From contig NZ_JACHGY010000001.1 in NCBI RefSeq assembly GCF_014207595.1, forward strand, positions 868,001-932,000: a DNA stretch of 64,000 nucleotides, in the 5' to 3' direction. Each line of letters starts with the position of its first letter. Within the stretch, counting starts at the first letter, position 1. Shown piece by piece: positions 1 to 64,000 of this stretch. This stretch comes from Algisphaera agarilytica (GTDB taxonomy: Bacteria; Planctomycetota; Phycisphaerae; Phycisphaerales; Phycisphaeraceae). Below the pieces are notes generated by a model. The model did not search any database. It worked only from the letters and a program-made list of their open reading frames with translations, and was not told the DNA's origin. A program made the position numbers and the translations under genes.

Positions 1-1701
1 TTTGGCACCGTCCTCTCGGGACTGGGCAAAGGCATCTTCTCGTCCTCGCTGGCCAAGCTCCTGAAAGACAAGGGCCTGACCATCGCCCCGATCAAGATGG
101 AGGGCTACCTCAACATCGACTCGGGCACGCTCAGCCCCTACCGCCACGGCGAGGTGTTCGTCCTCGACGACGGGCTCGAGACCGACATGGACCTGGGCAC
201 CTACGAACGCCTGCTCGACCAGAACCTGACCCGCGACAACTACACCACGTCCGGCCAGATCTTCAAGCGTGTGCTGGAAAAAGAACGCCACGGCGGCTAC
301 CTCGGCCGCGACGTGCAGATGATCCCGCACGTCACCGGCGAAGTGAAGTACATGCTCCGCGAACTCGCGATGAAGCAGGACGCGGACGTCGTCTTCATCG
401 AAGTCGGCGGCACCGTGGGCGACCACGAAAACGCGTTCTACATCGAGGCCCTGCGTCAGCTCGCCTTCGAAGAGGGCGAAGGCAGCGTGTGCTACGTCGC
501 GCTCACTTATGTCATCGAGCCCCCCGCCCTCGGCGAGCAGAAGACCAAAGCGGCCCAGCTCGGCCTGAAGAAGCTGCTCGAAGCGGGGGTCCAGCCCAAC
601 ATCATCGCAGCCCGGGCGAAGAACCCCGTCGAACAGGGCGCGAAGGAAAAGGTCGCGATGTTCTCGAACGTGCCGATGAACCGCGTGTTCTCGATGCACG
701 ACCGCGACTCGGTCTACACCATCACCGAATCGCTGCGTAGCGAGGGCATGGACCGCGAAGTCCTGACCATGCTGAACCTGCACGGCCGGGTCGACGCCAA
801 CCACGAAGACCAGGCCCGCGAAGAGTGGCGCAGCTTCGTCCGCAAGGTCGTGGCCGACCGCAAGCACAAGGTCAAGATCGGGCTCACCGGCAAGTACGCC
901 CAGCTCCGCGACGCCTACGCCTCGATCGAGAAGGCCGTCGAACACTGCGGCGCCCACCTCAACGCCAAGGTCGAGATCGACTGGATCGACACGACACTGA
1001 TGAAACCCGACGACGCGGCCGCCACCCTCAAGCAGTACAACGGCGTGATCGTCCCCGGCGGCTTCGGCCACCGCGGCACCGAGTCCAAGATCGCCTGTGT
1101 GCAGTACTGCCGGGAAAACAACCTGCCGTACCTGGGCATCTGCCTGGGCTTCCAGATGGCGGTCATCGACTACGCCCGCAACGTCGTGGGTCTCAAGGAC
1201 GCGGGCTCGACCGAGTTCGACCCCAACTCGCCCGACCCGGTCATCGACATCCTGCCCGAGCAGAAGAAGATCGAGGGCCTGGGCGGCAACATGCGGCTGG
1301 GCGGCAAGGACGTGCTGATCAAGAAAGACTCGCTGGCCGAGATGCTCTTCGCGGATGAGATCGACAAGAAGACCTCGCAGATCCGTGCCCGCTTCCGCCA
1401 CCGCTTCGAGGTCGACCCCAAGTACATCAACGTGCTCGAGCAGCACGGCCTGGTCTTCTCCGGCCGACACCCCGAGCAGCCCATCATGCAAGTGCTCGAA
1501 CTGCCCGACCACCCCTACTTCATCGGCGGCCAGTTCCACCCCGAGCTCACTAGCCGGCCGATCCACCCGCAGCCGATGTTTATGGGCCTGGTCGCCGCGG
1601 CGATCCAGCACGCGAACCCCGACCTGGCCCCCGAGAAGATCTCGACCCGCTGGCTGCGTCCGCAGAAGCCCAAGGCTCCCGCCAGCCCCGCAGCTTCGTA
1701 A
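1..1701 (+). CDS. pyrG: CTP synthase, 5' end cut by window edge
   Basis: Converts UTP to CTP with ATP and glutamine, the last step of pyrimidine nucleotide synthesis, in the cytosol. The reading frame is open from base 1; by comparison with E. coli PyrG only about 8-10 residues are missing. The N-terminal synthetase domain begins in the P-loop (SGLGKG) and continues through the HGEVFV..DDG..TD.DLG signature. The C-terminal class I glutamine amidotransferase domain has its nucleophile Cys in GICLGFQ (codon 381 of the window) and the His/Glu pair in FHPE near codon 513. Length is normal for the family. A hairpin follows 36 nt after the stop. Identification is secure; only the start lies outside the window. 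Confidence 0.98.
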   Translation, partial: FGTVLSGLGKGIFSSSLAKLLKDKGLTIAPIKMEGYLNIDSGTLSPYRHGEVFVLDDGLETDMDLGTYERLLDQNLTRDNYTTSGQIFKRVLEKERHGGYLGRDVQMIPHVTGEVKYMLRELAMKQDADVVFIEVGGTVGDHENAFYIEALRQLAFEEGEGSVCYVALTYVIEPPALGEQKTKAAQLGLKKLLEAGVQPNIIAARAKNPVEQGAKEKVAMFSNVPMNRVFSMHDRDSVYTITESLRSEGMDREVLTMLNLHGRVDANHEDQAREEWRSFVRKVVADRKHKVKIGLTGKYAQLRDAYASIEKAVEHCGAHLNAKVEIDWIDTTLMKPDDAAATLKQYNGVIVPGGFGHRGTESKIACVQYCRENNLPYLGICLGFQMAVIDYARNVVGLKDAGSTEFDPNSPDPVIDILPEQKKIEGLGGNMRLGGKDVLIKKDSLAEMLFADEIDKKTSQIRARFRHRFEVDPKYINVLEQHGLVFSGRHPEQPIMQVLELPDHPYFIGGQFHPELTSRPIHPQPMFMGLVAAAIQHANPDLAPEKISTRWLRPQKPKAPASPAAS

Positions 1702-1736
1702 AGCCTGAATCGAATTAACTTTAAACCAAAATCATG

Positions 1737-1767
1737 CCCTCATCGGCTCCTCGCCGATGAGGGTTAT
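1737..1767 (+). terminator. Hairpin downstream of pyrG
   Basis: A perfect 11-bp stem (CCCTCATCGGC with GCCGATGAGGG) has a 5-nt loop and lies just after pyrG. The U-tract is weak (TTAT), so it may be a factor-dependent or partial terminator. Confidence 0.55.
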
Positions 1768-1923
1768 CGCTAGGTGCGACTCACGGCTTCATAAGCTCCG
1801 CGGCGTCGGCCTGGCTGAGGCGTGTTCGCACCCAGTGGTCAAGGAACCACCCACGCCCGCCCGAATGGTCAAGTGTCGGGTGATGATTTATCGAATCACG
1901 GGGAAATTCAAGGAATCCTGAGT

Positions 1924-2829
1924 ATGAAGCTGTTTTCACTCGCCACCGCCGGGCTGGTCACCGGTTCTCTCGTCGCCGCCTCGGCCCAGGCCGGCACGGT
2001 AACCCTGACCAACGACGACACCATCACCGGCACCGTCACCAGCCAGACCGACGCCGGCGTCACCGTCGAGCACCCCGACCTGGGCACGCTCAACCTCGAC
2101 GCAGCCCAGGTCGCGGGCGTCGAACTCGACGAATCCGACCCGATCTACGTCGAGCCGCCCGCCCCCGACTTCTTCTGGGGCTGGGACAAGACCCTCTCGG
2201 CCGGCGTCAACGGCAGCGACGGCAACACCGACAGCCTCAGCATCTACGCCGCGTTCAACACCGGCTACGAAGACGACACCGACCGCTGGGCCTTCAACGC
2301 CCGCCTCTTCTACGGCGAGGAAGACAGCGTCAATACCCGTAACGAATGGCAGGCCAACCTCACCAAGGACTGGCTGTTCCCCGGCGAAGACCACTTCTTC
2401 TTCACGACCCTGAAATACGAAAACGACCGCTTCACCGGCTGGGAAGAACGGACCTCCGGCTACGTGGGCGTCGGCTACGACGTCGTCAAGAAAGAGAACT
2501 ACAACATGATCGCCCGGCTGGGTGTCGGTGGTTCCTACGAAGCGGGCGTGATCAACGAGTTCACCGCCGAGCTCCTGCTGGGCGTCGAGGGCAACTGGGC
2601 GATCGATAGCCGGTCGTCGTTCAACTACTACACGTTCTTCTACCCCTCGCTCGACCCCGCATTCGAAGACTTCCGCAACACCACCGGCGCGGCTTACGTC
2701 GTCGCGATCGACAAAGGCGACGGCCTGAGCCTCCGCATCGGCGCCGAGAACGAGTACAACTCCGCCGCCGCCGCGGGCACCGAAAAGAACGACCTGAAGT
2801 ACTTCCTGGCGCTGGTCTACGACTTCTAA
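1924..2829 (+). CDS. DUF481 (YdiY-like) outer-membrane protein
   Basis: A secreted protein of 301 aa, probably an outer-membrane beta-barrel. The start at 1924 is preferred over an upstream in-frame ATG at 1822 because it begins a clean Sec signal peptide (MKLFSLATAGLVTGS...ASAQA) and has an AAGGA box about 10 nt upstream. A short region after the signal peptide has repeated TxxNDDxxxG / VxVEHPDLGxLNL strands. It is followed by alternating aromatic/charged strands (for example FFFTTLKYENDRF) ending in a terminal Phe (ALVYDF), the usual C-terminal signature for barrel insertion. DUF481 proteins have no settled function; some respond to salt or alkaline stress. It stands alone and ends at a strong terminator. 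Confidence 0.8.
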   Translation: MKLFSLATAGLVTGSLVAASAQAGTVTLTNDDTITGTVTSQTDAGVTVEHPDLGTLNLDAAQVAGVELDESDPIYVEPPAPDFFWGWDKTLSAGVNGSDGNTDSLSIYAAFNTGYEDDTDRWAFNARLFYGEEDSVNTRNEWQANLTKDWLFPGEDHFFFTTLKYENDRFTGWEERTSGYVGVGYDVVKKENYNMIARLGVGGSYEAGVINEFTAELLLGVEGNWAIDSRSSFNYYTFFYPSLDPAFEDFRNTTGAAYVVAIDKGDGLSLRIGAENEYNSAAAAGTEKNDLKYFLALVYDF

Positions 2830-2856
2830 ACCGCGTCCAGACAACGCAACCACGAC

Positions 2857-2912
2857 GCCGCTTGCGGCTTAGCGTCCGACACGGATGGGCTAAGCCGCAA
2901 GCGGCTTTTTTT
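2857..2912 (+). terminator. Terminator built from a GCCGCTTGCGGC-type repeat (copy 1)
   Basis: Seventeen-base arms (GCCGCTTGCGGCTTAGC and its complement) are perfect over 2857-2873 and 2889-2905, followed by seven T. Each arm is itself a small palindrome (GCCGC-TT-GCGGC). The same sequence recurs at 60746-60797 and 61975-62028, so this is a dispersed repeat used as a rho-independent terminator between two convergent genes. Confidence 0.85.
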
Positions 2913-3532
2913 CACAGCTCGGGCTCTTCCAGGGGCACGGGGCAGACGTCGCGTCGGCCGCAGCCCTCGCAGTGGCCGCCCTCCCAGAGCGTGTTGAACT
3001 TGCCCATCACCGCGTCGACGAGGTTCGCCGACTCGCTGACCACGCCCCACTCGAAGTTGCGGCGGGTCGCGCCCTTGGCTCCGAGGCCCGCGCCGGTCAG
3101 GTTGGCCGAGCCGAGGTACAGCCAGCCGGCATCGACGACCACCGCCTTGGCGTGCAGCCGGGGGCAGCGCCGGATGGTCAGCCCACCCACGGGTTTCTTT
3201 TTCGCAAACGCCTTCTTGAGCTGCTGCAGGGCCGGGCCGCTGGGCACGCCGGCGTGCAGCACGCGCACCTCCACGCCGCGTTTCGCCAGGCGGACCAGGT
3301 GGTCGACGATCGACGGGGCGTTGCGCGACCGCGGGTTGGCGGGGTCGGGCACGAGCATGGCCTTGAAGTCGGCCGTGGCGATGTCCAGGCTGACCTTGGC
3401 GGCGAGCATCCCCTGCTGGACCACGCGGGGCAGGTGGTCGCTGTCGGCGATCAGTTCGACCTCGCCGCGCACGGGCGCATCGGCCTCCAGGTCGGCCGGG
3501 GAAAACGTCAGGTCACCGTCGCGAGCGATCAT
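2912..3532 (-). CDS. Phospholipase D-like (single HKD) protein
   Basis: A small protein of about 206 aa with one PLD-superfamily motif: RLHAKAVVVD (HxKxxxxD) followed by GSANLTGAG. Single-HKD members usually dimerise to form one active site and act as nucleases or phosphodiesterases; the substrate cannot be told from sequence. The C-terminal tail carries four cysteines (CEGCGRRDVC plus an upstream Cys-rich context), which could bind zinc. The start is uncertain: the ATG at 3532 has a purine-rich AGGAGG almost touching it, and a GTG at 3556 is possible. It lies downstream of the sigma-factor gene but beyond that gene's terminator. Its stop codon overlaps the T-run of the opposing terminator. 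Confidence 0.7.
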   Translation of the reverse strand: MIARDGDLTFSPADLEADAPVRGEVELIADSDHLPRVVQQGMLAAKVSLDIATADFKAMLVPDPANPRSRNAPSIVDHLVRLAKRGVEVRVLHAGVPSGPALQQLKKAFAKKKPVGGLTIRRCPRLHAKAVVVDAGWLYLGSANLTGAGLGAKGATRRNFEWGVVSESANLVDAVMGKFNTLWEGGHCEGCGRRDVCPVPLEEPEL

Positions 3533-3556
3533 CCCTCCTCTATCGGCCAACCCCAC

Positions 3557-3592
3557 AAAAAACGCCCACGCCGATACGAGATCGACGCGGGC
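3557..3592 (-). terminator. Rho-independent terminator after the sigma-factor gene
   Basis: On the minus strand a 12-bp stem (GCCCGCGTCGAT with ATCGGCGTGGGC, two G-U pairs) has a 5-nt loop and is followed by six T. It lies 40 nt past the sigma-factor stop and directly before the PLD-like gene. Confidence 0.75.
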
Positions 3593-3631
3593 GGGGTCAG
3601 GACGGGCGCTGTGGGGGCGCCCCCGGATGGG

Positions 3632-4873
3632 TCATTTGAGGTACTCGTCTTCGAGCGTCTCACGGATTTTTTCCAAGGCCTTGTTCTGGATCTGGCGGAC
3701 GCGTTCCTTCGTCACGCCGATGAGCTTGCCGACCTGTTCGAGGGTCAACGGCTTCTCGTCCGGGCCACGGTCACGCAGCACGTCCGGCAGCTGGTAGTCC
3801 TCGGAACGCTGGGTCGGGTCCACTTTGGTCTTGGTGAACTTGGGCGCTTCGACGGCCGCCTTGCGGGACCGACGGCGACGTGGCTGATTCGGCTTCACGT
3901 TGAACCGGGCCGCGACCACGGTCCGTTCGACGTCCGACAGGTCCGCGCGGTTGTCCACCACGATCTGACGCACCTCGTCGGCGCAGTCGTCTTCGTGGGC
4001 CGCGTTCTTCTCGGCCTGGTAGTTGGACCGCTCAAACGACGGGTCGTACTCCACCGGGAACATGCCGCGGTACTTGGTGAACTTGATCCCCTGACGCGAA
4101 AACGCCTTGAGGATCGCACGGCAGGCATACGTGGAGAACTTAAACCCACGGCTGACATCAAACTTGTCCGCCGCACGCAGCAGCGCCATGTTCCCCTCGC
4201 TGATGAGGTCGGGGAAGTCGCCGGGGTGCATGCGGGTCCGCTTGGCCATCGCCAGCACCAGCGCGAGGTTGGTGTCGGCGATCTGGGTGCGCAGGGCATC
4301 CGCACGGACGTACCAGTCGAGCATCTCGCGTTGGGCTTTACGCCGGCCGTACTCGGTCAGCGGCTTGGCTCGGCTCTTGCTGCCGTCGGGGCGCACGCCC
4401 AGCAGGCGGTCGCGCAATCGGCAGACGCGCAGCCGGCAGTAGTTGTATTGGCTGAACAACACGCGTTCCTGCGCCGCGGTGAGCAGCACGCTGCCGGTGT
4501 TGCCCGCGGCCTTCTTGGTGAGGCTGGCGGTGTCGTCGGCGGCCGAGGTCGTGGGGCCCATCAGGCCGTGGTACCACGACACGTCCGGCACGGGCACGGG
4601 CTCGGGGTCGAGGAACAGCTGCTTGTACGCCTTGGCATCAGGCAGGTCGAACGCTTCGTGGTCGACGTACTCGTACTTCTCGGTGAGCAGCCGCTCGAGG
4701 GTGGCACGCTCTTCGGGGCGCAGGGCACGCTTGGCCCGCTTGGCGGAGGGGGCCGATTTGATCATCGCCTCGGGGGCGTGGGTGATGGTGACCGTGCTGG
4801 GGGCCGACTTGAGGTGACGGTCCCCAGCCGAGGCGTGGTCGGAGGCGGGAGGTTGCGGGGCGAGGCTGGGCAT
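3632..4873 (-). CDS. RNA polymerase sigma-70 family factor
   Basis: A group 1/2-like sigma factor of 413 aa that directs RNA polymerase to promoters. A region 1.2-like segment (LLTAAQERVLFSQYNYCR) precedes region 2, in which DLISEGNMALLRAADKFD and GFKFSTYACRAILKAF carry the core-binding and -10-recognition helices. Region 4 (LTLEQVGKLIGVTKERVRQI) is the -35-binding helix-turn-helix. An insertion rich in Arg/Lys lies between regions 3 and 4. The N-terminal about 90 residues are low-complexity. The start at 4873 is preferred over an ATG at 4918 because a GAAAGG box lies about 10 nt upstream. The gene is monocistronic with its own terminator. It may be an alternative vegetative sigma; which regulon it serves is not visible. 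Confidence 0.88.
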   Translation of the reverse strand: MPSLAPQPPASDHASAGDRHLKSAPSTVTITHAPEAMIKSAPSAKRAKRALRPEERATLERLLTEKYEYVDHEAFDLPDAKAYKQLFLDPEPVPVPDVSWYHGLMGPTTSAADDTASLTKKAAGNTGSVLLTAAQERVLFSQYNYCRLRVCRLRDRLLGVRPDGSKSRAKPLTEYGRRKAQREMLDWYVRADALRTQIADTNLALVLAMAKRTRMHPGDFPDLISEGNMALLRAADKFDVSRGFKFSTYACRAILKAFSRQGIKFTKYRGMFPVEYDPSFERSNYQAEKNAAHEDDCADEVRQIVVDNRADLSDVERTVVAARFNVKPNQPRRRRSRKAAVEAPKFTKTKVDPTQRSEDYQLPDVLRDRGPDEKPLTLEQVGKLIGVTKERVRQIQNKALEKIRETLEDEYLK

Positions 4874-5069
4874 CTTGCGTAAGCCTTTCTGCAAAAAAGA
4901 AACGAAGCAGACAAGCACAATAGGCCAACCACGCCCGTCGCCGATTTATTGCCGACCACGTCCGACTGACCCAAGGGCTTAACGCTAATTGGTACTTAAT
5001 TAATCCCTATTGGGTTCATTTTTTCTTTCGAGATTCTGCGGCACGCCGCTTAGTCTTTCTAAAATAGGG

Positions 5070-5097
5070 GTTTAAACAAGCAATCACTTGTTAAAAC
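5070..5097. promoter_or_regulatory. AT-rich inverted repeat upstream of the superoxide dismutase promoter
   Basis: GTTTAAACAAG (5070-5080) and CTTGTTAAAAC (5087-5097) match at 10 of 11 positions across a 6-nt gap, immediately upstream of the -35 box of the SOD gene. It could be an operator or part of an UP element. No regulator is known for it. Confidence 0.35.
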
Positions 5098-5101
5098 AAT
5101 C

Positions 5102-5130
5102 TTGACCCTTTCTCCGGGTCCGCCTACACT
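5102..5130 (+). promoter_or_regulatory. Sigma-70-type promoter for the superoxide dismutase gene
   Basis: TTGACC (5102-5107), a 17-nt spacer and TACACT (5125-5130) form a near-consensus -35/-10 pair. It lies about 85 nt before the start codon, leaving a leader of about 78 nt. Confidence 0.65.
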
Positions 5131-5214
5131 CCCTCGCAACGCAGCGCCCGGACGCACGGGGGTACGCTGCCGAAACCCAATCTGTTACCCCGAACCTCCC
5201 AAAGGAGCTGCCCG

Positions 5215-5826
5215 ATGGCTTTCGAGATGCCCGCCCTGCCCTACGCCCTGGACGCCCTGGAACCCGCGATCGACGCGAAGACCATGGAAATCCACTCCCA
5301 GAAGCACTGGGCGGCCTACACCAGCAAGCTCAACGCCGCGGTCGAAGGCACCCCCGACGCCGACAAGTCCATCGAAGAGATCCTCGCCGGCGACATGTCC
5401 CCCGCCGTCCGTAACAACGGCGGCGGCTACTACAACCACCGCCTGTTCTTCAGCACCCTCAAGGCCCCGTCCGAAGGCAACGCCCCCACCGGCGACCTCG
5501 CCGCGGCCATCGAGTCCGACCTCGGCGGCTTCGACGCCTTCAAAGAGTCCTTCAGCAACGCCGCCGCCACCCGCTTCGGCTCGGGCTGGGCCTGGCTGGG
5601 CGTCCTGCCCGACGGCAAGCTCTGCGTCTGCTCGTCGCCCAACCAGGACAACCCGCTGATGAACGTCGACACCTGCGACTGCGGCTGCGTGCCGATCCTC
5701 GGCCTCGACGTCTGGGAACACGCCTACTACCTCAACTACCAAAACCGCCGCCCCGACTACATCGAAGCCTTCTTCTCGGTCATCGACTGGGACAAGGTCG
5801 CCGAGCTGTACGCCGCGGCGAAGTAA
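5215..5826 (+). CDS. Superoxide dismutase, Mn/Fe family
   Basis: Converts superoxide to hydrogen peroxide and oxygen. The protein is 203 aa, normal for the family, with no signal peptide, so cytosolic. Metal ligands are visible: His27, His75 (in YYNHRLF), Asp165 and His169 (in DVWEHAYY). The Gln in PNQDNPL at residue 144 is the position typical of Mn-type or cambialistic enzymes. Oddly, there is a cysteine cluster (CVC at 137-139, and CDCGC at 154-158) just before the DVWEHA motif, where most homologues have none. An AAAGGAG ribosome-binding site lies upstream. The gene is flanked by its own promoter and a strong terminator. Confidence 0.95.
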
Positions 5827-5849
5827 GACTCCACTTCTGACCAACCCTC

Positions 5850-5888
5850 AACACTTGTCCGAGTAAACTCTCGGACAAGTGTTTTTTT
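5850..5888 (+). terminator. Rho-independent terminator after superoxide dismutase
   Basis: A perfect 14-bp stem (AACACTTGTCCGAG with its complement at 5870-5883) with a 6-nt loop is followed by a run of T. Confidence 0.9.
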
Positions 5889-5907
5889 ATGCCAAACCGG
5901 GATCGAC

Positions 5908-7170
5908 ATGAAACTCTACAAAATCGTCAGCGGCGGCCAGGACGGTGTGGACCAACTCGCACTCAAGGCGGCGAGTGAAGCCGGGTTCAAGATCGGCGGA
6001 TACATCGCCGAAAACGACCAGGATTTCATCAAATCTCTGGACAACCCAAACTATCAGCCGATACCGGTGAGTAAGGCGACCGCCGACAAAGTTGATGACG
6101 CGACGGTGTCACATTACTACCCGGAAATAAATGAATCTGATCTGAAAAATCGCATCGCGCGAACTGGCCTAAACGTACTCAACGCCGACGCCACGCTTAT
6201 TTTGATCAGCAAAGACGCCCCACTTGAAGGCGGCACCCGCGCCACCGCCGATTTCTGTGAAATACACAATCGGCCTCTATTCATCGCCAGGCTGCCCGAC
6301 ACCAAATGCGGCGCCGAACCTTCATATCTCGATCAAGCCAAAGACATAAAGGAATGGCTAAATGATCTGAATGTAGGCGTGCTCAACATCGCGGGGCCAC
6401 GCAAAAAAAATAATGACGGGGATGTGGATTACTTCATTGAACAGTTCCTCCAGTATCTCTTCCAAGAGGCCAGCAATGAACCAAGAACGCTTATCGATCA
6501 GCTCGCTGAAAAATACCAGCCGTTTAATGAGGTAAGTGCAGAAACCCTTAGTGACTCTCTGGACCAAGTCTACGCCGCTCGTGCAGCTTTCATTTCTACC
6601 GCAAACCAAACCTTGGGCCTAGTTTTGGCTGCGTGCACGGCCTTGGGTTTTGCGCTCACCGGGGTTGCCACCGCCAAAGCTATCACCGTCTTAGTAGTCG
6701 TCAATCTTGCCGGAATCGGCATCGTTGCCATGATTTTCAAGAGCACCACCTGGGTGAAACAAAAGCTACGTGCGGGCTACGACCTGTACACCTCCGCGTG
6801 TCTTCATTCCGCAGTGCTCCACCGCAAAGCCCGAGTAAAACCAAGCCACCTTTGGCTCGAACTCAGCGAAGAATACGCCATGACCCCTGCGACATTCAAA
6901 CCGCGCCAAACCCATGCAGGTTTTGACGACTATTACATCGCCGAACTTACCGGCCCCAAAAAAGGACGCATCGCAAAAAAGCAAAAAGAATTTAACGCGG
7001 TATGGCGAGCCCGTGGACGAAATCTGTACATACTCTACTTCAGTGCTTTTGGCTTCCTGAAGACCTACGCCTTACTGGTCATTCTTTCTGGCTTCTTCTA
7101 TTTGTCTATCCTTGGCTTGCCGCATTTGGTCTACTTGTTCAAGTTAATGAATGCTCCCTATAGCCATTAG
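5908..7170 (+). CDS. SLOG-superfamily (putative molybdenum-carrier-like) domain fused to membrane segments
   Basis: A 420-aa protein. Residues 1-185 resemble the Rossmann-like SLOG / MoCo-carrier family: KIVSGGQDGVDQLAL at the N-terminus, ATLILIS then GGT (109-110), and NIAGPR (160-165). SLOG domains are proposed nucleotide-derivative sensors or enzymes. A linker leads to two adjacent hydrophobic helices (about 235-255 and 257-277), an amphipathic/cytoplasmic stretch, and a C-terminal hydrophobic segment (about 383-410). This layout recalls SLOG-SLATT-type effectors described computationally in bacterial conflict systems; that link is inference. Codon use and GC are clearly lower than in neighbours, which suggests transfer. 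No partner gene is evident other than the lipoprotein that follows. A true molybdenum role is unlikely given the TM region. Confidence 0.65.
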   Translation: MKLYKIVSGGQDGVDQLALKAASEAGFKIGGYIAENDQDFIKSLDNPNYQPIPVSKATADKVDDATVSHYYPEINESDLKNRIARTGLNVLNADATLILISKDAPLEGGTRATADFCEIHNRPLFIARLPDTKCGAEPSYLDQAKDIKEWLNDLNVGVLNIAGPRKKNNDGDVDYFIEQFLQYLFQEASNEPRTLIDQLAEKYQPFNEVSAETLSDSLDQVYAARAAFISTANQTLGLVLAACTALGFALTGVATAKAITVLVVVNLAGIGIVAMIFKSTTWVKQKLRAGYDLYTSACLHSAVLHRKARVKPSHLWLELSEEYAMTPATFKPRQTHAGFDDYYIAELTGPKKGRIAKKQKEFNAVWRARGRNLYILYFSAFGFLKTYALLVILSGFFYLSILGLPHLVYLFKLMNAPYSH

Positions 7171-7202
7171 CAAAAACACACCACGGGTGCTTAGACTTTG
7201 CT

Positions 7203-7703
7203 ATGTGGATGATTGTCCCAATTAAATGTTTCTTCCTTGCGTTGGTGATACTCACGGCCTCGGGCTGCGGTGCGCCATCCACAGAAACGACAACGAAGGA
7301 GAATCAATTGGACGATTCGCGGAAGCTATCCTTGAACATGGACGAATTCGCCTGGTCCCACCGCCCGCTTCTAGTTTTCGCGACATCGGTGGAGGAGCCC
7401 GCGCTGCTCGAACAACGCGAGCTACTCGCTGCGCATCGTGAGGGCTTGAACGAGCGCGACATGGTGGTGATCGAGTTGGTCGGCGATGACCTAACGGTCG
7501 ATGGACAGCCCCGCACAGCAGACACCCATGCGTTAAGAAAACGTTATGGCGTCCCGACTTCTCGGGCATTTGCGGTCCTGCTCGTGGGCAAGGACACGGG
7601 CGTAAAACTCCGGAGCGATCGTCCCGTCACGGCGGAGGGAGTGTTCGGGCTGATCGATTCCATGCCGATGCGGCGTCAGGAAATGCGAGAAGCGTCGGAA
7701 TAA
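7203..7703 (+). CDS. DUF4174-type lipoprotein
   Basis: A 166-aa protein whose N-terminus is a lipoprotein signal peptide with lipobox TASGC (Cys22), so probably anchored to a membrane. The remainder contains RPLLVFATS...LLEQRELL and a NERDMVVIEL strand, then RKRYGVPTSRAFAVLLVGKD, the pattern of DUF4174, a small thioredoxin-like fold without CxxC. Function is unknown in the family. It starts 32 nt after the SLOG/TM gene and has the same intermediate GC, so the two may have arrived together. A TAGACT hexamer lies 5 nt before the ATG and no Shine-Dalgarno is seen. Confidence 0.6.
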   Translation: MWMIVPIKCFFLALVILTASGCGAPSTETTTKENQLDDSRKLSLNMDEFAWSHRPLLVFATSVEEPALLEQRELLAAHREGLNERDMVVIELVGDDLTVDGQPRTADTHALRKRYGVPTSRAFAVLLVGKDTGVKLRSDRPVTAEGVFGLIDSMPMRRQEMREASE

Positions 7704-7827
7704 CTCGTCGACTTGTTCCACGACCTGATTACCAGAAGGTATTATCGGCTCTGCCTGTGACTCGCTCACGCCAAGGGCCGTCTGTGTCGATCCTGACGGT
7801 CAGAACATCTCAGGAAAGATCAGGGAT

Positions 7828-9261
7828 ATGAAGCATTACGACGTCATCGTCATCGGCACCGGCCCCGCGGGGCAGAAGGGCGCGATCCAGGCCGCCAAGC
7901 TCGGCAAGAAGGTCGCCATCATCGAGAAGAACAACGTCCTCGGCGGGGCGCAGATCAACACAGGCACCATCCCGTCCAAGACGCTGCGCGAGGCCGTCAT
8001 CCAGCTCACCGGCACCAACCGCCGGGGGCTGTTCGGCGAGGCCTACCGCGTGAAGAAGAACATCACCGTGGCCGACCTCATGGCCGCGTCGCAGAACGTC
8101 ATCCGTCACGAGTGGGACGTCATCCGCGGCCAGTTCGAACGCAACAACATCGATCTGATCTGGGGCGCGGCCCACTTCGAGGGGCCCAACCTGTTGCAGA
8201 TCGTGCGTGAAAACGAAACCGAGATGCTCACCGCCGACAAGTTCCTCGTCGCGGTCGGCACCCGGCCCGCCCGGCCGGACAACATCCCGTTCAACGGCCG
8301 AACCGTGATGACCAGCGACGAGCTGCTCAAGCTCGACCGCCTGCCCAAGACCATGATCGTCGTCGGCGGCGGGGTCATCGGCACCGAGTACGCCTCGATC
8401 ATGGCGACGCTGGGCGTGCGCGTCACCCTCGTCGAGGGTCGGCACCAGGTGCTGGGCTTCCTCGACCAGGAAATCGCCGGGGCGTTCCAGTACTTCCTCC
8501 GCCAGGAGGGCATCACGCTGCGTCTGGGTGAAAAGGTCAGCGCGATCCGCGAGGTCGAGCACGACCGCGGCGTGGGCGACACCAACGGCAACGGCAAGGG
8601 CGAGCTGGTCCAGGCCGAGCTCGAGTCGGGCAAGAAGCTCCACGCCGAGACGCTGCTGTACGCCGTCGGCCGGCAGGGGGTCTGCGGCATCCTGGGCCTG
8701 GACAACGTGGGCATCACGTTCGACGACCGCGAACGTCTGAAAGTTACCGACAACTACCAGACCAACGTCGAGCACGTCTACGCGGCGGGCGACGTCATCG
8801 GCTTCCCCGCACTCGCTTCGACCTCCATGGAGCAGGGCCGGCGGGCGATCTGCCACGCGTTCGGCCAGGACGTGGGCAACTACAACACCGCCCTGTTCCC
8901 CTACGGCATCTACGCGGTGCCGGAGATCTCCATGGTCGGCAAGACCGAGGAGCAGCTCACCGAAGACGGCATCCCCTACGAAGCCGGCATCGCGGGGTAC
9001 AAGGAACTGGCCCGCGGCAAGATCCTCGGCGACGAGGACGGCATGCTCAAGATGCTGATCCACCAGGAAACCCACGAGATCCTCGGCGTCCACGTCATGG
9101 GCACCCAGGCCACCGAGCTGATCCACATCGGCCAGGCCGTGATGGCCCTCAACGGCACCGCCGAGTTCTTCATCAACAACGTGTTCAACTTCCCGACCCT
9201 CGCCGAGGCGTACAAGGTCGCGGCGTACAACGGGCTGAACAAGCTGGCGCACATCCGGTGA
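7828..9261 (+). CDS. sthA: Soluble pyridine nucleotide transhydrogenase
   Basis: A flavoprotein that moves hydride between NADPH and NAD+, balancing the two pools in the cytosol. It has 477 aa. The FAD-binding GTGPAGQKGA motif is at the N-terminus and the NAD(P)-binding VVGGGVIGTEYAS near residue 180. The redox disulfide of related disulfide reductases is missing: the segment reads INTGTIPSKTLREA, the diagnostic SthA pattern. The C-terminal dimerisation domain ends with FNFPTLAEAYKVAAYNGLN. An AGGGAT/AGGAAAG purine stretch precedes the ATG. It is a single gene; the lipoprotein downstream has its own promoter. Confidence 0.93.
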   Translation: MKHYDVIVIGTGPAGQKGAIQAAKLGKKVAIIEKNNVLGGAQINTGTIPSKTLREAVIQLTGTNRRGLFGEAYRVKKNITVADLMAASQNVIRHEWDVIRGQFERNNIDLIWGAAHFEGPNLLQIVRENETEMLTADKFLVAVGTRPARPDNIPFNGRTVMTSDELLKLDRLPKTMIVVGGGVIGTEYASIMATLGVRVTLVEGRHQVLGFLDQEIAGAFQYFLRQEGITLRLGEKVSAIREVEHDRGVGDTNGNGKGELVQAELESGKKLHAETLLYAVGRQGVCGILGLDNVGITFDDRERLKVTDNYQTNVEHVYAAGDVIGFPALASTSMEQGRRAICHAFGQDVGNYNTALFPYGIYAVPEISMVGKTEEQLTEDGIPYEAGIAGYKELARGKILGDEDGMLKMLIHQETHEILGVHVMGTQATELIHIGQAVMALNGTAEFFINNVFNFPTLAEAYKVAAYNGLNKLAHIR

Positions 9262-9294
9262 TCACTGAACGCCGGATTTCTCATCGGCATTTCA

Positions 9295-9323
9295 TTGATG
9301 GCCGATCGGGGCAGATTTATAAT
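9295..9323 (+). promoter_or_regulatory. Promoter placing transcription start at the ATG of the small lipoprotein gene
   Basis: TTGATG (9295-9300), a 17-nt spacer and a consensus TATAAT (9318-9323). Only 6 nt separate the -10 box from the ATG, so the predicted first base of the mRNA is the start codon or within 1-2 nt of it. Confidence 0.75.
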
Positions 9324-9329
9324 CCAGCC

Positions 9330-9575
9330 ATGAAACACACTCTCTACGGCGTCCTTCTTTCCGCGGCGGTTCTTCTCGGCACCGGGTGCACGTACTACGA
9401 GATTACCGATCCGACCACCGACAAGACCTACTACACCACCAACTGGGACCGCAAGGACAACAAGTCCGGCGTGATCCAGTTCAAGGACATGAAGTCCGGC
9501 AAGCAGGTCACCCTGACCAACGCCGAGGTCGGCGAGATCAAGGAAAAGCAGTACAAAGCCGCGATCAAGGACTGA
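9330..9575 (+). CDS. Small lipoprotein, function unknown
   Basis: An 81-aa protein with a lipoprotein signal peptide ending in LLGTGC (Cys20). The mature part is polar and Tyr/Lys/Thr-rich (TYYEITDP...TYYTTNWDR), with a central FKDMKSGKQVTLTNAEVGEIKE segment. The start at 9330 rather than an in-frame ATG at 9258 is chosen because only this one gives a signal peptide and because a near-perfect promoter ends 6 nt before it. I recognise no family. It is probably an envelope protein. Confidence 0.75.
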   Translation: MKHTLYGVLLSAAVLLGTGCTYYEITDPTTDKTYYTTNWDRKDNKSGVIQFKDMKSGKQVTLTNAEVGEIKEKQYKAAIKD

Positions 9576-9657
9576 TGGCCTTGCCGTCGTGTTGCCGCGC
9601 AACGCGAACCAGCGACGCGTGGCGTCGGTGCCAGCTGCAAACTCGACATACGCTCGT

Positions 9658-10890
9658 TTAATCGATGAGCGGGGCGTCCTGCTCGGGCGCTCCCGCGTCG
9701 ATCGGCTTTGCGGCGGTGATCTTGAGCATGCGGTTGAGCGAGAGCATCGCCTGACGCTGCGCCTCGGGGTGGACGCTGATCTGGTTAAGGACTTTGCCCT
9801 CGGCGAGGTGGTCGAGGATCCACAGCAGGTGCGGCAGGTCGATACGGTACATCGTAGTGCAGAGGCACTGGCACTCGCTGAGGATGCGGGCGGTCACGCC
9901 GCGCTCGGCCGCGGCGTTGCACAGCCGATTGACCAGGTGGACTTCGGTGGCGATCGCCCAACGGCTGCCGGGCTCGGCATTCTCGATCGCTTGGATGATG
10001 CCCTCGGTGCTGCCGGTCAGGTCCGCCTTCTGGCAGACCTCGTACGCACACTCGGGGTGGGCGATCACGGTGACGTCCGGCCACTCGGCGCGGAGTTGAT
10101 CGATGTGTTCGGGGCGGAACAGTTTGTGGACCGAGCAGTGGCCCTTCCACAGGATGAACGTGCTGTCGCGCAGCTGATCTTCGGTGCAGCCGCCGAGCCC
10201 ATCGGCATCGCGCGGGTCCCAGACGCACATCTGCGTCGCGGGGTCGAAGCCCGCCGCGGCGCCGGTGTTGCGGCCCAGGTGCTGGTCGGGCAGGAAGAGG
10301 ATCTTCACGGACTCGCCTTCGCCCAGCGGGGTCTCGCCGCCGGCCAGGGCCCAGTCGAAGATCTTGTCGCAGTTGGAGCTGGTGCACACCGCCCCGCCGT
10401 GGGCGCCGCAGAAGGCTTTGATGGCGGCGCTGGAGTTCATGTAGCAGACCGGGATCACGCGGACCTTGCCGGTGGTCTCGTCGAGCTTGGGCACGGGTTG
10501 GCCGAGCGTTTCGTGGATCGCTTCCCAGGCCTCGACGGTCTGGTCGTAGTCGGCCATGTCGGCCATGCTGCAGCCCGCGCCCAGGTCCGGCAGGATCACC
10601 GCCACGCCGTCGTCGGTGAGGATGTCGGCGGTCTCGGCCATGAAGTGGACGCCGCAGAAGACCACGTATTTCGCCCCCACCTTGCTGACCTGCTCGGCGG
10701 CGAGCTGGCTGAGCTTGAAGCTGTCGCCGGTGAAGTCGGCGAACTCGATGACGCCGTCCTGCTGGTAGTGGTGGCCCAGGATGACCAGGTCCGACCCGAG
10801 CTCGGCCTTGCGGGCGCGGATCGCCTCGGCGAGCTGGTCCTCGCTCATACGGGTGTAGCGGTCGGGGATTGCGGGCTGCCAAAGCTGCAT
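9658..10890 (-). CDS. nadA: Quinolinate synthase A
   Basis: Condenses iminoaspartate with dihydroxyacetone phosphate to make quinolinate in NAD synthesis, using a [4Fe-4S] cluster. The protein has 410 aa from the ATG at 10890, chosen because AAAGGA lies about 10 nt upstream; an ATG 24 nt further upstream is less likely. Typical features are ILGHHYQQDGVIEFAD, FCGVHFMAETA (cluster Cys), DLGAGCSMAD, HPECAYEV and SECQCLCTTMYR, each carrying conserved His or Cys residues. It is monocistronic; nadB and nadC are not in the window. Confidence 0.96.
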   Translation of the reverse strand: MQLWQPAIPDRYTRMSEDQLAEAIRARKAELGSDLVILGHHYQQDGVIEFADFTGDSFKLSQLAAEQVSKVGAKYVVFCGVHFMAETADILTDDGVAVILPDLGAGCSMADMADYDQTVEAWEAIHETLGQPVPKLDETTGKVRVIPVCYMNSSAAIKAFCGAHGGAVCTSSNCDKIFDWALAGGETPLGEGESVKILFLPDQHLGRNTGAAAGFDPATQMCVWDPRDADGLGGCTEDQLRDSTFILWKGHCSVHKLFRPEHIDQLRAEWPDVTVIAHPECAYEVCQKADLTGSTEGIIQAIENAEPGSRWAIATEVHLVNRLCNAAAERGVTARILSECQCLCTTMYRIDLPHLLWILDHLAEGKVLNQISVHPEAQRQAMLSLNRMLKITAAKPIDAGAPEQDAPLID

Positions 10891-11094
10891 CGAGTCGTCC
10901 TTTCGGGGTGACAAAATATCTTATCCGGACCCGGCCCGATTTTCGATCTTGCCCACGCTCCGATAACATCTAGTGGATTGAGCGGTCAAGGGCATTTCTC
11001 CACAAACTCGCGATCTCGTCGGAGTTTTTCCCATAAAGCCAGAGCCGTGTTCGCCCCGATACGAATTGAGGCGGACGCTCAATAGTAGTAATCG

Positions 11095-13173
11095 ATGTCT
11101 GTAGCCCACCCCCCCAGCCCGAAACACACGGCCAACGCCGAGCCCCGGCGCGACGCGGAGACTGCCGTGCCCGGGAAAAATTCGGGCCACCGGGCGATCC
11201 GGGTCTACACCTACTGCGCGTTGGCGCTGGCCTGCGTGGGGATGCTGGTGCTCAGCGGGGTCGAACTCAAGCTCCACCTGGAACTCAGCCATAAGCAGGA
11301 GCAGGTGCAGGAGATGGTCACGGGCCTCGGCCAGGTTCAGGAGTTGATCCACGCCGAGCGCATGCTGAATGAGTCGCTGCGTGGATTGCCTCGAACCGAG
11401 CAGCCGCTTGACGACCAGGAACCCTACCGCCTGTTCCAAGCTTTGCAGAGCGAGTTGGACATCAAGCAGGAGGCGTTCGCTCTTCCCGCTATCCATTTCC
11501 GAGAGATCGCGCTGCAGTTCACCGACGCGCAGGCGGAGGCGGCCGAGCACCGGGACCGGGCGTTGGAACTCATCTCGATGAAGGGCCAAATGAATCCGAC
11601 GCTGCGGAAGGCGGTGTCGCCGACGTTGGCCGAAGAGTTCGCCGCGCTGGACCAGATCGAAGACCAGATGGGTCTCTACGCCCTGCGTGCCTCGCAAGAA
11701 GTCAGCGACATCGTTCAGGAGCTCCAGCTCCAGTCCGACGGGGTGCGCGGCTGGATCTGGACGTTGTCGATCCTCATGATCAGCCTGCTCATCATCGGCG
11801 GCGCGGCGCTCAACGTCGTGCTCAGCCGGATCTTCCACGACATCCGACGGTCGCAGGAAGAAACCCAGCGCCAACACCTCGAACTCGAATCCACCCACCA
11901 GCAGGAAACCGAACTCCGCAAATCGCTCGACCGCGAACGGGCCATGCTCGAAACCGTGCTGGCGACCGTGCCCCTGGGCGTGTTCTGGAAGGACCGCGAC
12001 AGCGTCATCCTCGGGTACAACCGGGCGCACATCGCCATGTTCGGCCTCGACCACCCCGACCAGCTCATCGGCACCGGCGGGCCCGACGACCACGAGTCCT
12101 TCTCCGAGCAGCAGCTCGACGACTTCCGGCGAGACGACCTGCGGGTCATGAACTCCGGCCTGCCGCTGCTGGGTCTGGAGGAAGACATCGTCCGGGCCGA
12201 CGGCACCACCGTCTCGGTGATCACCAACAAGGTGCCCATGCGTGACGCCGAGGGCCAGGTCATCGGCGTGTTGGGTGCCTGCATGGACATCACCGAACGC
12301 AAGCAACTCGAACAGCAGCTGGCCCACGCCCAGAAGATGGAGTCCATCGGCCAACTCGCCGCGGGCGTCGCCCACGAGATCAACACCCCCACGCAGTTCG
12401 TCTCGGAAAACATGCGCTTCCTGGGGGAAGCGATCGAGAAGTTCCAGAAGTTGATCGATCAATACGAAGCCACCCTGGCGGTGGACCTCTCGGTGCCCGA
12501 CCGCGAGCAGAAGCAGGACGAGCTCCGCCAGCTCAAAGAAGACCTGGGGTACGGCTTCATCTACGACGAAGCGCCCAAAGCGGTGCACGAATCACTCGAA
12601 GGCCTCGAGCGCATCTGCAACATCGTCACCGCGATGCACGAGTATTCCCACCCCGGCGACTGCTCCGCGCACGACTTCGACCTCAACCGCGTCGTCAGTA
12701 CCTCGGCCACGGTCTGCCGCAACCGCTGGAAGTTCTTCGCCGAGATCGACTACGACCTCGCCGCGGACCTGCCCCCGGTCCACGGCCACGCCGGAGCCAT
12801 CGGCCAGGTCCTGATCAACCTGATCGTGAACGCCGCCGACGCCCTGGAAATCCACCAACCCCCGCAGGCCGACGGCCAACCCACCGGGCGTATCCGCCTC
12901 ACCACCCGCCAGACCCCCGAGTGGTTCGAGATCGTCGTCAGTGACAACGGCCCCGGCATCCCCGAGGAGATGCGGTCCCGCGTGTTTGACCCATTCTTCA
13001 CCACCAAAGACATCGGGCGGGGCTCGGGGCAGGGCTTGTCGATCACCCACAACGTGATCGTGAATGAACACCAGGGTGAGATCCACCTGCACAACAACCC
13101 CGACGGCGGAGCGTCCTTCACGCTCCGGCTGCCGGTCGCGCCGCCTCAGGAGGTAACCGGCGACGCCGCGTAA
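11095..13173 (+). CDS. Membrane sensor histidine kinase with PAS domain
   Basis: A 692-aa protein. TM1 is near residues 36-56 and TM2 near 220-245, bracketing a periplasmic helical sensor region rich in Gln/Glu. A PAS domain follows at about 285-400 (ATVPLGVFWKDRDSVILGYN; ACMDITERK closes it). The dimerisation/phosphoacceptor helix carries His427 in GVAHEINTP. The catalytic ATPase domain has the N-box NLIVNAADAL, DNGPGIPEEM and GSGQGLSITHNV. An insertion of about 60 residues separates the H-box from the ATPase core. The next gene encodes a response regulator 55 nt downstream, its likely partner. The ligand is unknown. Confidence 0.9.
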   Translation: MSVAHPPSPKHTANAEPRRDAETAVPGKNSGHRAIRVYTYCALALACVGMLVLSGVELKLHLELSHKQEQVQEMVTGLGQVQELIHAERMLNESLRGLPRTEQPLDDQEPYRLFQALQSELDIKQEAFALPAIHFREIALQFTDAQAEAAEHRDRALELISMKGQMNPTLRKAVSPTLAEEFAALDQIEDQMGLYALRASQEVSDIVQELQLQSDGVRGWIWTLSILMISLLIIGGAALNVVLSRIFHDIRRSQEETQRQHLELESTHQQETELRKSLDRERAMLETVLATVPLGVFWKDRDSVILGYNRAHIAMFGLDHPDQLIGTGGPDDHESFSEQQLDDFRRDDLRVMNSGLPLLGLEEDIVRADGTTVSVITNKVPMRDAEGQVIGVLGACMDITERKQLEQQLAHAQKMESIGQLAAGVAHEINTPTQFVSENMRFLGEAIEKFQKLIDQYEATLAVDLSVPDREQKQDELRQLKEDLGYGFIYDEAPKAVHESLEGLERICNIVTAMHEYSHPGDCSAHDFDLNRVVSTSATVCRNRWKFFAEIDYDLAADLPPVHGHAGAIGQVLINLIVNAADALEIHQPPQADGQPTGRIRLTTRQTPEWFEIVVSDNGPGIPEEMRSRVFDPFFTTKDIGRGSGQGLSITHNVIVNEHQGEIHLHNNPDGGASFTLRLPVAPPQEVTGDAA

Positions 13174-13228
13174 ATCGATAATTCCAAACCCCGCGTCGTA
13201 AGGGACGACGTTTCCGGAAACCATTTGT

Positions 13229-14422
13229 ATGACACGTATTCTGTTTGTTGATGATGAGATCAATGTGCTCAACGGCTTCCGCCGGACACTGGGGACGAAG
13301 TACAACTGCATCTTCGCCCAGGGCGCTGCCGAGGCGTTGTCCGAGCTCTGCCAGACCCCCGAGGTCGGCGTGGTCGTGACCGACATGCGCATGCCGGGGA
13401 TGGACGGCATCACGTTCATCAACCAAGCGCGGAAGATCACGCCCCACACGGTCTTCATCATGCTCACCGGCAACGCCGACGTGGAGACCGCCACGGACGC
13501 GGTCAACCGCGGCGAGATCTTCCGCTTCCTCGCCAAGCCTTGCCCGCCGGATGTGCTCCAACCCGCCATCGACGCGGCCATGCACCGCTACCTGCTGACC
13601 AGTGCCGAGCAGACCCTGCTCCGAAAAACGCTGACCGGGTCGGTACGGCTGCTCACCGAAATGCTCTGGCTGGCCAAGCCCGAACTCGCCGAGCACAACG
13701 GCCGGGTCCGGCGGACGGTGCGGCAGCTCGTCCAGCAGATGGAGCTGCACGACCCCTGGGCCCACGAGGTCGCCGCGCTGCTGAGTCAGATCGGCCGCTT
13801 CACCCTGCCCGACCACCTCACCAACGCCAGCGCGTCCAGCCTCGAAAACGAGGCCGACCTCCAGCTGCTGAACAGCCACCCCGCCCGCGCCGCGCAGATG
13901 CTCCGGCATATCCCGCGTCTGGAACTGCCGGGCAAAATCATTGAGCACGAGTTCGACGCCACCGAGCCCGGGGGCAAGCCCGCCGAGGCCATCGATGAGC
14001 AGATCCCGTTGTGGGGGGCGTGCGTCCTGCGCGTCGCCCTGGCTTTCGACGCGATCTACTCGGAGAACCCCAACGAGATCGAGGCCCGGCAAGCGGTGTA
14101 CGACCAGCTCCACGACGCCTGCCCCCTGACGACCAAAGCGTTGATCGAGATGCCCACCACCGAGTGCGAAGACAGCCCGGCCCAGCTACGCGTGCTCAAC
14201 ACCGACCAGCTCCAACCGGGCATGTTCTCCGCCGCACCCATCACGCTCTGCGACGGCCGGGTCCTCCTCGGGCGCGGGCGTGAACTCACCCAGCCGCTCA
14301 TCCTGCAGCTCCAGGTCCACGTCGAGCACGGCCTGCTCGCCGAGCCCCTCGACATCCTCGTGCCCGAAGCCGCCAACGACGACGACGGTGACGGTGACGA
14401 CGACCAGGCCCAGGCGGCCTGA
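13229..14422 (+). CDS. Response regulator with degenerate HD-GYP-like output domain
   Basis: A 397-aa protein. The N-terminal receiver domain has acidic pair Asp8-Asp9, phospho-acceptor Asp52 (VVVTDMRMPGMDG) and Lys103 (FLAKPCPP). After a linker, residues about 130-290 follow the helical pattern of HD-GYP/HDOD outputs, but the metal-binding HD of a canonical AALLHDIGK is replaced: the segment reads AALLSQIGR. Downstream, SHPARAAQML resembles the HP..G..ML helix. It therefore probably lacks cyclic-di-GMP phosphodiesterase activity and may act by protein contact. The tail is acidic (DDDGDGDDD). It probably forms a two-component system with the upstream kinase. Confidence 0.82.
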   Translation: MTRILFVDDEINVLNGFRRTLGTKYNCIFAQGAAEALSELCQTPEVGVVVTDMRMPGMDGITFINQARKITPHTVFIMLTGNADVETATDAVNRGEIFRFLAKPCPPDVLQPAIDAAMHRYLLTSAEQTLLRKTLTGSVRLLTEMLWLAKPELAEHNGRVRRTVRQLVQQMELHDPWAHEVAALLSQIGRFTLPDHLTNASASSLENEADLQLLNSHPARAAQMLRHIPRLELPGKIIEHEFDATEPGGKPAEAIDEQIPLWGACVLRVALAFDAIYSENPNEIEARQAVYDQLHDACPLTTKALIEMPTTECEDSPAQLRVLNTDQLQPGMFSAAPITLCDGRVLLGRGRELTQPLILQLQVHVEHGLLAEPLDILVPEAANDDDGDGDDDQAQAA

Positions 14423-14484
14423 GCCGCTGGACGCTGCGTTCTGTGGACTAAACACAATGGGTTGCACGGAGCGTTCGTTCCGCT

Positions 14485-16374
14485 TTACCCCGTGCCCGAT
14501 AGCTTGCGCACGGTCTGGTCGAAGCCTTTGACCATGCCAACGATCATCGCGTAGACGATCATGCTGTAGCCCGCCGCCGCGAACAGGGCCGCCAGGGCCA
14601 GCGAGACCCGGCCGAAGATTTCGCCCTCGCCGGCAAACCCATCCACGCGGTCCCACGGGTTGATCAGCATCGCCGTGTTCGTCGCCGGGCTGAATCCGTT
14701 GACCACCGGGCCGATCAATGCGGTGGTCCCCAGCCCCGACCAGCCACACAGCCCCATCACCAGCACAACCGCGCCGATGATCCCCACCGTGGGCACGACC
14801 GCGCCGAGCACGCCCTTGGCCTTCAGGCTCCACGCCATCCCCGACGCCACACACAGCGCGATGAACGGCACGAGCATTAGCGCCAGCCACAGCCCCACCT
14901 CCGGCAGGATCAACGGCGTGTCCGGATACGCCCCGCCGTCGAGGCCGTAGTACGTAAAGGCCGTTTGAGACCAGCCCATGATGTTGCCCGCCAAGGCGTA
15001 CGTGCTCACGCCGACGATCGTGAGCACCGGCACCGCGATCATCAGGCTCAGGAACCGCACCAGCCCCCGCAGCTTGCCCCAGATGTACTGCTTGGGCGTG
15101 ACGGGCGTGGTCAGCATGATGTCCAGCGTCCCGTCTTCGCGCTCCCGGCTGACGCACCCCGCGCTCATGTAGATCGCCACCAGTGTCACCACCGCGACCT
15201 CCAGCACCAGCAGGATGGTCAGCAACCGGTGGAACACCTCGTGCGGCGGCAGGTAGCCCCCGCCGGCGGTCTGCGAGGCGGGGATCTGTGGCAGTCGGTT
15301 GGTGTGGTACAGCCACACCAACAGGCCCGCGCCCGCCCAACCCAGCAGCGCAAAGCCGTAGCGTCCGAGGATGCCGCCGAACATCTTGCCGCGGGTGTTC
15401 GCCTCGCGCCAAGCGATGGGGTTGCCCGTGACCTGACGCGGGGCGTGGGTCCGCTCGTCACGGCTGATCCGCAGCGCCCGCTTGAGCGAGATCAGCCACT
15501 TCGCCTCGCCCTGCCCCACCTGACGCAGCCCCAGCGCACAGCCCAGCACCATCAGCACGCTCCCGCCCAAGGTCCAGGCGACAAAGGCCGCGAAGGGTGA
15601 GCCGAGGAAGAAACGCAGCGGTGCCGGGTAGTCCACCAAGGCCTCGGCTGGGGGCGGGGTGTAGTCGCTCAGCAGCGACGACTCGAGCACCAGGATCGGG
15701 TGCAGCGAAGTCAGCCAAGTGGTGTAGGGCTCGGGGTCGAGGATCCGCACCAGACCGCGGTCCAACGCATAGAGCCCGACCAGGTACGCCATGATCCCGA
15801 TCACGAAAACGAACACCGCCTTGCGCCCGCCGGCACGCAAGACGCTCAGCGTCACCGCCACGCTGCCGACGAACACCGCGGTGCACCCCGCCACCGCAAA
15901 CGCCATGAGCACCGACCCCGTCCGCACCCCGCCGAAGACCAGCACCACCGCGAACAGCGGCAGCCCGCTGAGCAATAGCGCCAACACGAAGAACAGCCGC
16001 CCCGCCAACGAGCCCAGCACGATCTGCAGGTTCGTCAACGGCGTGGTCAGCAAAATGTTGTACGTCTTGCCCGACTGCTCCGACGCGATCGCCCCGGCCA
16101 TGAACAACGGCGCGAGCAGACACACCCCGAGCACCTGGCCGTAGGCGATAAACCGGAACACCTGCGAGCCCGCTTTGGCGAGTTCGCCCAGGCTCACATC
16201 CGACGACATCCCCGGCCCGGCGAGCAAGCCGATCACCACGAGGATCACCAGCAACCCCAGGTAGCCCATGCGGACAAACATGTGCTGCATCCGCCGCGAA
16301 CCGCCCTCGACGATCCGCACCACCATCGGGTTGCCCGGCCCCAGCCTCCAGAAATATCGACCCACTGCTTGCAT
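14485..16374 (-). CDS. ABC-2 type transporter permease, large form
   Basis: A 629-aa integral membrane protein. A first block has about six TM helices (GYLGLLVILVVIGLLAGPG, then FMAGAIASEQSGKTYNILLT and others). It is followed by a cytoplasmic stretch and a second block that repeats the pattern (SAGCVSREREDGTLDIMLTT, followed by helices). The two segments with E(Q/R)..GT..ILLTTP are the characteristic ABC-2 permease motif, here present twice, so the protein looks like a fused tandem permease. No ATPase is adjacent, so its partner must be elsewhere. The start has a TACGAT hexamer 7 nt upstream and no Shine-Dalgarno. Confidence 0.8.
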   Translation of the reverse strand: MQAVGRYFWRLGPGNPMVVRIVEGGSRRMQHMFVRMGYLGLLVILVVIGLLAGPGMSSDVSLGELAKAGSQVFRFIAYGQVLGVCLLAPLFMAGAIASEQSGKTYNILLTTPLTNLQIVLGSLAGRLFFVLALLLSGLPLFAVVLVFGGVRTGSVLMAFAVAGCTAVFVGSVAVTLSVLRAGGRKAVFVFVIGIMAYLVGLYALDRGLVRILDPEPYTTWLTSLHPILVLESSLLSDYTPPPAEALVDYPAPLRFFLGSPFAAFVAWTLGGSVLMVLGCALGLRQVGQGEAKWLISLKRALRISRDERTHAPRQVTGNPIAWREANTRGKMFGGILGRYGFALLGWAGAGLLVWLYHTNRLPQIPASQTAGGGYLPPHEVFHRLLTILLVLEVAVVTLVAIYMSAGCVSREREDGTLDIMLTTPVTPKQYIWGKLRGLVRFLSLMIAVPVLTIVGVSTYALAGNIMGWSQTAFTYYGLDGGAYPDTPLILPEVGLWLALMLVPFIALCVASGMAWSLKAKGVLGAVVPTVGIIGAVVLVMGLCGWSGLGTTALIGPVVNGFSPATNTAMLINPWDRVDGFAGEGEIFGRVSLALAALFAAAGYSMIVYAMIVGMVKGFDQTVRKLSGTG

Positions 16375-16463
16375 CGTCCATATCGTAGCGGCATCGAGCG
16401 GCCGCTTGAAGCCTTGTCGCAGGTTCGAGAATGGCCATCACATTTTCAGGCTGAGCCAATGAT

Positions 16464-16529
16464 GTAGGTCAGGTCTTCGACCTGACAGTGTAAGACCGCA
16501 GGCCGTGTCAGGTCGAAGACCTGACCTAC
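16464..16529. repeat. Composite palindromic element, 24-bp perfect inverted repeat
   Basis: The arms 16464-16487 and 16506-16529 are exact inverted copies (GTAGG...CCTAC termini) separated by 18 nt. Each arm also folds on itself (TCAGGTC-TTC-GACCTGA). It lies between the ABC permease start and the pxpC stop. It has the same two-hairpin architecture as elements at 25203 and 29102. Confidence 0.85.
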
Positions 16530-16568
16530 GCAGCGAGCCGTTGCCGCGGAGGTGGAAGATGATTATGC

Positions 16569-17444
16569 CTATATCGGGAAGCCAGCCAACAACGCCGCCA
16601 AGTCGTCTTCGCGCTGCCGAAACAACGCCAAGGCCTGCTCAGCCGACACCAACCTGAACCGCAGCGCCTGCCCGGGCTGGTACTGCGACAACCGATCGAG
16701 ATCGACATCGATCACGGTGGCGATGCGCGGATAGCCGCCCAAGGTGGGGCGCTGGCGAAGCAGGACCAACGGGCCGGTCGGCGTGAGTTGCACGGTGCCG
16801 TCGGCAACGGGGCCCGAGGTGATCTCGGCGGGTTGGGCCGTGGGCATCGCCGAGACATCATTCGCCGTGGGTCCCAGCCGGAGGCCGACATCGCTCATCT
16901 CCCGCGTCAGCTGCCACGCCCGGCCCCACATCGCATCAGGATCCGCCAGGCTGTCGTGCTCCGGGCCCGGGGTCACCCGGATCGCGCCGTCAGCGTCTGC
17001 GGTGTTGCAAATGTCTTCGAACGGCGGCCGGCTGCGCCCCGCGACATCGCTTGAATCCTCCGTGCCCTCGGGTCGCACACACACATACGTTCGCAGCCCA
17101 CGACTGCTCCGCCCCAGCACCAAACGATCCCCTGCTTCGGCGCGATACACCACCGCGTGCCGCAACGCCGATTCATCCGAGTTGTCGCGACGCACCAGCC
17201 GCACCCGATCACGCGGCGCCCCCGATAACACGAAACAACTCGGCCCGGCGAAACGCACCTCAGACAGGTGCACCACCTCGAGTGCCGGGGCGTATCGCTC
17301 CTGGCCGAGCATCGCGTTGCCCACCCACACCGCAAAGCGATCCATCGGGCCGCCCGGCGCATGGCCCAGGTCCTGCCGGCCGTACGCCGGGGCCGACACC
17401 ACCCGGCACAACCCGCCCGCGTCGTAGTCCAGGCACAGCGTCAC
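16569..17444 (-). CDS. pxpC: 5-oxoprolinase subunit C (biotin-dependent carboxylase-like domain)
   Basis: A subunit of the ATP-dependent 5-oxoprolinase PxpABC, which opens 5-oxoproline to glutamate in the cytosol. The protein is 291 aa from the GTG at 17444, which overlaps the pxpA stop (GTGA), so translation is coupled; a longer reading to 17537 would run into pxpA without family similarity. Family hallmarks are GRQDLGHAPGGPMDRFA near the N-terminus, ALEVVHLS, RPTLGGYPRIATV and the C-terminal FRLVSAEQAL. The order pxpB-pxpA-pxpC is intact. Confidence 0.88.
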   Translation of the reverse strand: MTLCLDYDAGGLCRVVSAPAYGRQDLGHAPGGPMDRFAVWVGNAMLGQERYAPALEVVHLSEVRFAGPSCFVLSGAPRDRVRLVRRDNSDESALRHAVVYRAEAGDRLVLGRSSRGLRTYVCVRPEGTEDSSDVAGRSRPPFEDICNTADADGAIRVTPGPEHDSLADPDAMWGRAWQLTREMSDVGLRLGPTANDVSAMPTAQPAEITSGPVADGTVQLTPTGPLVLLRQRPTLGGYPRIATVIDVDLDRLSQYQPGQALRFRLVSAEQALALFRQREDDLAALLAGFPI

Positions 17445-18196
17445 GGCTGCGCCTCCGTCTCGCCGCGCATCCCCCGCAGCCGATCCGCCAACGCCGCCGC
17501 CAACTCCATCGCAATCGGCGAGTCGCTGTGGATGCACAACGTGTCCGCCTCGATCCGGATCGACTCGCCGTGAGGATGCAGCCGCACTTCTCGCCGTGCG
17601 ATCAAGGCCTCGGCTTGAGCGAGCGCATCGGGCAGCGTCGTCAGGCAGGCCTCGGGATGGGACCGGGGCAGCAGCGCGACGCGATCCGTCGCTTCCTCAC
17701 GGTGGTACCGCCGTTCGACAAACGCCTCGGCCAAGACGTTCAGCCCACTTTCTCGAGCGGCCCGCGCGAACACGCCGGGCACCGGGGCGATCGCGGTGGT
17801 GAACCCCGCCTGTTTCAACCACGCCGCCAGCGCGACCGCGAGTTCGGGGTCGCGATCCGCTTCGTGGTACAGCGCTCCGTGGAACTTCACCCATTCGGGT
17901 TCGGGCAGGCGAATGCGCTGCGCATCCAGGGACCGCAGCAGTTCATCGACCGGCAGCTCCAGACGTCGACGGCCGAAGTGTTCCCGGTCGGGATAGGACA
18001 GGTGTGCCGTGACGGTCTTGCCGAGCCGGTGGGCGAGTTCCGCGAACACCCGGATCGATTCCGCATCGCCCGCGTGCCCGCCGCAGGCGAGGTTGATCAC
18101 GTCGGCGTGTTGCACGAGCGCGTGGTCCACCGCGTGATCCGCACCGCGTTCGCCGGTGTCGACGTTCAGGAGTAGCTGCGTACCTGACGCGGTCAT
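17441..18196 (-). CDS. pxpA: 5-oxoprolinase subunit A (LamB/YcsF family)
   Basis: The phosphorylating subunit of 5-oxoprolinase, 251 aa, a barrel-fold cytosolic enzyme. Motifs are LLLNVDTGER at the N-terminus (family: NxDxGE), INLACGGHAGD, HLSYPDREHFGRR, VKFHGALYHEA (family: VKPHGALY) and LCIHSDSP (family: CVHGD). The start at 18196 overlaps the pxpB stop in an ATGA arrangement and is supported by family alignment. The VKPHGALY and CVHGD motifs are slightly divergent (VKFHGALY, CIHSD), so activity is likely but not certain. Confidence 0.9.
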   Translation of the reverse strand: MTASGTQLLLNVDTGERGADHAVDHALVQHADVINLACGGHAGDAESIRVFAELAHRLGKTVTAHLSYPDREHFGRRRLELPVDELLRSLDAQRIRLPEPEWVKFHGALYHEADRDPELAVALAAWLKQAGFTTAIAPVPGVFARAARESGLNVLAEAFVERRYHREEATDRVALLPRSHPEACLTTLPDALAQAEALIARREVRLHPHGESIRIEADTLCIHSDSPIAMELAAALADRLRGMRGETEAQP

Positions 18197-18828
18197 GCCG
18201 TCACCCCCACCGCTTCGAAAAGGACGCGGTCGCCGGGGCGGAGCGTGGTGAGCAGCGCGGGGTCGGCGGTTCCGATGAGGTTCCACCCGCCGGGCGAGTC
18301 TTGGGGGTAGACGCCGGTCTGGTCGTTACCGATCGCCACGCTGCCCGCAGGCACGCGCACCCGGGGCGAAGCAAGGCGGGGCGTCGCCAACGCCGGGTCC
18401 AACCCTAGCAGGTACGGGAAGTGCGGCATAAACCCGATCGCCGCCACGGTGTAACTGGGCGCGGTGTGTCGCTCCACCACTTCATCCGTTGTCAGCCCCG
18501 TGTGCTCCGCCACCCGAGCCAGGTCCGGCCCGTCGTAACGCACCGATAACGTCACCGTCTCCCCCGCGTGGGCTTCCGCCTCCGCGTCGCCGTCCAATTC
18601 ACTCAGCCACGCCTCCACCTGTCGCTGCAGCTCCGCCACATCCGTCGCCAACGGATCGAAGTGCACCGCCAGGCTGTCGTACCCCGGTACCACATCCCAC
18701 ACCTTCAGCCGCCCCGCTGTTCGCTCCGCATCCAGCCGGCGATACAACCCATGCACCCGCGCCGAGTTGGCCTCGCTCACACCGCGTCCCACCCGCCAGA
18801 GCCCACAGGATTCGCCGATACGTTCCAC
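18193..18828 (-). CDS. pxpB: 5-oxoprolinase subunit B
   Basis: A subunit of 5-oxoprolinase (KipI-like), 211 aa from a GTG at 18828. This start is preferred because a TTGTTT/TACAAT promoter ends 6 nt upstream, making the transcript leaderless; an ATG at 18858 lies inside that promoter. The family pattern is visible in WDVVPGYDSLAVHFDPL, VRYDGPDLARVAEHTGL, IGFMPHFPYLLGLD and GVYPQDSPGGWNLIG. The last motif is the strongest (family: Y P..SPGGW.L.G). It is the first gene of the pxpBAC operon. Confidence 0.88.
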   Translation of the reverse strand: MERIGESCGLWRVGRGVSEANSARVHGLYRRLDAERTAGRLKVWDVVPGYDSLAVHFDPLATDVAELQRQVEAWLSELDGDAEAEAHAGETVTLSVRYDGPDLARVAEHTGLTTDEVVERHTAPSYTVAAIGFMPHFPYLLGLDPALATPRLASPRVRVPAGSVAIGNDQTGVYPQDSPGGWNLIGTADPALLTTLRPGDRVLFEAVGVTA

Positions 18829-18834
18829 ACTCGG

Positions 18835-18862
18835 ATTGTATGGGCTGCATCGCCGCAAACAA
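18835..18862 (-). promoter_or_regulatory. Promoter of the pxpBAC operon, leaderless
   Basis: On the minus strand TTGTTT (18862-18857), a 16-nt spacer and TACAAT (18840-18835) are followed by 6 nt and then the GTG start of pxpB. Confidence 0.65.
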
Positions 18863-18949
18863 TCCGAGCGCTGGTATCGTTAGAGCCTGACGGCGTGCCA
18901 CGCTGCTTCGTTGCCCCGTTATGCATCTTCTCTTGATGGGAGTCTTGTC

Positions 18950-19996
18950 ATGTCGAAACGATTGATTCTGGTTTGCCTCACGTGGGCGCTACTGTGCACT
19001 GCGACCCGGGCGCAGGAAACCGAAGGCTGGGAAGACCTGAACGTGGCGGAGCTGATCCAACGCAGCAAGCTGATCGCGACGGGCAGCATCGCGGTGGGCC
19101 ACTCGTCCGAGGTGGGCTGGGACCGAGGTGTCTTGATTCTCGACCAGACGATCTACTCGGGCATCGGCGAAGCCGAGCGCCTCGAAGTCCGCATCGCGTC
19201 GAAGACGGTGCCGGGGAAGACGCAGAGCTGGTTGAACAAGCAGCGTGGCCTGTGGTTCGTGCTGAACGAAGGCGACGTCTACGCCCCGCTGAACCACCCG
19301 GCCTGCCGGATGGACGAAGACGAAGCGAAGGACGCGGCCAATCAGGTTTACGCCGCGTTGAACGAGGCCTACGAGAAAGCCGCCGAGGCGGTGGACGAGG
19401 CGACGGGTGACGGGGATGAAGACACGAGCGACAGCGACGAGAGCATTGAGGCGTATGCCGAGGCAACCCGCGCCGCGGCGGCGGCCTCACGCGTCCCGTT
19501 CCAGGACCCGGGCCAGCAGAACCAACAGCTCTTTGAGCGTGCGACGAAGACGATCGAGCAGGCGGGCCTGAAGCTGCCGTTCGACACCGACCTGTCCAGC
19601 AACGCCGGCCAGCAACGCTTCTTCGATCAGGTCAAGCAGATGCTCGGCCCGTTCGGGCAGAGCCTGGGCGAACTCCCCGCCAGCGGGCCCGGCCGGGACA
19701 ACCTGCTCAACCAGGCCCAGGGCCAGATCGGCCAAGTCCTCAACAACCTCACCGCCCAAATCCTCGGCTCGAAATCCCCCTCTCAAGCCCCCGGCCTCAA
19801 CGGCCCCGGCCCATTAGGCAACCTGGACTCGGGTTCCCGCAAAGACATGCTCAACCAAGCCCTCGGACAGATGGGCCAACCCAGCGCCGGCCCGGGCATC
19901 TCGCCCCCCAGCGGCGGTCGGCCCCAACCCTCCGGCGGTGGCCCGAAGCCCGGCGGCACAGACGGCGGCCCCGGACCGCGGGGGCCGGGGCGCTAA
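18950..19996 (+). CDS. Secreted protein of unknown function, Gly/Pro/Gln-rich tail
   Basis: A 348-aa protein with a Sec signal peptide (MSKRLILVCLTWALLCTATRAQ). The first about 130 mature residues look like a compact folded domain (VAELIQRSKLIATGSIAVG, RGVLILDQTIYSG, QSWLNKQRGLWFVLNEGDVY), a pattern seen in exported domains that bind metal or small ligands, though I cannot name the family. An acidic hinge (EATGDGDEDTSDSDES) leads to a low-complexity C-terminal half rich in Gln, Gly, Pro and Asn that ends GPRGPGR. The start at 18950 has a GGGAG box and the signal peptide; an upstream ATG at 18911 does not. It is divergent from pxpB. Confidence 0.65.
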   Translation: MSKRLILVCLTWALLCTATRAQETEGWEDLNVAELIQRSKLIATGSIAVGHSSEVGWDRGVLILDQTIYSGIGEAERLEVRIASKTVPGKTQSWLNKQRGLWFVLNEGDVYAPLNHPACRMDEDEAKDAANQVYAALNEAYEKAAEAVDEATGDGDEDTSDSDESIEAYAEATRAAAAASRVPFQDPGQQNQQLFERATKTIEQAGLKLPFDTDLSSNAGQQRFFDQVKQMLGPFGQSLGELPASGPGRDNLLNQAQGQIGQVLNNLTAQILGSKSPSQAPGLNGPGPLGNLDSGSRKDMLNQALGQMGQPSAGPGISPPSGGRPQPSGGGPKPGGTDGGPGPRGPGR

Positions 19997-20028
19997 GCGC
20001 CCGCCCGGGATCGCTACAATCCCTGCCC

Positions 20029-21894
20029 ATGGCCACGCTCCTCACCGCCCGCGACCTCTCGAAAACCTACGGCACACACACGCTGTTCGAGGGTATCTCG
20101 CTGGCCATCCACGACGACGAACGCCTGGCGCTCATCGGGCCCAACGGCTCGGGCAAGTCCACGCTGCTCAAATGCCTGGCCGAGCTGGAGACGCCCGACA
20201 CGGGTGAGTTCACGCGGAAGAAGAATCTAAAGCTGGCGTACGTCGCGCAGTCGGACCACTTCGCCGAGGACGCCACGCCCCTCTCGGCGGTGATGGATCG
20301 GCTCGCCCAGGAATCCGGCGGCGCCTCACTCAGCGAAGACCAGAACTTCCGGGGGTCTGCCGTCCTCTCGAAGCTGGGGTTCACCGATCACAACCGCCCC
20401 GTGCGATCGCTCTCCGGGGGGTGGAAGAAGCGGCTCTCGATCGCGTGTGCGTTGGCGACCGAGCCGGACGTGCTGATGCTCGACGAGCCGACCAACCACT
20501 TGGACCTGGAGGGAGTGCTCTGGCTGGAGTCGTTCGTGAACCCCAACTCCTCGGTGGGGTTCAAGGGCGCGATGGTGTTTATCACCCACGACCGGACGTT
20601 CCTCGAAGCGACCGCGACGCGCATCGTCGAGCTGTCGCGGGCCTACCCCGGCGGGACGTTCGAGGCCAAGGGCAACTACACCGAGTTCCTCCGCCGTAAG
20701 GAAGACTTCCTCGACGCCCAGGCGGCGCAGCAATCGGCCCTGGCGGGCAAGGTGCGGCGCGACAACGCCTGGCTGAAGCAAGGGATTCAGGGCCGACAAA
20801 CCCGCAACAAATCGCAGGTCGACGACGCCGCGGCACGCAAGAGCGAACTCAAGAACCTCGCCAACCGCAACAACGCGCCCAAGCAGACCGCCACCATCGA
20901 CTTCCAGGCCACCGAGCGCAAGACCAAGCGCCTGCTCGCGGCGCACAACGTCTCCAAGACCATGGGCGACAAGAAGCTGTTCGACAGCCTCGACCTCGAG
21001 CTCGGCCCGGGCGACCGCCTCGGACTGCTCGGGCCCAACGGCTCGGGCAAGACGACACTGCTCCGCCTGCTCATGGGCTCGGTCGAAGACGACGGGCTCC
21101 AGCCCGACGCCGGCACCGTCAAGCCCGCGGCCGAGCTCCGCGTCGTCAGCTTCACCCAGCACCGCGAAGCACTCAACCCCACGCAGAAGCTGCGCGAAGC
21201 GCTCTGCCCCGTCGGCGACACCGTGGACTACCGCGGCAAGCCGCTGCACGTTGCATCCTGGGCCAAGATGTTCCTCTTCGACCCCGGCAAGTTCAACACG
21301 TCCGTCGGCGACCTCTCTGGGGGCGAGCAGGCCCGCGTGCTCATCGCCAACCTGATGCTCAAACCCGCGGACCTGCTGATCCTCGACGAGCCGACCAACG
21401 ACCTGGACATCCCGTCCCTCGAAGTCCTCGAGCAAGCGCTCACCGAGTTTCCGGGCGCGATCGTGCTGGTCACCCACGACCGCTTCATGCTCGACCGCCT
21501 GTCCACCGAGCTGCTCGCGCTCGACGGGAAGGGCAAGGCCAAACCCTACGCCTCGTATGCCCAATGGGCCAAAGACCAGGCCAAACGCCAACGTGAAGAA
21601 GCCGCCACGAAGGACAACTCCAACAAGACCAACAGCCCAAGCCCCCAACCCCCAACCCCCAAGCCCCCCAAGAAACTCACCTACAAACTCCAACGTGAAC
21701 TCAACGGCATGGAAGCCGCGATCCTCGACGCCGAGGCCCAGCTCGAATCGCTGCAAGCCCAGTCTTCCGACGCCGACATCATGGCCGACCGTGAGAAGTT
21801 CACGAAGGTCTGCCAGGACCTGGGCGACGCCCAGACCAAGGTCGAGACGCTCTACGCACGCTGGGCCGAGCTGGAGGAACTCGCCGGGGGCTGA
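20029..21894 (+). CDS. ABC-F family ATPase (Uup-like)
   Basis: A soluble protein with two ATPase cassettes, 621 aa, no membrane segments. Cassette 1 has Walker A GPNGSGKST, signature SLSGGWKKRLS and Walker B VLMLDEPTNHLD. Cassette 2 has GPNGSGKTT, DLSGGEQARVL and LLILDEPTNDLD. The inter-cassette linker (about residues 230-295) carries long helices. The C-terminus has a Ser/Pro/Lys hinge and a coiled coil (YKLQRELNGMEAAILDAE) as in Uup. ABC-F proteins act on ribosomes or branched DNA. A TACAAT hexamer lies 8 nt before the ATG with no Shine-Dalgarno. Uup is the closest recognisable subgroup, but the exact role is unsure. Confidence 0.88.
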   Translation: MATLLTARDLSKTYGTHTLFEGISLAIHDDERLALIGPNGSGKSTLLKCLAELETPDTGEFTRKKNLKLAYVAQSDHFAEDATPLSAVMDRLAQESGGASLSEDQNFRGSAVLSKLGFTDHNRPVRSLSGGWKKRLSIACALATEPDVLMLDEPTNHLDLEGVLWLESFVNPNSSVGFKGAMVFITHDRTFLEATATRIVELSRAYPGGTFEAKGNYTEFLRRKEDFLDAQAAQQSALAGKVRRDNAWLKQGIQGRQTRNKSQVDDAAARKSELKNLANRNNAPKQTATIDFQATERKTKRLLAAHNVSKTMGDKKLFDSLDLELGPGDRLGLLGPNGSGKTTLLRLLMGSVEDDGLQPDAGTVKPAAELRVVSFTQHREALNPTQKLREALCPVGDTVDYRGKPLHVASWAKMFLFDPGKFNTSVGDLSGGEQARVLIANLMLKPADLLILDEPTNDLDIPSLEVLEQALTEFPGAIVLVTHDRFMLDRLSTELLALDGKGKAKPYASYAQWAKDQAKRQREEAATKDNSNKTNSPSPQPPTPKPPKKLTYKLQRELNGMEAAILDAEAQLESLQAQSSDADIMADREKFTKVCQDLGDAQTKVETLYARWAELEELAGG

Positions 21895-21921
21895 GTCGAT
21901 CGGCTATCCTGTATCGCTGCC

Positions 21922-22659
21922 ATGTTCATCCTCAAATCCACCAACCTGGTCAAAACCTACAACGGCCGAACCGTCGTCAACGAGGTCTCCTTCGACGTCG
22001 CCGAGGGTGAGATCGTCGGTCTGCTCGGCCGCAACGGCGCGGGCAAGACCACCAGCTTCCGCATGACCGTCGGCATGATCTCCCCCGACGGGGGGCAGGT
22101 CGTGTTCAACGGCCAGGACGTCACCCAGCTGCCCATGTACCAACGCGCCCAGCGCGGCATGGGCTACCTCGCCCAGGAGTCGTCGGTGTTCCGTCGGCTG
22201 AGCGTGGAAGACAACCTCAAAGCCATCCTCGAGACCCGCCCGCTGACCAAGGCCGAGCGCAAGGCCCGGGCCGAGGAATTGATGCAGCAGTTCGACCTGA
22301 CCAAGAACCGCAAGCAGGCGGCGAGCACCTTGTCGGGCGGCGAACGTCGGAAGCTGGAGATCGCCCGGGCGCTGATTTCCGAGCCGTCGTTGATCCTGCT
22401 GGACGAGCCGTTCGCGGGGGTCGACCCGGTGGCGGTCGAGGAGTTCCAGGCCGAGATCCGCAAGCTGCGCGACGAGCACGAGATCAGTATGCTGATCACC
22501 GACCACAACGTGCACAACGTGCTGGCGGTGTGCGACCGGGTGTACGTCATCAGCGAAGGCCGGGTCTTCGCCGAGGGCACGCCGAAAGAGATCATCAACG
22601 ACGAGAACGTGCGCAAGACGTATCTCGGCAGCACGTTCAAGGGCGATGAGTTCGACTAA
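21922..22659 (+). CDS. lptB: LPS export ABC transporter ATP-binding protein
   Basis: The cytoplasmic ATPase of the LptB2FG complex, which extracts lipopolysaccharide from the inner membrane. It has 245 aa, typical. Walker A is GRNGAGKTT, signature TLSGGERRKLE, Walker B LILLDEPFAGVDPVAVEEFQ; the GERRKLEIARAL and DEPFAGVDP wording is diagnostic for LptB rather than LivF-type ATPases. The C-terminus shows the family's GRVFAEGTP...VRKTYLGSTF ending. It starts 27 nt after the ABC-F gene and may be cotranscribed. lptA, lptC, lptF and lptG are not in the window. Confidence 0.92.
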   Translation: MFILKSTNLVKTYNGRTVVNEVSFDVAEGEIVGLLGRNGAGKTTSFRMTVGMISPDGGQVVFNGQDVTQLPMYQRAQRGMGYLAQESSVFRRLSVEDNLKAILETRPLTKAERKARAEELMQQFDLTKNRKQAASTLSGGERRKLEIARALISEPSLILLDEPFAGVDPVAVEEFQAEIRKLRDEHEISMLITDHNVHNVLAVCDRVYVISEGRVFAEGTPKEIINDENVRKTYLGSTFKGDEFD

Positions 22660-22696
22660 ACCTGTGCGGGTTGTCGTGAGCGCTGGGCCTCGCGGC

Positions 22697-24133
22697 TCAT
22701 ACCTTGTCCGCGGTTCCGCTGTTGTATTTCGATGACGGCTTGGGGGTGAAGAACGGCTTCTGCAAAGGCAGCCGCCGCTCGATGTGCAGCTCAAACGGGT
22801 AAGGCTCGGCCGGCTCTTCCGGGTCGGCCGACACACCACGCCAGAACAACGGGTTGGGCTCTCCGTCGTTGAAGACCCGCCCCATCTTCCAGTTGCGCAT
22901 GCCCTCCGACATCGCAGGCCGGGGGTCCCAGATGATTTCGCCGGTTTGATCGATGTACCCGAAGGTCTCGTGGCCCATACTCACCCGCGCAACGCCGCGG
23001 TAAAACGGCAGGGCCGCGGCGTACTGCGGCTTGATCTGCCAACGGCCCCGTCTGTCGATAAAACCGTACAGCCCGTCTTGTTTTACTAACGCCGGCGCTA
23101 CCGCTTTCTTGTCGTCGTGCTGCGCGCCTTGGTCCAGCCGATCGGTATCACCGAAGTCGTAAGCCTCTTCGAAGCCCTTGGCGACGACCCTTCCTTTTTT
23201 ATCGATATAGCTCCACGTTCCATCTCGGAACACCGCCGCCAGGCCGTTCGAGAAGTCGCGAACCTCATCGTACTTTGGCTTCACCCTCGGCTTGAAGCCC
23301 TGCGTCAGGAATCCCCACTTGCCTTTGACGCGCACCGCCGACATTCCGTCGGAAAACCCTCGGAGTTCCTCTAGTTCCCCCTTGCGATCAAAAAATACCA
23401 TCTCGCCGCGTTTATCGATGTAGCCCCACCGTCCGCCCTCGTTCTCGGGCTCACGCACCGCGGCGTAGCCATCCGAGAACGCGGTGACCTCGGCATACTC
23501 AGCAGGGATCACGACTTTCCCGCCGTTACGCATAAAGCCGCACAGGTCGTCCTGCTGGAACGCAATCATCCCGTCGCCCTCTCTCAGCAATCCGTCGTAG
23601 ATCGGTTCGGTTTTGAAACCGTTCGAACTACGGGAACGGTAAGCGTACTTCTGGGCGCCGTTTTCGTTGGGTATCGAGCCGCGATAAAGGCCGTCCATGA
23701 TCCGATCGATCCCGGGCAAGGACGATCCTGATTTGGTGACATCGGATCCGGTGGGGCTTCGAGCAACCTTCCCCGACTGGACTACCTGGGTCGTCGCGGT
23801 CAACCACTTGGTCTTGTTCCCCTCTTCGATATATCGAGCCCGCCATGCATACCACGGATAGGATCGGCCTCGCGACCCGCCGGTTTCGTAGACCGTGGAG
23901 CGCAGGAGATAGAAGTAGTCCGTCCACTCGTACATGGGAGGCACAATCACGCTGCCTTCACGGTTGGCATACCCCCAATATCCGTAGACCTGAATCGGGA
24001 GCAGTTCCACTGCATCCTCGATCGGCGTATCGGGCATATAGCCCGTGCGTTGGGCTACCGAGGGCGACACGGAGACGCCCAACAGGACCACAAGCCAAAC
24101 CCGCCCCCACCCAAACGCAGTCAACCTGGACAT
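22697..24133 (-). CDS. Secreted WG-repeat protein
   Basis: A 478-aa exported protein. The start at 24133 gives a signal peptide (MSRLTAFGWGRVWLVVLLG...SVAQ), unlike upstream in-frame starts. The body is a series of about eight WG repeats, each of the form (W/Y)G(Y/F)(I/L)D..G..V..P.(Y/F) — for example RWGYIDKRGEMVF, KWGFLTQGFKPRVKP, LYGFIDRRGRWQIKP, TFGYIDQTGEIIW. WG repeats form beta structures found in cell-surface and signalling proteins with no single function. It is convergent with lptB. Family assignment is sure, role unknown. Confidence 0.85.
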   Translation of the reverse strand: MSRLTAFGWGRVWLVVLLGVSVSPSVAQRTGYMPDTPIEDAVELLPIQVYGYWGYANREGSVIVPPMYEWTDYFYLLRSTVYETGGSRGRSYPWYAWRARYIEEGNKTKWLTATTQVVQSGKVARSPTGSDVTKSGSSLPGIDRIMDGLYRGSIPNENGAQKYAYRSRSSNGFKTEPIYDGLLREGDGMIAFQQDDLCGFMRNGGKVVIPAEYAEVTAFSDGYAAVREPENEGGRWGYIDKRGEMVFFDRKGELEELRGFSDGMSAVRVKGKWGFLTQGFKPRVKPKYDEVRDFSNGLAAVFRDGTWSYIDKKGRVVAKGFEEAYDFGDTDRLDQGAQHDDKKAVAPALVKQDGLYGFIDRRGRWQIKPQYAAALPFYRGVARVSMGHETFGYIDQTGEIIWDPRPAMSEGMRNWKMGRVFNDGEPNPLFWRGVSADPEEPAEPYPFELHIERRLPLQKPFFTPKPSSKYNSGTADKV

Positions 24134-24239
24134 AATCAGAATCCCGAAAAATGAAGTAAAACATGAACCTGACCGGCTCATGCTACAGTATCCCACCAAA
24201 TTGCCAACCCCACGTCGTGACGACGTCAGGAGACCTCCG

Positions 24240-25199
24240 ATGGCCCGCAAGCCCAAACCCACCCACAGCTACACCGACAATACCCGCGGCATCCGCCTGC
24301 AGAAGGCGATGGCCAACGCCGGCATCGCGTCCCGCCGGGAGTGCGAAACCTTTATCGAAAATGGCCGGGTCACCGTCAACGGCGAACGCGTCACCCAGCT
24401 CCCCGCCTGGGTCGATCCCTTCGAGGACCGTGTCGAGGTCGACGGCGAACCGCTGATCAAGCCCAAGAAGGCCAGCAAGAAGTTCGCCACCGCGGGCAAG
24501 CTGTACATCATGGTGCACAAGCCGCGCGGCGTGCTCAGCACCAACGACGACCCCGAGGGCCGCCGCCGGATCCTCGACCTGATCGACCCCTCGGCCGTGC
24601 CGCGCGGCGTGCGGCTGTTCCCCGTGGGCCGACTCGACGCCGACTCGACGGGTCTGATCCTCATGACCAACGACGGCGAGCTCACCCACCGCCTCACCCA
24701 CCCGTCCTTCGGCGTGACCAAACGCTACCTCGTCTCGGCCAAGGGACGCCTCGAAGAAGACGACCTCCGCAAACTGCGCAAGGGCCTGGTCCTCTCTGAG
24801 CAGCGCGCGGGCAAACCCGAGAGCCAGCGCGGCGGCAAGAAGGCGTCGATGGAGTCGGTCCAGATCGTCCGCCACGAAACCGACCGCACCCGCGGCGACC
24901 GCACCACACTCCGCATCACCCTGACCGAGGGGCAGAACCGCGAGATCCGCCGGCTGCTGGCACGCGTGGGCATCCGGGTGAAGAAACTCAAACGCACGGC
25001 GCTCGGCCCGGTGCGACTCAAAGGCTTGGCCCCCGGCGAGTGGCGGATGCTCAGCAAGCAGGAAGTCGGGGCGCTGCGTCGTGCGGTGAAACTCCGAGGC
25101 AACAAGCCCGCCGCCGAGAAGAAGACCGGCGGGGATGCCCCGTACGTCTCGGAGAAACCCAAGGCGTCGCGCGGGTGGTCGACTGCATCCGACGATTGA
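24240..25199 (+). CDS. rluB: Pseudouridine synthase, RsuA/RluB family
   Basis: Isomerises uridine to pseudouridine in rRNA. The protein has 319 aa; the start at 24240 has AGGAG about 9 nt upstream. An N-terminal S4 RNA-binding domain (IRLQKAMANAGIASRRECE...VNGERV) is followed by the catalytic domain: MVHKPRGVLSTNDDPEGR, the active Asp in VGRLDADSTGLILMTNDGEL, and LTEGQNREIRRLLARVG. An insertion of about 25 Lys/Arg/Gly-rich residues sits before the ETDRTRGDRTT segment, and the C-terminus is basic. RluB (23S U2605) is the likeliest orthologue; RluE/F-type specificity cannot be excluded. Confidence 0.88.
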   Translation: MARKPKPTHSYTDNTRGIRLQKAMANAGIASRRECETFIENGRVTVNGERVTQLPAWVDPFEDRVEVDGEPLIKPKKASKKFATAGKLYIMVHKPRGVLSTNDDPEGRRRILDLIDPSAVPRGVRLFPVGRLDADSTGLILMTNDGELTHRLTHPSFGVTKRYLVSAKGRLEEDDLRKLRKGLVLSEQRAGKPESQRGGKKASMESVQIVRHETDRTRGDRTTLRITLTEGQNREIRRLLARVGIRVKKLKRTALGPVRLKGLAPGEWRMLSKQEVGALRRAVKLRGNKPAAEKKTGGDAPYVSEKPKASRGWSTASDD

Positions 25200-25202
25200 T
25201 CG

Positions 25203-25326
25203 TTAGCCCCGGGTCAGTGACCCGGGGTGCCGCGGCGTACGGCGATGCAATGCGTTGATCGATGAGCGTCTCAAATCACGTGAAACTTGCAGCCCGCGGC
25301 ACCCCCGGCGACTCGCCGGGGGCTAA
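25203..25326. repeat. Composite palindromic element with TTAGC/GCTAA ends
   Basis: The left arm (25203-25235) and right arm (25294-25326) are imperfect inverted copies of about 33 bp, each beginning or ending TTAGCCCC / GGGGCTAA and meeting in CCGCGG. Each arm is itself a hairpin (CCCCGGGTCAGTGACCCGGGG on the left, CCCCCGGCGACTCGCCGGGGG on the right). The final CTA of the right arm is the TAG stop of the minus-strand gene at 25323. Confidence 0.8.
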
Positions 25327-25913
25327 AGGGGGAACTCCCCCACCGCGACTCGGTCGTACAACTCACGCAACGCGTTGCGGATGTTGCCCCCGTGGCGGGC
25401 GTGCAATTCCATGATCGCTTCGTGGCCCAGCGCCCCGCACACCTCCGGCGATAACCGCTCTACCAAACCCTCCAACAACGCCGGCGTCGTCTCGCAGCGC
25501 AGCAGCGTCGGCAGCTTCGTCTCGCGGTGGCTGGTGACCAACACCCCGGGGCGGCGGGCTAACTTCCAACGCAAACGCCAAGGCAAAAGGTCGTAACCAT
25601 CGACGAACAGCCGATCGGCGTCGGAGCCGAGGGCGTGCTTGACCGCATGCATATTCGTGCCGTCGGGCATGATCTGGATGATGTCGTGGTGTTCCGCGTC
25701 GGCGGGAGGGTCGAGTTCTGCGAGCGCTTGCATGAGTGTGGATTTGCCGTGGCCGTGCGGGCCGACGAGTGCGCCCCGGAAGCCCGCGTTGCGGACCCGG
25801 GTCACGATCTGTTCAAAGCTTTCCCCGGTCGGCGAGGCGTATTCCAACGCGTCCACACACCCGCTGCGGAACGGGTTGTCGCGGGGGCTCACCACGGTTT
25901 TCGCATCCGCCAC
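25323..25913 (-). CDS. Small P-loop ATPase of unknown function
   Basis: A 196-aa protein with Walker A GPHGHGKSTL near residue 49 and an apparent Walker B-like RLFVDGYDLLP. A later segment VLVTSHRETKLPTLLRCETT and a C-terminal HARHGGNIRNALRELYDR complete a compact ATP-binding-cassette-like fold, but no signature motif is seen. The GTG start at 25913 is chosen because it follows the TAA of the upstream gene by 2 nt. It is the last of three codirectional genes (27837 to 25323). I cannot assign a substrate; regulation of a partner protein or a chaperone-like role are open possibilities. Confidence 0.6.
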   Translation of the reverse strand: MADAKTVVSPRDNPFRSGCVDALEYASPTGESFEQIVTRVRNAGFRGALVGPHGHGKSTLMQALAELDPPADAEHHDIIQIMPDGTNMHAVKHALGSDADRLFVDGYDLLPWRLRWKLARRPGVLVTSHRETKLPTLLRCETTPALLEGLVERLSPEVCGALGHEAIMELHARHGGNIRNALRELYDRVAVGEFPL

Positions 25914-25915
25914 GC

Positions 25916-26287
25916 TTATTCCGACTCCAGCTTGAGCGGTGCGCCCGTGGCCGAGAGGGTCAGGTCGAGCTGCGCGGTGGTCTTCGTGCGGTGGGCCACC
26001 ACCTCGATGCCCCAGGCGATCTCGATCAATCGGCCCTCGTAGCTGAACGGCCCGGCCGGCGTGACAAACCCAAACACCTGAGCGTCCACCCCGCGTGGCT
26101 CTTCGAACCGCACCGAGTCCGCCACGACGATGTCCTCGTCGCCCTTGCCCAGCGTGTGCCAGTACAGCCGAACCTCGACCCACTTGGGCGAGTCGGGGCC
26201 GAAGTCCCAACCCGCCAACCCGTCGATGCGTTCGCCGGGGACGAAGTGGGTCTGATTGCCGTTGAGTTCGACGGTGAGTGTGGGCAT
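25916..26287 (-). CDS. Small beta-sandwich-like protein of unknown function
   Basis: A 123-aa protein, no signal peptide. The pattern of alternating strands ([70 protein letters not shown]) resembles arrestin/Spo0M-like beta sandwiches, in which a PGE turn and a YEG..I.I.W.IE strand recur. The last 90 residues of the DUF3592 protein upstream carry comparable wording (RVDWSIDGRAERFDRLTLTVEGLE, IVWRIKVRGEIPRWPD). The pair may therefore interact, or share a duplicated domain. Two nt separate it from the ATPase gene. Confidence 0.6.
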
Positions 26288-26316
26288 GGGGTGGTGGGGG
26301 TTAGGGCGTGGGGAGG

Positions 26317-26422
<106 letters not shown>

Positions 26423-26487
26423 GGATTCTAAATGAGCGTCGGGCCATCGCTTGCGTCCGCCCTACTCCCTACTCCCTACTCTCTGGC

Positions 26488-27837
26488 TCAAAACATGCCG
26501 CGAACGTTGGGCCCGCCGTCGGTCACGCCGGCGGGGACCACGGCAAACTCGTACTCGTCCCGCACGTCCGGCCAGCGCGGGATCTCGCCGCGGACCTTGA
26601 TCCGCCAGACGATCTTGTTGTGGTCCGAATCCAGCGAGTGCATCGCGTTGGCCGGGAATTCCATCTCGGCCTCGCCCTCGCGGGCCAGCGGGTCCCGCCG
26701 GTCCAACGCCTCGGCGTCGTAGAGCGTGTGCTCGAAGAACACGTGTTCATCGGTGATCGTGTCGGTGCCACGGGTGTAGCTCGCCCGCTCCAGGCCCTCC
26801 ACGGTCAGGGTCAGGCGATCGAAACGCTCGGCCCGGCCGTCGATGCTCCAGTCGACCCGCAACGGCGAGCCCAGCGGGATCACCCGCGGATCGAAACGCA
26901 TCCGCACCACGGGGTTGCTGAGCGACAGCACCATATACACCGCCGCGATCAGGCAGCCGATGCCCACCAGCACAAACGGGATCATGAACAGCAGCGGGCC
27001 CCAGTTCGCCGAGACCCCGTCCTCGAGCATCTTGATCAGCGCGATCGCGACGACGCCGTCCCAAATCACCATGAACAGCAGCACAAACAGCAGGCCGCCC
27101 CAGCGCGACTTGGTCGGGGTGACCGTGTCCTTGCCGCTTCGTATCTGTCCATCAACGGCGTCGCTTTCATCGGGGCGGGCAAAGGCGGGGAGCCATTCTT
27201 GCTCGCTGCGGGGCCCGACGCGGCTGGTGCCTGTGGCCTTCTGCGTGATGCTTTTGCCCCGCGAGCCGCCCCACAGCATCGCGATCATCCCGCCGCCACC
27301 GATCAGCACAAAGACCAACGGGATCAGCCCGAACCACAGGTTGTTGCTCCAGCCGCGGTGCAGGACCGCCACGTCCGGATTCTTGGGGTTGACGTAACAC
27401 GTCGTCTGCTTGCCGACGGGGTGGTCGTCGACGACGTCCCGCTTGCCGCGGTAGCCCGACGAACTCATGAACGAAAAGAAGTCGTAAGTGTCGCTGGTGT
27501 AGCGGCGGCCGTTGTACTCGTAGGCGAAGCTGATCTTGATCTTGTAGGTCGTCCCGTCGCTGTCGGAGTGCGACTCGAGATCGCTCGAGGTCACCGTCGC
27601 GGGTGCGCTGGGCCAGTCCTGGGCGTCGAGCAGCTTGATCGCGGGCCTGGCGAACATGAACCAGCCGAAGCCGGCCCCCACGAAGAAGAACAACGAAAAG
27701 AACAGCGCCCCGACCACCCGTCCGCTCTTGGATCCCTTGGCCCGCTTGGTCACGCCCGGGCTCTTGCGCTTGGCACGCTGCTTCTCCTGCATCCGTTCCC
27801 GCAGATCGCCGCTGCCCTTGCCGATACTGAATTTCAT
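26488..27837 (-). CDS. DUF3592-containing membrane protein
   Basis: A 449-aa protein. After a basic N-terminus (about 40 residues) comes TM1 (VVGALFFSLFFFVGAGFGWFMF). A DUF3592 extracytoplasmic domain follows, with SAPATVTSSDLESHSDSDGTTY and AYEYNGRRYTSD, then HPVGKQTTCYVNPKNPDVAVL. TM2 is FGLIPLVFVLIGGGGMIAML, and a second TM pair lies at about 270-320. The C-terminal about 120 residues form a beta-rich domain (RVDWSIDGRAERFDRLTLTV). The function of DUF3592 is unknown. Two small genes (a beta-sandwich protein and a P-loop ATPase) follow in the same direction after the heptamer repeat, so an operon is possible but the 200-nt gap argues for caution. Confidence 0.72.
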   Translation of the reverse strand: MKFSIGKGSGDLRERMQEKQRAKRKSPGVTKRAKGSKSGRVVGALFFSLFFFVGAGFGWFMFARPAIKLLDAQDWPSAPATVTSSDLESHSDSDGTTYKIKISFAYEYNGRRYTSDTYDFFSFMSSSGYRGKRDVVDDHPVGKQTTCYVNPKNPDVAVLHRGWSNNLWFGLIPLVFVLIGGGGMIAMLWGGSRGKSITQKATGTSRVGPRSEQEWLPAFARPDESDAVDGQIRSGKDTVTPTKSRWGGLLFVLLFMVIWDGVVAIALIKMLEDGVSANWGPLLFMIPFVLVGIGCLIAAVYMVLSLSNPVVRMRFDPRVIPLGSPLRVDWSIDGRAERFDRLTLTVEGLERASYTRGTDTITDEHVFFEHTLYDAEALDRRDPLAREGEAEMEFPANAMHSLDSDHNKIVWRIKVRGEIPRWPDVRDEYEFAVVPAGVTDGGPNVRGMF

Positions 27838-27989
27838 GGTCCAGCCCCTTGGTGATACTCCACCGTAAAGATATCACGCCAACCCCGCGCAATCCCGGGA
27901 AAGCCGGGCGCTGCATTCCCAGCGGTGGCACAACATGGAAATCGGCTGCGTCCCACCCTCGGCTTGATCCGTCCTAAAATAGCGGCACC

Positions 27990-28679
27990 ATGGCCATCCA
28001 AGACCTCCGTCAGAACTACACGCCCGAGCCGATCGATCCCGAAGACCTGAGTGCCGACCCGTTCGACCAGTTCACCGCCTGGTTCGACGACGCCCAGCAG
28101 GCGGGCATCCTCGAACCCAACGCGTTTACCCTCGCCACCGCCTCGGCCGACGGCACGCCTAACGCCCGCACCCTGCTGCTCAAAGGCATCGACGACGCCA
28201 AGCCGGCGGCTGCGGAGCCCGGCTCGGGGGGCGACAAAGCCCCGGATCGCGGCTTCGTCTTCTACACCAACTACGCCTCGGCCAAAGGCGAAGAACTCGC
28301 CGCCAACCCGCGCGCGTGCATGAACTTTTACTGGGACACCCTCTCGCGCTGCGTGCGTGTGCACGGCAGCGTCACCAAGGTCGATGCCGAGGAAACCGCG
28401 GCCTACTTCAAGACCCGGCCGCGCGAGTCGCAGCTCGGGGCGTGGTGTTCGGAGCAGTCCTCCGTGATCGACGGACGGGAAGACCTGATGCTCAAGTTCT
28501 TCCAGCTCACCGAAGAGTACCCCGACGAAACGCCCATCCCCGTCCCGCCGACCTGGGGCGGCTACCGTGTCGTGCCCACCTCGTTCGAGTTCTGGCAGGG
28601 CCAACCGTCTCGCCTCCACGATCGGCTGCGTTACCTCCCCGACGGCGGCGCGTGGAAGATCGAACGGCTGTCGCCCTGA
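27990..28679 (+). CDS. pdxH: Pyridoxamine 5'-phosphate oxidase
   Basis: An FMN enzyme that oxidises pyridoxine/pyridoxamine phosphate to pyridoxal 5'-phosphate, the cofactor of the aminotransferase at 54895. It has 229 aa. Family motifs are LATASADGTPNARTLLLKGID, GFVFYTNYASAKGEELAANP (FMN/substrate binding), RCVRVHGSVTKV, RPRESQLGAWCSEQSSVI and the C-terminal GGYRVVP..FEFWQGQPSRLHDR. A short insertion (AKPAAAEPGSGGDKAPD) extends the first loop. A TAAAAT hexamer lies 9 nt before the ATG; no Shine-Dalgarno is seen. Confidence 0.94.
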   Translation: MAIQDLRQNYTPEPIDPEDLSADPFDQFTAWFDDAQQAGILEPNAFTLATASADGTPNARTLLLKGIDDAKPAAAEPGSGGDKAPDRGFVFYTNYASAKGEELAANPRACMNFYWDTLSRCVRVHGSVTKVDAEETAAYFKTRPRESQLGAWCSEQSSVIDGREDLMLKFFQLTEEYPDETPIPVPPTWGGYRVVPTSFEFWQGQPSRLHDRLRYLPDGGAWKIERLSP

Positions 28680-28705
28680 TCCGGCTGATCTGAAAGGGAT
28701 TCCCC

Positions 28706-29080
28706 ATGACCCCCGAAGAATGCCTCCGCCAATACGAGACGGCGAGCCGCAACCACGACCTCGATGCGCTCCTGGAACTCATTCACGACGACGCGGTCTA
28801 CTGGTTCAGCAACGGCACGAGCCACGTCGGCAAGCCCGCGATCGCCAGGGCCATCCGCCACAACTTCGAGACGATCGAGGGCGAGGACTACCGCATCCTG
28901 GACCCGTGTTGGCTGATCGAAAACGACGGATGCGCGGTGTGCACCTACCGCTACGAATGGGCGGGGAAGATCAACGGCGAATCGATGTCGGGGGCCGGTC
29001 GCGGTACGTGCGTCATGCAACGGCGGGGCGAGTCGTGGATGGTGGTTCACGAACACCTGAGCCAGGGGCCTGCGTCGTAG
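28706..29080 (+). CDS. NTF2-like / SnoaL-type protein
   Basis: A 124-aa single-domain protein of the nuclear transport factor 2-like fold: ECLRQYETASRNHDLDALLELIHDDAVYWFSNG at the start, then GKPAIARAIRHNFETI, and closing strands RGTCVMQRRGESWMVVHEHLS. These proteins include ketosteroid isomerase-type enzymes and ligand-binding proteins; nothing here tells which. It starts 26 nt after pdxH with an AAAGGGA box, so it is probably cotranscribed with it. Confidence 0.72.
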   Translation: MTPEECLRQYETASRNHDLDALLELIHDDAVYWFSNGTSHVGKPAIARAIRHNFETIEGEDYRILDPCWLIENDGCAVCTYRYEWAGKINGESMSGAGRGTCVMQRRGESWMVVHEHLSQGPAS

Positions 29081-29101
29081 TATTCCCAATTTAATCCGAT
29101 A

Positions 29102-29178
29102 CGTTTAGCCGCGGATCGCAGATCCGCGCTCTGTATTTCATGACACCCACACGGCGATCTACGATCGCCCGCTAAACG
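29102..29178. repeat. Composite palindromic element with CGTTTAGC/GCTAAACG ends
   Basis: CGTTTAGC (29102-29109) and GCTAAACG (29171-29178) bound the element. Inside are two separate hairpins: CGCGGATC-GCA-GATCCGCG (29110-29128) and GGCGATC-TAC-GATCGCC (29153-29169). It lies between convergent genes. Same layout as 16464 and 25203, but different sequence. Confidence 0.75.
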
Positions 29179-29194
29179 TTTACCGCCGCATCAC

Positions 29195-30319
29195 TCATCG
29201 AGTGGTCACGCGGCCTCGCCACGTCGGACGTACCCCGCGGGACTCCTGCCACTGCGCCGCCCACTGCACGGCCAACAGGGCCAAGATGCCCAGCGGCCGG
29301 GTCATTGCCGCCAACACGCCCTGCCGAAACGCCAACGCAACCATCACACTGGACAACGCCGCACACCCCGCCGCGGTCCACGGCATCCAGCCCTGCGCCC
29401 CCGACGCCACCAGCCAAAACCACGGGACGATCTGAGCCCCCAAGAGCAGAATCGTCCACGGCAGGATCGCTTTGCGCGAGCCCATGCCCGAGGTGGCGTT
29501 CTTCGTGAAGCCCTTCCACGTCTCCCCGGTCGTGGTGTACATCCGGCATACCGCGGCATCGGTCGCGTCGAACAGATCGGTCATGTGGCCCGCTTTGCGG
29601 AACGTCCGCGGCAGGTCGACGCCGTCGTGCACCGAGCCGGAGATCGCCTCATGCCCGCCGCTGGCCAGGTACGCCTCGCGATCGGCCATGAACAACTGCC
29701 CGCAACCCGCGCCGAAGCCCGGCATCGTCGAGCGACGCATGCGGATCATCGGGAGGTAGCCCAGCAACACCCACAGGATCTGCGGGATGATCAGCAACTC
29801 AAGCCAGGTCCCGGTGATCTGCCGGGGCACGCCGCTGATGAGCTTGGCCCCCGACTTGTTCTCGCGCAGGTAACGCTCCATCCGCGGAACACTGCCCGGC
29901 TGCAAACGGACATCCGCATCGACCCACAACAGGGTGGGATACTTCGCACGCTGAGCCAGCACCCAGCAGGCGTGCTGCTTGCCGTTCCACCCCGTCGGCA
30001 ACGGCGGGGCCTGTTCAAGGCGGACTTGCGGGTTATCGTCCGCCAACGCACGCACCAGGTCGGGCGTGCCATCGGTCGAGTGGTCGTCGAGTACCACGAC
30101 CTCGGCCTCCAAACCTTCCGCAGCCGAGAGCGCGGACTTGATCGCGTCTTCGATCGTCTGTGCCTCGTCGCGTGCGGGGATCAACACGCTGACCGGATGG
30201 CATTGCGCCAACTCGCCCTCACGCAATTTCCGGGCGGGTTGGTAGAGCAAGAGGTTCATCGCAATCATCGCGGCCGGAAGCACCGCAAGCACGAGCATGG
30301 CCCAGGCGAGCACGGTCAT
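29195..30319 (-). CDS. Family 2 glycosyltransferase, CrtQ-like, carotenoid operon
   Basis: A 374-aa membrane GT2 enzyme. One N-terminal TM (VLAWAMLVLAVLPAAMIAM) precedes the catalytic domain: VSVLIPARDEAQTIEDAI, VVVLDDHSTDGTPDLV, LLWVDADVRLQPG (DxD metal site) and GFGAGCGQLFMADREAYLASGGH. Three TM helices follow at the C-terminus. The architecture matches the CrtQ-type enzymes that glucosylate carotenoid acids. The position at the end of an operon with two CrtI-family proteins, an aldehyde dehydrogenase and an acyltransferase supports this. Its start overlaps the acyltransferase stop (ATGA). The sugar donor is unknown. Confidence 0.8.
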   Translation of the reverse strand: MTVLAWAMLVLAVLPAAMIAMNLLLYQPARKLREGELAQCHPVSVLIPARDEAQTIEDAIKSALSAAEGLEAEVVVLDDHSTDGTPDLVRALADDNPQVRLEQAPPLPTGWNGKQHACWVLAQRAKYPTLLWVDADVRLQPGSVPRMERYLRENKSGAKLISGVPRQITGTWLELLIIPQILWVLLGYLPMIRMRRSTMPGFGAGCGQLFMADREAYLASGGHEAISGSVHDGVDLPRTFRKAGHMTDLFDATDAAVCRMYTTTGETWKGFTKNATSGMGSRKAILPWTILLLGAQIVPWFWLVASGAQGWMPWTAAGCAALSSVMVALAFRQGVLAAMTRPLGILALLAVQWAAQWQESRGVRPTWRGRVTTR

Positions 30320-31140
30320 GAAGCGTCCCCCCGGGAGCCGTGGGCCGCGTCGAATTGTTCACCCTTGAGTGCCGCCCGTGCTCTTCGCCACAGGTCATAC
30401 ACCCCGCCGACGCCGCGCTTGCCGTCGCCGAGCGTGGTGAACACCGAGAGGTCCCCCGCGAGGCTGGCCTCGGCGAGGTGGTCCATGGTTTGTTCGAGGC
30501 GGTTGGCCAAATGCGTGTTCCAGTCGGAGGCCGATCGTGAAGGGTCTCCCAGGACAATAGGCTCGCCGAACGCCAGCCGCATCTCCGGCTGCTTCTCTTC
30601 GCCGAAGACGTACTCGATCGCCAGCGGCACCGCTTCCGCCCCGATCGCGGGGTCGGCTTTGCGCGCCAGGTGCGCCACCCCGGGCCGGAGCGACACCGGG
30701 CGTTTGCGGGCGTCGGTGAAGTGTCCCTCGGCCGTCACCCATAGCGTCTGGTTCGGCGTCGACAACACCGCCCTTCCGATCTTCAGGAAACGCTCCGCCC
30801 CGGCCCGCGACTGCAGGTCGATCCCAAAGAAGCCCAGCTTCTCCATGAAGCGGTACTTCTCCAGGCCCACCGCGTCGATCGGGCCGTAGCCCGTGCGGTG
30901 TCGGAAGTAGCGGGCACACAACAGCATGATCGCCATCGGGTCCCACCAGGACGGGTGGTTGAGATAAACCAAAAGCGGCCGAGGATTCTCGGTGTCCGGC
31001 GGATCACCCAGCAGGCGAACCGCGCTGAAGTTTTTGTCGACGTAACGCGGGCCGTACCACGCGAGCATGCGCACCCACCTCGCCGAAACCTCGGGCAAGT
31101 CGGGATGCGTCGCGGGGGTGCCCGCCGGGTCGGCTGTCAT
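30316..31140 (-). CDS. 1-acyl-glycerol-3-phosphate-type acyltransferase, carotenoid operon
   Basis: A 274-aa PlsC-family acyltransferase. The catalytic HX4D motif is in LVYLNHPSWWDPMAI and the later FFGIDLQS / WVTAEGHFTD region corresponds to the (F)PEG-type motif, here EGHFTD. In C30 carotenoid pathways an acyltransferase (CrtO in staphyloxanthin synthesis) attaches a fatty acid to the glycosyl carotenoid; the operon position suggests the same role here, though lipid A or phospholipid acylation cannot be excluded. It follows the nitroreductase by 5 nt and overlaps the glycosyltransferase by 4 nt. Confidence 0.75.
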   Translation of the reverse strand: MTADPAGTPATHPDLPEVSARWVRMLAWYGPRYVDKNFSAVRLLGDPPDTENPRPLLVYLNHPSWWDPMAIMLLCARYFRHRTGYGPIDAVGLEKYRFMEKLGFFGIDLQSRAGAERFLKIGRAVLSTPNQTLWVTAEGHFTDARKRPVSLRPGVAHLARKADPAIGAEAVPLAIEYVFGEEKQPEMRLAFGEPIVLGDPSRSASDWNTHLANRLEQTMDHLAEASLAGDLSVFTTLGDGKRGVGGVYDLWRRARAALKGEQFDAAHGSRGDAS

Positions 31141-31145
31141 GGCAA

Positions 31146-31751
31146 TCAGGCGAAACGGTTCTCGATCAGGACTTCGGACAGCGGCAGTTGGCCGGGCTTG
31201 GGCCAGGGCTCTTTCACGCCCTTGCCGATCGCCACCATCGGTCCGAGCACGTGATCATCGGGCAGGTTGATCAGCTCGGCGACGGGGTCGAAGTCGAAGC
31301 CGATCATCGGGCAGGAGTCGTAGCCCATCCCCTTGGCCGCGAGCATCAGCGTCTGCATCGCCATGCCCATCGAGCGGTTCGCCTCGTCGCGTTGCAGGAA
31401 GTCACGGCCCTCGTGGAACGGGCCCATCCAGTTCACCAGCAGGTCGGCGACTTCCTTGGGCGCGTTGGCCCAGTAACGCTCGGGCGATTTCTCCCAAGCT
31501 TTCATGTCGGCGGTCATCACCACAAGGAGCGACGCGTCGGTCATTTGGGCCTGGTCGTTACCCACCGCGCGGATCTTCTTACGGATCTCGGGGTCGCGGA
31601 CCAGGACGAAGCGCCAGTGCTGGATGTTAAAGCTCGTGGGCGATTGGATCGCCAGCGTGAAGAGCTGCTCGATCTCCTCATCGCTCATGCGGTGATCGGG
31701 GTCGTAAGCTTTAACCGAACGGCGTTGATTGATCGCGTCGAAGACATCCAT
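31146..31751 (-). CDS. Nitroreductase-family flavoprotein in the carotenoid operon
   Basis: A 201-aa FMN-dependent NAD(P)H oxidoreductase: MDVFDAINQRRSVKAYDP (phosphate-binding Arg-Arg-Ser), QSPTSFNIQHWRFVLV, MGMAMQTLMLAAKGMGYDSCPMIGF and DHVLGPMVAIGKG. The start at 31751 (MDVFDAI) fits the family better than an ATG 33 nt upstream. Substrates of such proteins vary widely. Its place between a CrtI-family gene and an acyltransferase suggests either a role in pigment modification or redox/stress protection; no carotenoid step needing it is established. Confidence 0.82.
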   Translation of the reverse strand: MDVFDAINQRRSVKAYDPDHRMSDEEIEQLFTLAIQSPTSFNIQHWRFVLVRDPEIRKKIRAVGNDQAQMTDASLLVVMTADMKAWEKSPERYWANAPKEVADLLVNWMGPFHEGRDFLQRDEANRSMGMAMQTLMLAAKGMGYDSCPMIGFDFDPVAELINLPDDHVLGPMVAIGKGVKEPWPKPGQLPLSEVLIENRFA

Positions 31752-31784
31752 GGGAAAGTTTCCTGGGTGAAGTGGGAATACCAA

Positions 31785-33446
31785 TCAGACAGCGGCGGGC
31801 TCGGGCGAGACCGCGGGCTTGTCGCCGGGGGTGATCAGGCCGTCCTGATCCAGGCTGTCGGCGGCGATCCAACCCGACATCATGACCATCGGCATGCCCG
31901 GCCCGGGGTGGGCCGCGCCACCCGCGAGGTAGAGGCCCTCGACATCCATGCTGCGGTTGGCGGGCTTGAACGCGCCCAGCCACTTGCCGTGCGACGCCAG
32001 GCCGTAGATCGCGCCGTTGAGCACGTTGTAGCGATCGTGGATGTCTTGGGGCGTGAGCGCTCGCTCGAAGACGATGCGCTCTTCGAGGTCGGGCATGCCC
32101 GCGGTGCGTTTGAGTTTGTCGAGGATGGTCTGGCGGTAGGACTTGAACAGCTCGCCGTCCTTGGACCAGTCGTGGTGCGGCCGCATGTAGGGCGTGTGGA
32201 CCAGGACGTAGAGCGCTTCGCCGCCGGGCGGGGCGACGGCCCCGGGGGGCTCGGTCCGCGCGGTCGCGGCGAGGTAGGCAGTGGGGTCCGGGGCGGGCTC
32301 GCCTTTCTTGTAGATCGAGTCGAACTCTTCCTCGGGGTCACGGCTGAAGACGAAGTCGTGGTGGGCCAGGTGGTCGTAGGCCTTATTGAGCCCGAGGTAG
32401 AGCACCACGCCCGAGCAGGCGGGTTCGTAGCCCCGGCGTTTATCGAAGGCCTTGGCCACGTCGCCACCGACGAGTTCGCGGTGGGTGCGGACCGAGTCCA
32501 TGTTCGAGACGACCGCGCCGCAGGCGACGCGTTCGCCCGCTTCGGTCTCGACGCCGACCACCTTGCCGCGTTCGGTGACGATGCGTGACACGCCTTCACC
32601 GGGGCGAAGGTCGACGCCGAGCTCGCGGGCCAGCTTGGTGAGCGCCTCGGGCACCGCGCGGGTGCCGCCCATGGGGTACCACACGCCCTCGTTGACCTGC
32701 ATCGACGCGATACCGCAGAGGATGGCCGGGCTGCCGTAGGGGCTGCTGCCGACGTACTGCGTGAAGTGGTCGAGCATCTGCGACACGCGGTGGTCGGGGA
32801 TGTACTTGCGGATGGTGCTCGCGACGGATTTACCCATCCGCATCGAGAGCACGTCTTTGAGCGTGTTCAGGTTGAACGTGCCGCCGAAGCCGCCGTCCAT
32901 CATCATATCTTTGAGCCCGCCGATGGACTTCCAGAAGTAGAAGTCGTCGCTGATGCGGTGCAGGCGTTCGGTGTATTTGATGAGCTCGGCGTACTGCTCG
33001 CCGGAGACCGGGGCCCCGGCCTTGCCGTGGGCGGGCGTGCGGTCTTGGAACATCTCCAGCTCGCGTTGCATGTCTTCGACGCTCTGCCGAAGGTCCAGCA
33101 CGCCCCCGCCGCCCTGCGACTCGTCGAAGAAGCAGCGCCACTGCGGGTCGAGCCGAACCAGGTCGAGGTAGTCGTGCATATCCCGGCCGGCTTCTTTGAA
33201 GATGCGTTCGAGCACGCGCGGCACGGTCAGGATCGTCGGCCCCATGTCGAACTTAAACCGCTCGCCGGGCTCGCCGTCGGAGACGAGCTGCGCCGCTTTG
33301 CCGCCCAGCCAGGAGTTCTTGTCGAACAGCGTGACCCAGTGGCCGCGGGCCGCGAGGGTACACGCCGCCGCCAATCCACCGAGGCCGGCCCCCACCACCG
33401 CGACGTGGTTCGTTGCGCTTGTTCGATCCGGGTCGGGCATATCCAT
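31785..33446 (-). CDS. CrtI-family carotenoid desaturase/oxygenase (CrtP-like)
   Basis: A 553-aa FAD enzyme. The dinucleotide-binding fold is VAVVGAGLGGLAAACTLAARG, followed by the family's KFDMGPTILTVPRVLERIF. The C-terminal carotenoid-type motif is GLYLAGGAAHPGPGMPMVMMSG (split by short reading here). It is the second CrtI paralogue in the operon. By analogy with the C30 pathway, one paralogue desaturates squalene or dehydrosqualene (CrtN) and the other oxidises the terminal methyl to an aldehyde (CrtP). I assign CrtP to this one only because it follows the aldehyde dehydrogenase; the reverse is possible. It starts 4 nt after the dehydrogenase stop. Confidence 0.8.
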   Translation of the reverse strand: MDMPDPDRTSATNHVAVVGAGLGGLAAACTLAARGHWVTLFDKNSWLGGKAAQLVSDGEPGERFKFDMGPTILTVPRVLERIFKEAGRDMHDYLDLVRLDPQWRCFFDESQGGGGVLDLRQSVEDMQRELEMFQDRTPAHGKAGAPVSGEQYAELIKYTERLHRISDDFYFWKSIGGLKDMMMDGGFGGTFNLNTLKDVLSMRMGKSVASTIRKYIPDHRVSQMLDHFTQYVGSSPYGSPAILCGIASMQVNEGVWYPMGGTRAVPEALTKLARELGVDLRPGEGVSRIVTERGKVVGVETEAGERVACGAVVSNMDSVRTHRELVGGDVAKAFDKRRGYEPACSGVVLYLGLNKAYDHLAHHDFVFSRDPEEEFDSIYKKGEPAPDPTAYLAATARTEPPGAVAPPGGEALYVLVHTPYMRPHHDWSKDGELFKSYRQTILDKLKRTAGMPDLEERIVFERALTPQDIHDRYNVLNGAIYGLASHGKWLGAFKPANRSMDVEGLYLAGGAAHPGPGMPMVMMSGWIAADSLDQDGLITPGDKPAVSPEPAAV

Positions 33447-33450
33447 GTGT

Positions 33451-34884
33451 TTACTCCTGATCTTGGGCGGAGCTGTTCCGCCTCGATAATGTTAGCAAGC
33501 TACACCCCGCCTTGACCCGCGCCGCGACGCCTTTTGCGTGACTCATCCGCAATAACGCCCGCAGGATCGGCACGGTCGTCGCATCCGTCGGCCGGAGGTG
33601 CGGGTGCAGCTTCCACCGCCGGGCGGTGATCGCCTTGACCCGGGTCATTTCCAGCAACCCATCCGCCCCGCGTGTCGCACCGAAACCGCTCCGGCCACGC
33701 CCGGCAAACGGCAAACGAGGGTCGGCCGTGGGCACGATCACGTCGTTAACCACCACGCACCCCGCATCGATCCGCGTGGCGAAGTCGTACGCCTCGCGGT
33801 CGGGGCCGAACACCGACGCGCCCAAGCGGTACCCGCACCGGCTCGCTTCACGCAACGCTTCGTCACCGTCTGCCACCGGCACGACCGAGACCACCGGTGC
33901 AAACACATCGGTCTGCAGCAAACGGCACGTCGCATCTACGCCCGTCACCACCACCGGTTTCATGGTGTCGCCTAACGGTGTCGATTCGCCGTGGACCTCA
34001 CCGCCCTGCTCCCGCACTTCATCGAGCAACCCATTCACGAGGTCGCGCGTCCGCGGCGGGATCGGGGTTGCGGGTGTTTCGGCGAGTAGTTCCCGAAGAC
34101 GATCCACGAGACGGTCGTGCAAGCCTTGCTCGACAAACACCCGCCGCGGCGCGATACACGTCGCCGAGCCGTTGAGCGTTAAGCCGAACGCGATGCATTT
34201 CGCCGCGAGCTCGACGTCCGCCCCGGTCAACACCACGACCGCGTCGCAGCCCGACAGCTCCATCACACACGGGATGCTGTGCTCGGCGCACTTGGCTTGA
34301 ACAAGTTTGCCCGTGGTCTCCGAGCCGGTGAGAAACACCTTGTCCATCGCGGGGTAGAGCGCATCGAGTTCAGACGGGTCGGTACCCGTGACCGTTAGCG
34401 CCTCTTCGGGCAAACCCAACTCGTGGAGCGCTGCGGCGAGCTCCCGCATGATCTCAACACACCCGGGCCCCGGCGAAGGCTTGACCCACACCCGGTTGCC
34501 CGCCGCCAAGGCCTGCACCACTTGGACGCCAGGCAGAAACAACGGGAAGTTACCCGGCGCAATGATCAACACGTTGCCCATGGGCTCACGGTGAATCTCC
34601 GACGCCACGCCCCACAGCCACCTCGGCCGACCGCGTCCGCCGAGTTTTTGGGGGCGCAAGAGCTTCGTTGCGTTTTGTGCGATCCACCCGCACGCCTCGG
34701 CCAACGGCAGTACTTCCGCGGCGAGTGTCTCCGAGTCGTGGCTCCTCGTCGACAGCGCTCGCAGCGGCGCGATGAAGCGTTCGGATTGATCGGCCAGAAC
34801 GTGACGCAGTCCGCCGATGAGTTGGACCCGCTGCTTGAGTGGCAACGAGGACCAAGACGAGGTGGCGGATGAATCGTGCGTCAC
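33451..34884 (-). CDS. Aldehyde dehydrogenase of the carotenoid operon
   Basis: A 477-aa NAD(P)-dependent aldehyde dehydrogenase. Cofactor and catalytic motifs are VLIIAPGNFPLFLPG, VWVKPSPGPGC, VFLTGSETTGK, the general-base Glu in VMELSGCDAVVV and the nucleophile Cys in NGSATCIAPRRVF. The GTG at 34884 (MTHDSSATSSW...) is the first plausible start after the crtN stop, 14 nt away; the frame stays open upstream into crtN but without family similarity. In C30 pathways an aldehyde dehydrogenase turns the carotenoid aldehyde into the carboxylate that is then glycosylated. That fits the neighbours, but substrate specificity is inferred. Confidence 0.8.
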   Translation of the reverse strand: MTHDSSATSSWSSLPLKQRVQLIGGLRHVLADQSERFIAPLRALSTRSHDSETLAAEVLPLAEACGWIAQNATKLLRPQKLGGRGRPRWLWGVASEIHREPMGNVLIIAPGNFPLFLPGVQVVQALAAGNRVWVKPSPGPGCVEIMRELAAALHELGLPEEALTVTGTDPSELDALYPAMDKVFLTGSETTGKLVQAKCAEHSIPCVMELSGCDAVVVLTGADVELAAKCIAFGLTLNGSATCIAPRRVFVEQGLHDRLVDRLRELLAETPATPIPPRTRDLVNGLLDEVREQGGEVHGESTPLGDTMKPVVVTGVDATCRLLQTDVFAPVVSVVPVADGDEALREASRCGYRLGASVFGPDREAYDFATRIDAGCVVVNDVIVPTADPRLPFAGRGRSGFGATRGADGLLEMTRVKAITARRWKLHPHLRPTDATTVPILRALLRMSHAKGVAARVKAGCSLLTLSRRNSSAQDQE

Positions 34885-34898
34885 GAGGTGCGGAATCC

Positions 34899-36521
34899 CT
34901 AGACCGTGGTGAGCGGCTCGGCCGATGCGGGAGTGGTTGACGCCGAGGCAAACCCCGGTGTTGCGGTCGCGGGCTCGGGGGCCTGCCAGGACGCGGACAT
35001 GCCCAGGTCTTCGAGCAACAGACGTGACGTAATCCGTGCGCCTTCGTAGATCACCGGGAGACCGCTGCCGGGGTGGGTACCGCCGCCGACGAGGTACACA
35101 CCGTCCACATCCTCGAAGCGGTTCTGCGGGCGGAGGTGCAGCATCTGGCCGAGGTTGTGGGCGAGGTTGAACGTGGCACCTTTGTAGATGTCCATCTCGG
35201 TCCGCCAGGTCACGGGGGTCATGACTTTTTCGTAGCGGATGCGCGATTCGAGGTCGGCGGGCAGGCCGAGCTTGGTGAGTTGGTGCATCACCTTGGCGCG
35301 GAACGGCTGGAGCTGCTGCGACCAATCGACGTTGCCGTGCTCGTGCGTCACCGGGGCGAGGATGTAGAGCGACGTCATCCCGTCCGGCGCCATGGTCGGG
35401 TCGGTCCGCCCGGCGTGATGCACGTACACCGACGGGTTGTCCGAGAGCTTGTGCTGGTTCTCGATCTCGTCGAGGTTCTTGGGGTAGTCCTTCGCGAGGA
35501 AGATGCTGTGGTGTTCGAGGCCTTTGCCATCGAAGCCGCCCAACTCGTCCGGTGGGATGTCCACCCCGAGGTACATCATGAACGTCGAGCAGGAGTACTT
35601 CTTCGTTTCCAGCTTCGCGTCGGTCCACCGGCGACGCACGCCGTCGGGCACCAGTTGATTCATCGCGTTGGCGAAGTCGGCGTTAACCACCACCGCGTCC
35701 GCTTCGAGGTCTTGCCCCCCCGCGGTCACGCCGACGCAACGCTTGCCCTCGAACCGCATCGCATCCACCCCCGCGTTCAGACGGATATCGACGCCCATCT
35801 CCTCGGCGACACGTGCCATCGCCTCACTCACTGCGGCGCATCCGCCGGTCGGGTGGAACACGCCGTAGTCGTACTCGAGGTAAGACAGGATCGTGAACAG
35901 GCTCGGGCACTTGAACGGGCTCATGCCCAGGTACTTGCTCTGGAAGCTGAAGGCCAGACGGATGCGTTCGTCTTTGAAGTAGCGGCCAAGATCGCCGTCG
36001 ACGCTCGCCCACGGCCGAACCAGGGGCAGCATCTTCATCATCGACAGGTTCACGTAGTCGGTCACGCCCTGCCAGGGCTTCTGAAGGATGGGCGTGAAGG
36101 CGTCGAACTTCTCGCGGTTCTCTTCGATGAATTTCGGGAAGCGCTGGGCGTCTTCGGGCGAGATGCGGGCGATTTCGGCCTGCATCCGCTGGATGTCGGG
36201 CGTCGCGCGCAGGTCGCCCATGACCTTGCCGTCGTCGCCTTCAAACAAGAGGTGGTACTGCGGGTCGAGGCGGACCATCTCCACCTCGCGATGCAGGTCA
36301 CGCCCGCACATCGCGAAGACTTCTTCGAGGATACGCGGGTACAGGAAAAACGTCGGCCCCATATCGAACTTGAAGCCTTCGTCCGTGGTGATCGTGGAGG
36401 TGCGTCCCCCCACACGGTCGCGTTTTTCCAACACGGTGACTTTGGCCCCGGACTGGGCGAGAAGCATCGCGGCGGCGAGTCCGCCCGGCCCCGCACCCAC
36501 GATGACGATTTGCTTGCTCAT
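34899..36521 (-). CDS. CrtI-family desaturase (CrtN-like)
   Basis: A 540-aa FAD enzyme. MSKQIVIVGAGPGGLAAAML opens the FAD fold, then GGRTSTITTDEGFKFDMGPTFF; the closing motif is GVYLVGGGTHPGSGLPVIYEGA. The start at 36521 has AGAGG upstream; in-frame ATGs further up have no FAD motif. CrtI-family desaturases introduce conjugated double bonds; in planctomycetes the C30 route acts on squalene-derived precursors. The phytoene or squalene synthase is not in the window, so the substrate length is inferred from operon content. A C-terminal Ala/Thr/Pro-rich tail of about 35 residues is not part of the fold. Confidence 0.82.
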   Translation of the reverse strand: MSKQIVIVGAGPGGLAAAMLLAQSGAKVTVLEKRDRVGGRTSTITTDEGFKFDMGPTFFLYPRILEEVFAMCGRDLHREVEMVRLDPQYHLLFEGDDGKVMGDLRATPDIQRMQAEIARISPEDAQRFPKFIEENREKFDAFTPILQKPWQGVTDYVNLSMMKMLPLVRPWASVDGDLGRYFKDERIRLAFSFQSKYLGMSPFKCPSLFTILSYLEYDYGVFHPTGGCAAVSEAMARVAEEMGVDIRLNAGVDAMRFEGKRCVGVTAGGQDLEADAVVVNADFANAMNQLVPDGVRRRWTDAKLETKKYSCSTFMMYLGVDIPPDELGGFDGKGLEHHSIFLAKDYPKNLDEIENQHKLSDNPSVYVHHAGRTDPTMAPDGMTSLYILAPVTHEHGNVDWSQQLQPFRAKVMHQLTKLGLPADLESRIRYEKVMTPVTWRTEMDIYKGATFNLAHNLGQMLHLRPQNRFEDVDGVYLVGGGTHPGSGLPVIYEGARITSRLLLEDLGMSASWQAPEPATATPGFASASTTPASAEPLTTV

Positions 36522-36592
36522 GCCAAACCTCTGTGACAAACACGGTAACAACCATGGTAGGCCCAAACGGCCCGGCCGACCGCGACAAACCT

Positions 36593-36760
36593 TCAGCTTT
36601 TTGCGATGGGTGCCTGTTTCGCCGACTTGCTGCAGGCTTTCGAGCAGTATTTCACGCGATCCCAGTCGCGTTCCCACTTCTTGCGCCACACAAAGTCCCG
36701 GCCGCACACCGGGCAGGTCTTGGTCGGCAGGTTATTCGGGTTTCGTGTGTCACGCGGCAT
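36593..36760 (-). CDS. DUF2256 zinc-ribbon protein, 55 aa
   Basis: A short gene easily missed: 55 aa from the ATG at 36760 to TGA at 36593. It has the DUF2256 pattern LPTKTCPVCGRDFVWRKKW, then DRVKYCSKACS, so two CxxC/CxxxC pairs (CPVC, CSKAC) can bind one zinc. DUF2256 genes often sit next to photolyase-related genes, as here (photolyase, SDR, DUF2256 in order). Function is unknown; binding to nucleic acid or a partner protein is plausible. Confidence 0.85.
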   Translation of the reverse strand: MPRDTRNPNNLPTKTCPVCGRDFVWRKKWERDWDRVKYCSKACSKSAKQAPIAKS

Positions 36761-36779
36761 GGCAACATCCCAACTTCAA

Positions 36780-36800
36780 CCCCGGGTCAATGCCCCGGGG
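36780..36800 (-). repeat. CCCCGGG hairpin overlapping the SDR stop codon
   Basis: CCCCGGG and CCCCGGGG flank a 6-nt loop whose first three bases are the TGA stop of the SDR gene on the minus strand. The wording matches the CCCCGGGTCA half-arm of the element at 25203, so it may be a half-element. It could attenuate transcription inside the operon. Confidence 0.5.
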
Positions 36801-38352
36801 CCGCCACGGCGACCGAGACTTCGCCCTCGGCACTTTCTTCTTGTTGCCACAACGCTCGCGCCTCACGCTCCAAGGCTTTGAGCATCGAAGGAAAGATCAG
36901 TCCGTGCGCAGGCACCAGCGAGTACCAGTACAGCGTGCCCGGCAGGCCGTGCGGATCGAACAGCGCGGTCTGACGGAGGATCGTCTTGCCGGCGCGTCGT
37001 TCGACCTCCCACTGCAGCCAGGCCCGGCCCGGCACCCGCATCTCGGCCCGCAAGCGCAGCAGGCCAGGCGAGCGCGTGTCTTCATCCGCCGTTGCTCCAA
37101 ACAGAGGCGGCTCGATCGCGTCCACCCGCCACCAGTCCAGCGCTTCCCCTTCGAGCAGTTCGGTGGGATGCCGCCGGCCACGACGCAAGCCGGGGCCGCC
37201 CATCAACGCATCCGCCACGCCACGCAGCCACCACGCCCAGCGGTAGACGTACCACCCGTTCTCGCCGCCCACCGACTGCACCGCGGCAAACACGTGCTCG
37301 GCCGGGACATCCGTCGCCAAGGTGCGCTGGTCGCGGGCCAAGCCTTCGCGGTCTTCAATAACGGTGTCGACCTCGCCGCCGCCCTTGGCCGGGGCGGCGT
37401 CGACCACCGCGCTGCTCCAGCTGGTCTCGACCTCACCGCGTTCGATCTTGGTCAGCGCAAAACGCACCGCGTCCTGAAACGGGATCGGCTCGATCCACGG
37501 AAACAGCTTGCGAGCTTTATCGGTGTCGGCGATCAGGTCCTGCGTCACCCCCGCCACCAGCGGCACTGCCAACGCATTGGGGATCGGCGTCACCAGCCCC
37601 ACCCACCGCGCGGCCAAATTCGGCGCCAGCACCGGCAGCGGCACAATCAACCGGCGGTGCCCGCGTTCCTTCGCCACGCCCAGCATCATGCCCTTGAAAC
37701 TCAACACGTCCGCCCCGACCTCGACTATCCCGCAGGGGCCAACGCCGAGCGCCACCTCCAGGTAGGCCAACACGTCCCGCACCGCGATCGGCTGGACCTT
37801 CGTGTTCACCCACTTGGGCGTCACCATCACCGGGATCCGCTCGGTGAGGTAACGAACCATCTCGAAGCTCGCCGAGCCGGACCCGATGATCGGACCGGCG
37901 CGGAACTCGCTCACGCGCTTGGGCAGGCCGTCCGCCAGGATAGCACCAACCTCGGCCCGGCTACGCAGGTGATGGCTCCGCGTCGGCTGGCCTTTCGGCT
38001 CGAGCCCACCGAGATAGATCACGTGCGGCAGGGGTTGGCGTGTCGTTTCGGCGACGGCGTGGCAGGCCGCGACGAAGTTATTTGCCGCGTCGCGGTCACG
38101 CTGAGCGAAGTCCGCCCCGCCGTACATCGAATGCACCAGGTAGTAGGCCGCGTCGATGCCCTTGACCGCTGGGGGCAGCGTCTCGGGTTTCAGCAGGTCG
38201 CCCTGCACAATCTCGACGTTGTTTTCCCAGGGCCGCCCTTTGACCGGATCGGTCTCGCGCACGAGGACACGCACGTGGTGCCCGGCTTCAAGCAGCCGAG
38301 GCACCAGCCGACCCCCGATGTAGCCGGTGGCTCCGGTGACCAGAACGTTCAT
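36787..38352 (-). CDS. NAD(P)-binding SDR protein with DUF2867 domain
   Basis: A 521-aa two-domain protein. Residues 1-300 form an atypical short-chain dehydrogenase (MNVLVTGATGYIGGRLVPRL; the catalytic region is replaced by IYLGGLEPKG and EFRAGPIIGSGSASFEMVRYL). Residues about 330-500 match DUF2867 (GGENGWYVYRWAWWLRGVADAL, DALDWWRVDAIEPPLFG-like wording, LRLRAEMRVPGRAWLQWEV, GTLYWYSLVPAHGLIFPSML). The start at 38352 begins the Rossmann fold; the frame is open upstream but without it. Such proteins are often light- or stress-induced alongside photolyase genes. The reaction is unknown. Confidence 0.82.
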   Translation of the reverse strand: MNVLVTGATGYIGGRLVPRLLEAGHHVRVLVRETDPVKGRPWENNVEIVQGDLLKPETLPPAVKGIDAAYYLVHSMYGGADFAQRDRDAANNFVAACHAVAETTRQPLPHVIYLGGLEPKGQPTRSHHLRSRAEVGAILADGLPKRVSEFRAGPIIGSGSASFEMVRYLTERIPVMVTPKWVNTKVQPIAVRDVLAYLEVALGVGPCGIVEVGADVLSFKGMMLGVAKERGHRRLIVPLPVLAPNLAARWVGLVTPIPNALAVPLVAGVTQDLIADTDKARKLFPWIEPIPFQDAVRFALTKIERGEVETSWSSAVVDAAPAKGGGEVDTVIEDREGLARDQRTLATDVPAEHVFAAVQSVGGENGWYVYRWAWWLRGVADALMGGPGLRRGRRHPTELLEGEALDWWRVDAIEPPLFGATADEDTRSPGLLRLRAEMRVPGRAWLQWEVERRAGKTILRQTALFDPHGLPGTLYWYSLVPAHGLIFPSMLKALEREARALWQQEESAEGEVSVAVAAPGH

Positions 38353-38398
38353 ACGGGAGTCTAGGGAGCCCGACCCCGCCCGCCCACCGAACGGGCCC

Positions 38399-39940
38399 TT
38401 ATCCCTCGGTGACCTCATCGATGAACGTTTGGGCTTTGCCGAAGATGCGTTCACGCCGCTCGGAGTCCATCTTGTCGAGGGTGCCGAGCATCATGGACAG
38501 GCGCGGGTTGCGGGAGAAGAACGCGCGGTGCTTGTCAACGAATCGCCAGTACAGGCCATCCACCGTCTCGCACCATTCATCGGATTTCTTGTAGCAGTCC
38601 GACATCTTGACGAGGTAGTTGCTCCCACAGATGTAGGGCTTTGTAGCGAAGACGCCGCCGTCGGACATCAGCCCCATGCCGTAGACGTTCGGCCCCATGA
38701 CCCAGTCGCTGGAGTCGACGTACATCTCCATGAACCAGCGGTAGGCCTCGCCCGGCTCGACCTCGCAGAGATTCATCAGGTTCGCCAACACCATCAGCCG
38801 CTCGATGTGGTGCGTCCAGCCGAGGCGATGTGCCTTGTCGATCGCGTCGTCGAGCGGCGGCAGGCCCGTCGTCGCGTCGTACCAGCACGGCTTGAGCTTG
38901 CGGGCATGGTTCCAGAAATTCGTGGTCGACTGCTTGTCGTCGTAGTGCTGATACACCCCGCGGACGAACTCCCGCCAGCCGATCACCTGGCGGACGAAGC
39001 CTTCGAGTGAGTTCAGCGGCACCTCGCCGTCGGCATCTTCGGCATAGGCCAACGCCCGCTCCACCACCTCGCCCGGCGTGAGCAGCCCGAGGTTCAACAT
39101 CGGCGACAACACGCTGTGAAACAGCACATCATCACGCCGCGACAGCGCATCTTCGTACGGCCCAAACTCAACGAACCGCTCGTCCAAAAACTCACGCAGC
39201 CACGCCAAAGCCTGCCGCCGCGTCGTGGGCAACCAGAACTCGCCGTCGCCGGACAGCTCTCCCGGGTGGTCAGAAAAACGCTCGGCCACCAACCGCTTCA
39301 CCGCCTCGACGTGCTCGGTCGGCTTGGCCCAACTCGTCTCGGGGAACTCGACCTTCTTGGGCAACTTCTTTCGATTGTCCGCATCGAAGTTCCACTGCCC
39401 ACCCAGAGGCTGATTGTGTTCATCCACCAGGATGCCCAGGCGTCGGCGTTGACGTTCGTAGAACTTGGCCATGAACGGCCGCTTGCCCGAGCCGCCCAGA
39501 TAATCCGCAAACTCTTCGCGCGGCGTGACAAACATCGGGCTCTCAAGAAACTCCAGTTCCCAGCCCTGCTGCTTCGCGAACGCTTGGATCCGCTTTTCGA
39601 AAAAACGGTCTTCGATCTCGAACATCACCAGCCGCTCGATGCCCTTACCCTTAGCAAACCGCTCGAGCTTTTCTTCGTAGCTGGCTTGCTGAGCTTTATC
39701 GTTCTGAGCTTCGAACTTGTCGTAATGCACCTCGCAGCCGTTGCCACGCAGTTCGTCGGCATAGGAACGCATCGCCGCGAGAAACAGCACGATTTTTTGC
39801 TTGTGGTGCTTCACATACGTGCAGAGCCCGAGGTCCTCGGCCATGAAAAAACGTGCCCCGCGCATCGGCTTGTAGGCCGACCACGGGAACAGCTGATTGC
39901 CCAATACCACGACGAGGGTTTCCGATCCGTACGAAGCCAT
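38399..39940 (-). CDS. Photolyase-related / cryptochrome-family protein
   Basis: A 513-aa member of the prokaryotic photolyase-related (FeS-BCP/CryPro-like) family. An N-terminal alpha/beta antenna-domain fold (LVVVLGNQLFP...ARFFMAEDLGLCTYVKHHKQKIVLFL) is followed by a helical FAD domain: QVIGWREFVRGVY, KLKPCWYDATTGLPPLDDAI, LGWTHHIERLMVLANLMNL, NVYGMGLMSDGGVFATKPYI. The C-terminal PYICGSNYLVKMSDC...EWC...GLYW segment is where FeS-BCP enzymes bind a 4Fe-4S cluster; only some cysteines are in place, so the cluster may be absent or altered. It repairs UV-damaged DNA or senses blue light. First gene of the nine-gene run. Confidence 0.88.
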   Translation of the reverse strand: MASYGSETLVVVLGNQLFPWSAYKPMRGARFFMAEDLGLCTYVKHHKQKIVLFLAAMRSYADELRGNGCEVHYDKFEAQNDKAQQASYEEKLERFAKGKGIERLVMFEIEDRFFEKRIQAFAKQQGWELEFLESPMFVTPREEFADYLGGSGKRPFMAKFYERQRRRLGILVDEHNQPLGGQWNFDADNRKKLPKKVEFPETSWAKPTEHVEAVKRLVAERFSDHPGELSGDGEFWLPTTRRQALAWLREFLDERFVEFGPYEDALSRRDDVLFHSVLSPMLNLGLLTPGEVVERALAYAEDADGEVPLNSLEGFVRQVIGWREFVRGVYQHYDDKQSTTNFWNHARKLKPCWYDATTGLPPLDDAIDKAHRLGWTHHIERLMVLANLMNLCEVEPGEAYRWFMEMYVDSSDWVMGPNVYGMGLMSDGGVFATKPYICGSNYLVKMSDCYKKSDEWCETVDGLYWRFVDKHRAFFSRNPRLSMMLGTLDKMDSERRERIFGKAQTFIDEVTEG

Positions 39941-39972
39941 GCCGGAGCATAGGCCCAGCCGCCGCATCGGGC

Positions 39973-40001
39973 TTCGCCTACCCCACCCCGCCGGTTACAC
40001 T
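39973..40001 (+). promoter_or_regulatory. Probable promoter of the dihydropyrimidinase gene, leaderless
   Basis: TACACT (39996-40001) lies 6 nt before the ATG at 40008; a half-matching TTCGCC (39973-39978) sits at 17-nt spacing. No Shine-Dalgarno is present. The -10 box is identical to that of the superoxide dismutase promoter. Confidence 0.5.
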
Positions 40002-40007
40002 TGCTCT

Positions 40008-41456
40008 ATGCCACTACTCATCCAAAACGCGCGCCTCGTCACCGCAACCTCGGACCAGCCCGGCGACCTCTACGCCGAGGGCGACAAGATCACCACCCTC
40101 GCCGCGCCGGGCAAGCTCGACCCCGCCGACCTGCCCAAGAGCACCACGGTCATCGACGCGGCGGGCAAGCTGCTCATGCCCGGGTTTATTGATCCCCACG
40201 TGCACATCCACCTGCCGTTCATGGGCACCTTCGCCAAGGACGACCACCCCACCGCGAGCCGCGCCGCCCTCGTCGGCGGCACCACGACCTACCTCGAGAT
40301 GGTCTGTCCAAGCCGCGACGAACAACCGCTCGAAGCCTACGAGCTCTGGCGGGACAAGGCCGCCACCGGCGTGTGCGACTACGGCTTCCACATCGGCGTC
40401 ACCCGCTTCGACGACGACGTCGAGCAACAACTCCGCACCCTGGTCGCCGACCACGGGCAGCGCTCGTTCAAAGTCTTCCTCGCTTACAAGGGCGCGTTTG
40501 GCGTCACCGATGACGAGCTCTACAACGTCTGCAAGCTCGCCGCCGAGCTGGGCGTGATCGTCACCGCCCACTGCGAAAACGCCGAGCTGGTTGCCGCGAA
40601 CCAGGCCGCCCTGCTCGCCGCCGGCAAGGTGGGCCCCGAGTGGCACGAGCCGTCCCGGCCGGTGTCCGTCGAGACCGAAGGCGTCCACCACTTCTGCACC
40701 TTCCTCGAAATGACGGGCGCCACCGGCTACATCGTCCACACCTCCTGCCGCGACGCCGTCGAGATCGCGATGGATTTCCGGGCCCGCGGCGTCAACGTCG
40801 CCGTCGAAACCGTCATCCCGTACCTGACCCTCGACGACACCTACGCCCAGCGCAACGCTTCCACCGGCCACGACGCGTTCGAAGGCGCGAAGTACGTCAT
40901 GTCCCCGCCCATCCGCGGCGTCGAACACCAGCACTACCTCTGGCACGCTCTCGCCGCCGGCCACGTCCACACCCTCGGCACCGACCACGCGCCCTTCGAC
41001 TTCGCCACCCAGAAACACATAGGCTGCCCCGACGCATCCAAAGCCGTCGATGCCCAGTTCAACCCGCTCGGTGAACCCAGCGACTTCACCCGTATCCCCA
41101 ACGGCATCCCGTCCATCGAACACCGCGCCGACCTGCTGTACCAGGGTGTCGCCGACGGACGGATCACGCTGCAGCAGTTTGTTGCCCAGGTCAGCACCAA
41201 CGCCGCCGACCTCTTCGGCCTCCACACCAAGGGCCACCTCGCCCCCGGCTACGACGCCGACCTGGTGCTCTACGACCCCGACGCACCCAAAACAATCTCC
41301 GCCCAAACCCACCACATGGCCACCGACTACTCCGGCTTCGAGGGCGTGACCCACCCCGGCCACGCGACGCACGTGTTCTTGCGTGGTCGGGCCGTTGTAG
41401 AAGACGGAAAACTCGTCGACGAACTCTCGCCGGGCCAAGCCGCACCGCGCGGCTAA
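40008..41456 (+). CDS. hydA: Dihydropyrimidinase
   Basis: Hydrolyses dihydrouracil/dihydrothymine to N-carbamoyl-beta-amino acids, step two of reductive pyrimidine degradation. The protein has 482 aa. Metal sites of the amidohydrolase barrel are visible: DPHVHIHLPF (HxH), the carboxylated Lys in FLAYKGAFGV, TAHCENAELV, and the catalytic Asp in LGTDHAPFDF. NGIPSIEHRADLLY and the C-terminal DLVLYDPDAPKTIS strand are family-typical. The ATG at 40008 starts the conserved LLIQNARLVTA strand. Partner enzymes lie 13 kb downstream (53.7-60.7 kb) beyond an accessory region. Hydantoinase activity is also possible, but the partners favour pyrimidine use. Confidence 0.92.
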   Translation: MPLLIQNARLVTATSDQPGDLYAEGDKITTLAAPGKLDPADLPKSTTVIDAAGKLLMPGFIDPHVHIHLPFMGTFAKDDHPTASRAALVGGTTTYLEMVCPSRDEQPLEAYELWRDKAATGVCDYGFHIGVTRFDDDVEQQLRTLVADHGQRSFKVFLAYKGAFGVTDDELYNVCKLAAELGVIVTAHCENAELVAANQAALLAAGKVGPEWHEPSRPVSVETEGVHHFCTFLEMTGATGYIVHTSCRDAVEIAMDFRARGVNVAVETVIPYLTLDDTYAQRNASTGHDAFEGAKYVMSPPIRGVEHQHYLWHALAAGHVHTLGTDHAPFDFATQKHIGCPDASKAVDAQFNPLGEPSDFTRIPNGIPSIEHRADLLYQGVADGRITLQQFVAQVSTNAADLFGLHTKGHLAPGYDADLVLYDPDAPKTISAQTHHMATDYSGFEGVTHPGHATHVFLRGRAVVEDGKLVDELSPGQAAPRG

Positions 41457-41467
41457 AACCCCCGGGG

Positions 41468-42865
41468 ATGAATACACTCATGCGTATGAACCTCCGCCTG
41501 CTCCAACGATTGGCCCCCAGCCTGTTCGCCGCGTGTCTCGTCGTCGGCTGCAAAACCGCGCCGCCCGAACCTGAGCCCGAGCCGCTTCCCGAGCCCCCGC
41601 CGTCCGTACCGCTTGGCGAACTGCCCGAGACCGCGCCCGAGCCCCCACCACCCGACGTCGCCCTCGGCGGGCAAGACGCCCAGAGCAAGGACTACACCCC
41701 CGCCCAGATGCAGGCCACCGTCCGCAACTTCGCCGACCACTACCGCCAGTCCATGGCCTCGGCCCTCGACCGCATCATCATCGAATCCGACGACCCCGAA
41801 CTCATCCGCCGCGCCCACGCCGCCAAGATCAACGGCGTCACCGCGATGTACGACATCGCCGTCGACCCCATCCCCGCGTCGGCCATGCTCAACGGCCTCG
41901 TCCTCGTCTCCCTCCAGGCCAAGTTCCTCCGCGCCAACGGCGAACAGTACCTCGGCGAGTACTACCCCCTGCTCCAGATCACCGCCGACCGATTGCAAGA
42001 AGAAGCGTTCCGCATCGCCGCCCGCGCCATGACCGAGCAGCAACGCATCGACCTCCGCGCGACCATCGACCAATGGGCCGCAGCCAACCCCGACGAACGC
42101 AACTTCTGGTACATCCGCCTCGACGACCTGCCCGGCATCAGTGAGGACCCGAACTACCTCAAATCCTTCACCAGCCTCCCCGGCAGCTTCCTCAGGTTTG
42201 TTAACCCCCTCTCCGGCACCAACAAGTCCGTGACCGATGCCCAGATCTTGGCCGAGCGTATGAGTTGGCTCGCCCCCCGCCTCATGATCCTCGCCCAGTG
42301 GCGGGCCGAAGCCATCGTCTACAACAGCATCGCCAACACCCGGCTCAACGAAGTCGTCGACTTGGGCAACCGCATCACGACCGTGGCCGAAGAACTGCCC
42401 AACAACATCAGCGATCAGCGTGAAGCCCTGTTCGACGACCTCGAAGCGAACGAAGAACTCATGAACAACCTCCTCACACGCAGCGAGTCCATGACCAACG
42501 AAGCCACCGAGCTGGTGACCACGGTAAACAGCCTGGCCGAGCGCATCGAAAGCATCATGGCCGCGTCCCGGGAAGCCAGCGACAAGAAACACGAACGCTA
42601 CCCCGACCTCCCCCCGCCGCGCCCGTTCGACATCACCGAGTACACCGAAGCGCTCAACGAGCTCAACAAGGTCGTCACCGACGCCAACACGCTGCTGCTC
42701 AACGCCGACACCGCCGCCAGCCCCAAAGCCATCGACGACCGCCTCGCCGTCGTCGAAACCTCTGTCCGCAACCTCATCTTCACCGCCGCCGCCGCCCTGC
42801 TGGTCGTGGGCTTGCTGCTCATCCTCGCGGTGAAGTTCATCCCGCGGCGGCAATCCAGCAAGTGA
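41468..42865 (+). CDS. Putative lipoprotein with coiled coil and C-terminal membrane anchor, function unknown
   Basis: A 465-aa protein, 11 nt after hydA. The N-terminus is a lipoprotein-type signal (SLFAACLVVGC) followed by a Pro/Glu-rich spacer (PEPEPEPLPEPPP). A helical domain (residues about 85-270, FADHYRQSMASALDRIII... and RMSWLAPRLMILAQWRAEA) resembles no family I know. A coiled coil (about 280-350, VDLGNRITTVAEELPNNI...) and a C-terminal TM helix (LIFTAAAALLVVGLLLILAV) with a basic tail (PRRQSSK) close it. The ends suggest it spans the periplasm from lipid anchor to inner membrane. Possible role in envelope organisation. Confidence 0.65.
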   Translation: MNTLMRMNLRLLQRLAPSLFAACLVVGCKTAPPEPEPEPLPEPPPSVPLGELPETAPEPPPPDVALGGQDAQSKDYTPAQMQATVRNFADHYRQSMASALDRIIIESDDPELIRRAHAAKINGVTAMYDIAVDPIPASAMLNGLVLVSLQAKFLRANGEQYLGEYYPLLQITADRLQEEAFRIAARAMTEQQRIDLRATIDQWAAANPDERNFWYIRLDDLPGISEDPNYLKSFTSLPGSFLRFVNPLSGTNKSVTDAQILAERMSWLAPRLMILAQWRAEAIVYNSIANTRLNEVVDLGNRITTVAEELPNNISDQREALFDDLEANEELMNNLLTRSESMTNEATELVTTVNSLAERIESIMAASREASDKKHERYPDLPPPRPFDITEYTEALNELNKVVTDANTLLLNADTAASPKAIDDRLAVVETSVRNLIFTAAAALLVVGLLLILAVKFIPRRQSSK

Positions 42866-42870
42866 CCCAA

Positions 42871-42927
42871 CAACCCAATAGAACGATGAGGCAAGCCGCT
42901 AACGCTTGCATCCTTTCGCCTGGGTTG
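42871..42927 (+). terminator. Nested hairpin after the lipoprotein gene
   Basis: CAACCCA (42871-42877) pairs with TGGGTTG (42921-42927) around an inner GCAAGC/GCTTGC stem (42891-42909). No T-run follows, so termination is uncertain. The rest of the gap to 43042 is AT-richer and shows no clear feature. Confidence 0.35.
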
Positions 42928-43041
42928 ATCGATTTCGCTTTACTCTTCAGTTGCTGCCTGATTACACTTTTGTGACGAGAGAATCTTCTTTTCTACATCC
43001 CAACCAGGCAGGAAATGCCTTTCTCAACTAGGTCAATAAAC

Positions 43042-44052
43042 ATGAACAAGTTGCCACTTACCCTTGTTTGCCTCGCTCTGTGCGCCGCCTGCTTCGTGAC
43101 TCAGGCCGACGAGCCGGTGATCGTCACCGAATCCAACTACCCGCAGGTCGAGACCAACCGGCAGATGATCATCACCCAAAACAACGCCGGGGGCGTGAAC
43201 AAGTTCCTGCGCAAACGGTCCGTACCGAGCGTCGACAACCAACCCGTCATCCGCATGAACCGGGACACGCTCTACTCCATGGCGATCATCGACGCCTCCG
43301 AAGGCGCCACCGTCACCCTCCCCGACACCGGCGATCGATACATCTCCCTCATGTACCTCGACGAAAACCACCGCGTCTACGACATGGTGTATGAACCCGG
43401 CGAGCACGACATCCCCGCCCACACCGAACACATGTACGCCCTCGTCCGCATCGGCCTCCAGTCCGGCGATGACGCCGACCTCGCCGCCATCCACGAGCTA
43501 CAAGACCAGATCAAGCTCCACGCCAACAGCGCCACCCCCTTGGCCCCCATCGCGTTCGACCAAGCCTCATACGAAGAAACCCACCACGGCATCCTCACGA
43601 AGTTTGCTGAGTCCGGCCTCCTCGACACCGAGCGCATGTTCGGCACCGAAGACTACGTCGACCCCGACCGCTACCTCATGGGTACCGCCATCGGCTGGGG
43701 CGGCGCGACCTGGAAAGACAACATCTACCAGTTCTCCCAATTCTTTGAAGGCTTCGACGGCCGATCCACCACCTTCCAAGACCCCCAAAACACCGGCGGA
43801 TTCTGGTCCATCACCGTCTACAACAAAGACGGCTTCATGTTCAACGACATCGCCAACATCAACTCCGAAACCGCCACCCCCAACGACGACGGCACCTACA
43901 CCGTCCACTTCGGCTGCGAAGGAAAAGTCAACAACATCCCCATCCAAAACGACACCGGCAGCTGGAACGCCGCCATGCGCCACTACACCCCGTCTCAGGA
44001 TGTGATCGCCGGCAAGATCGTGCCGATGGAAACCATCGAATTGGTTGACTAG
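43042..44052 (+). CDS. Secreted DUF1254/DUF1214 protein
   Basis: A 336-aa exported protein with a signal peptide (MNKLPLTLVCLALCAACFVTQA). The DUF1254 part has NNAGGVNKFLRKRSVP...PVIRMNRDTLYSMAIIDAS and LPDTGDRYISLMYLDENH. The DUF1214 part follows with GTAIGWGGATWKDNIYQ, GGFWSITVYNKDGFMFND and a C-terminal HFGCEGKVNNIPIQND. The start at 43042 gives the signal peptide; an in-frame ATG at 43015 does not. The function of this common pair of domains is unknown. GC and codon use are like the host. Confidence 0.85.
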   Translation: MNKLPLTLVCLALCAACFVTQADEPVIVTESNYPQVETNRQMIITQNNAGGVNKFLRKRSVPSVDNQPVIRMNRDTLYSMAIIDASEGATVTLPDTGDRYISLMYLDENHRVYDMVYEPGEHDIPAHTEHMYALVRIGLQSGDDADLAAIHELQDQIKLHANSATPLAPIAFDQASYEETHHGILTKFAESGLLDTERMFGTEDYVDPDRYLMGTAIGWGGATWKDNIYQFSQFFEGFDGRSTTFQDPQNTGGFWSITVYNKDGFMFNDIANINSETATPNDDGTYTVHFGCEGKVNNIPIQNDTGSWNAAMRHYTPSQDVIAGKIVPMETIELVD

Positions 44053-44086
44053 GGCCTGACAATTCAAATCGCCGGAAAAGCTACCT

Positions 44087-45343
44087 TCACGCCGCGTCCA
44101 GCCGTTTGGGTTCGATTAGATCGCGCTGCCCACGCCCGTTGGCGCTACCAGTAAAGCCGGTTGCTTCGATCTGACGACACACGTCGTACTTCGGGATCGG
44201 CAGCAACAAGCCCGGATCGGTGGCGACGTGTTCGAGCCAACGGTCTTTGAGCTCTCGGGCAAACGCCTCCTGAGCGGGATCAAACTTCTTCTTCGCGGCT
44301 TTGACCGCCTTCTTGGCTTGCTTCAACTCCGCGTCCACCGCGGCCTCGGCTTGTTGCTCGGCTTCCTTCGCTGCTGGCGAGGGCATCGGGGCACCGAAGC
44401 GCAAGCCGCCACGTTTGACGGTGCGTTGAGTGGCTTCGCTCTTGGTGGCGAGCTTCAGGGCGGCGTCTTTCTTCTGCTTCACCCGCTGCTTCCGCTCGCG
44501 CTCCAGCCGCTGGACTTCGCTCTCGAGTAATAAGACTTCGTCTTTGGTCGCCTCACTTCCGGGGGCGGGACCGTTCGGCAGCACGATCGGCTTCGCGTCG
44601 CTCCAGTGCGTGCCGGGCGGGATGGGGAGGACGAGGCGATCCTCGCCGATCGCGCCGGCCCCGGTCTGGCTCGGGAACCAGTACGGCGTCCCCCCGGAAG
44701 CGGGATCACCCGTGTCGCCTTCCCGGATCCGCTTCTGCCAAAAGATGTGCATCCGCGGCCCCGCTTTGCGTTTCCGACCGCCTCCCGTCCGGAACGCCAG
44801 GGGCACGAAGCCCATCGCTTCCCAGAAGTGGTTCGCCTCCAGGTCCTGGGCACACCAACAACAGTACAGCCGACACCCGTAGGCGCTGGCCTCAAACTTC
44901 GCCTTGAGTAGATTCGCCGCCACCAGCGACCGCCGCCACTCGGGCACCACGTTCATCTGATAGATGATCCCCAGCTCGTCCCGCTTCAGGTAACGGTCCA
45001 CGGCGATTAAATAGCCCACCGGCGAGCCGGTGGAGTGATCGGTACCCAGTGAACAGTCCACCGTTGAATCCGCGTCCCCACTGTTTACTGAACACGGTGA
45101 ACTGTTCACTGTCCCCGTTGCAACCGCGACGAGGACGTTCCCCTTCGACAGGTGGCCCTTTATCGCCTTCTCCCACATGAACCCCACCGCTTTGGAGTTG
45201 GCTTTCTGCAACGCATCGATAAACGGGTAATCACTCGCCATCGCGGGACGGATCGTGATGTCTTGTTGGCTACGCGGCTGGGGTAATTCAACCGGCACAG
45301 GAACACCCGCGGGGTTCGTGTCGATTCGGATCACGTCGGACAT
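44087..45343 (-). CDS. GNAT acetyltransferase domain with long C-terminal coiled-coil extension
   Basis: A 418-aa protein. Residues about 25-190 form a GNAT-type acetyltransferase (ITIRPAMASDYPFIDALQKA; QMNVVPEWRRSLVAANLLKAKFEA acetyl-CoA loop; ANHFWEAMGFVPLAFRTGG). Inside it, between VLVAVATG and PVGYLIAVDRY, sits a Ser/Asp/Cys-rich insertion of about 28 residues encoded by an inverted-repeat DNA segment (see 45047). The rest holds a K/A/E-rich coiled coil (residues about 270-370) and a C-terminal segment (LLLPIPKYDVCRQIEATG) of no known family. The substrate is unknown. The start at 45343 is chosen from the acetyltransferase fold; upstream in-frame codons encode repeat-element DNA. Confidence 0.7.
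   Translation of the reverse strand: MSDVIRIDTNPAGVPVPVELPQPRSQQDITIRPAMASDYPFIDALQKANSKAVGFMWEKAIKGHLSKGNVLVAVATGTVNSSPCSVNSGDADSTVDCSLGTDHSTGSPVGYLIAVDRYLKRDELGIIYQMNVVPEWRRSLVAANLLKAKFEASAYGCRLYCCWCAQDLEANHFWEAMGFVPLAFRTGGGRKRKAGPRMHIFWQKRIREGDTGDPASGGTPYWFPSQTGAGAIGEDRLVLPIPPGTHWSDAKPIVLPNGPAPGSEATKDEVLLLESEVQRLERERKQRVKQKKDAALKLATKSEATQRTVKRGGLRFGAPMPSPAAKEAEQQAEAAVDAELKQAKKAVKAAKKKFDPAQEAFARELKDRWLEHVATDPGLLLPIPKYDVCRQIEATGFTGSANGRGQRDLIEPKRLDAA
45047..45111. repeat. Inverted-repeat insertion inside the GNAT gene
   Basis: CAGTGAACAGT (45047-45057) and ACTGTTCACTG (45101-45111) are perfect 11-bp inverted repeats, with further GTTTACTGAACACGGTGAAC wording between. The segment encodes a Ser/Asp-rich loop that interrupts a conserved acetyltransferase strand order but keeps the frame. 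Confidence 0.7.
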
Positions 45344-45389
45344 GGCTTGTACTCCCGGAATAGGTGAGGTTTGGAAGGTTGGAAGAGGT

Positions 45390-45582
45390 CTCACGCAGAG
45401 CCGCGAAGACGCGGAGGACAAGGCAGGGTTTATCCACCGATTAAGAGGATGAAAGGCAGGATTTCGCAGCCAACACACAAGGCATTGGGTTTTAAAAAAT
45501 CAGGTTCCAATCGTCTTAATCTGTGGACAACAACTTGCCTTATTGCCTTATCTGCTTAACGCCTCTGCGGCTTTGCGTGAGG
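45390..45582. repeat. Nested inverted-repeat element upstream of the GNAT gene
   Basis: An outer pair, CTCACGCAGAGCCGCGAAGA (from 45390) with its near-complement ending at 45582, encloses a second pair, TCCACCGATTAAGAGG (45433-45448) with TCGTCTTAATCTGTGGA (45510-45526). Both pairs are imperfect. It occupies the gap between two minus-strand genes (45344-45642), which holds no gene. Confidence 0.7.
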
Positions 45583-45642
45583 CTCAAATAATCCCGCCCC
45601 GATGTCTCGGACCGGGATTGTGGGGATGGGGGGTTCGATGTT

Positions 45643-46371
45643 TTACGCCGCGTCGGCTTGGTCGCTCGCTGAACTTCCGGAAGCGGAGCCGGGGTTGGCG
45701 GTGACGCCGAAGCCGAGGTGGGTGCTGATCGGGGCGCAGGCCGGGCCGGATTCGCCGCGGCGGTTGGACCAGAACGCGGTCAGCCAGACCTTGGTGGCGG
45801 GGGTGAACTCGTCGCCGAATTCGACCTCGGTGTCCAGCCGGGTGTCGTTGCCCTCGAACGACCAGTCGCGGATGTCGGCGGGGATGTCCTCGCCCACGTA
45901 GCTGAGCACGGTCGCGGTGGCGACGCCCTCGGGCTTCTTGCGTTTGCCGGTGGCGGCGTTGCGTAGCCGGAGCTTCACGGTCCGGCCCTCGACCGAGACG
46001 ATGTCGAGCTGCGGCGCGTCTTCGGGGGGCGGCACGGGGGTCGGGTCGGTGTCGGGTACGGTGATGCCCAGCGCCGCTCGCTTGTCGTTGTTGATCGCTG
46101 GCGAGGCCTGGATGATGCGCACCAGCTTCCGCGTCTCGGCGATCAGTTGGCGTTTGAGCGTGTTCTTGGCCTCGATGTTGGCCGGTGACCGGGTGGTCTG
46201 CTCGTTGGCGGTGTCGTACGCGGTGATGAACACCGCCCGCAGTGCGCCGTAGCCGGTGGCTTGGTCGGCCGTGAGGCCGTAGGTCGTGGGATTGGCTTCG
46301 ATCAGCGACGCAAAACCCTGGGTCCACGTGACCAGTTCCGACTCTCGGGCCGGCAGATATGGCTTGCTCAT
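45643..46371 (-). CDS. Conserved hypothetical protein, helical N-domain plus Fn3-like C-domain
   Basis: A 242-aa protein without signal peptide. The N-terminal half is helical (SELVTWTQGFASLIEANP, then EAKNTLKRQLIAETRKLVRIIQAS and NDKRAALGITVPD), followed by a Pro-rich hinge and a beta-rich C-terminal domain (VKLRLRNAATGKRKKPEGVATATVL and KVWLTAFWSNRRGESGPACAP) resembling fibronectin type III folds. Similar two-part proteins of unknown function are frequent in planctomycetes and verrucomicrobia. AAGGAG precedes the ATG. It may be surface- or complex-associated; nothing indicates a reaction. Confidence 0.65.
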   Translation of the reverse strand: MSKPYLPARESELVTWTQGFASLIEANPTTYGLTADQATGYGALRAVFITAYDTANEQTTRSPANIEAKNTLKRQLIAETRKLVRIIQASPAINNDKRAALGITVPDTDPTPVPPPEDAPQLDIVSVEGRTVKLRLRNAATGKRKKPEGVATATVLSYVGEDIPADIRDWSFEGNDTRLDTEVEFGDEFTPATKVWLTAFWSNRRGESGPACAPISTHLGFGVTANPGSASGSSASDQADAA

Positions 46372-46414
46372 GGCAAGTCTCCTTGCGGCGGTGCCGCGTT
46401 CGTGTTGTGAGCCC

Positions 46415-46577
46415 CGCCCGGAAAAGTAGAGGGGGCCCCGGAAATCAGTCGGTACCCGCCACGCCCCGGCCCCCGGAAACAGAATCCATGTCAGGCCCGG
46501 CCCCCGGAAGGGGTGAGCCCTGGAAATCTGCCCCGGAATTGCCCGGGAATCAGGCCGAGAAGTTCCCCGCGGAAAGT
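46415..46577. repeat. Cluster of CCCCGGAA-type motifs
   Basis: About eight degenerate copies of GCCCCGGAA(A/T) (TTTCCGGGGC on the minus strand) at 46416, 46435, 46468, 46501, 46517, 46530, 46541 and 46564, with irregular spacing of 11-35 nt, directly upstream of the gene starting at 46371. They could be binding sites or a degraded repeat. Confidence 0.6.
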
Positions 46578-46825
46578 GGAAGAAGGCTTCCGTTTCCGAG
46601 GGCGAGGTGTGGCTTCGCCGACAATGCCGCTATCGCCGTTCCGTGATGCGGGCTTTACCCGGCCGGCACAAACCCACACGTTATATTCGTCGGCCGCCCT
46701 GCCACCCACTTGGCTTGGGTTCCTACCGGACGCGACCCGGCCCGACTGTCCGGCCCCATCGCGTTTGAGACCCGATCGCGGGGTAAACCAGCGCGGCGAT
46801 TTTCGGCGTGATCGCAAAAAATTCG

Positions 46826-47077
46826 TCCGTTGCAGAGTTTGCAACGTTCGTGGCAAGGTTAGATTCGTTCGTTGCAGACTTCGGAGCGCGCGTTTCGAAC
46901 TTGTTTACGTTCGTTGCAGCCTTGGATTCGTGCGCTAAAGAGTTAGATTCGTCCGTTGCAGACTTCGCCACGTTCGTTCGGAGGTTCGAAACGTTCGTTG
47001 GAGCGTTGGTTTCGTTCGTTGGAAGGTTCGCCACGTACGGTGCAGAGTTGACCACGTTCGTTGCAAGTGTGGCTTAC
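46826..47077. repeat. Minisatellite: twelve 21-bp repeats encoding heptads
   Basis: Twelve contiguous 21-bp units with consensus close to TTCGTTGCAGA(C/G)TT.GA..CG, diverged but all exactly 21 bp, so no frameshift. In the plus frame that starts at GTG 46808 each unit encodes a heptad F-V-A-x-(F/L)-x-(T/S), with hydrophobic residues at coiled-coil a/d spacing; that frame runs to 47380 but its 3' part is antisense to an Mrr-like remnant. On the minus strand an ATG-started frame (47055-46723) reads Asn/Thr-rich SNLATNV-type heptads. I cannot decide whether either is translated. The 46372-46825 part upstream holds the CCCCGGAA cluster and no gene. Confidence 0.85.
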
Positions 47078-47122
47078 CCGCGAAAATGGCGCCAGTCGGG
47101 GCGTGCGACCTTCCGAATACAA

Positions 47123-47345
47123 GTATTAGTCCGCACTGGCCACGTCATAGATCTTTTTGAGGGAGAACCGGTGCCGCATCTCCGGGCTGAGGTCGGGATA
47201 ATGGTCGAGGAAGAGTTCGACGAAGCGGTTAGCGTCGATCAGAATCAGGTTTGCATCGTTGCGTTCGGTATGCCGTGCGTCGCAGCGAAGCCGCCGAGAC
47301 TGATGAAAACAGCCTTTTCGCCTGTATTAGGCGTACCGCGCGAAT
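47123..47345 (-). pseudogene. 3' remnant of an Mrr-like restriction endonuclease gene
   Basis: Read on the minus strand, the TAA at 47123 ends a peptide NDANLILIDANRFVELFL..., then HYPDLSPEMRH and LKKIYDVASAD. This matches the C-terminal wording of Mrr-catalytic-domain restriction enzymes. Upstream, a different frame reads TPNTGEKAVFISLGGFAAT, which is the preceding strand of the same family (GLFISTGGF-like). The two halves need a frameshift near 47265 to join. No catalytic D-(E/Q)xK core is found upstream, where the minisatellite is on the other side. It is therefore a broken, truncated remnant. Confidence 0.55.
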
Positions 47346-47420
47346 ATAAGTGTACGCCTCTACTTATCTATCCCCTGTAAACATTCACCCACTTCGTATA
47401 CGAATTCATAAATTAGATAA

Positions 47421-49154
47421 TTACGGCCTGAATGAACAGATATTCTCTGAGCCAAACAACCCCTCGAGTGTATGCAGTGCCTCTTGTGTAAGAACTTGAG
47501 TGAATAGCAAAGCGAGATTCTTCTTTGGCCGAGAGCACGCTACGTAAAATAGATTTCTGTTTCGCACGTAAGTATTTTCCTTGCTGGACGAATAACGATT
47601 GGGGAACCACTCTAGAAATTGCGTCCAGTTGTATTGATTCCAGCCTCGGCCGAGCACAACTAAAACATTATCGAACTGCGCCCCTTTCACACCGTGCTTT
47701 GTGGAAAATGGAGTATGATCATTTATGAAATCTGCCAAGGCAATCAGTTCTGAATACGGGATAGACCGAAGCTTTTCGATTTGACTGAGCGTCCGTGAAG
47801 CATCGATCTCTTCGCGTGTACCTTGCCCCAAAAGACGCTCGGTGCGGAGCACTGCATTAGGCAGGTGTGGTTTTCGCGTAGTTTTCAAGAGATCAATGAC
47901 TTCTCCAATCGTCGCTTCTGTGCGAATCTCTACTAAGCGACGGATATCTCTACTCCACTCACGCTTCTCCGCGAGGGTCGAGATATATCTAGCCTTTCGG
48001 CCAATAACTGAAAACATATCGCCAAATCTCCCGGCCGAGAACGCTGCACATACAGGTTCTACAGTGTCTACCAAAAACGCAATATGAGGATCCTCTTTCT
48101 TAAGAAGCGAGTCATTGTATTCAAACACCCCAAGAATCTGGCTATAGCACTGCTCTGCCGCAAGTACGTTATGTGTTAGCATCAAGATTTTTGTTTTATC
48201 CGGCGAAAAATCCCACCCGGTAGTAGTAAGCTTGCTACGCAGGCTCGACAGGTATCGGTGAACATCATCTGCGGGAAGATCACCACCCCAATGCCCTCCG
48301 GTTCGGCGCGTTCCAGCAAAACCATTGGAATGGAACACACTGGCTGACCCCACAGCTTGAGGATCACTAACCTGCTGTGGAAGCTCGGGCCGTATGCGGT
48401 TTAGGACGTCAACAATATCAGGTGCAGACCGAAAATTCGCCTCCTTACCAATCAATTGCAGATTGGGGTGTTCCAGGTGTCCCGCACCTGTTCGATAGAT
48501 TTTCTGCCAACTATCTCCGAAAAGACCAACAAGTGGACCGTCTCCAGTTTGAACAAATTTTTCAATTATACTTATAGCAAAATTGGCGTCTGTATCTTGA
48601 TACTCATCAATAAAGAGCACTGGAAACCTTGCCGCAAAAATCCTGCGGAATTTTGGTCGCTCCATTAGAGCTACCATTATTTTCAAGACATCATCATGGT
48701 GTAGAAGTATCTCCGTATCTGTCACGCGACGGTGCCCTAACTCATAACCGATTCGTCGGCCTCCTATTTCGCCAACCTCACTTAACTTTTCCGCCAACGG
48801 CGCAATATTAATGACTTCTGAGCGAACCACCGCTTGGAAACCCTTGCACAGTTCCCAGCAGAATGAGTGGATGGTTGATGCATACACGGCAGGATGGCCG
48901 TCTGTACGTTTTGTCACTTCGTCAGTCGCGACATTGGTATAGGTGATGCAAGCAACCCTTTGATGACGGCGTAGCAACTGAACCCCATCTACTTCAATGA
49001 TCAGCTGTAGTGCTTTGACCAAAGAGTAGGTTTTGCCTGCTCCGGCACCCGCTTCTAACAGGAAGCTTTTCTTCTCATGAATACAGTGAAACACCTCGTC
49101 AAGGGCACGTTGCGCTGCTACTTCGGCCGGGTTGGGTGCCAAAATATCAGACAT
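47421..49154 (-). CDS. UvrD/Rep-family helicase, GajB-like (Gabija-type defence)
   Basis: A 577-aa superfamily 1 helicase. Walker A is EAGAGAGKTYSL (about residue 35), motif II FIDEYQDTD (about 182-189), motif III GDSWQKIY, motif V HGVKGAQFDNVLVVL, motif VI YVACSRPKK. Length and order behind an OLD-family nuclease gene match GajB. The start at 49154 overlaps the nuclease stop by 8 nt (ATGTCTGA), so the two are translated together. In Gabija, GajB is thought to sense DNA ends or unwound DNA made by phage and to activate GajA. GC and codon use are far below host values, indicating transfer. Confidence 0.85.
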   Translation of the reverse strand: MSDILAPNPAEVAAQRALDEVFHCIHEKKSFLLEAGAGAGKTYSLVKALQLIIEVDGVQLLRRHQRVACITYTNVATDEVTKRTDGHPAVYASTIHSFCWELCKGFQAVVRSEVINIAPLAEKLSEVGEIGGRRIGYELGHRRVTDTEILLHHDDVLKIMVALMERPKFRRIFAARFPVLFIDEYQDTDANFAISIIEKFVQTGDGPLVGLFGDSWQKIYRTGAGHLEHPNLQLIGKEANFRSAPDIVDVLNRIRPELPQQVSDPQAVGSASVFHSNGFAGTRRTGGHWGGDLPADDVHRYLSSLRSKLTTTGWDFSPDKTKILMLTHNVLAAEQCYSQILGVFEYNDSLLKKEDPHIAFLVDTVEPVCAAFSAGRFGDMFSVIGRKARYISTLAEKREWSRDIRRLVEIRTEATIGEVIDLLKTTRKPHLPNAVLRTERLLGQGTREEIDASRTLSQIEKLRSIPYSELIALADFINDHTPFSTKHGVKGAQFDNVLVVLGRGWNQYNWTQFLEWFPNRYSSSKENTYVRNRNLFYVACSRPKKNLALLFTQVLTQEALHTLEGLFGSENICSFRP

Positions 49155-51177
49155 CCGTATTCTCCTCGCCAGATGGTTCACTGACGTGCGATGTTACAGC
49201 AACGTCAATCTCTCCGAGCCAGCGCAATCCTTCGTCGATGTACCGTGGAATTTCCCAATTCGTCTCATCAATAGCAAAGCGGAGGGCAAACCCACTTTTG
49301 TCGACAACTCCCGCCAGGTCCCATGCTTCGCTCTCTCTTTCCACCGCAGTTGCACCACAAAGAGAAAATATTTTCGGATTCGCCAAGATAAACGCATCTT
49401 CAAAGCTTCGCCCACATGCGTCGCCGTCAGTCTGCGGAACTTGATATGCGATACGACGAAAAAATAGTAATTTCTCGTCATCAGCCTTTGCTTGTATCTC
49501 CGCAAGCGTGGGAGCATTTTTGTTGTCTGGGTCAAACCATCTATTGAGTGACGCATTACTAGAGTGCGTTCCTTCAGACACTTTACACTTAGTTCTACCA
49601 TTGCCACCATCGATTGAATCTAAGTCGGTAACAACCAAGGTCCGAAGCTCAAGAAAATCGACGAGATTATAAAACCGATGAGCATAAGCCCCTCCAACTT
49701 CCATGATTGAAAGGTACTTCTTGCCGAGGCCACTTCCGTTCTTACGGTCAAATTTCTCAATCGCTTTTGGGAGAATCAACCGTTCTGTCGTCCCCTCGAC
49801 TATGATCGCACCATCGGCAAACAAAAGGTCACACCGAGTTAGAGTCAGATACTGATGCAGGAACTTGTGGTTCTCTGGCTCTTCCCCGCTCAATCCACTT
49901 CGCAGGTTTTTCGACTGCGTACAGAGAATTGCTGATCCTGGCTCCCGAGGCTTTGCCAGAAAATACCTCATTGCGTCAAATGACGCTTCATTGGCAATGT
50001 GTGACGAGTGGGTCGTTACAACGAATTGCACAGGCCAAGCATTGCCTTCATTGTAGTTCGACTCAAACATCGTTCGAATGTGATTAAGTTGCCGAATAAA
50101 GACCGTCTGCATCTGCGGGTGTAAATGGGCTTCTGGTTCTTCTATGAAAACGATATGAACACCGGATTCTGACTGGCGATTTGTAAACTCGCGAAAAATC
50201 TCGAACAACTTGAGCAGGATAAAGATCAGATTTCGTGAACCCAGACCGTTGTAGGATTCTGGCAGATTTATTCCATCAGGATCAGGGCCAGCGTAGGTCA
50301 CCGTGGTGTGATTGGAAAGCAACTGTTGAACATCGAGTTGCGTCTCGGTACGAAGCTTTGGGTCCGACAAACCCGGGTAACCGAAGAGCTCAAATGTTGG
50401 CGTCAACGCTACCAATTTTTCGTTAAAGTCGCCATCGATCTGGGTTTGGACCCCTTCGACTGCGGTTTTGAGAGCATCCGCTATGACTTGATCATCTGGC
50501 CCCGCCCCTATGGCAGAAGCAGACGTAAATAGGCGCTCAAATACTTTCCCTAAAACCGCTTTATCTTTGCTTGTGGCATCATCCACCGCTCTTTGTGCGT
50601 TAATGAATCCAAATTGAAGAACTGCCCGCAAACTTGCGTAGTCCAAGGTCTTTGTGTTGGTGGCATCGTTAGGATCTTGGGCTTCAATTCGTGCCTCGAA
50701 CAATTTTGGAATGCGTTCGCGAACACCACGAAAGAACGCTCGTTTGTCGTCAGCCAAGTCGGCAAACAGATCACCAATTTTTCCAGCTCCAATCGCGTAA
50801 GTGACGACAATTTTTGCATTCGAGCACTCATCGTCAAGGTCAACGATAAAATCAGAAAGAGTACCGAGATCTTCACCGTCCGTATATTCAATAATTAGGT
50901 CAATAGAAATAGCAGGTAAAGTATCTCGAATCAGGTCTTCTTCTTGATTGTCTGCGAATAGCTTTCGTGCTTCCCAAAAGTGTGTGTGCGTTCCGAGTGA
51001 GAAGTCTTCGAGTTGAAACTTGGGTGAATTTTCTGCCAAGAGCCGGCGAAAAAGCTCAGTCAGAGAAGTCTTGCCGCAGTTATTTCGCCCTACAATTAGT
51101 GTGGTGTCCTTCTCAAGAGCTATTTCAACATCCTCAAGTAGCCGGAAGTTTTGTACTGAGATATCTCTAACTTGCAT
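49147..51177 (-). CDS. OLD-family ATPase/TOPRIM nuclease, GajA-like (Gabija-type defence)
   Basis: A 676-aa class 2 OLD protein. The ABC-type ATPase part has Walker A GRNNCGKTS (30-38), signature-like YNGLGSRN (309-316), Walker B FIEEPEAHLHP (344-354) and the H-loop TTHSSH (388-393). The TOPRIM nuclease part has Glu461 (IVEGTTERL), the DxD at 518-520 (VVTDLDSID) and Glu593-Asp594 (SFEDAF). All catalytic elements look intact. It is about 100 residues longer than typical GajA, with an insertion between 100 and 280. With the helicase gene downstream it forms a Gabija-type anti-phage module; an ordinary OLD repair nuclease is the alternative. Strongly lower GC than the host. Confidence 0.85.
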   Translation of the reverse strand: MQVRDISVQNFRLLEDVEIALEKDTTLIVGRNNCGKTSLTELFRRLLAENSPKFQLEDFSLGTHTHFWEARKLFADNQEEDLIRDTLPAISIDLIIEYTDGEDLGTLSDFIVDLDDECSNAKIVVTYAIGAGKIGDLFADLADDKRAFFRGVRERIPKLFEARIEAQDPNDATNTKTLDYASLRAVLQFGFINAQRAVDDATSKDKAVLGKVFERLFTSASAIGAGPDDQVIADALKTAVEGVQTQIDGDFNEKLVALTPTFELFGYPGLSDPKLRTETQLDVQQLLSNHTTVTYAGPDPDGINLPESYNGLGSRNLIFILLKLFEIFREFTNRQSESGVHIVFIEEPEAHLHPQMQTVFIRQLNHIRTMFESNYNEGNAWPVQFVVTTHSSHIANEASFDAMRYFLAKPREPGSAILCTQSKNLRSGLSGEEPENHKFLHQYLTLTRCDLLFADGAIIVEGTTERLILPKAIEKFDRKNGSGLGKKYLSIMEVGGAYAHRFYNLVDFLELRTLVVTDLDSIDGGNGRTKCKVSEGTHSSNASLNRWFDPDNKNAPTLAEIQAKADDEKLLFFRRIAYQVPQTDGDACGRSFEDAFILANPKIFSLCGATAVERESEAWDLAGVVDKSGFALRFAIDETNWEIPRYIDEGLRWLGEIDVAVTSHVSEPSGEENTDV

Positions 51178-51601
51178 TTCACTAATACCCGGTTATACAG
51201 CTTGATGTTAGTAGTGACTGTTTAATTGTCCCTACGTATGGTTCTTAAGCGATTTGACCAGTTGCGTTTAGGCTTGATCGCACCTGTTCTTGCGCATGGT
51301 AGCTTTGGTATGCCCCCGTAAGCCTGATGTTGTGCAATACAGCATAGAAGAAAGGACCCGGACAACCATGCGTCGATACTCTCGGAGACGGCCACATCTG
51401 TCAAGGCTGGTATTTAGCCGCTGGTGGATATGGGGTGATTCCTACCTACCAAAACTCTCGGGAGCGAAAGTGGCTCCGGGGGCATAATGGGTTGTATTCA
51501 ACCGTACCAGATGACCGTTGGTTAAAGAACTGTCTCTCATGCCATGAGACTAGCGGGGTGCCACGTATCTTTGCATGCTTCGTGGTCAACCACCCCTATG
51601 T
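51178..51601. other. Intergenic stretch upstream of the Gabija-like operon, no gene seen
   Basis: 424 bp with no convincing coding frame. On the minus strand a TATAAC (51197-51192) lies 14 nt before the nuclease ATG and is a candidate -10 box. A CCACG...CGTGG hairpin wording occurs near 51559-51585. GC shifts from island-like to host-like along it, so one island edge probably lies here. Confidence 0.5.
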
Positions 51602-51781
51602 TCACCCGCTAACCAGATCATCAGATTGCTGGACGAAGTCGTCGCCGTCCCATTTGTCGTCGATGGTGATGCCTTCGCGTTCGGCTTGTTTGGCGGCGGC
51701 CTTGGCGGCGACGGCGGCGCGTTTGGCTTCCTGGGCTTTGGCCTGGCGTTCGACGAGGTCGGCGTGGGTGGTGAAGTAGGG
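51602..51781 (-). pseudogene. Second copy of the 3' end of preA
   Basis: Minus-strand frame reading YFTTHADLVERQAKAQ... to ...DDFVQQSDDLVSG and a TGA stop at 51602. It corresponds to the last about 58 codons of preA (53717-53893), with mostly synonymous differences and no frameshift. Nothing upstream of the Tyr codon resembles preA: the homology stops at 51781, where GGGAGTA heptamers begin. No start codon or promoter, so it is a fragment. Confidence 0.85.
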
Positions 51782-51825
51782 AGTAGGGAGTAGGGAAGAC
51801 AGCTTCCGGGGCGTAAGGCAAAGCA

Positions 51826-51843
51826 CCGTCAACCCATTGACGG
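51826..51843 (-). terminator. Short hairpin downstream of the NxxGxxAF protein gene
   Basis: CCGTCAA-CCCA-TTGACGG is a perfect 7-bp stem with a 4-nt loop, 48 nt past the stop on the minus strand. The following minus-strand bases (TGCTTT) are only weakly U-rich. Confidence 0.4.
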
Positions 51844-51890
51844 GGAGACGGCGGGTGCAGTGATGCCGGGGGTTATTTCCGGGGGGCGGG

Positions 51891-53627
51891 CTACTTCCGG
51901 CGGCGGGTGGCGAGGGTCAGCCCGCTCATGCCCAGCAACGCGAGGGTGGTGGGTTCGGGGATGGTCGCGACGAATATGCCGCCGCTTCCGTCGGTGAATG
52001 ACAGCGTGAAGGCCAACTGGCCTTCGTTGTTCAGCGCCGGCGTGCCGTTGTCGACGGTGGAGCCGAAGCTAATGAAGCTGATCGTGCGCTGTTCTTCGGT
52101 GATGCCGTCGGCCAGAAGAACCGTGAACAGGTCGCCGGCGCGGGCGATGAGCGATAGCTCGCCGTCGGCGTAGGCGAAGAGTCCGGTGCCGTTGGTCGAG
52201 TCCACCGCCCCGCCGCCGGTGCCATCGCGGAGGAAGCTGATAAACGCGGCTTGGCCGGCGTTGTTGAACTGGGGGGTGGCGAAGAAGTTGAGTTCGGCCC
52301 CGTCGGTCACGCCGGGGGCGGTGTCGCCCCGGCGGGCGATCACGCCCAACGCCGAGCCGGGCCCGTCGGTGGGGCCGAAAATCGCAAAGTTGTTGCTGTC
52401 GGGCCCGCTGAAACTGTCGTCCACCGGGGCACCGGTGCCGGTCCGGACGGAAGCGGTGAACAGCAGGTCGCCGTGGTCGTTGAGGCGTACGGCGTTGAAC
52501 GAATCGAACTCGGCGTCGTCCGCGGTGCCGGGGGCGGGGTCGTTGGCCCGGGCGACGAGCCCCAGCGACGAGCCGCTGCCGGACGTCGGCCCGAAGAGCG
52601 CGGAATTGTTGCTGTCGGGGCCCGAGTCCTCGACGGGGTCGCCGTTGCCGGTGCGGAGGAAGCCGACAAACGCGGTGTCCCCGGCGTTGTTGAGGACGGG
52701 CGCCCCGCCGAAGCCGCTGAACTCGGCGCCGTCCGATACGCCCGGGGCGGGGGAGTCTTCTCGGCCCAAAAGGCCCAGCCCCGACCCGCTCGGGCCGAAG
52801 ACGGCGCTGTTGTTGTCGTCGTCCACCACGGTGCCCGTGCCGGTCTGCAGGGAGTGGGCGAAGGCGACCTCGCCCTGGTTGTTGATCGTGTTCCGGTTGC
52901 TGAACCCCAGGTAGGCGGCGCCGTCGGCGACGCCGGGCGCGGGGTCGCCACGTCGGGCGATCACGCCGAGGGCCGAGCCCGGCCCGGCCGTGGGGCCGAG
53001 TAGTGCTTGGTCGTTCGCAGAGGTCACGGCGGCGCCGGTGCCGGTCGCCAGCTCGACCTGCAGCAAGAAGTCCCCGGCAGCGCTGAAGTCGATCTCATCG
53101 AAATCGGCGAAGACCGCGTTATCCGCCGTGCCGGGGGCCGGCGCCCCTTCCCGGGCGATCAGCCCCAACCCCCCGTTGGGGCCGAAAATCGCCCCGTCGT
53201 TCACGCCGGTGACGGCGGGACCCGCGCCGGTGGCCAACACCGCCTCGAAGGCCACCTCGCCGCTGTCGCTCAGATAGGCGGTGTTTTGAAAGCTGGAATA
53301 CACCGCACCATCCGCCACGCCGGGCGCGACGTCGCCCTTGCGCGCCACGATCTCCAGGTCCGACGTCAAGGTTGGCGCGAATAGTGCGGTGCTGTTGTCG
53401 GACGTGACCGGTGCCCCCGTCCCCGTTTCTAAGAAGCTGACAAAGGCTACTTGGCCCGCATCGTTGAGGACCACGTTCGAGAATCCGCCGAAGATCGCTC
53501 CGTCGACGGCCCCGGGCGCGGCTTCGCCGGACAGGGCGATCTGGCTGATGTCAGACTGGGCGACAGCCGATCCGGCGACGGCAATGGGGATGAGCGAGGT
53601 GGTCAGTAGACGGCAGGTGTTACGCAT
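51891..53627 (-). CDS. Exported NxxGxxAF tandem-repeat protein with PEP-CTERM anchor
   Basis: A 578-aa exported protein. The signal peptide is MRNTCRLLTTSLIPIAVAGSAVAQ. The body has about eight repeats of roughly 65 residues, each carrying a version of NxxGxxAF (NDAGQVAF, SDSGEVAF, NNQGEVAF, NNAGDTAF, NNAGQAAF, NNEGQLAF; two degenerate), plus a recurring ARxGDxAPGVADGA segment. The C-terminus is a PEP-CTERM sorting signal: IPEPTTLALLG, a short hydrophobic stretch and RRRK. In planctomycetes such proteins are sorted to the cell surface, probably after processing by an exosortase. High GC and host-like codon use. Located between preA and its partial duplicate. Confidence 0.88.
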   Translation of the reverse strand: MRNTCRLLTTSLIPIAVAGSAVAQSDISQIALSGEAAPGAVDGAIFGGFSNVVLNDAGQVAFVSFLETGTGAPVTSDNSTALFAPTLTSDLEIVARKGDVAPGVADGAVYSSFQNTAYLSDSGEVAFEAVLATGAGPAVTGVNDGAIFGPNGGLGLIAREGAPAPGTADNAVFADFDEIDFSAAGDFLLQVELATGTGAAVTSANDQALLGPTAGPGSALGVIARRGDPAPGVADGAAYLGFSNRNTINNQGEVAFAHSLQTGTGTVVDDDNNSAVFGPSGSGLGLLGREDSPAPGVSDGAEFSGFGGAPVLNNAGDTAFVGFLRTGNGDPVEDSGPDSNNSALFGPTSGSGSSLGLVARANDPAPGTADDAEFDSFNAVRLNDHGDLLFTASVRTGTGAPVDDSFSGPDSNNFAIFGPTDGPGSALGVIARRGDTAPGVTDGAELNFFATPQFNNAGQAAFISFLRDGTGGGAVDSTNGTGLFAYADGELSLIARAGDLFTVLLADGITEEQRTISFISFGSTVDNGTPALNNEGQLAFTLSFTDGSGGIFVATIPEPTTLALLGMSGLTLATRRRK

Positions 53628-53716
53628 TATTCTCTCCTCCTAGGAACTCGGATTATCCCGTAAACAAGGGGAAGATCAAGGGTGAATTCGCCGCGACGCC
53701 ATGAGCCACGGCTCGC

Positions 53717-54874
53717 TTAGCCGCTGACCAGATCATCCGACTGTTGGACGAAGTCGTCTCCGTCCCACTTGTCGTCGACGGTGATGCCTTCGCGTTCCGC
53801 TTGCTTGGCGGCGGCTTTGGCGGCGACGGCGGCGCGTTTTTCGGCTTGAGCCTTGGCTTGGCGGGCGACGAGGTCGGCGTGGGTGGTGAAGTAGGGCAGG
53901 GCGTGGCCCTTGAAGTCGTCGATGGTTTCGAAGCCGTGGGTTTCCATGAAGGCGAGGAGGCCTTCGATCATGGGCTTGACCATCTTGTAGCCCATCTTCA
54001 TGACGCCGGTGCAGACCTGGACGGTGTCGGCGCCGAGGAGGATGAACTGGGCGGCGTCTTCGCCGGTCTCGACGCCGCCGATGCCGGAGATGGTGCGGGA
54101 GCCTTCGAACTCTTCGCGGATGAGGGTGGCGATCTCCATGACCATGCGGAGGGCGATGGGGCGGACGGCGACGGAGGAGTAGCCGCCGGGGGTGGTGTAG
54201 CCCTCGACGGTGGGCATGGGGCGGAGGGTTTTGAGGTCGACGCCGATGACCGAGCGGATGGTGTTGATGGCGGAGATGCCGTGGGCCCCGGCGCGGAGGG
54301 CGGCGCGGGTGGGGTCTTCGATGTGGGTGACGTTGGGGGTCATCTTGGCCCAGACGGGGGTCTTGGCGGCGGCCATGACCCAGCCGGTGACCTCTTCGAG
54401 GATCTCGGGGTCTTCGCCCATGGCGGCGCCCATCTTGCGCTCGGGCAGGCCGTGGGGGCAGGAGAAGTTGAGCTCGAGGCCGTCGACGCCCGCGGCTTCG
54501 CAGCGCTCGACGATCTCGCACCACGCGTCCTTGTTGTACTCCTCCATGATCGAGGCGATGAGGACGTGGTCGGGGTACTGGTCCTTGATGGCTTTGAACT
54601 CGTCGAGCCATTGGTCGAAGGGCGTGGTGGAGATGAGCTCGATGTTCTCCCAGCCGAAGACTTCTTTCTTGTTGACGCCGGTGAGCTTGCCGTAGCGGGG
54701 GGCAACGTTGATGACCTTGGAGGCGTCGAGGCTGACAGTCTTGGCGATCATGCCGCCCCAGCCTTCGTCGAAGGCTTTGCAGATGACTTTCTTGTTGGTG
54801 CCGGGCGGGCCGGAGCCGATGACGAAGGGGTTGGGGAACTTGATGCCGTCGACGGTGGTTTCGAGGGTGGGCAT
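53717..54874 (-). CDS. preA: Dihydropyrimidine dehydrogenase subunit PreA, without ferredoxin domain
   Basis: Reduces uracil and thymine to the dihydro forms, step one of reductive pyrimidine degradation. The protein has 385 aa and consists of the FMN-binding barrel: FVIGSGPPGTNKKVICKAFDEG, GLELNFSCPHGLPERKMG, WAKMTPNVTHIEDPTRAAL, GGVETGEDAAQFILLGAD and VQVCTGVMKMGYKM. E. coli PreA ends in two 4Fe-4S motifs; none is present here. Instead the tail is a charged Ala/Lys/Glu helix ending DDFVQQSDDLVSG. Its NADH-binding partner PreT is not in the window. Last gene of an operon (nitrilase, permease, aminotransferase, preA). Its 3' end is duplicated at 51602. Confidence 0.88.
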   Translation of the reverse strand: MPTLETTVDGIKFPNPFVIGSGPPGTNKKVICKAFDEGWGGMIAKTVSLDASKVINVAPRYGKLTGVNKKEVFGWENIELISTTPFDQWLDEFKAIKDQYPDHVLIASIMEEYNKDAWCEIVERCEAAGVDGLELNFSCPHGLPERKMGAAMGEDPEILEEVTGWVMAAAKTPVWAKMTPNVTHIEDPTRAALRAGAHGISAINTIRSVIGVDLKTLRPMPTVEGYTTPGGYSSVAVRPIALRMVMEIATLIREEFEGSRTISGIGGVETGEDAAQFILLGADTVQVCTGVMKMGYKMVKPMIEGLLAFMETHGFETIDDFKGHALPYFTTHADLVARQAKAQAEKRAAVAAKAAAKQAEREGITVDDKWDGDDFVQQSDDLVSG

Positions 54875-54894
54875 GGGGATTTACTCTCTTCTCT

Positions 54895-56316
54895 TTAGTG
54901 TTTGTTCTGGGCCGTGAGTGCTTCGTCCAGGACGGCGACGATGAAGTCGGCGTCGTCTTGGGTGATGCACATGGGGGGTTTGAGGCGGATGGTGTTGCCG
55001 TGGAGGCCGCCTTTGCCCAGGAGCAGGCCGAGGGTCTTGGCGTGTTCGACGATCGATGCGCACTCTTCCTTGGCGGGGGCTTTGGTGGTGCGGTCTTTGA
55101 CGAGTTCGACGCCGAGCATGAGGCCCAGGCCGCGGACTTCCCCGATGAGGGGTTGTTTGTTTTGCAGTTCGAGCAGGGCGTCTTTGAGGTAGGTGCCGAC
55201 GGTCAGGGCGTTTTCCTGGATGCCTTCTTCGTCGATGACTTCGAGGGTGGCGAGGCCCTGGGTGACGGAGATGGGGTTGCCGCCGTAGGTGTTGAAGTGG
55301 ACGCGGTTGGCCATCGTCTTCGAGATGTCGGCGGTGGTGGTCATGGCGGCGAGGGGGGCGCCGTTGCCGATGCCCTTGGCCATGGTGATCATGTCGGGCT
55401 GGACGTTGAAGTTTTGGTGGGCCCAGTAGTGGGTGCCGGTGCGGCCGAAGCCGCCCTGGACTTCGTCGGCGATGCAGATGCCGCCGTGTTCACGGACGAT
55501 GTCGTAGACGATCTGGAAGTATTCGGCCGGAGGTACGACCGCCCCGCCGACGCCCTGGATGGGTTCGCCGATGAACGCGGCGATCTCGCCGGAGGTCTGG
55601 TACTCGATGACGTTCTTGACGTCGTGGGCGCACTTGAGGTCGCAGGACGGGTACTCGAGGTTGTAGGGGCAGCGGTAGCAGTAGCCGGGGTGGGTGTGGG
55701 CGATGCCCGAGGGATTGTTGGATTTGAAGCGCCAGGTGCCGTGGGCGGTGAGGCCCATGGTGTTGGCGGTGCCGCCGTGGTAGCCGTTGCGGAGGGCGAT
55801 GACGTCGTGGTTGCCGGTGGTTTCGCGGGCCGAGAGGATGGCGATCTCGTTGGCTTCGCTGCCGGAGTTGGTGAAGTAGGTTTTGTCGAGGGGTTGGCCA
55901 GTCGTACCGGAGGTCTGGGGCATCTTGCTCGCGAGCTTCTGGGCGAATTGCGCGATGGTCGGGTGGAGGTAGATCGTGGTGGTGTGCTGGAGCTTGTCGG
56001 TCTGGGCCTTGACCTTGTCGATCACGGACGGGTGGCAGTGGCCGACGGAGACGGTGACGATGCCGGCGAAGGCGTCGAGGTAGCGAGTGCCCTTCTCGTC
56101 GTAGACGTACTGCATCTTGCCCTCGACGATCATCATCGGCTCGGCGTAGTAGGTCAGGATGCCGGGCGAGAGATATTGGTGGCGCAGCGCGATGACTTCG
56201 TCGCGCGTCGGGCCGTCGTAGGGCGCGGGCTGGTGGTCGAACTGCGGCAGCCGGATCGTGCGCGGGGGGTCGGCGTTGCTGCCGGGGTTACTTCCGGGGG
56301 TGTTGAGTGTTGTCAT
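54895..56316 (-). CDS. Class III aminotransferase (AGXT2-like), beta-alanine to malonate semialdehyde
   Basis: A PLP enzyme of 473 aa from the ATG at 56316 (AGAGGTG upstream; an in-frame ATG at 56433 is less likely). Motifs are YFTNSGSEANEIAI, GYHGGTANTMGLT, GYCYRCPYNLEYPSCDL, AAFIGEPIQGVGG, CIADEVQGGFGRTGTHYWAH and the PLP lysine in ITMAKGIGNGAPLAA. The CYRCPY wording is typical of AGXT2-type beta-alanine / 3-aminoisobutyrate:pyruvate aminotransferases. The neighbours supply beta-alanine (nitrilase) and remove malonate semialdehyde (mmsA), fixing its likely role. It starts 16 nt after the permease stop. Confidence 0.88.
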   Translation of the reverse strand: MTTLNTPGSNPGSNADPPRTIRLPQFDHQPAPYDGPTRDEVIALRHQYLSPGILTYYAEPMMIVEGKMQYVYDEKGTRYLDAFAGIVTVSVGHCHPSVIDKVKAQTDKLQHTTTIYLHPTIAQFAQKLASKMPQTSGTTGQPLDKTYFTNSGSEANEIAILSARETTGNHDVIALRNGYHGGTANTMGLTAHGTWRFKSNNPSGIAHTHPGYCYRCPYNLEYPSCDLKCAHDVKNVIEYQTSGEIAAFIGEPIQGVGGAVVPPAEYFQIVYDIVREHGGICIADEVQGGFGRTGTHYWAHQNFNVQPDMITMAKGIGNGAPLAAMTTTADISKTMANRVHFNTYGGNPISVTQGLATLEVIDEEGIQENALTVGTYLKDALLELQNKQPLIGEVRGLGLMLGVELVKDRTTKAPAKEECASIVEHAKTLGLLLGKGGLHGNTIRLKPPMCITQDDADFIVAVLDEALTAQNKH

Positions 56317-56332
56317 AGAGCACCTCTGCTGA

Positions 56333-58057
56333 TTAGTCGGTGAAGACCGACGGTTCATCCGGTCGAGATTTTGCTGCGGGCTCGGCGGGAGAGACGGGTG
56401 CGGACGCCACGGGTTCGTCGGCGTCCACGTCATCCGCCTCGGGGATCATGGTCGAGGGCACGCGCGGCCCGGCTTCGAGGCCGCGCTCGGCTTTGGTGCC
56501 GGGGATGAGGTTGTCGAGCACGATGCCGAGCACCGCGGCGACGCCCATGCCGTTCTTGCCGATCGCGTTGATCACGTCGGCCACGGCCCGCCAGCGATCG
56601 GCCGTGGCTTCAGTCGAGATACCGGCGAAGTACGCGTTGACCGCCTCGACGCCACCGTTGTTGAAGTAGTGCGGCAGACTTAAGCCCATGAAAAGCGCGA
56701 AACCGCCGATGAACAGATTGCGGTCGCTGGTGAGGTCGGCCCGAGCGAACTGGCGTACACCAACGGCAGCGATCAGGCCGAACATCGCACAGTACAACCC
56801 CCCCACCACCGGCGTCGGGATCGCCGCGGCGAGCGCACCGAACTTGCCGAACAACCCGAGCAGGATCAGCAGCACCGCGCCGATCTGCACGACAAACCGC
56901 GAGCCAACTTTGGTCAGGCCGACGAGCCCCACGTTCTCGGAATACGACGTTGAGCTGAACCCACCGAACACGCCGGTGAGCCCGCACCCCACGCCCTCGA
57001 AGCCTATGCCCCGGCTGATTTCGGCAGGCGTCGGGTCGGCGTTCGCGGGGTCCTTCACCGCCATCTGCTTGACCGCGTGGTAGTCGCCGAAGCTCTCGAT
57101 CATGGAGGCGAGGTAACCCGCCAACACCGCCACGATGAACACGGTCTTGAACTCGGGCATGCCCCAGGGGAACACGATGTTGCTGGTGCGCACCCAATCA
57201 GCCTGCGCGAACGCCGAGAGGTCGGGTCGCGCCGGGTGCGGATCAATCGCCGCGCCGTCTTCGGCGATGCCCGCCCCGGCGAACACTTCGAGCCCCGCCA
57301 AAGCCGAGCACACCGCGACCGCCCCGAGGATCGCGATCAGCATCGGGAACATGCGGAACACGACGCTGAGTTTCCCCAGCACAAACGAGCACAGGATGAT
57401 GAGCACGATTGTCAGGATCGACACCGGCCAATAGCTCGCCGCCACCGGCGCCCCCGCCTGATACAACGCCAAGCCGATCAGCATGATCACCGGGCCCACG
57501 ACGACGGGCGACAGGATCTTGCGGATCAAACCCATCAGCCCGCTGAACCCGATCGCCATCTCGATCAACGCCCCGGCGATCACCGCCCCGGCGATGTTGC
57601 GCATCGCCGCAGCGCCGTTGTCTTGCCATTGCGTGAGCTGCGCGTTCGCCGCTTCGACGGACGTGCTTGCCGCGGCCCAGTCGATCGGGGTCGCTTCGAG
57701 CGTCGCGGCGATGATGCCGAAGAACGCCGCGAGGAAGGAGAACGACACGCCCTGAATGATCGGCAGCCGTGAGCCCAGCGTGGACTGCAGCAGCGTGGCG
57801 ATGCCCGAACACAGCATCACGCTGGTGATCAGCATCGCGGTGTTGAGCATGCGCTGATCACGCAGCGTCTCGGTCAGCTCGGCCGACAACCCCTCGGGGA
57901 TCGGCCAGAGCACCGGGGCAAACAGCAGCGGCACCGCGACCGTGGAGCCGAACATGGTGAGCACGTGTTGCAGCCCGAGCACGATGGCTTTGGGCAGCGG
58001 CGGCTTGTCATTCAGGCCGTAGAGCAGGGTCGAGGTTGATGAATGCGGGTGAGCCAT
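56333..58057 (-). CDS. Nucleobase:cation symporter-2 family permease (uracil/xanthine type)
   Basis: An inner-membrane permease of 574 aa with about 12-14 TM helices. NCS2 motifs are GLQHVLTMFGSTVAVPLLFAPV, GVSFSFLAAFFGII, GVGCGLTGVFGGFSSTSYSENVGLVGLTKVGSR and VGGLYCAMFGLIAAVGVRQF. A hydrophilic loop near 120-150 and a tail rich in Pro/Ala/Asp (about 50 residues) lie outside the core. The operon (preA, aminotransferase, nitrilase) points to uracil/thymine uptake, though xanthine permeases are closely related. It is well placed to feed PreA. Confidence 0.88.
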   Translation of the reverse strand: MAHPHSSTSTLLYGLNDKPPLPKAIVLGLQHVLTMFGSTVAVPLLFAPVLWPIPEGLSAELTETLRDQRMLNTAMLITSVMLCSGIATLLQSTLGSRLPIIQGVSFSFLAAFFGIIAATLEATPIDWAAASTSVEAANAQLTQWQDNGAAAMRNIAGAVIAGALIEMAIGFSGLMGLIRKILSPVVVGPVIMLIGLALYQAGAPVAASYWPVSILTIVLIILCSFVLGKLSVVFRMFPMLIAILGAVAVCSALAGLEVFAGAGIAEDGAAIDPHPARPDLSAFAQADWVRTSNIVFPWGMPEFKTVFIVAVLAGYLASMIESFGDYHAVKQMAVKDPANADPTPAEISRGIGFEGVGCGLTGVFGGFSSTSYSENVGLVGLTKVGSRFVVQIGAVLLILLGLFGKFGALAAAIPTPVVGGLYCAMFGLIAAVGVRQFARADLTSDRNLFIGGFALFMGLSLPHYFNNGGVEAVNAYFAGISTEATADRWRAVADVINAIGKNGMGVAAVLGIVLDNLIPGTKAERGLEAGPRVPSTMIPEADDVDADEPVASAPVSPAEPAAKSRPDEPSVFTD

Positions 58058-58165
58058 GGGGATCGCGCCCGAGAGACGGGCTTGTTTTTACCATCGGGTA
58101 GCAGGCCGACAGGCGATTGGTTTTTCGCGGTTCGTGAGGTCCGGGTCAAGTAAACCCCAAGACCT

Positions 58166-58243
58166 ACCACAGGGACACGGAGGCACAGAGAAGAAGACTG
58201 ACACTGGGTTCGCCTTGGCTCAGTGCCTCTGTGTCTCTGTGGT
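58166..58243. repeat. Inverted-repeat element of CCACAGAGACACAGAG type
   Basis: ACCACAGGGACACGGAGGCACAGAG-type left arm (58166-58190) pairs with the right arm CTCAGTGCCTCTGTGTCTCTGTGGT (58219-58243) around 28 nt, with a few mismatches. It lies between the nitrilase stop and the permease start, inside the operon. Wording of this kind is common in intergenic DNA of diverse bacteria. Confidence 0.75.
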
Positions 58244-58255
58244 TCAACAAACCAC

Positions 58256-59128
58256 TTACTGAGCAACGATCGCGTCGTACGTGTCGGGCCGACGGTCGCG
58301 GAAGAACTGCCAGGTGTTGCGCACCTCGCGGATCATATCCAGGTCCATGTCGGCGATGACAATGTCGTCGTCGACCCGTTTCTCGCTCTGGGCGATGAAC
58401 TGGCCGCGGGGGTCGCAGAAGTACGACTGGCCGTAGAACTCCCCGATGTTCCAGGGCTCTTCACGCCCGGGGCGATTGATCGCACCGACGAAATACTGGT
58501 TCGCCACCGCGTGGGCGGGCTGCTCGATCTTCCAGAGGTATTCGCTCAGCCCCGCAACCGTTGCGCTGGGGTTGAACACGATCTCCGCGCCGTTCAGGCC
58601 GAGGCAGCGTGCGCCATCGGGGAAGTGGCGGTCGTAGCAGATGTACACGCCGACCTTGCCAACCATCGTGTCGAAGACGGGGTAGCCCATATTGCCCGGG
58701 CGGAAGTAGAACTTCTCCCAGAAGCCGGGGTTGCAGTGGGGAATATGGATCTTGCGGAACTTGCCGAGGTATGACCCGTCGGCGTCGATCACCGCGGCGG
58801 TGTTGTAGTACACGCCGGTCATCTCTTCTTCGTAGATCGGCACGACCAGCACCATCTTGTGCTTCTTGGCCAGCTCCATCATGAGCTTCGTGGTCGGGCC
58901 GTCGGGGATGCGCTCGGTCAGGTCGTACCACTTGGTTTCTTGCTCGGCACAGAAGTACGGGCCGTAGAAGAGTTCTTGCAGGCAAACCACCTGTGCACCC
59001 TGCTCAGCGGCCTTGGCGATGAGGTCGACGTGCTTGTCGATCATCGCCTGTTTGACCTTGGCGACCGGGGACGTGGCGGGTTCGCAGAGGGTGGCTTGGA
59101 TCAATCCACCGCGGACGATTCGGCTCAT
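58256..59128 (-). CDS. Nitrilase-family amidase, probable beta-ureidopropionase
   Basis: Hydrolyses N-carbamoyl-beta-alanine to beta-alanine, CO2 and ammonia, step three of reductive pyrimidine degradation. The protein has 290 aa. The catalytic triad is visible: Glu52 (VVCLQELFYGPYF), Lys126 (GKFRKIHIPH) and Cys164 (VGVYICYDRHFPDGAR). The wording is close to N-carbamoylputrescine amidase and beta-ureidopropionase alike; operon context (preA, aminotransferase, uracil-type permease) favours the latter. It is the first gene of the operon and is divergent from mmsA, with 114 nt between them. Confidence 0.9.
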   Translation of the reverse strand: MSRIVRGGLIQATLCEPATSPVAKVKQAMIDKHVDLIAKAAEQGAQVVCLQELFYGPYFCAEQETKWYDLTERIPDGPTTKLMMELAKKHKMVLVVPIYEEEMTGVYYNTAAVIDADGSYLGKFRKIHIPHCNPGFWEKFYFRPGNMGYPVFDTMVGKVGVYICYDRHFPDGARCLGLNGAEIVFNPSATVAGLSEYLWKIEQPAHAVANQYFVGAINRPGREEPWNIGEFYGQSYFCDPRGQFIAQSEKRVDDDIVIADMDLDMIREVRNTWQFFRDRRPDTYDAIVAQ

Positions 59129-59242
59129 AATGTTGATTCCATGGTTCTCAGCGCAGGCACAATCCTTTAACCTAGCATGGTTCGGCTCGCTTGCCTAGCT
59201 TTTTTTACTCCGCTTTCACAAACCCTCGGAGGCGTTCTGTCC

Positions 59243-60742
59243 ATGCCCGAAACCCCCGCTGATGTCCCCGTTTTGATCGCCGGTCGATGGGAAACCCTCG
59301 CCGCCGACCGCCACACGTCCGTGTTCAACCCCTCGACCGGGCACGCGATTGCCCAGACCCCGCTGGGCGATACCGGCCTTGTGGACCGCGCGGTGGCGGC
59401 GGCCAAAGCGGCGTTGCCCGCGTGGAGCGAAACGCCGGCCGTGGAGCGGGCGCGGGTGATGTTTGCCTACCGCCAACTCGTCGAAACCCACTTCGATGAA
59501 CTCGCGGCACTGGTCACGCGTGAGCACGGCAAGACGCTCGCCGAAGCGCGGGCCGAGGTGCAACGTGGGCTCGAGATGGTCGAGTTTGCCACCAGCGTGC
59601 CGACCATGCTCATGGGCCAGACGTTCCCCCAGATCGCCAACAGCGTGGACGGCGAAACCAACCGCCACCCGGTGGGCGTGTGCGTCGGGATCACGCCGTA
59701 CAACTTCCCGAATATGGTGCCGTTGTGGATGTACCCGATCGCGATCGCGTGCGGCAACACGTTCGTGCTCAAGCCCAGCGAGAAGGTGCCGCTCTCGGCC
59801 GTGCGTCTCGCGGAGTTGCTGGTCGAAGCGGGCTTGCCCGAAGGCGTGTTCAACCTGGTACACGGCGACAAGGCCGTGGTCGACGCCTTGATCACCCACG
59901 ACGACGTCAACGCCATCTCCTTCGTCGGCTCGACCGCGATCGCCAAGTACGTCTACGAGACCGGCTGCGCCCACGGCAAGCGGGTCCAGGCCGCGGGCGG
60001 CGCGAAGAACCACCTGATCATCATGCCCGACGCCGACCTCGACCAATCGGTGAAAGCCCTCGCCGCCTCGGCCTACGGCTGCGCGGGGCAACGCTGCATG
60101 GCGGGCTCGGTCGCGCTGGCGGTCGGCAGCGTGGGCGATGCGCTGGTCGAGAACCTGGTGGACTACGCTGGGTCGATCAACGCCGCGCCGAGCGACGGCA
60201 ACGAAACCGCGGGCATGGGCCCGGTGATCTCGGCCGAGCACAAAGACCGCGTTGCCTCGGCGATCGCCACCGCTGAGACCGAAGGCGCCGACGTCGCACT
60301 CGACGGGCGCGGCGTCGAATCCGGCGACTCGTTCCTGCTTGGCCCGTCCGTGATCGACCGTGTCACCACCGACATGTCGGCCTGGAAGAACGAGATCTTC
60401 GGGCCGGTGTTGTCCGTCGTCCGGGCCGACACGCTCGACGATGCGCTGGCCATCGGCAAGGCCTGCCCCTACGGCAACGGAGCCTCGATCTTCACCCGGT
60501 CGGGCTACGCCGCGCGGCAGTTCAAACGCCACTTCAACGCCGGGATGATCGGCATCAACGTCGGCGTGCCCGCACCCATGGCCTGGCTGCCCTTCACCGG
60601 CTGGAACCAGTCCTTCTTCGGCGACCTGCACATCCAGGGCACCGAGGGCGTGCACTTCTACACCCGCCAGAAGATGACCCTCACCCGCTGGTTCGAGTCG
60701 GCCGAGGAATCCCACGCCGACCCCGTGTGGAAGACGAAATAA
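59243..60742 (+). CDS. mmsA: CoA-acylating methylmalonate/malonate-semialdehyde dehydrogenase
   Basis: Oxidises malonate semialdehyde (from beta-alanine) to acetyl-CoA, or methylmalonate semialdehyde to propionyl-CoA, with NAD+ and CoA. The protein has 499 aa, normal. Family motifs are REHGKTLAEARAEVQRGLE, VGVCVGITPYNFPNMVPLWM, GSTAIAKYVYETGCAHGKRVQA, the nucleophile Cys in YGCAGQRCMAGSVA, and GVPAPMAWLPFTGWNQSFFGD. GGAGG lies about 10 nt before the ATG at 59243; an in-frame ATG at 59177 has no such support. Divergent from the pyrimidine operon, completing the pathway to central metabolism. Confidence 0.95.
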   Translation: MPETPADVPVLIAGRWETLAADRHTSVFNPSTGHAIAQTPLGDTGLVDRAVAAAKAALPAWSETPAVERARVMFAYRQLVETHFDELAALVTREHGKTLAEARAEVQRGLEMVEFATSVPTMLMGQTFPQIANSVDGETNRHPVGVCVGITPYNFPNMVPLWMYPIAIACGNTFVLKPSEKVPLSAVRLAELLVEAGLPEGVFNLVHGDKAVVDALITHDDVNAISFVGSTAIAKYVYETGCAHGKRVQAAGGAKNHLIIMPDADLDQSVKALAASAYGCAGQRCMAGSVALAVGSVGDALVENLVDYAGSINAAPSDGNETAGMGPVISAEHKDRVASAIATAETEGADVALDGRGVESGDSFLLGPSVIDRVTTDMSAWKNEIFGPVLSVVRADTLDDALAIGKACPYGNGASIFTRSGYAARQFKRHFNAGMIGINVGVPAPMAWLPFTGWNQSFFGDLHIQGTEGVHFYTRQKMTLTRWFESAEESHADPVWKTK

Positions 60743-60745
60743 GCA

Positions 60746-60797
60746 TAAGCCGCTTGCGGCTTAGCAATCCCCCTCCACGCTAAGCCGCAAGCGGCTA
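60746..60797. repeat. GCCGCTTGCGGC-type repeat, copy 2
   Basis: TAAGCCGCTTGCGGCTTAGC (60746-60765) and GCTAAGCCGCAAGCGGC (60779-60795) are inverted copies, each also a palindrome on its own. It starts 3 nt after the mmsA stop and ends at the purK -10 region, so it may separate the two genes' transcription. Confidence 0.85.
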
Positions 60798-60807
60798 ACC
60801 TGTGCGC

Positions 60808-61968
60808 ATGGCCACCCCCATCCCCCAAGGTTCCACGCTCGGCATGCTCGGCGGCGGGCAGCTCGGACGCATGTTTGCCGACGCCGCCCACGCCCTGGGC
60901 TACCGCGTCCACGTGTACTGCCCGGAGGACAACTGCCCCGCCGCGCAGGCCGCCGACGAACACACCAACGCTCCGTACGACGACCTCGACGCGGTGAGCC
61001 GGTTCGCCGAATCGGTGGCGGTGGTGACCTACGAGTTCGAGAACGTCCCCGCCGCGACCGCCGCGGCCTGTGCCGCCCACGCTCCGGTCCGCCCCGGCGA
61101 GAACGTGCTGCGTGTCGCCCAGGACCGCATCCGCGAAAAAACAACGCTGCGCGAGCACGGCATCCCCGTCGGGCCGTTCGCCCCGGTGAAGTCCGAGATC
61201 GATCTGCACCAGGCGATGCAGGCCATCGGCCTGCCCGGCGTGCTCAAAACCTCCGGCGGCGGGTACGACGGCAAGGGCCAACGCATCCTGCGCAGCATCG
61301 CCGACGCGACCTACGCCTGGGAAGACCTAGGCCGGGTGCCGTGCGTTTACGAAGCGATGATCGACTTCGAACAGGAGGTCAGTATCGTGGCGGCCCGCTC
61401 GGTCGATGGCGGTGTCCAGTGCTTCGGCCCGATCGCCAACACCCACCGCAACCACATCCTGGATGTGTCGGTTGTGCCGTCGGGTGCCCCCGAAAAAGTC
61501 GAAGAACAGGCCGTCGCCATTGCGACCCAAGTGATGAACGGCCTCGATGTCGTCGGCGTGTTGTGCGTCGAGTTCTTCCAGACGCGCGACGGCCGCATGC
61601 TCGTCAACGAACTCGCCCCCCGCCCGCACAACTCCGGCCACCTCACCATCGAAGCCTTCAACGCCAGCCAGTTCGAGCAGCAAGTCCGCACCATCTGCGG
61701 CCTGCCCGTCGCGCCGCTGGAGCGCAAGAGCCCCGCAGCGATGGCGAACCTGCTCGGCGACCTCTGGCCGGCCGAGGGGGGAGACCCGGACTGGTCGGCC
61801 ATCGACGGCGAACACATGCACCTACACCTCTACGGCAAAGCCGCAGCACGACCGGGTCGAAAGATGGGCCACCTCACCGCCCTCGCCCGCACCCCCCACG
61901 AAGCGATCCGCGACGCGGTCGAAGCGCGGACGCGTCTGGCGCCCCGTAACCCGCTGTCCCCGGATTGA
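60808..61968 (+). CDS. purK: N5-carboxyaminoimidazole ribonucleotide synthase
   Basis: An ATP-grasp enzyme of purine synthesis that carboxylates AIR with bicarbonate and ATP. It has 386 aa. Motifs are LGMLGGGQLGRMFADAAHALG at the N-terminus, VVTYEFENVPAAT, KTSGGGYDGKGQRIL (ATP-binding loop), VCVEFFQTRDGRMLVNELAPRPHNSGH and HLYGKAAARPGRKMGHLTAL. The ATG at 60808 is preferred to a GTG at 60802; a TAACCT hexamer ends 6 nt before it with no Shine-Dalgarno. purE is not in the window. Confidence 0.95.
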   Translation: MATPIPQGSTLGMLGGGQLGRMFADAAHALGYRVHVYCPEDNCPAAQAADEHTNAPYDDLDAVSRFAESVAVVTYEFENVPAATAAACAAHAPVRPGENVLRVAQDRIREKTTLREHGIPVGPFAPVKSEIDLHQAMQAIGLPGVLKTSGGGYDGKGQRILRSIADATYAWEDLGRVPCVYEAMIDFEQEVSIVAARSVDGGVQCFGPIANTHRNHILDVSVVPSGAPEKVEEQAVAIATQVMNGLDVVGVLCVEFFQTRDGRMLVNELAPRPHNSGHLTIEAFNASQFEQQVRTICGLPVAPLERKSPAAMANLLGDLWPAEGGDPDWSAIDGEHMHLHLYGKAAARPGRKMGHLTALARTPHEAIRDAVEARTRLAPRNPLSPD

Positions 61969-61974
61969 TCCGCG

Positions 61975-62028
61975 TAAGCCGTTTGCGGCTTAGCGCGAAG
62001 AAGATGTCAACGCTAAGCCGCAAGCGGC
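61975..62028. repeat. GCCGCTTGCGGC-type repeat, copy 3
   Basis: TAAGCCGTTTGCGGCTTAGCG (61975-61995) and CGCTAAGCCGCAAGCGGC (62011-62028) pair with one mismatch, between convergent purK and the glycosyltransferase gene. No T-run, but a likely bidirectional terminator by position. Confidence 0.8.
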
Positions 62029-62031
62029 ATA

Positions 62032-63141
62032 TCACGGATCGACGAGCCGCCGATACAGCGCGTCGTATCGCTCGACCGTTTGCGAGATATCGAAACGCGA
62101 TTCGATCCACCGCCGCCCCGCTTGTTGAAGTTGGGCTCGCTCGTCAGGTTTGAAGTTGAGCTTCGCGTTCATCGCATCTGCTAGCGCGGTGGCGTCGCGT
62201 TCTTCAACCACGAACCGCTGCGCCTCGGACGGCAATGCCTCGGGGTTGCCCGAGTGACGGGTCGTGATCACCGGCGTCCCCACCGCTTGGGCCTGCATCA
62301 GAACCATCGGACACCCTTCCGCGTCCCCGTCTTCGGCCACACGGCTGGGCGTGACCAACGCCGTCGCGTGACGCATCGCCTCCGCAAGCGCGTCGTACGG
62401 AACTCGGCCCACGAATTCCACCGCCGACGCCAAACCCAACGATTCCACCAACTCCCGAAGCCTTTGCTCCTCGACCGGATCGCCGGAACCGATCAATTTG
62501 AGTGTCGCCTTTACCCCTCGGCCACGGATTGTCGCCATCGCCTGGATCGCGTCGTCGGGTGCTTTCTTGTCAACGAATCGGCCCACAAAAAGAAAGGTCG
62601 CGTTACACGGTTGAGGCTCATAGACCCAGCGCGGCAACTCGATGCCCAGCGGGATGACCTCCACTCGATCAACGGGCACGGCGCACGCCCGCAGCGTCTG
62701 CGCCATCGATTCGGAAAGCGCCACAAACGTTGCCCCCCGTTCACCCATCCAGCGATAACGCTCGGCCCAACACGGGTCGCGCAGCAGACGCGAAACGTCG
62801 TACCCATAAGTTGTGATCAAGGTGGGCACACCACGGTGGAGGTAACGCGCAGCGTGGAGCGCACGCGGGCCGAAGTGGCCGTGGACCAAGTCGAAAGATT
62901 CATCGATCGCCGGCGGTTGCTCCGCGATCGCCCGCATCTGCGCACCGATGTCCTCGGCCGGCTCGACGTGGATGCGCTCCAGCCCCAACACCCGCTGCGT
63001 CACCTCGGGCGCATCGTCAGCAATCGTCTCTGCGGCAAACGTCATGTCGTGCCCCCGCTGCGCTAACGCCAAGGGCACTTCGAGCATCGTGCGTTCGGTC
63101 GCCGCCCCGAAGATGTTGTAGAGCTGCAACACCTTCGCCAT
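62032..63141 (-). CDS. Family 4-type glycosyltransferase
   Basis: A 369-aa GT-B enzyme. The N-terminal acceptor domain has VLQLYNIFGAATERTMLEVPLALAQRGH and VHGHFGPRALHAARYLHRGVPTLITTYGYD. The C-terminal nucleotide-sugar domain has ATFLFVGRFVDKKAPDDAIQA, LKLIGSGDPVEEQRLRELVE, FVGRVPYDALAEAM and the conserved Glu region VTPSRVAEDGDAEGCPMVLMQAQAVGTPVI. It probably takes part in polysaccharide or lipid-linked glycan synthesis. Its start overlaps the methyltransferase stop by 4 nt (ATGA). Sugar and acceptor are unknown. Confidence 0.88.
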   Translation of the reverse strand: MAKVLQLYNIFGAATERTMLEVPLALAQRGHDMTFAAETIADDAPEVTQRVLGLERIHVEPAEDIGAQMRAIAEQPPAIDESFDLVHGHFGPRALHAARYLHRGVPTLITTYGYDVSRLLRDPCWAERYRWMGERGATFVALSESMAQTLRACAVPVDRVEVIPLGIELPRWVYEPQPCNATFLFVGRFVDKKAPDDAIQAMATIRGRGVKATLKLIGSGDPVEEQRLRELVESLGLASAVEFVGRVPYDALAEAMRHATALVTPSRVAEDGDAEGCPMVLMQAQAVGTPVITTRHSGNPEALPSEAQRFVVEERDATALADAMNAKLNFKPDERAQLQQAGRRWIESRFDISQTVERYDALYRRLVDP

Positions 63142-63851
63142 CAGGCCTCCTTGTTTTTGTGAGCCACGACGAGGTACAGGCACGCCCACTTCTCCGAACG
63201 GTCGAGCTTTTCGAGCAGCATCCCCGCCACCTGAAAACTGCCGGCCAAAAGGTGCGTCAGCTTCAGCCAGCGCATCGGGCCGCGGTGGAACTTGAAGACG
63301 TGGTACGACGCCATGGTCGCTGCGGTGGTCCAGAACGTGCCGATCGGCTCGATGCGGTCGAGGGTGAAGCCCGCCTGGGTGAACAGATGTTCGAGCCCGA
63401 ACTTCGTGAAGCGGTAGAAGTCGCGCGGCTCGTCGTGCAGGTGCCAGAACATCGGCACGCTCACGACCGCCGCCCCGCCGGGTTCGAGCACGCGGGCCCA
63501 TTCACGCAGCGCCGCGGCGGGTTCTTCGACGTGTTCGAGGTTGGACGTGGACAGCAGCGCATCGAAGCTGCCGTCTTCGGCCGGAATCTCGGTCGCGCTG
63601 CCGAAGAGATCAACCTGCGACGCGTCGTAGGCTGTGTCGGGGATGTCCAAGCCGAGGTACTGCTCAACGTATTGCTCAAACACCGGCCGATGCGGCATCA
63701 CGCCGCAGCCGATGTCGATGAGTTTCTTCCGACCCGCCAACTCTGCTGCGGCGGCGGCCAAGCATTCGTCGTGGATCGCCATGACCAGCGCGTTGCGCAC
63801 CCGCGCTTCGCGGAAGAGGTATCTCAGGAATCGTCGGGCGACAGCGCTCAC
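63141..63851 (-). CDS. Class I SAM-dependent methyltransferase
   Basis: A 236-aa protein. The SAM-binding motif I is KKLIDIGCGVMPHRP, motif II-like YLGLDIPDTAYDASQVDLFG, then FDALLSTSNLEHVEEPAAALREWARVLEPGG, the type found in methyltransferases of glycan clusters. The GTG at 63851 overlaps the stop of the upstream gene (GTGA), and the glycosyltransferase overlaps its own stop, so three genes are translationally coupled. A longer reading to 63938 would overlap the upstream gene in a different frame. The substrate is unknown, presumably a sugar or lipid carrier product. Confidence 0.85.
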   Translation of the reverse strand: MSAVARRFLRYLFREARVRNALVMAIHDECLAAAAAELAGRKKLIDIGCGVMPHRPVFEQYVEQYLGLDIPDTAYDASQVDLFGSATEIPAEDGSFDALLSTSNLEHVEEPAAALREWARVLEPGGAAVVSVPMFWHLHDEPRDFYRFTKFGLEHLFTQAGFTLDRIEPIGTFWTTAATMASYHVFKFHRGPMRWLKLTHLLAGSFQVAGMLLEKLDRSEKWACLYLVVAHKNKEA

Positions 63852-64000
63852 GCGGGTTTGTATCCCCGGCACGTGGCGGTCGCACAAAGCCGATCGGGGC
63901 GGTTGAACAGATTCCAAAGCAGATGGCAGCCCGGCCACTTCATCGGCGCATCCATCGAAACCACCCGCTCAAAACCAACGGCTTCCAAAGCGCCTCGCAG
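63848..64000 (-). CDS. C-terminal fragment of a gene cut by the window edge
   Basis: The last 50 codons of a protein, ending LRGALEAVGFERVVSMDAPM...CHLLWNLFNRPDRLC...YKPA, TGA at 63848. The window ends inside it. Wording such as LRGALEAVGFERV is typical of methyltransferase or small-molecule-modifying enzyme C-termini, but too little is present to name it. It overlaps the next gene by 4 nt, so it belongs to the same operon. Confidence 0.6.
   Translation of the reverse strand: MRGALEAVGFERVVSMDAPMKWPGCHLLWNLFNRPDRLCATATCRGYKPA

Follow-up and report, generated by a model that had tools for sequence, protein, structure and literature searches.

A diverged second 3' end of preA at the edge of a Gabija locus in Algisphaera agarilytica, a possible scar of recombination with a close relative

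Orphan gene ends lying downstream of an intact gene are known from more than one kind of recombination. In homology-facilitated illegitimate recombination (HFIR), one end of the exchange is homologous and the other is joined at a microhomology of mostly 3-10 bp (PMC3240628). HFIR is known from Acinetobacter, pneumococcus and Pseudomonas stutzeri and is rare in E. coli, and two papers stress its rarity in general (PMC3240628, PMC5361080). The second of these proposes HFIR for effector loci of Vibrio, where the 3' end of the older gene may remain downstream of the new one (PMC5361080). A different route to a duplicated gene end is integration at a target gene, as with e14 at icd, which leaves a 163-bp icd remnant (PMC6379469); the identity blocks at such sites reach about 250 bp (PMC10111431).

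Here we describe a duplicated gene end in Algisphaera agarilytica that resembles both kinds of case in some respects. The window, meaning the whole stretch of DNA analysed, comprises 64,000 nt (contig NZ_JACHGY010000001.1, positions 868,001-932,000, forward strand), and the features needed below, in window coordinates, are as follows.

39897..41456, plus strand: hydA (dihydropyrimidinase), convergent with preA, which it adjoins in relatives; TIGR02033 over cut-off
41457..53716, no strand: 12.3-kb insert between hydA and preA, missing at this place in eight relatives; distances in the relatives taken from match ends
47421..49181, minus strand: GajB of a Gabija system, G+C 48%; PADLOC PDLC00113, E 3e-247
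49147..51177, minus strand: GajA of the same system, G+C 47%; PADLOC PDLC00063, E 2.2e-264
51602..51781, minus strand: 3' end of a second preA without the rest of the gene (59 codons and a TGA stop), in frame; ungapped alignment, 158/180 nt identical
51775..51796, no strand: heptamer array (AGTAGGG)3.1 at the fragment's 5' edge; the last unit also belongs to preA
51891..53627, minus strand: NxxGxxAF-repeat (DUF7453) PEP-CTERM gene between the copies; Pfam PF24251 and PF07589, NCBIfam TIGR05002 and TIGR02595
53717..54874, minus strand: intact preA (NAD-dependent dihydropyrimidine dehydrogenase subunit PreA); NF006183 over cut-off

As in HFIR, one end lies at a short microhomology (7 nt here) and diverged DNA is kept at a homologous locus; unlike the described cases, neither the homologous anchor nor lost recipient DNA is visible here, and natural transformation in these bacteria is presumed. 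The arrangement of an intact gene with an older 3' end downstream is that left by effector displacement in the type VI modules of Vibrio cholerae and in Rhs orphan 3' regions (PMC5361080), although here the gene is metabolic, the protein end is nearly identical and the exchange has no evident advantage. With e14 at icd the locus has in common a duplicated end of similar size in the same orientation, few protein changes and a segment between the copies; it differs in having no recognised recombinase, only 2.1 kb with one PEP-CTERM gene, and no recurrence at the preA loci compared.

The fragment (51602-51781) aligns with preA (53717-53896) without a gap over 180 nt, both on the minus strand and thus in the same orientation, and the homology starts at CCCTACT and ends with the stop codon (TGA in the fragment, TAA in preA). 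The original prediction of a duplicated preA 3' end with its frame kept and mostly synonymous differences holds, as does the placing of an NxxGxxAF PEP-CTERM gene between the copies; its extent of about 58 codons at 51602-51778 falls slightly short, since the homology starts at 51781 and takes in 59 codons and the stop. Chance similarity was rejected (176 nt at 89%, E 3.3e-60). In a self-comparison of the window the pair is the strongest repeat, the others lying inside the PEP-CTERM gene or in a short tandem array. A DNA search of the organism's own genome, in which 40 of 158 first-look candidates were scored, returned the fragment and the preA end and, apart from these, only brief heptamer matches, and a protein search returned these two alone (12 of 12 candidates scored). 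A still functional short gene was also considered for the fragment and rejected, the 76-aa open reading frame at 51602-51832 starting with TTG upstream of the homology and having no Pfam match.

The two tails differ at 22 of 180 nt (88% identity), and 17 of these differences fall at third codon positions, with four more at second positions and one at a first; an excess of at least 17 in 22 has a binomial chance of 3e-5 against an expectation of one third, taking sites as independent. In the proteins only four residues differ (E/A, an EA/AE swap and I/V), and dN is 0.041, dS 0.54 and dN/dS about 0.08 (Nei-Gojobori, NG86). Both copies were therefore under selection as genes through most of their divergence, and the fragment, whose sequence evolved within an intact gene, is best described as a young scar of old divergence. 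Differences outside third positions number only five, so there is scant room for decay after truncation: if all five arose after truncation (120 sites), that phase should have added only two to three changes at third positions, and about 14 would probably predate it. Recent duplication within the genome followed by decay was rejected on the third-position bias and the NG86 ratio.

To judge from these values, the tails appear to be about as distant as the genes of close species, and selected for most of that divergence. When either tail is compared with the two next-genus genomes, dN ranges over 0.15-0.21 and dS over 0.79-1.31; for the window's lpd and that of one same-genus genome, dN is 0.11 and dS 0.60; lpd dS to other genera is 0.42-0.51, below the same-genus value, so the dS scale is rough and the term close relative leans mainly on dN across 59 codons. 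At the sites where the copies differ, the two next-genus genomes side with the one copy nearly as often as with the other (in the codon alignment, 7 to 8 and 8 to 9 sites), as expected of two gene lineages; as a means of telling which tail is native this comparison gave no decision. In gapped BLAST the fragment is slightly nearer to one of the relatives (G042), at 79.0 vs 76.6%. The first 31 nt of the alignment, which are identical, were considered as a crossover core and given no weight, because every one of the ten codons there ends in C, and the preA of a verrucomicrobium (L122) matches this part of the fragment at 97% over 38 nt. Among 400 genomes of the order the fragment is found twice in its own genome (E<=1e-12, two candidates scored per genome) and otherwise in two genomes, both from one other genus, with a single match in each (79% and 75%); the same search found no donor allele, the nearest other tail being that at 79%, and plasmid and phage collections yielded no donor either.

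At its 5' edge the fragment runs into three heptamer units, (CCCTACT)3, and the last unit as read on the minus strand is itself part of preA, which makes a junction microhomology of 7 nt with the preceding base mismatched. This lies within the 3-10 bp range of HFIR microhomologies, the mismatch falling just outside. The own genome has four distinct heptamer arrays of at least 20 nt, this one included, and seven array matches vs one for a control with the pattern reversed; the array 20-mer is matched in 6 of 51 family genomes, and in neither of the two same-genus drafts. Arrays of the types (TAGGGAG)n and (TAGGCAG)n are dispersed, at 51775-51796, 26338-26418 and 26461-26485 of the window and at G000:C1:195946, 844836 and 2612017, and in one genome (G066) all 18 overlapping array matches lie on the plus strand (control there 2). 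They are reminiscent of the short tandemly repeated sequences of cyanobacteria.

On the other side of the fragment lies the defence island that had been predicted just past it, identified here through PADLOC as Gabija. In 100-bp steps G+C falls from 63% in the fragment to 49.5% in the next 424 bp and to 47-48% across GajA and GajB as far as about 47.3 kb. Within that resolution, this low-G+C block (47300-51601) has its right edge at the fragment's stop codon. A comparison of 46301-47440 with 51151-51640, on the two sides of the block, turned up no exact direct repeat of more than 9 nt. A degenerate 21-bp tandem repeat (46801-47070, G+C about 51%), with open frames on both strands, lies between a gene for a 242-aa protein and GajB.

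The locus as a whole was compared within the family (51 genomes, own included), in which preA, sought at E<=1e-60, a threshold that would hide a short fragment, is present in 10 genomes including the own, with one match in each. In 12 chosen genomes hydA was sought and found in 10, being missing in both same-genus genomes. Eight relatives have hydA and preA separated by 18-229 bp vs 12.3 kb between the stops here (measured between match ends), in convergent orientation as in the window (G056, G010, G050, G051, G052) or head to tail (G015, G042, G033); the two genes are on different contigs in G053 and far apart in G005. The neighbours of preA are an aminotransferase, a permease and an amidohydrolase, whose order is kept in the relatives compared, the permease not being found at the G056 locus. 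In neither of the same-genus drafts (G001 and G002, 78% and 91% complete) was a match to preA or hydA found, and the pyrimidine-breakdown cluster may therefore be patchy within the genus. Relatives lacking the segment between the copies had been proposed as a check: eight do lack it, but they lack the entire 12.3 kb, so the 2.1-kb piece is not singled out.

The contents of the insert are also without counterparts at such loci. Among 91 loci longer than 5 kb (relatives' neighbour loci, named preA loci and one own locus), the DUF1254 protein, the 242-aa protein, GajA, GajB and the PEP-CTERM protein have no match outside the own locus at E<=1e-6, nor do the lipoprotein-like and acetyltransferase-like proteins at E<=1e-4. 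The lipoprotein-like gene beside hydA (41468-42865) encodes a proline-rich N-terminal part and has no Pfam family over cut-off; its relatives, at 40%, are found in both same-genus genomes at other loci, with no hydA or preA match within the 20 kb taken around each. Given the unmatched insert proteins and the lipoprotein-like relatives elsewhere in the genus, the insert looks composite. Matches to the PEP-CTERM protein occur in 25 of the 51 family genomes, the best at 56% over part of its length, and its gene is a bystander or a passenger. A test for recurrence took 93 loci representing 87 distinct genes, own included, of which 78 have 2.5 kb or more downstream, and matched the final 300 nt of every preA to the locus around it. 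A second preA end occurs in the window and at none of the other 86 distinct loci (77 of them with 2.5 kb or more downstream). A literature search in which full texts were not examined returned nothing on point for preA duplication, planctomycete competence, islands replacing gene ends or planctomycete heptamer repeats.

With confidence slightly better than even, we read the fragment as the scar of recombination with the preA locus of a close relative, one end of which was illegitimate and lay at the heptamer. The second preA allele would once have been an intact gene, carried most likely by a close relative of the species. The relative's incoming DNA would have been anchored by homology in the region of preA and the aminotransferase, while its other end would have been joined illegitimately at the 7-nt CCCTACT match between heptamer array and preA; the exchange would thus have replaced one preA upstream of the junction and stranded its last 59 codons, with the PEP-CTERM gene either arriving in the exchange or already present and Gabija lying on the other side. 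A single HFIR event of this kind would give an intact preA, a stranded tail, a junction at a 7-nt repeat and no recombinase. The same product could be reached in two steps, through a duplication or merodiploid and then a deletion at the same junction. We infer the horizontal source and the single event; either copy may be the resident one, and the incoming DNA may or may not have brought the Gabija block. The anchor crossover is not visible at the locus, and neither same-genus genome has a match to preA or hydA, so that any direction or source is conjectural. As a counterpoint, preA's own CCCTACT could have been the seed from which the array expanded once the break had occurred.

A serious rival, though to our judgement an unlikely one, is that the lineage once had two functional preA genes, the downstream one losing its body through a deletion that ran between the heptamer array and its CCCTACT. 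The selected divergence, orientation, frame and microhomology junction are explained equally well by this loss of a paralogue, which needs no transfer. It would require a paralogue private to the species group, however, given the single preA match in each of the 10 preA-bearing family genomes and the lack of a second preA end near any of the other distinct preA loci; tandem full-length preA genes, which had been named as the sign of simple gene loss, were found in none of the 10. With one preA in each preA-bearing family genome, the fragment could equally well stem from the allele of a relative or from a paralogue. The idea that a second preA was lost and left its 3' end is thus borne out as to a diverged, once intact preA (17 of 22 differences, dN/dS about 0.08), while a relative with two preA genes was not seen. 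The idea that an element regenerated the gene end, the other half of the original prediction, fares less well, and we regard it as improbable: a site-specific recombinase would have integrated a circular DNA whose substitute preA end restored the gene, the old end being left as remnant. The duplicated target-gene end flanking the segment (180 nt, 88% identical, preA intact) and a geometry and size close to those of e14 and icd fit such an element, and relatives lack the segment, though along with the rest of the 12.3 kb; but no site-specific recombinase was found in Pfam scans of the main and selected minor open reading frames of the insert, the sole gene between the copies is the PEP-CTERM gene, nothing recurs at the other preA loci compared, and 51180-53896 has no match in phage and plasmid collections. 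Serine recombinases and transposases were sought through these Pfam scans, some small or antisense frames lying outside their coverage, and the five matches to tyrosine integrase (PF00589) in the genome are all outside the window.

A Campbell-type single homologous crossover of a circular DNA with a preA end and the PEP-CTERM gene would yield the same product, namely an intact hybrid preA, the circle, and then a truncated preA end running into what had originally lain downstream, and it would account for the lack of a recognised recombinase without a dedicated one; a homology of only about 180 bp that starts exactly at the heptamer array, and the absence of a plasmid match, make it quite implausible to us. 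We give marginally less credence still to the idea that the preA 3' end is a landing site for integrase-less defence and surface-protein cassettes, perhaps moved by a recombinase from elsewhere and added in turn with their own substitute preA ends, of which the Gabija block and the PEP-CTERM segment would be two. An assembly artefact, in which the locus of one strain was merged with that of another at the repeat, seems hardly credible: the junction does lie in a repeat and the copies differ as strains or species do, but the locus sits inside a 4.1-Mb contig of a six-contig genome that is 99.75% complete with 1.07% contamination.

Recombination with a close relative would place the fragment, as a further instance, among recombination scars of a known kind, the kind being explained though not every step. 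Taken alone it is a single locus and changes little, but the combination of a young scar and an old divergence is a signature simple enough to be sought genome-wide. If the reading is true, the fragment records exchange between species of Phycisphaerae-like planctomycetes beside a Gabija defence locus, which suggests that ordinary recombination at repeats, rather than integrases, can make such islands grow.
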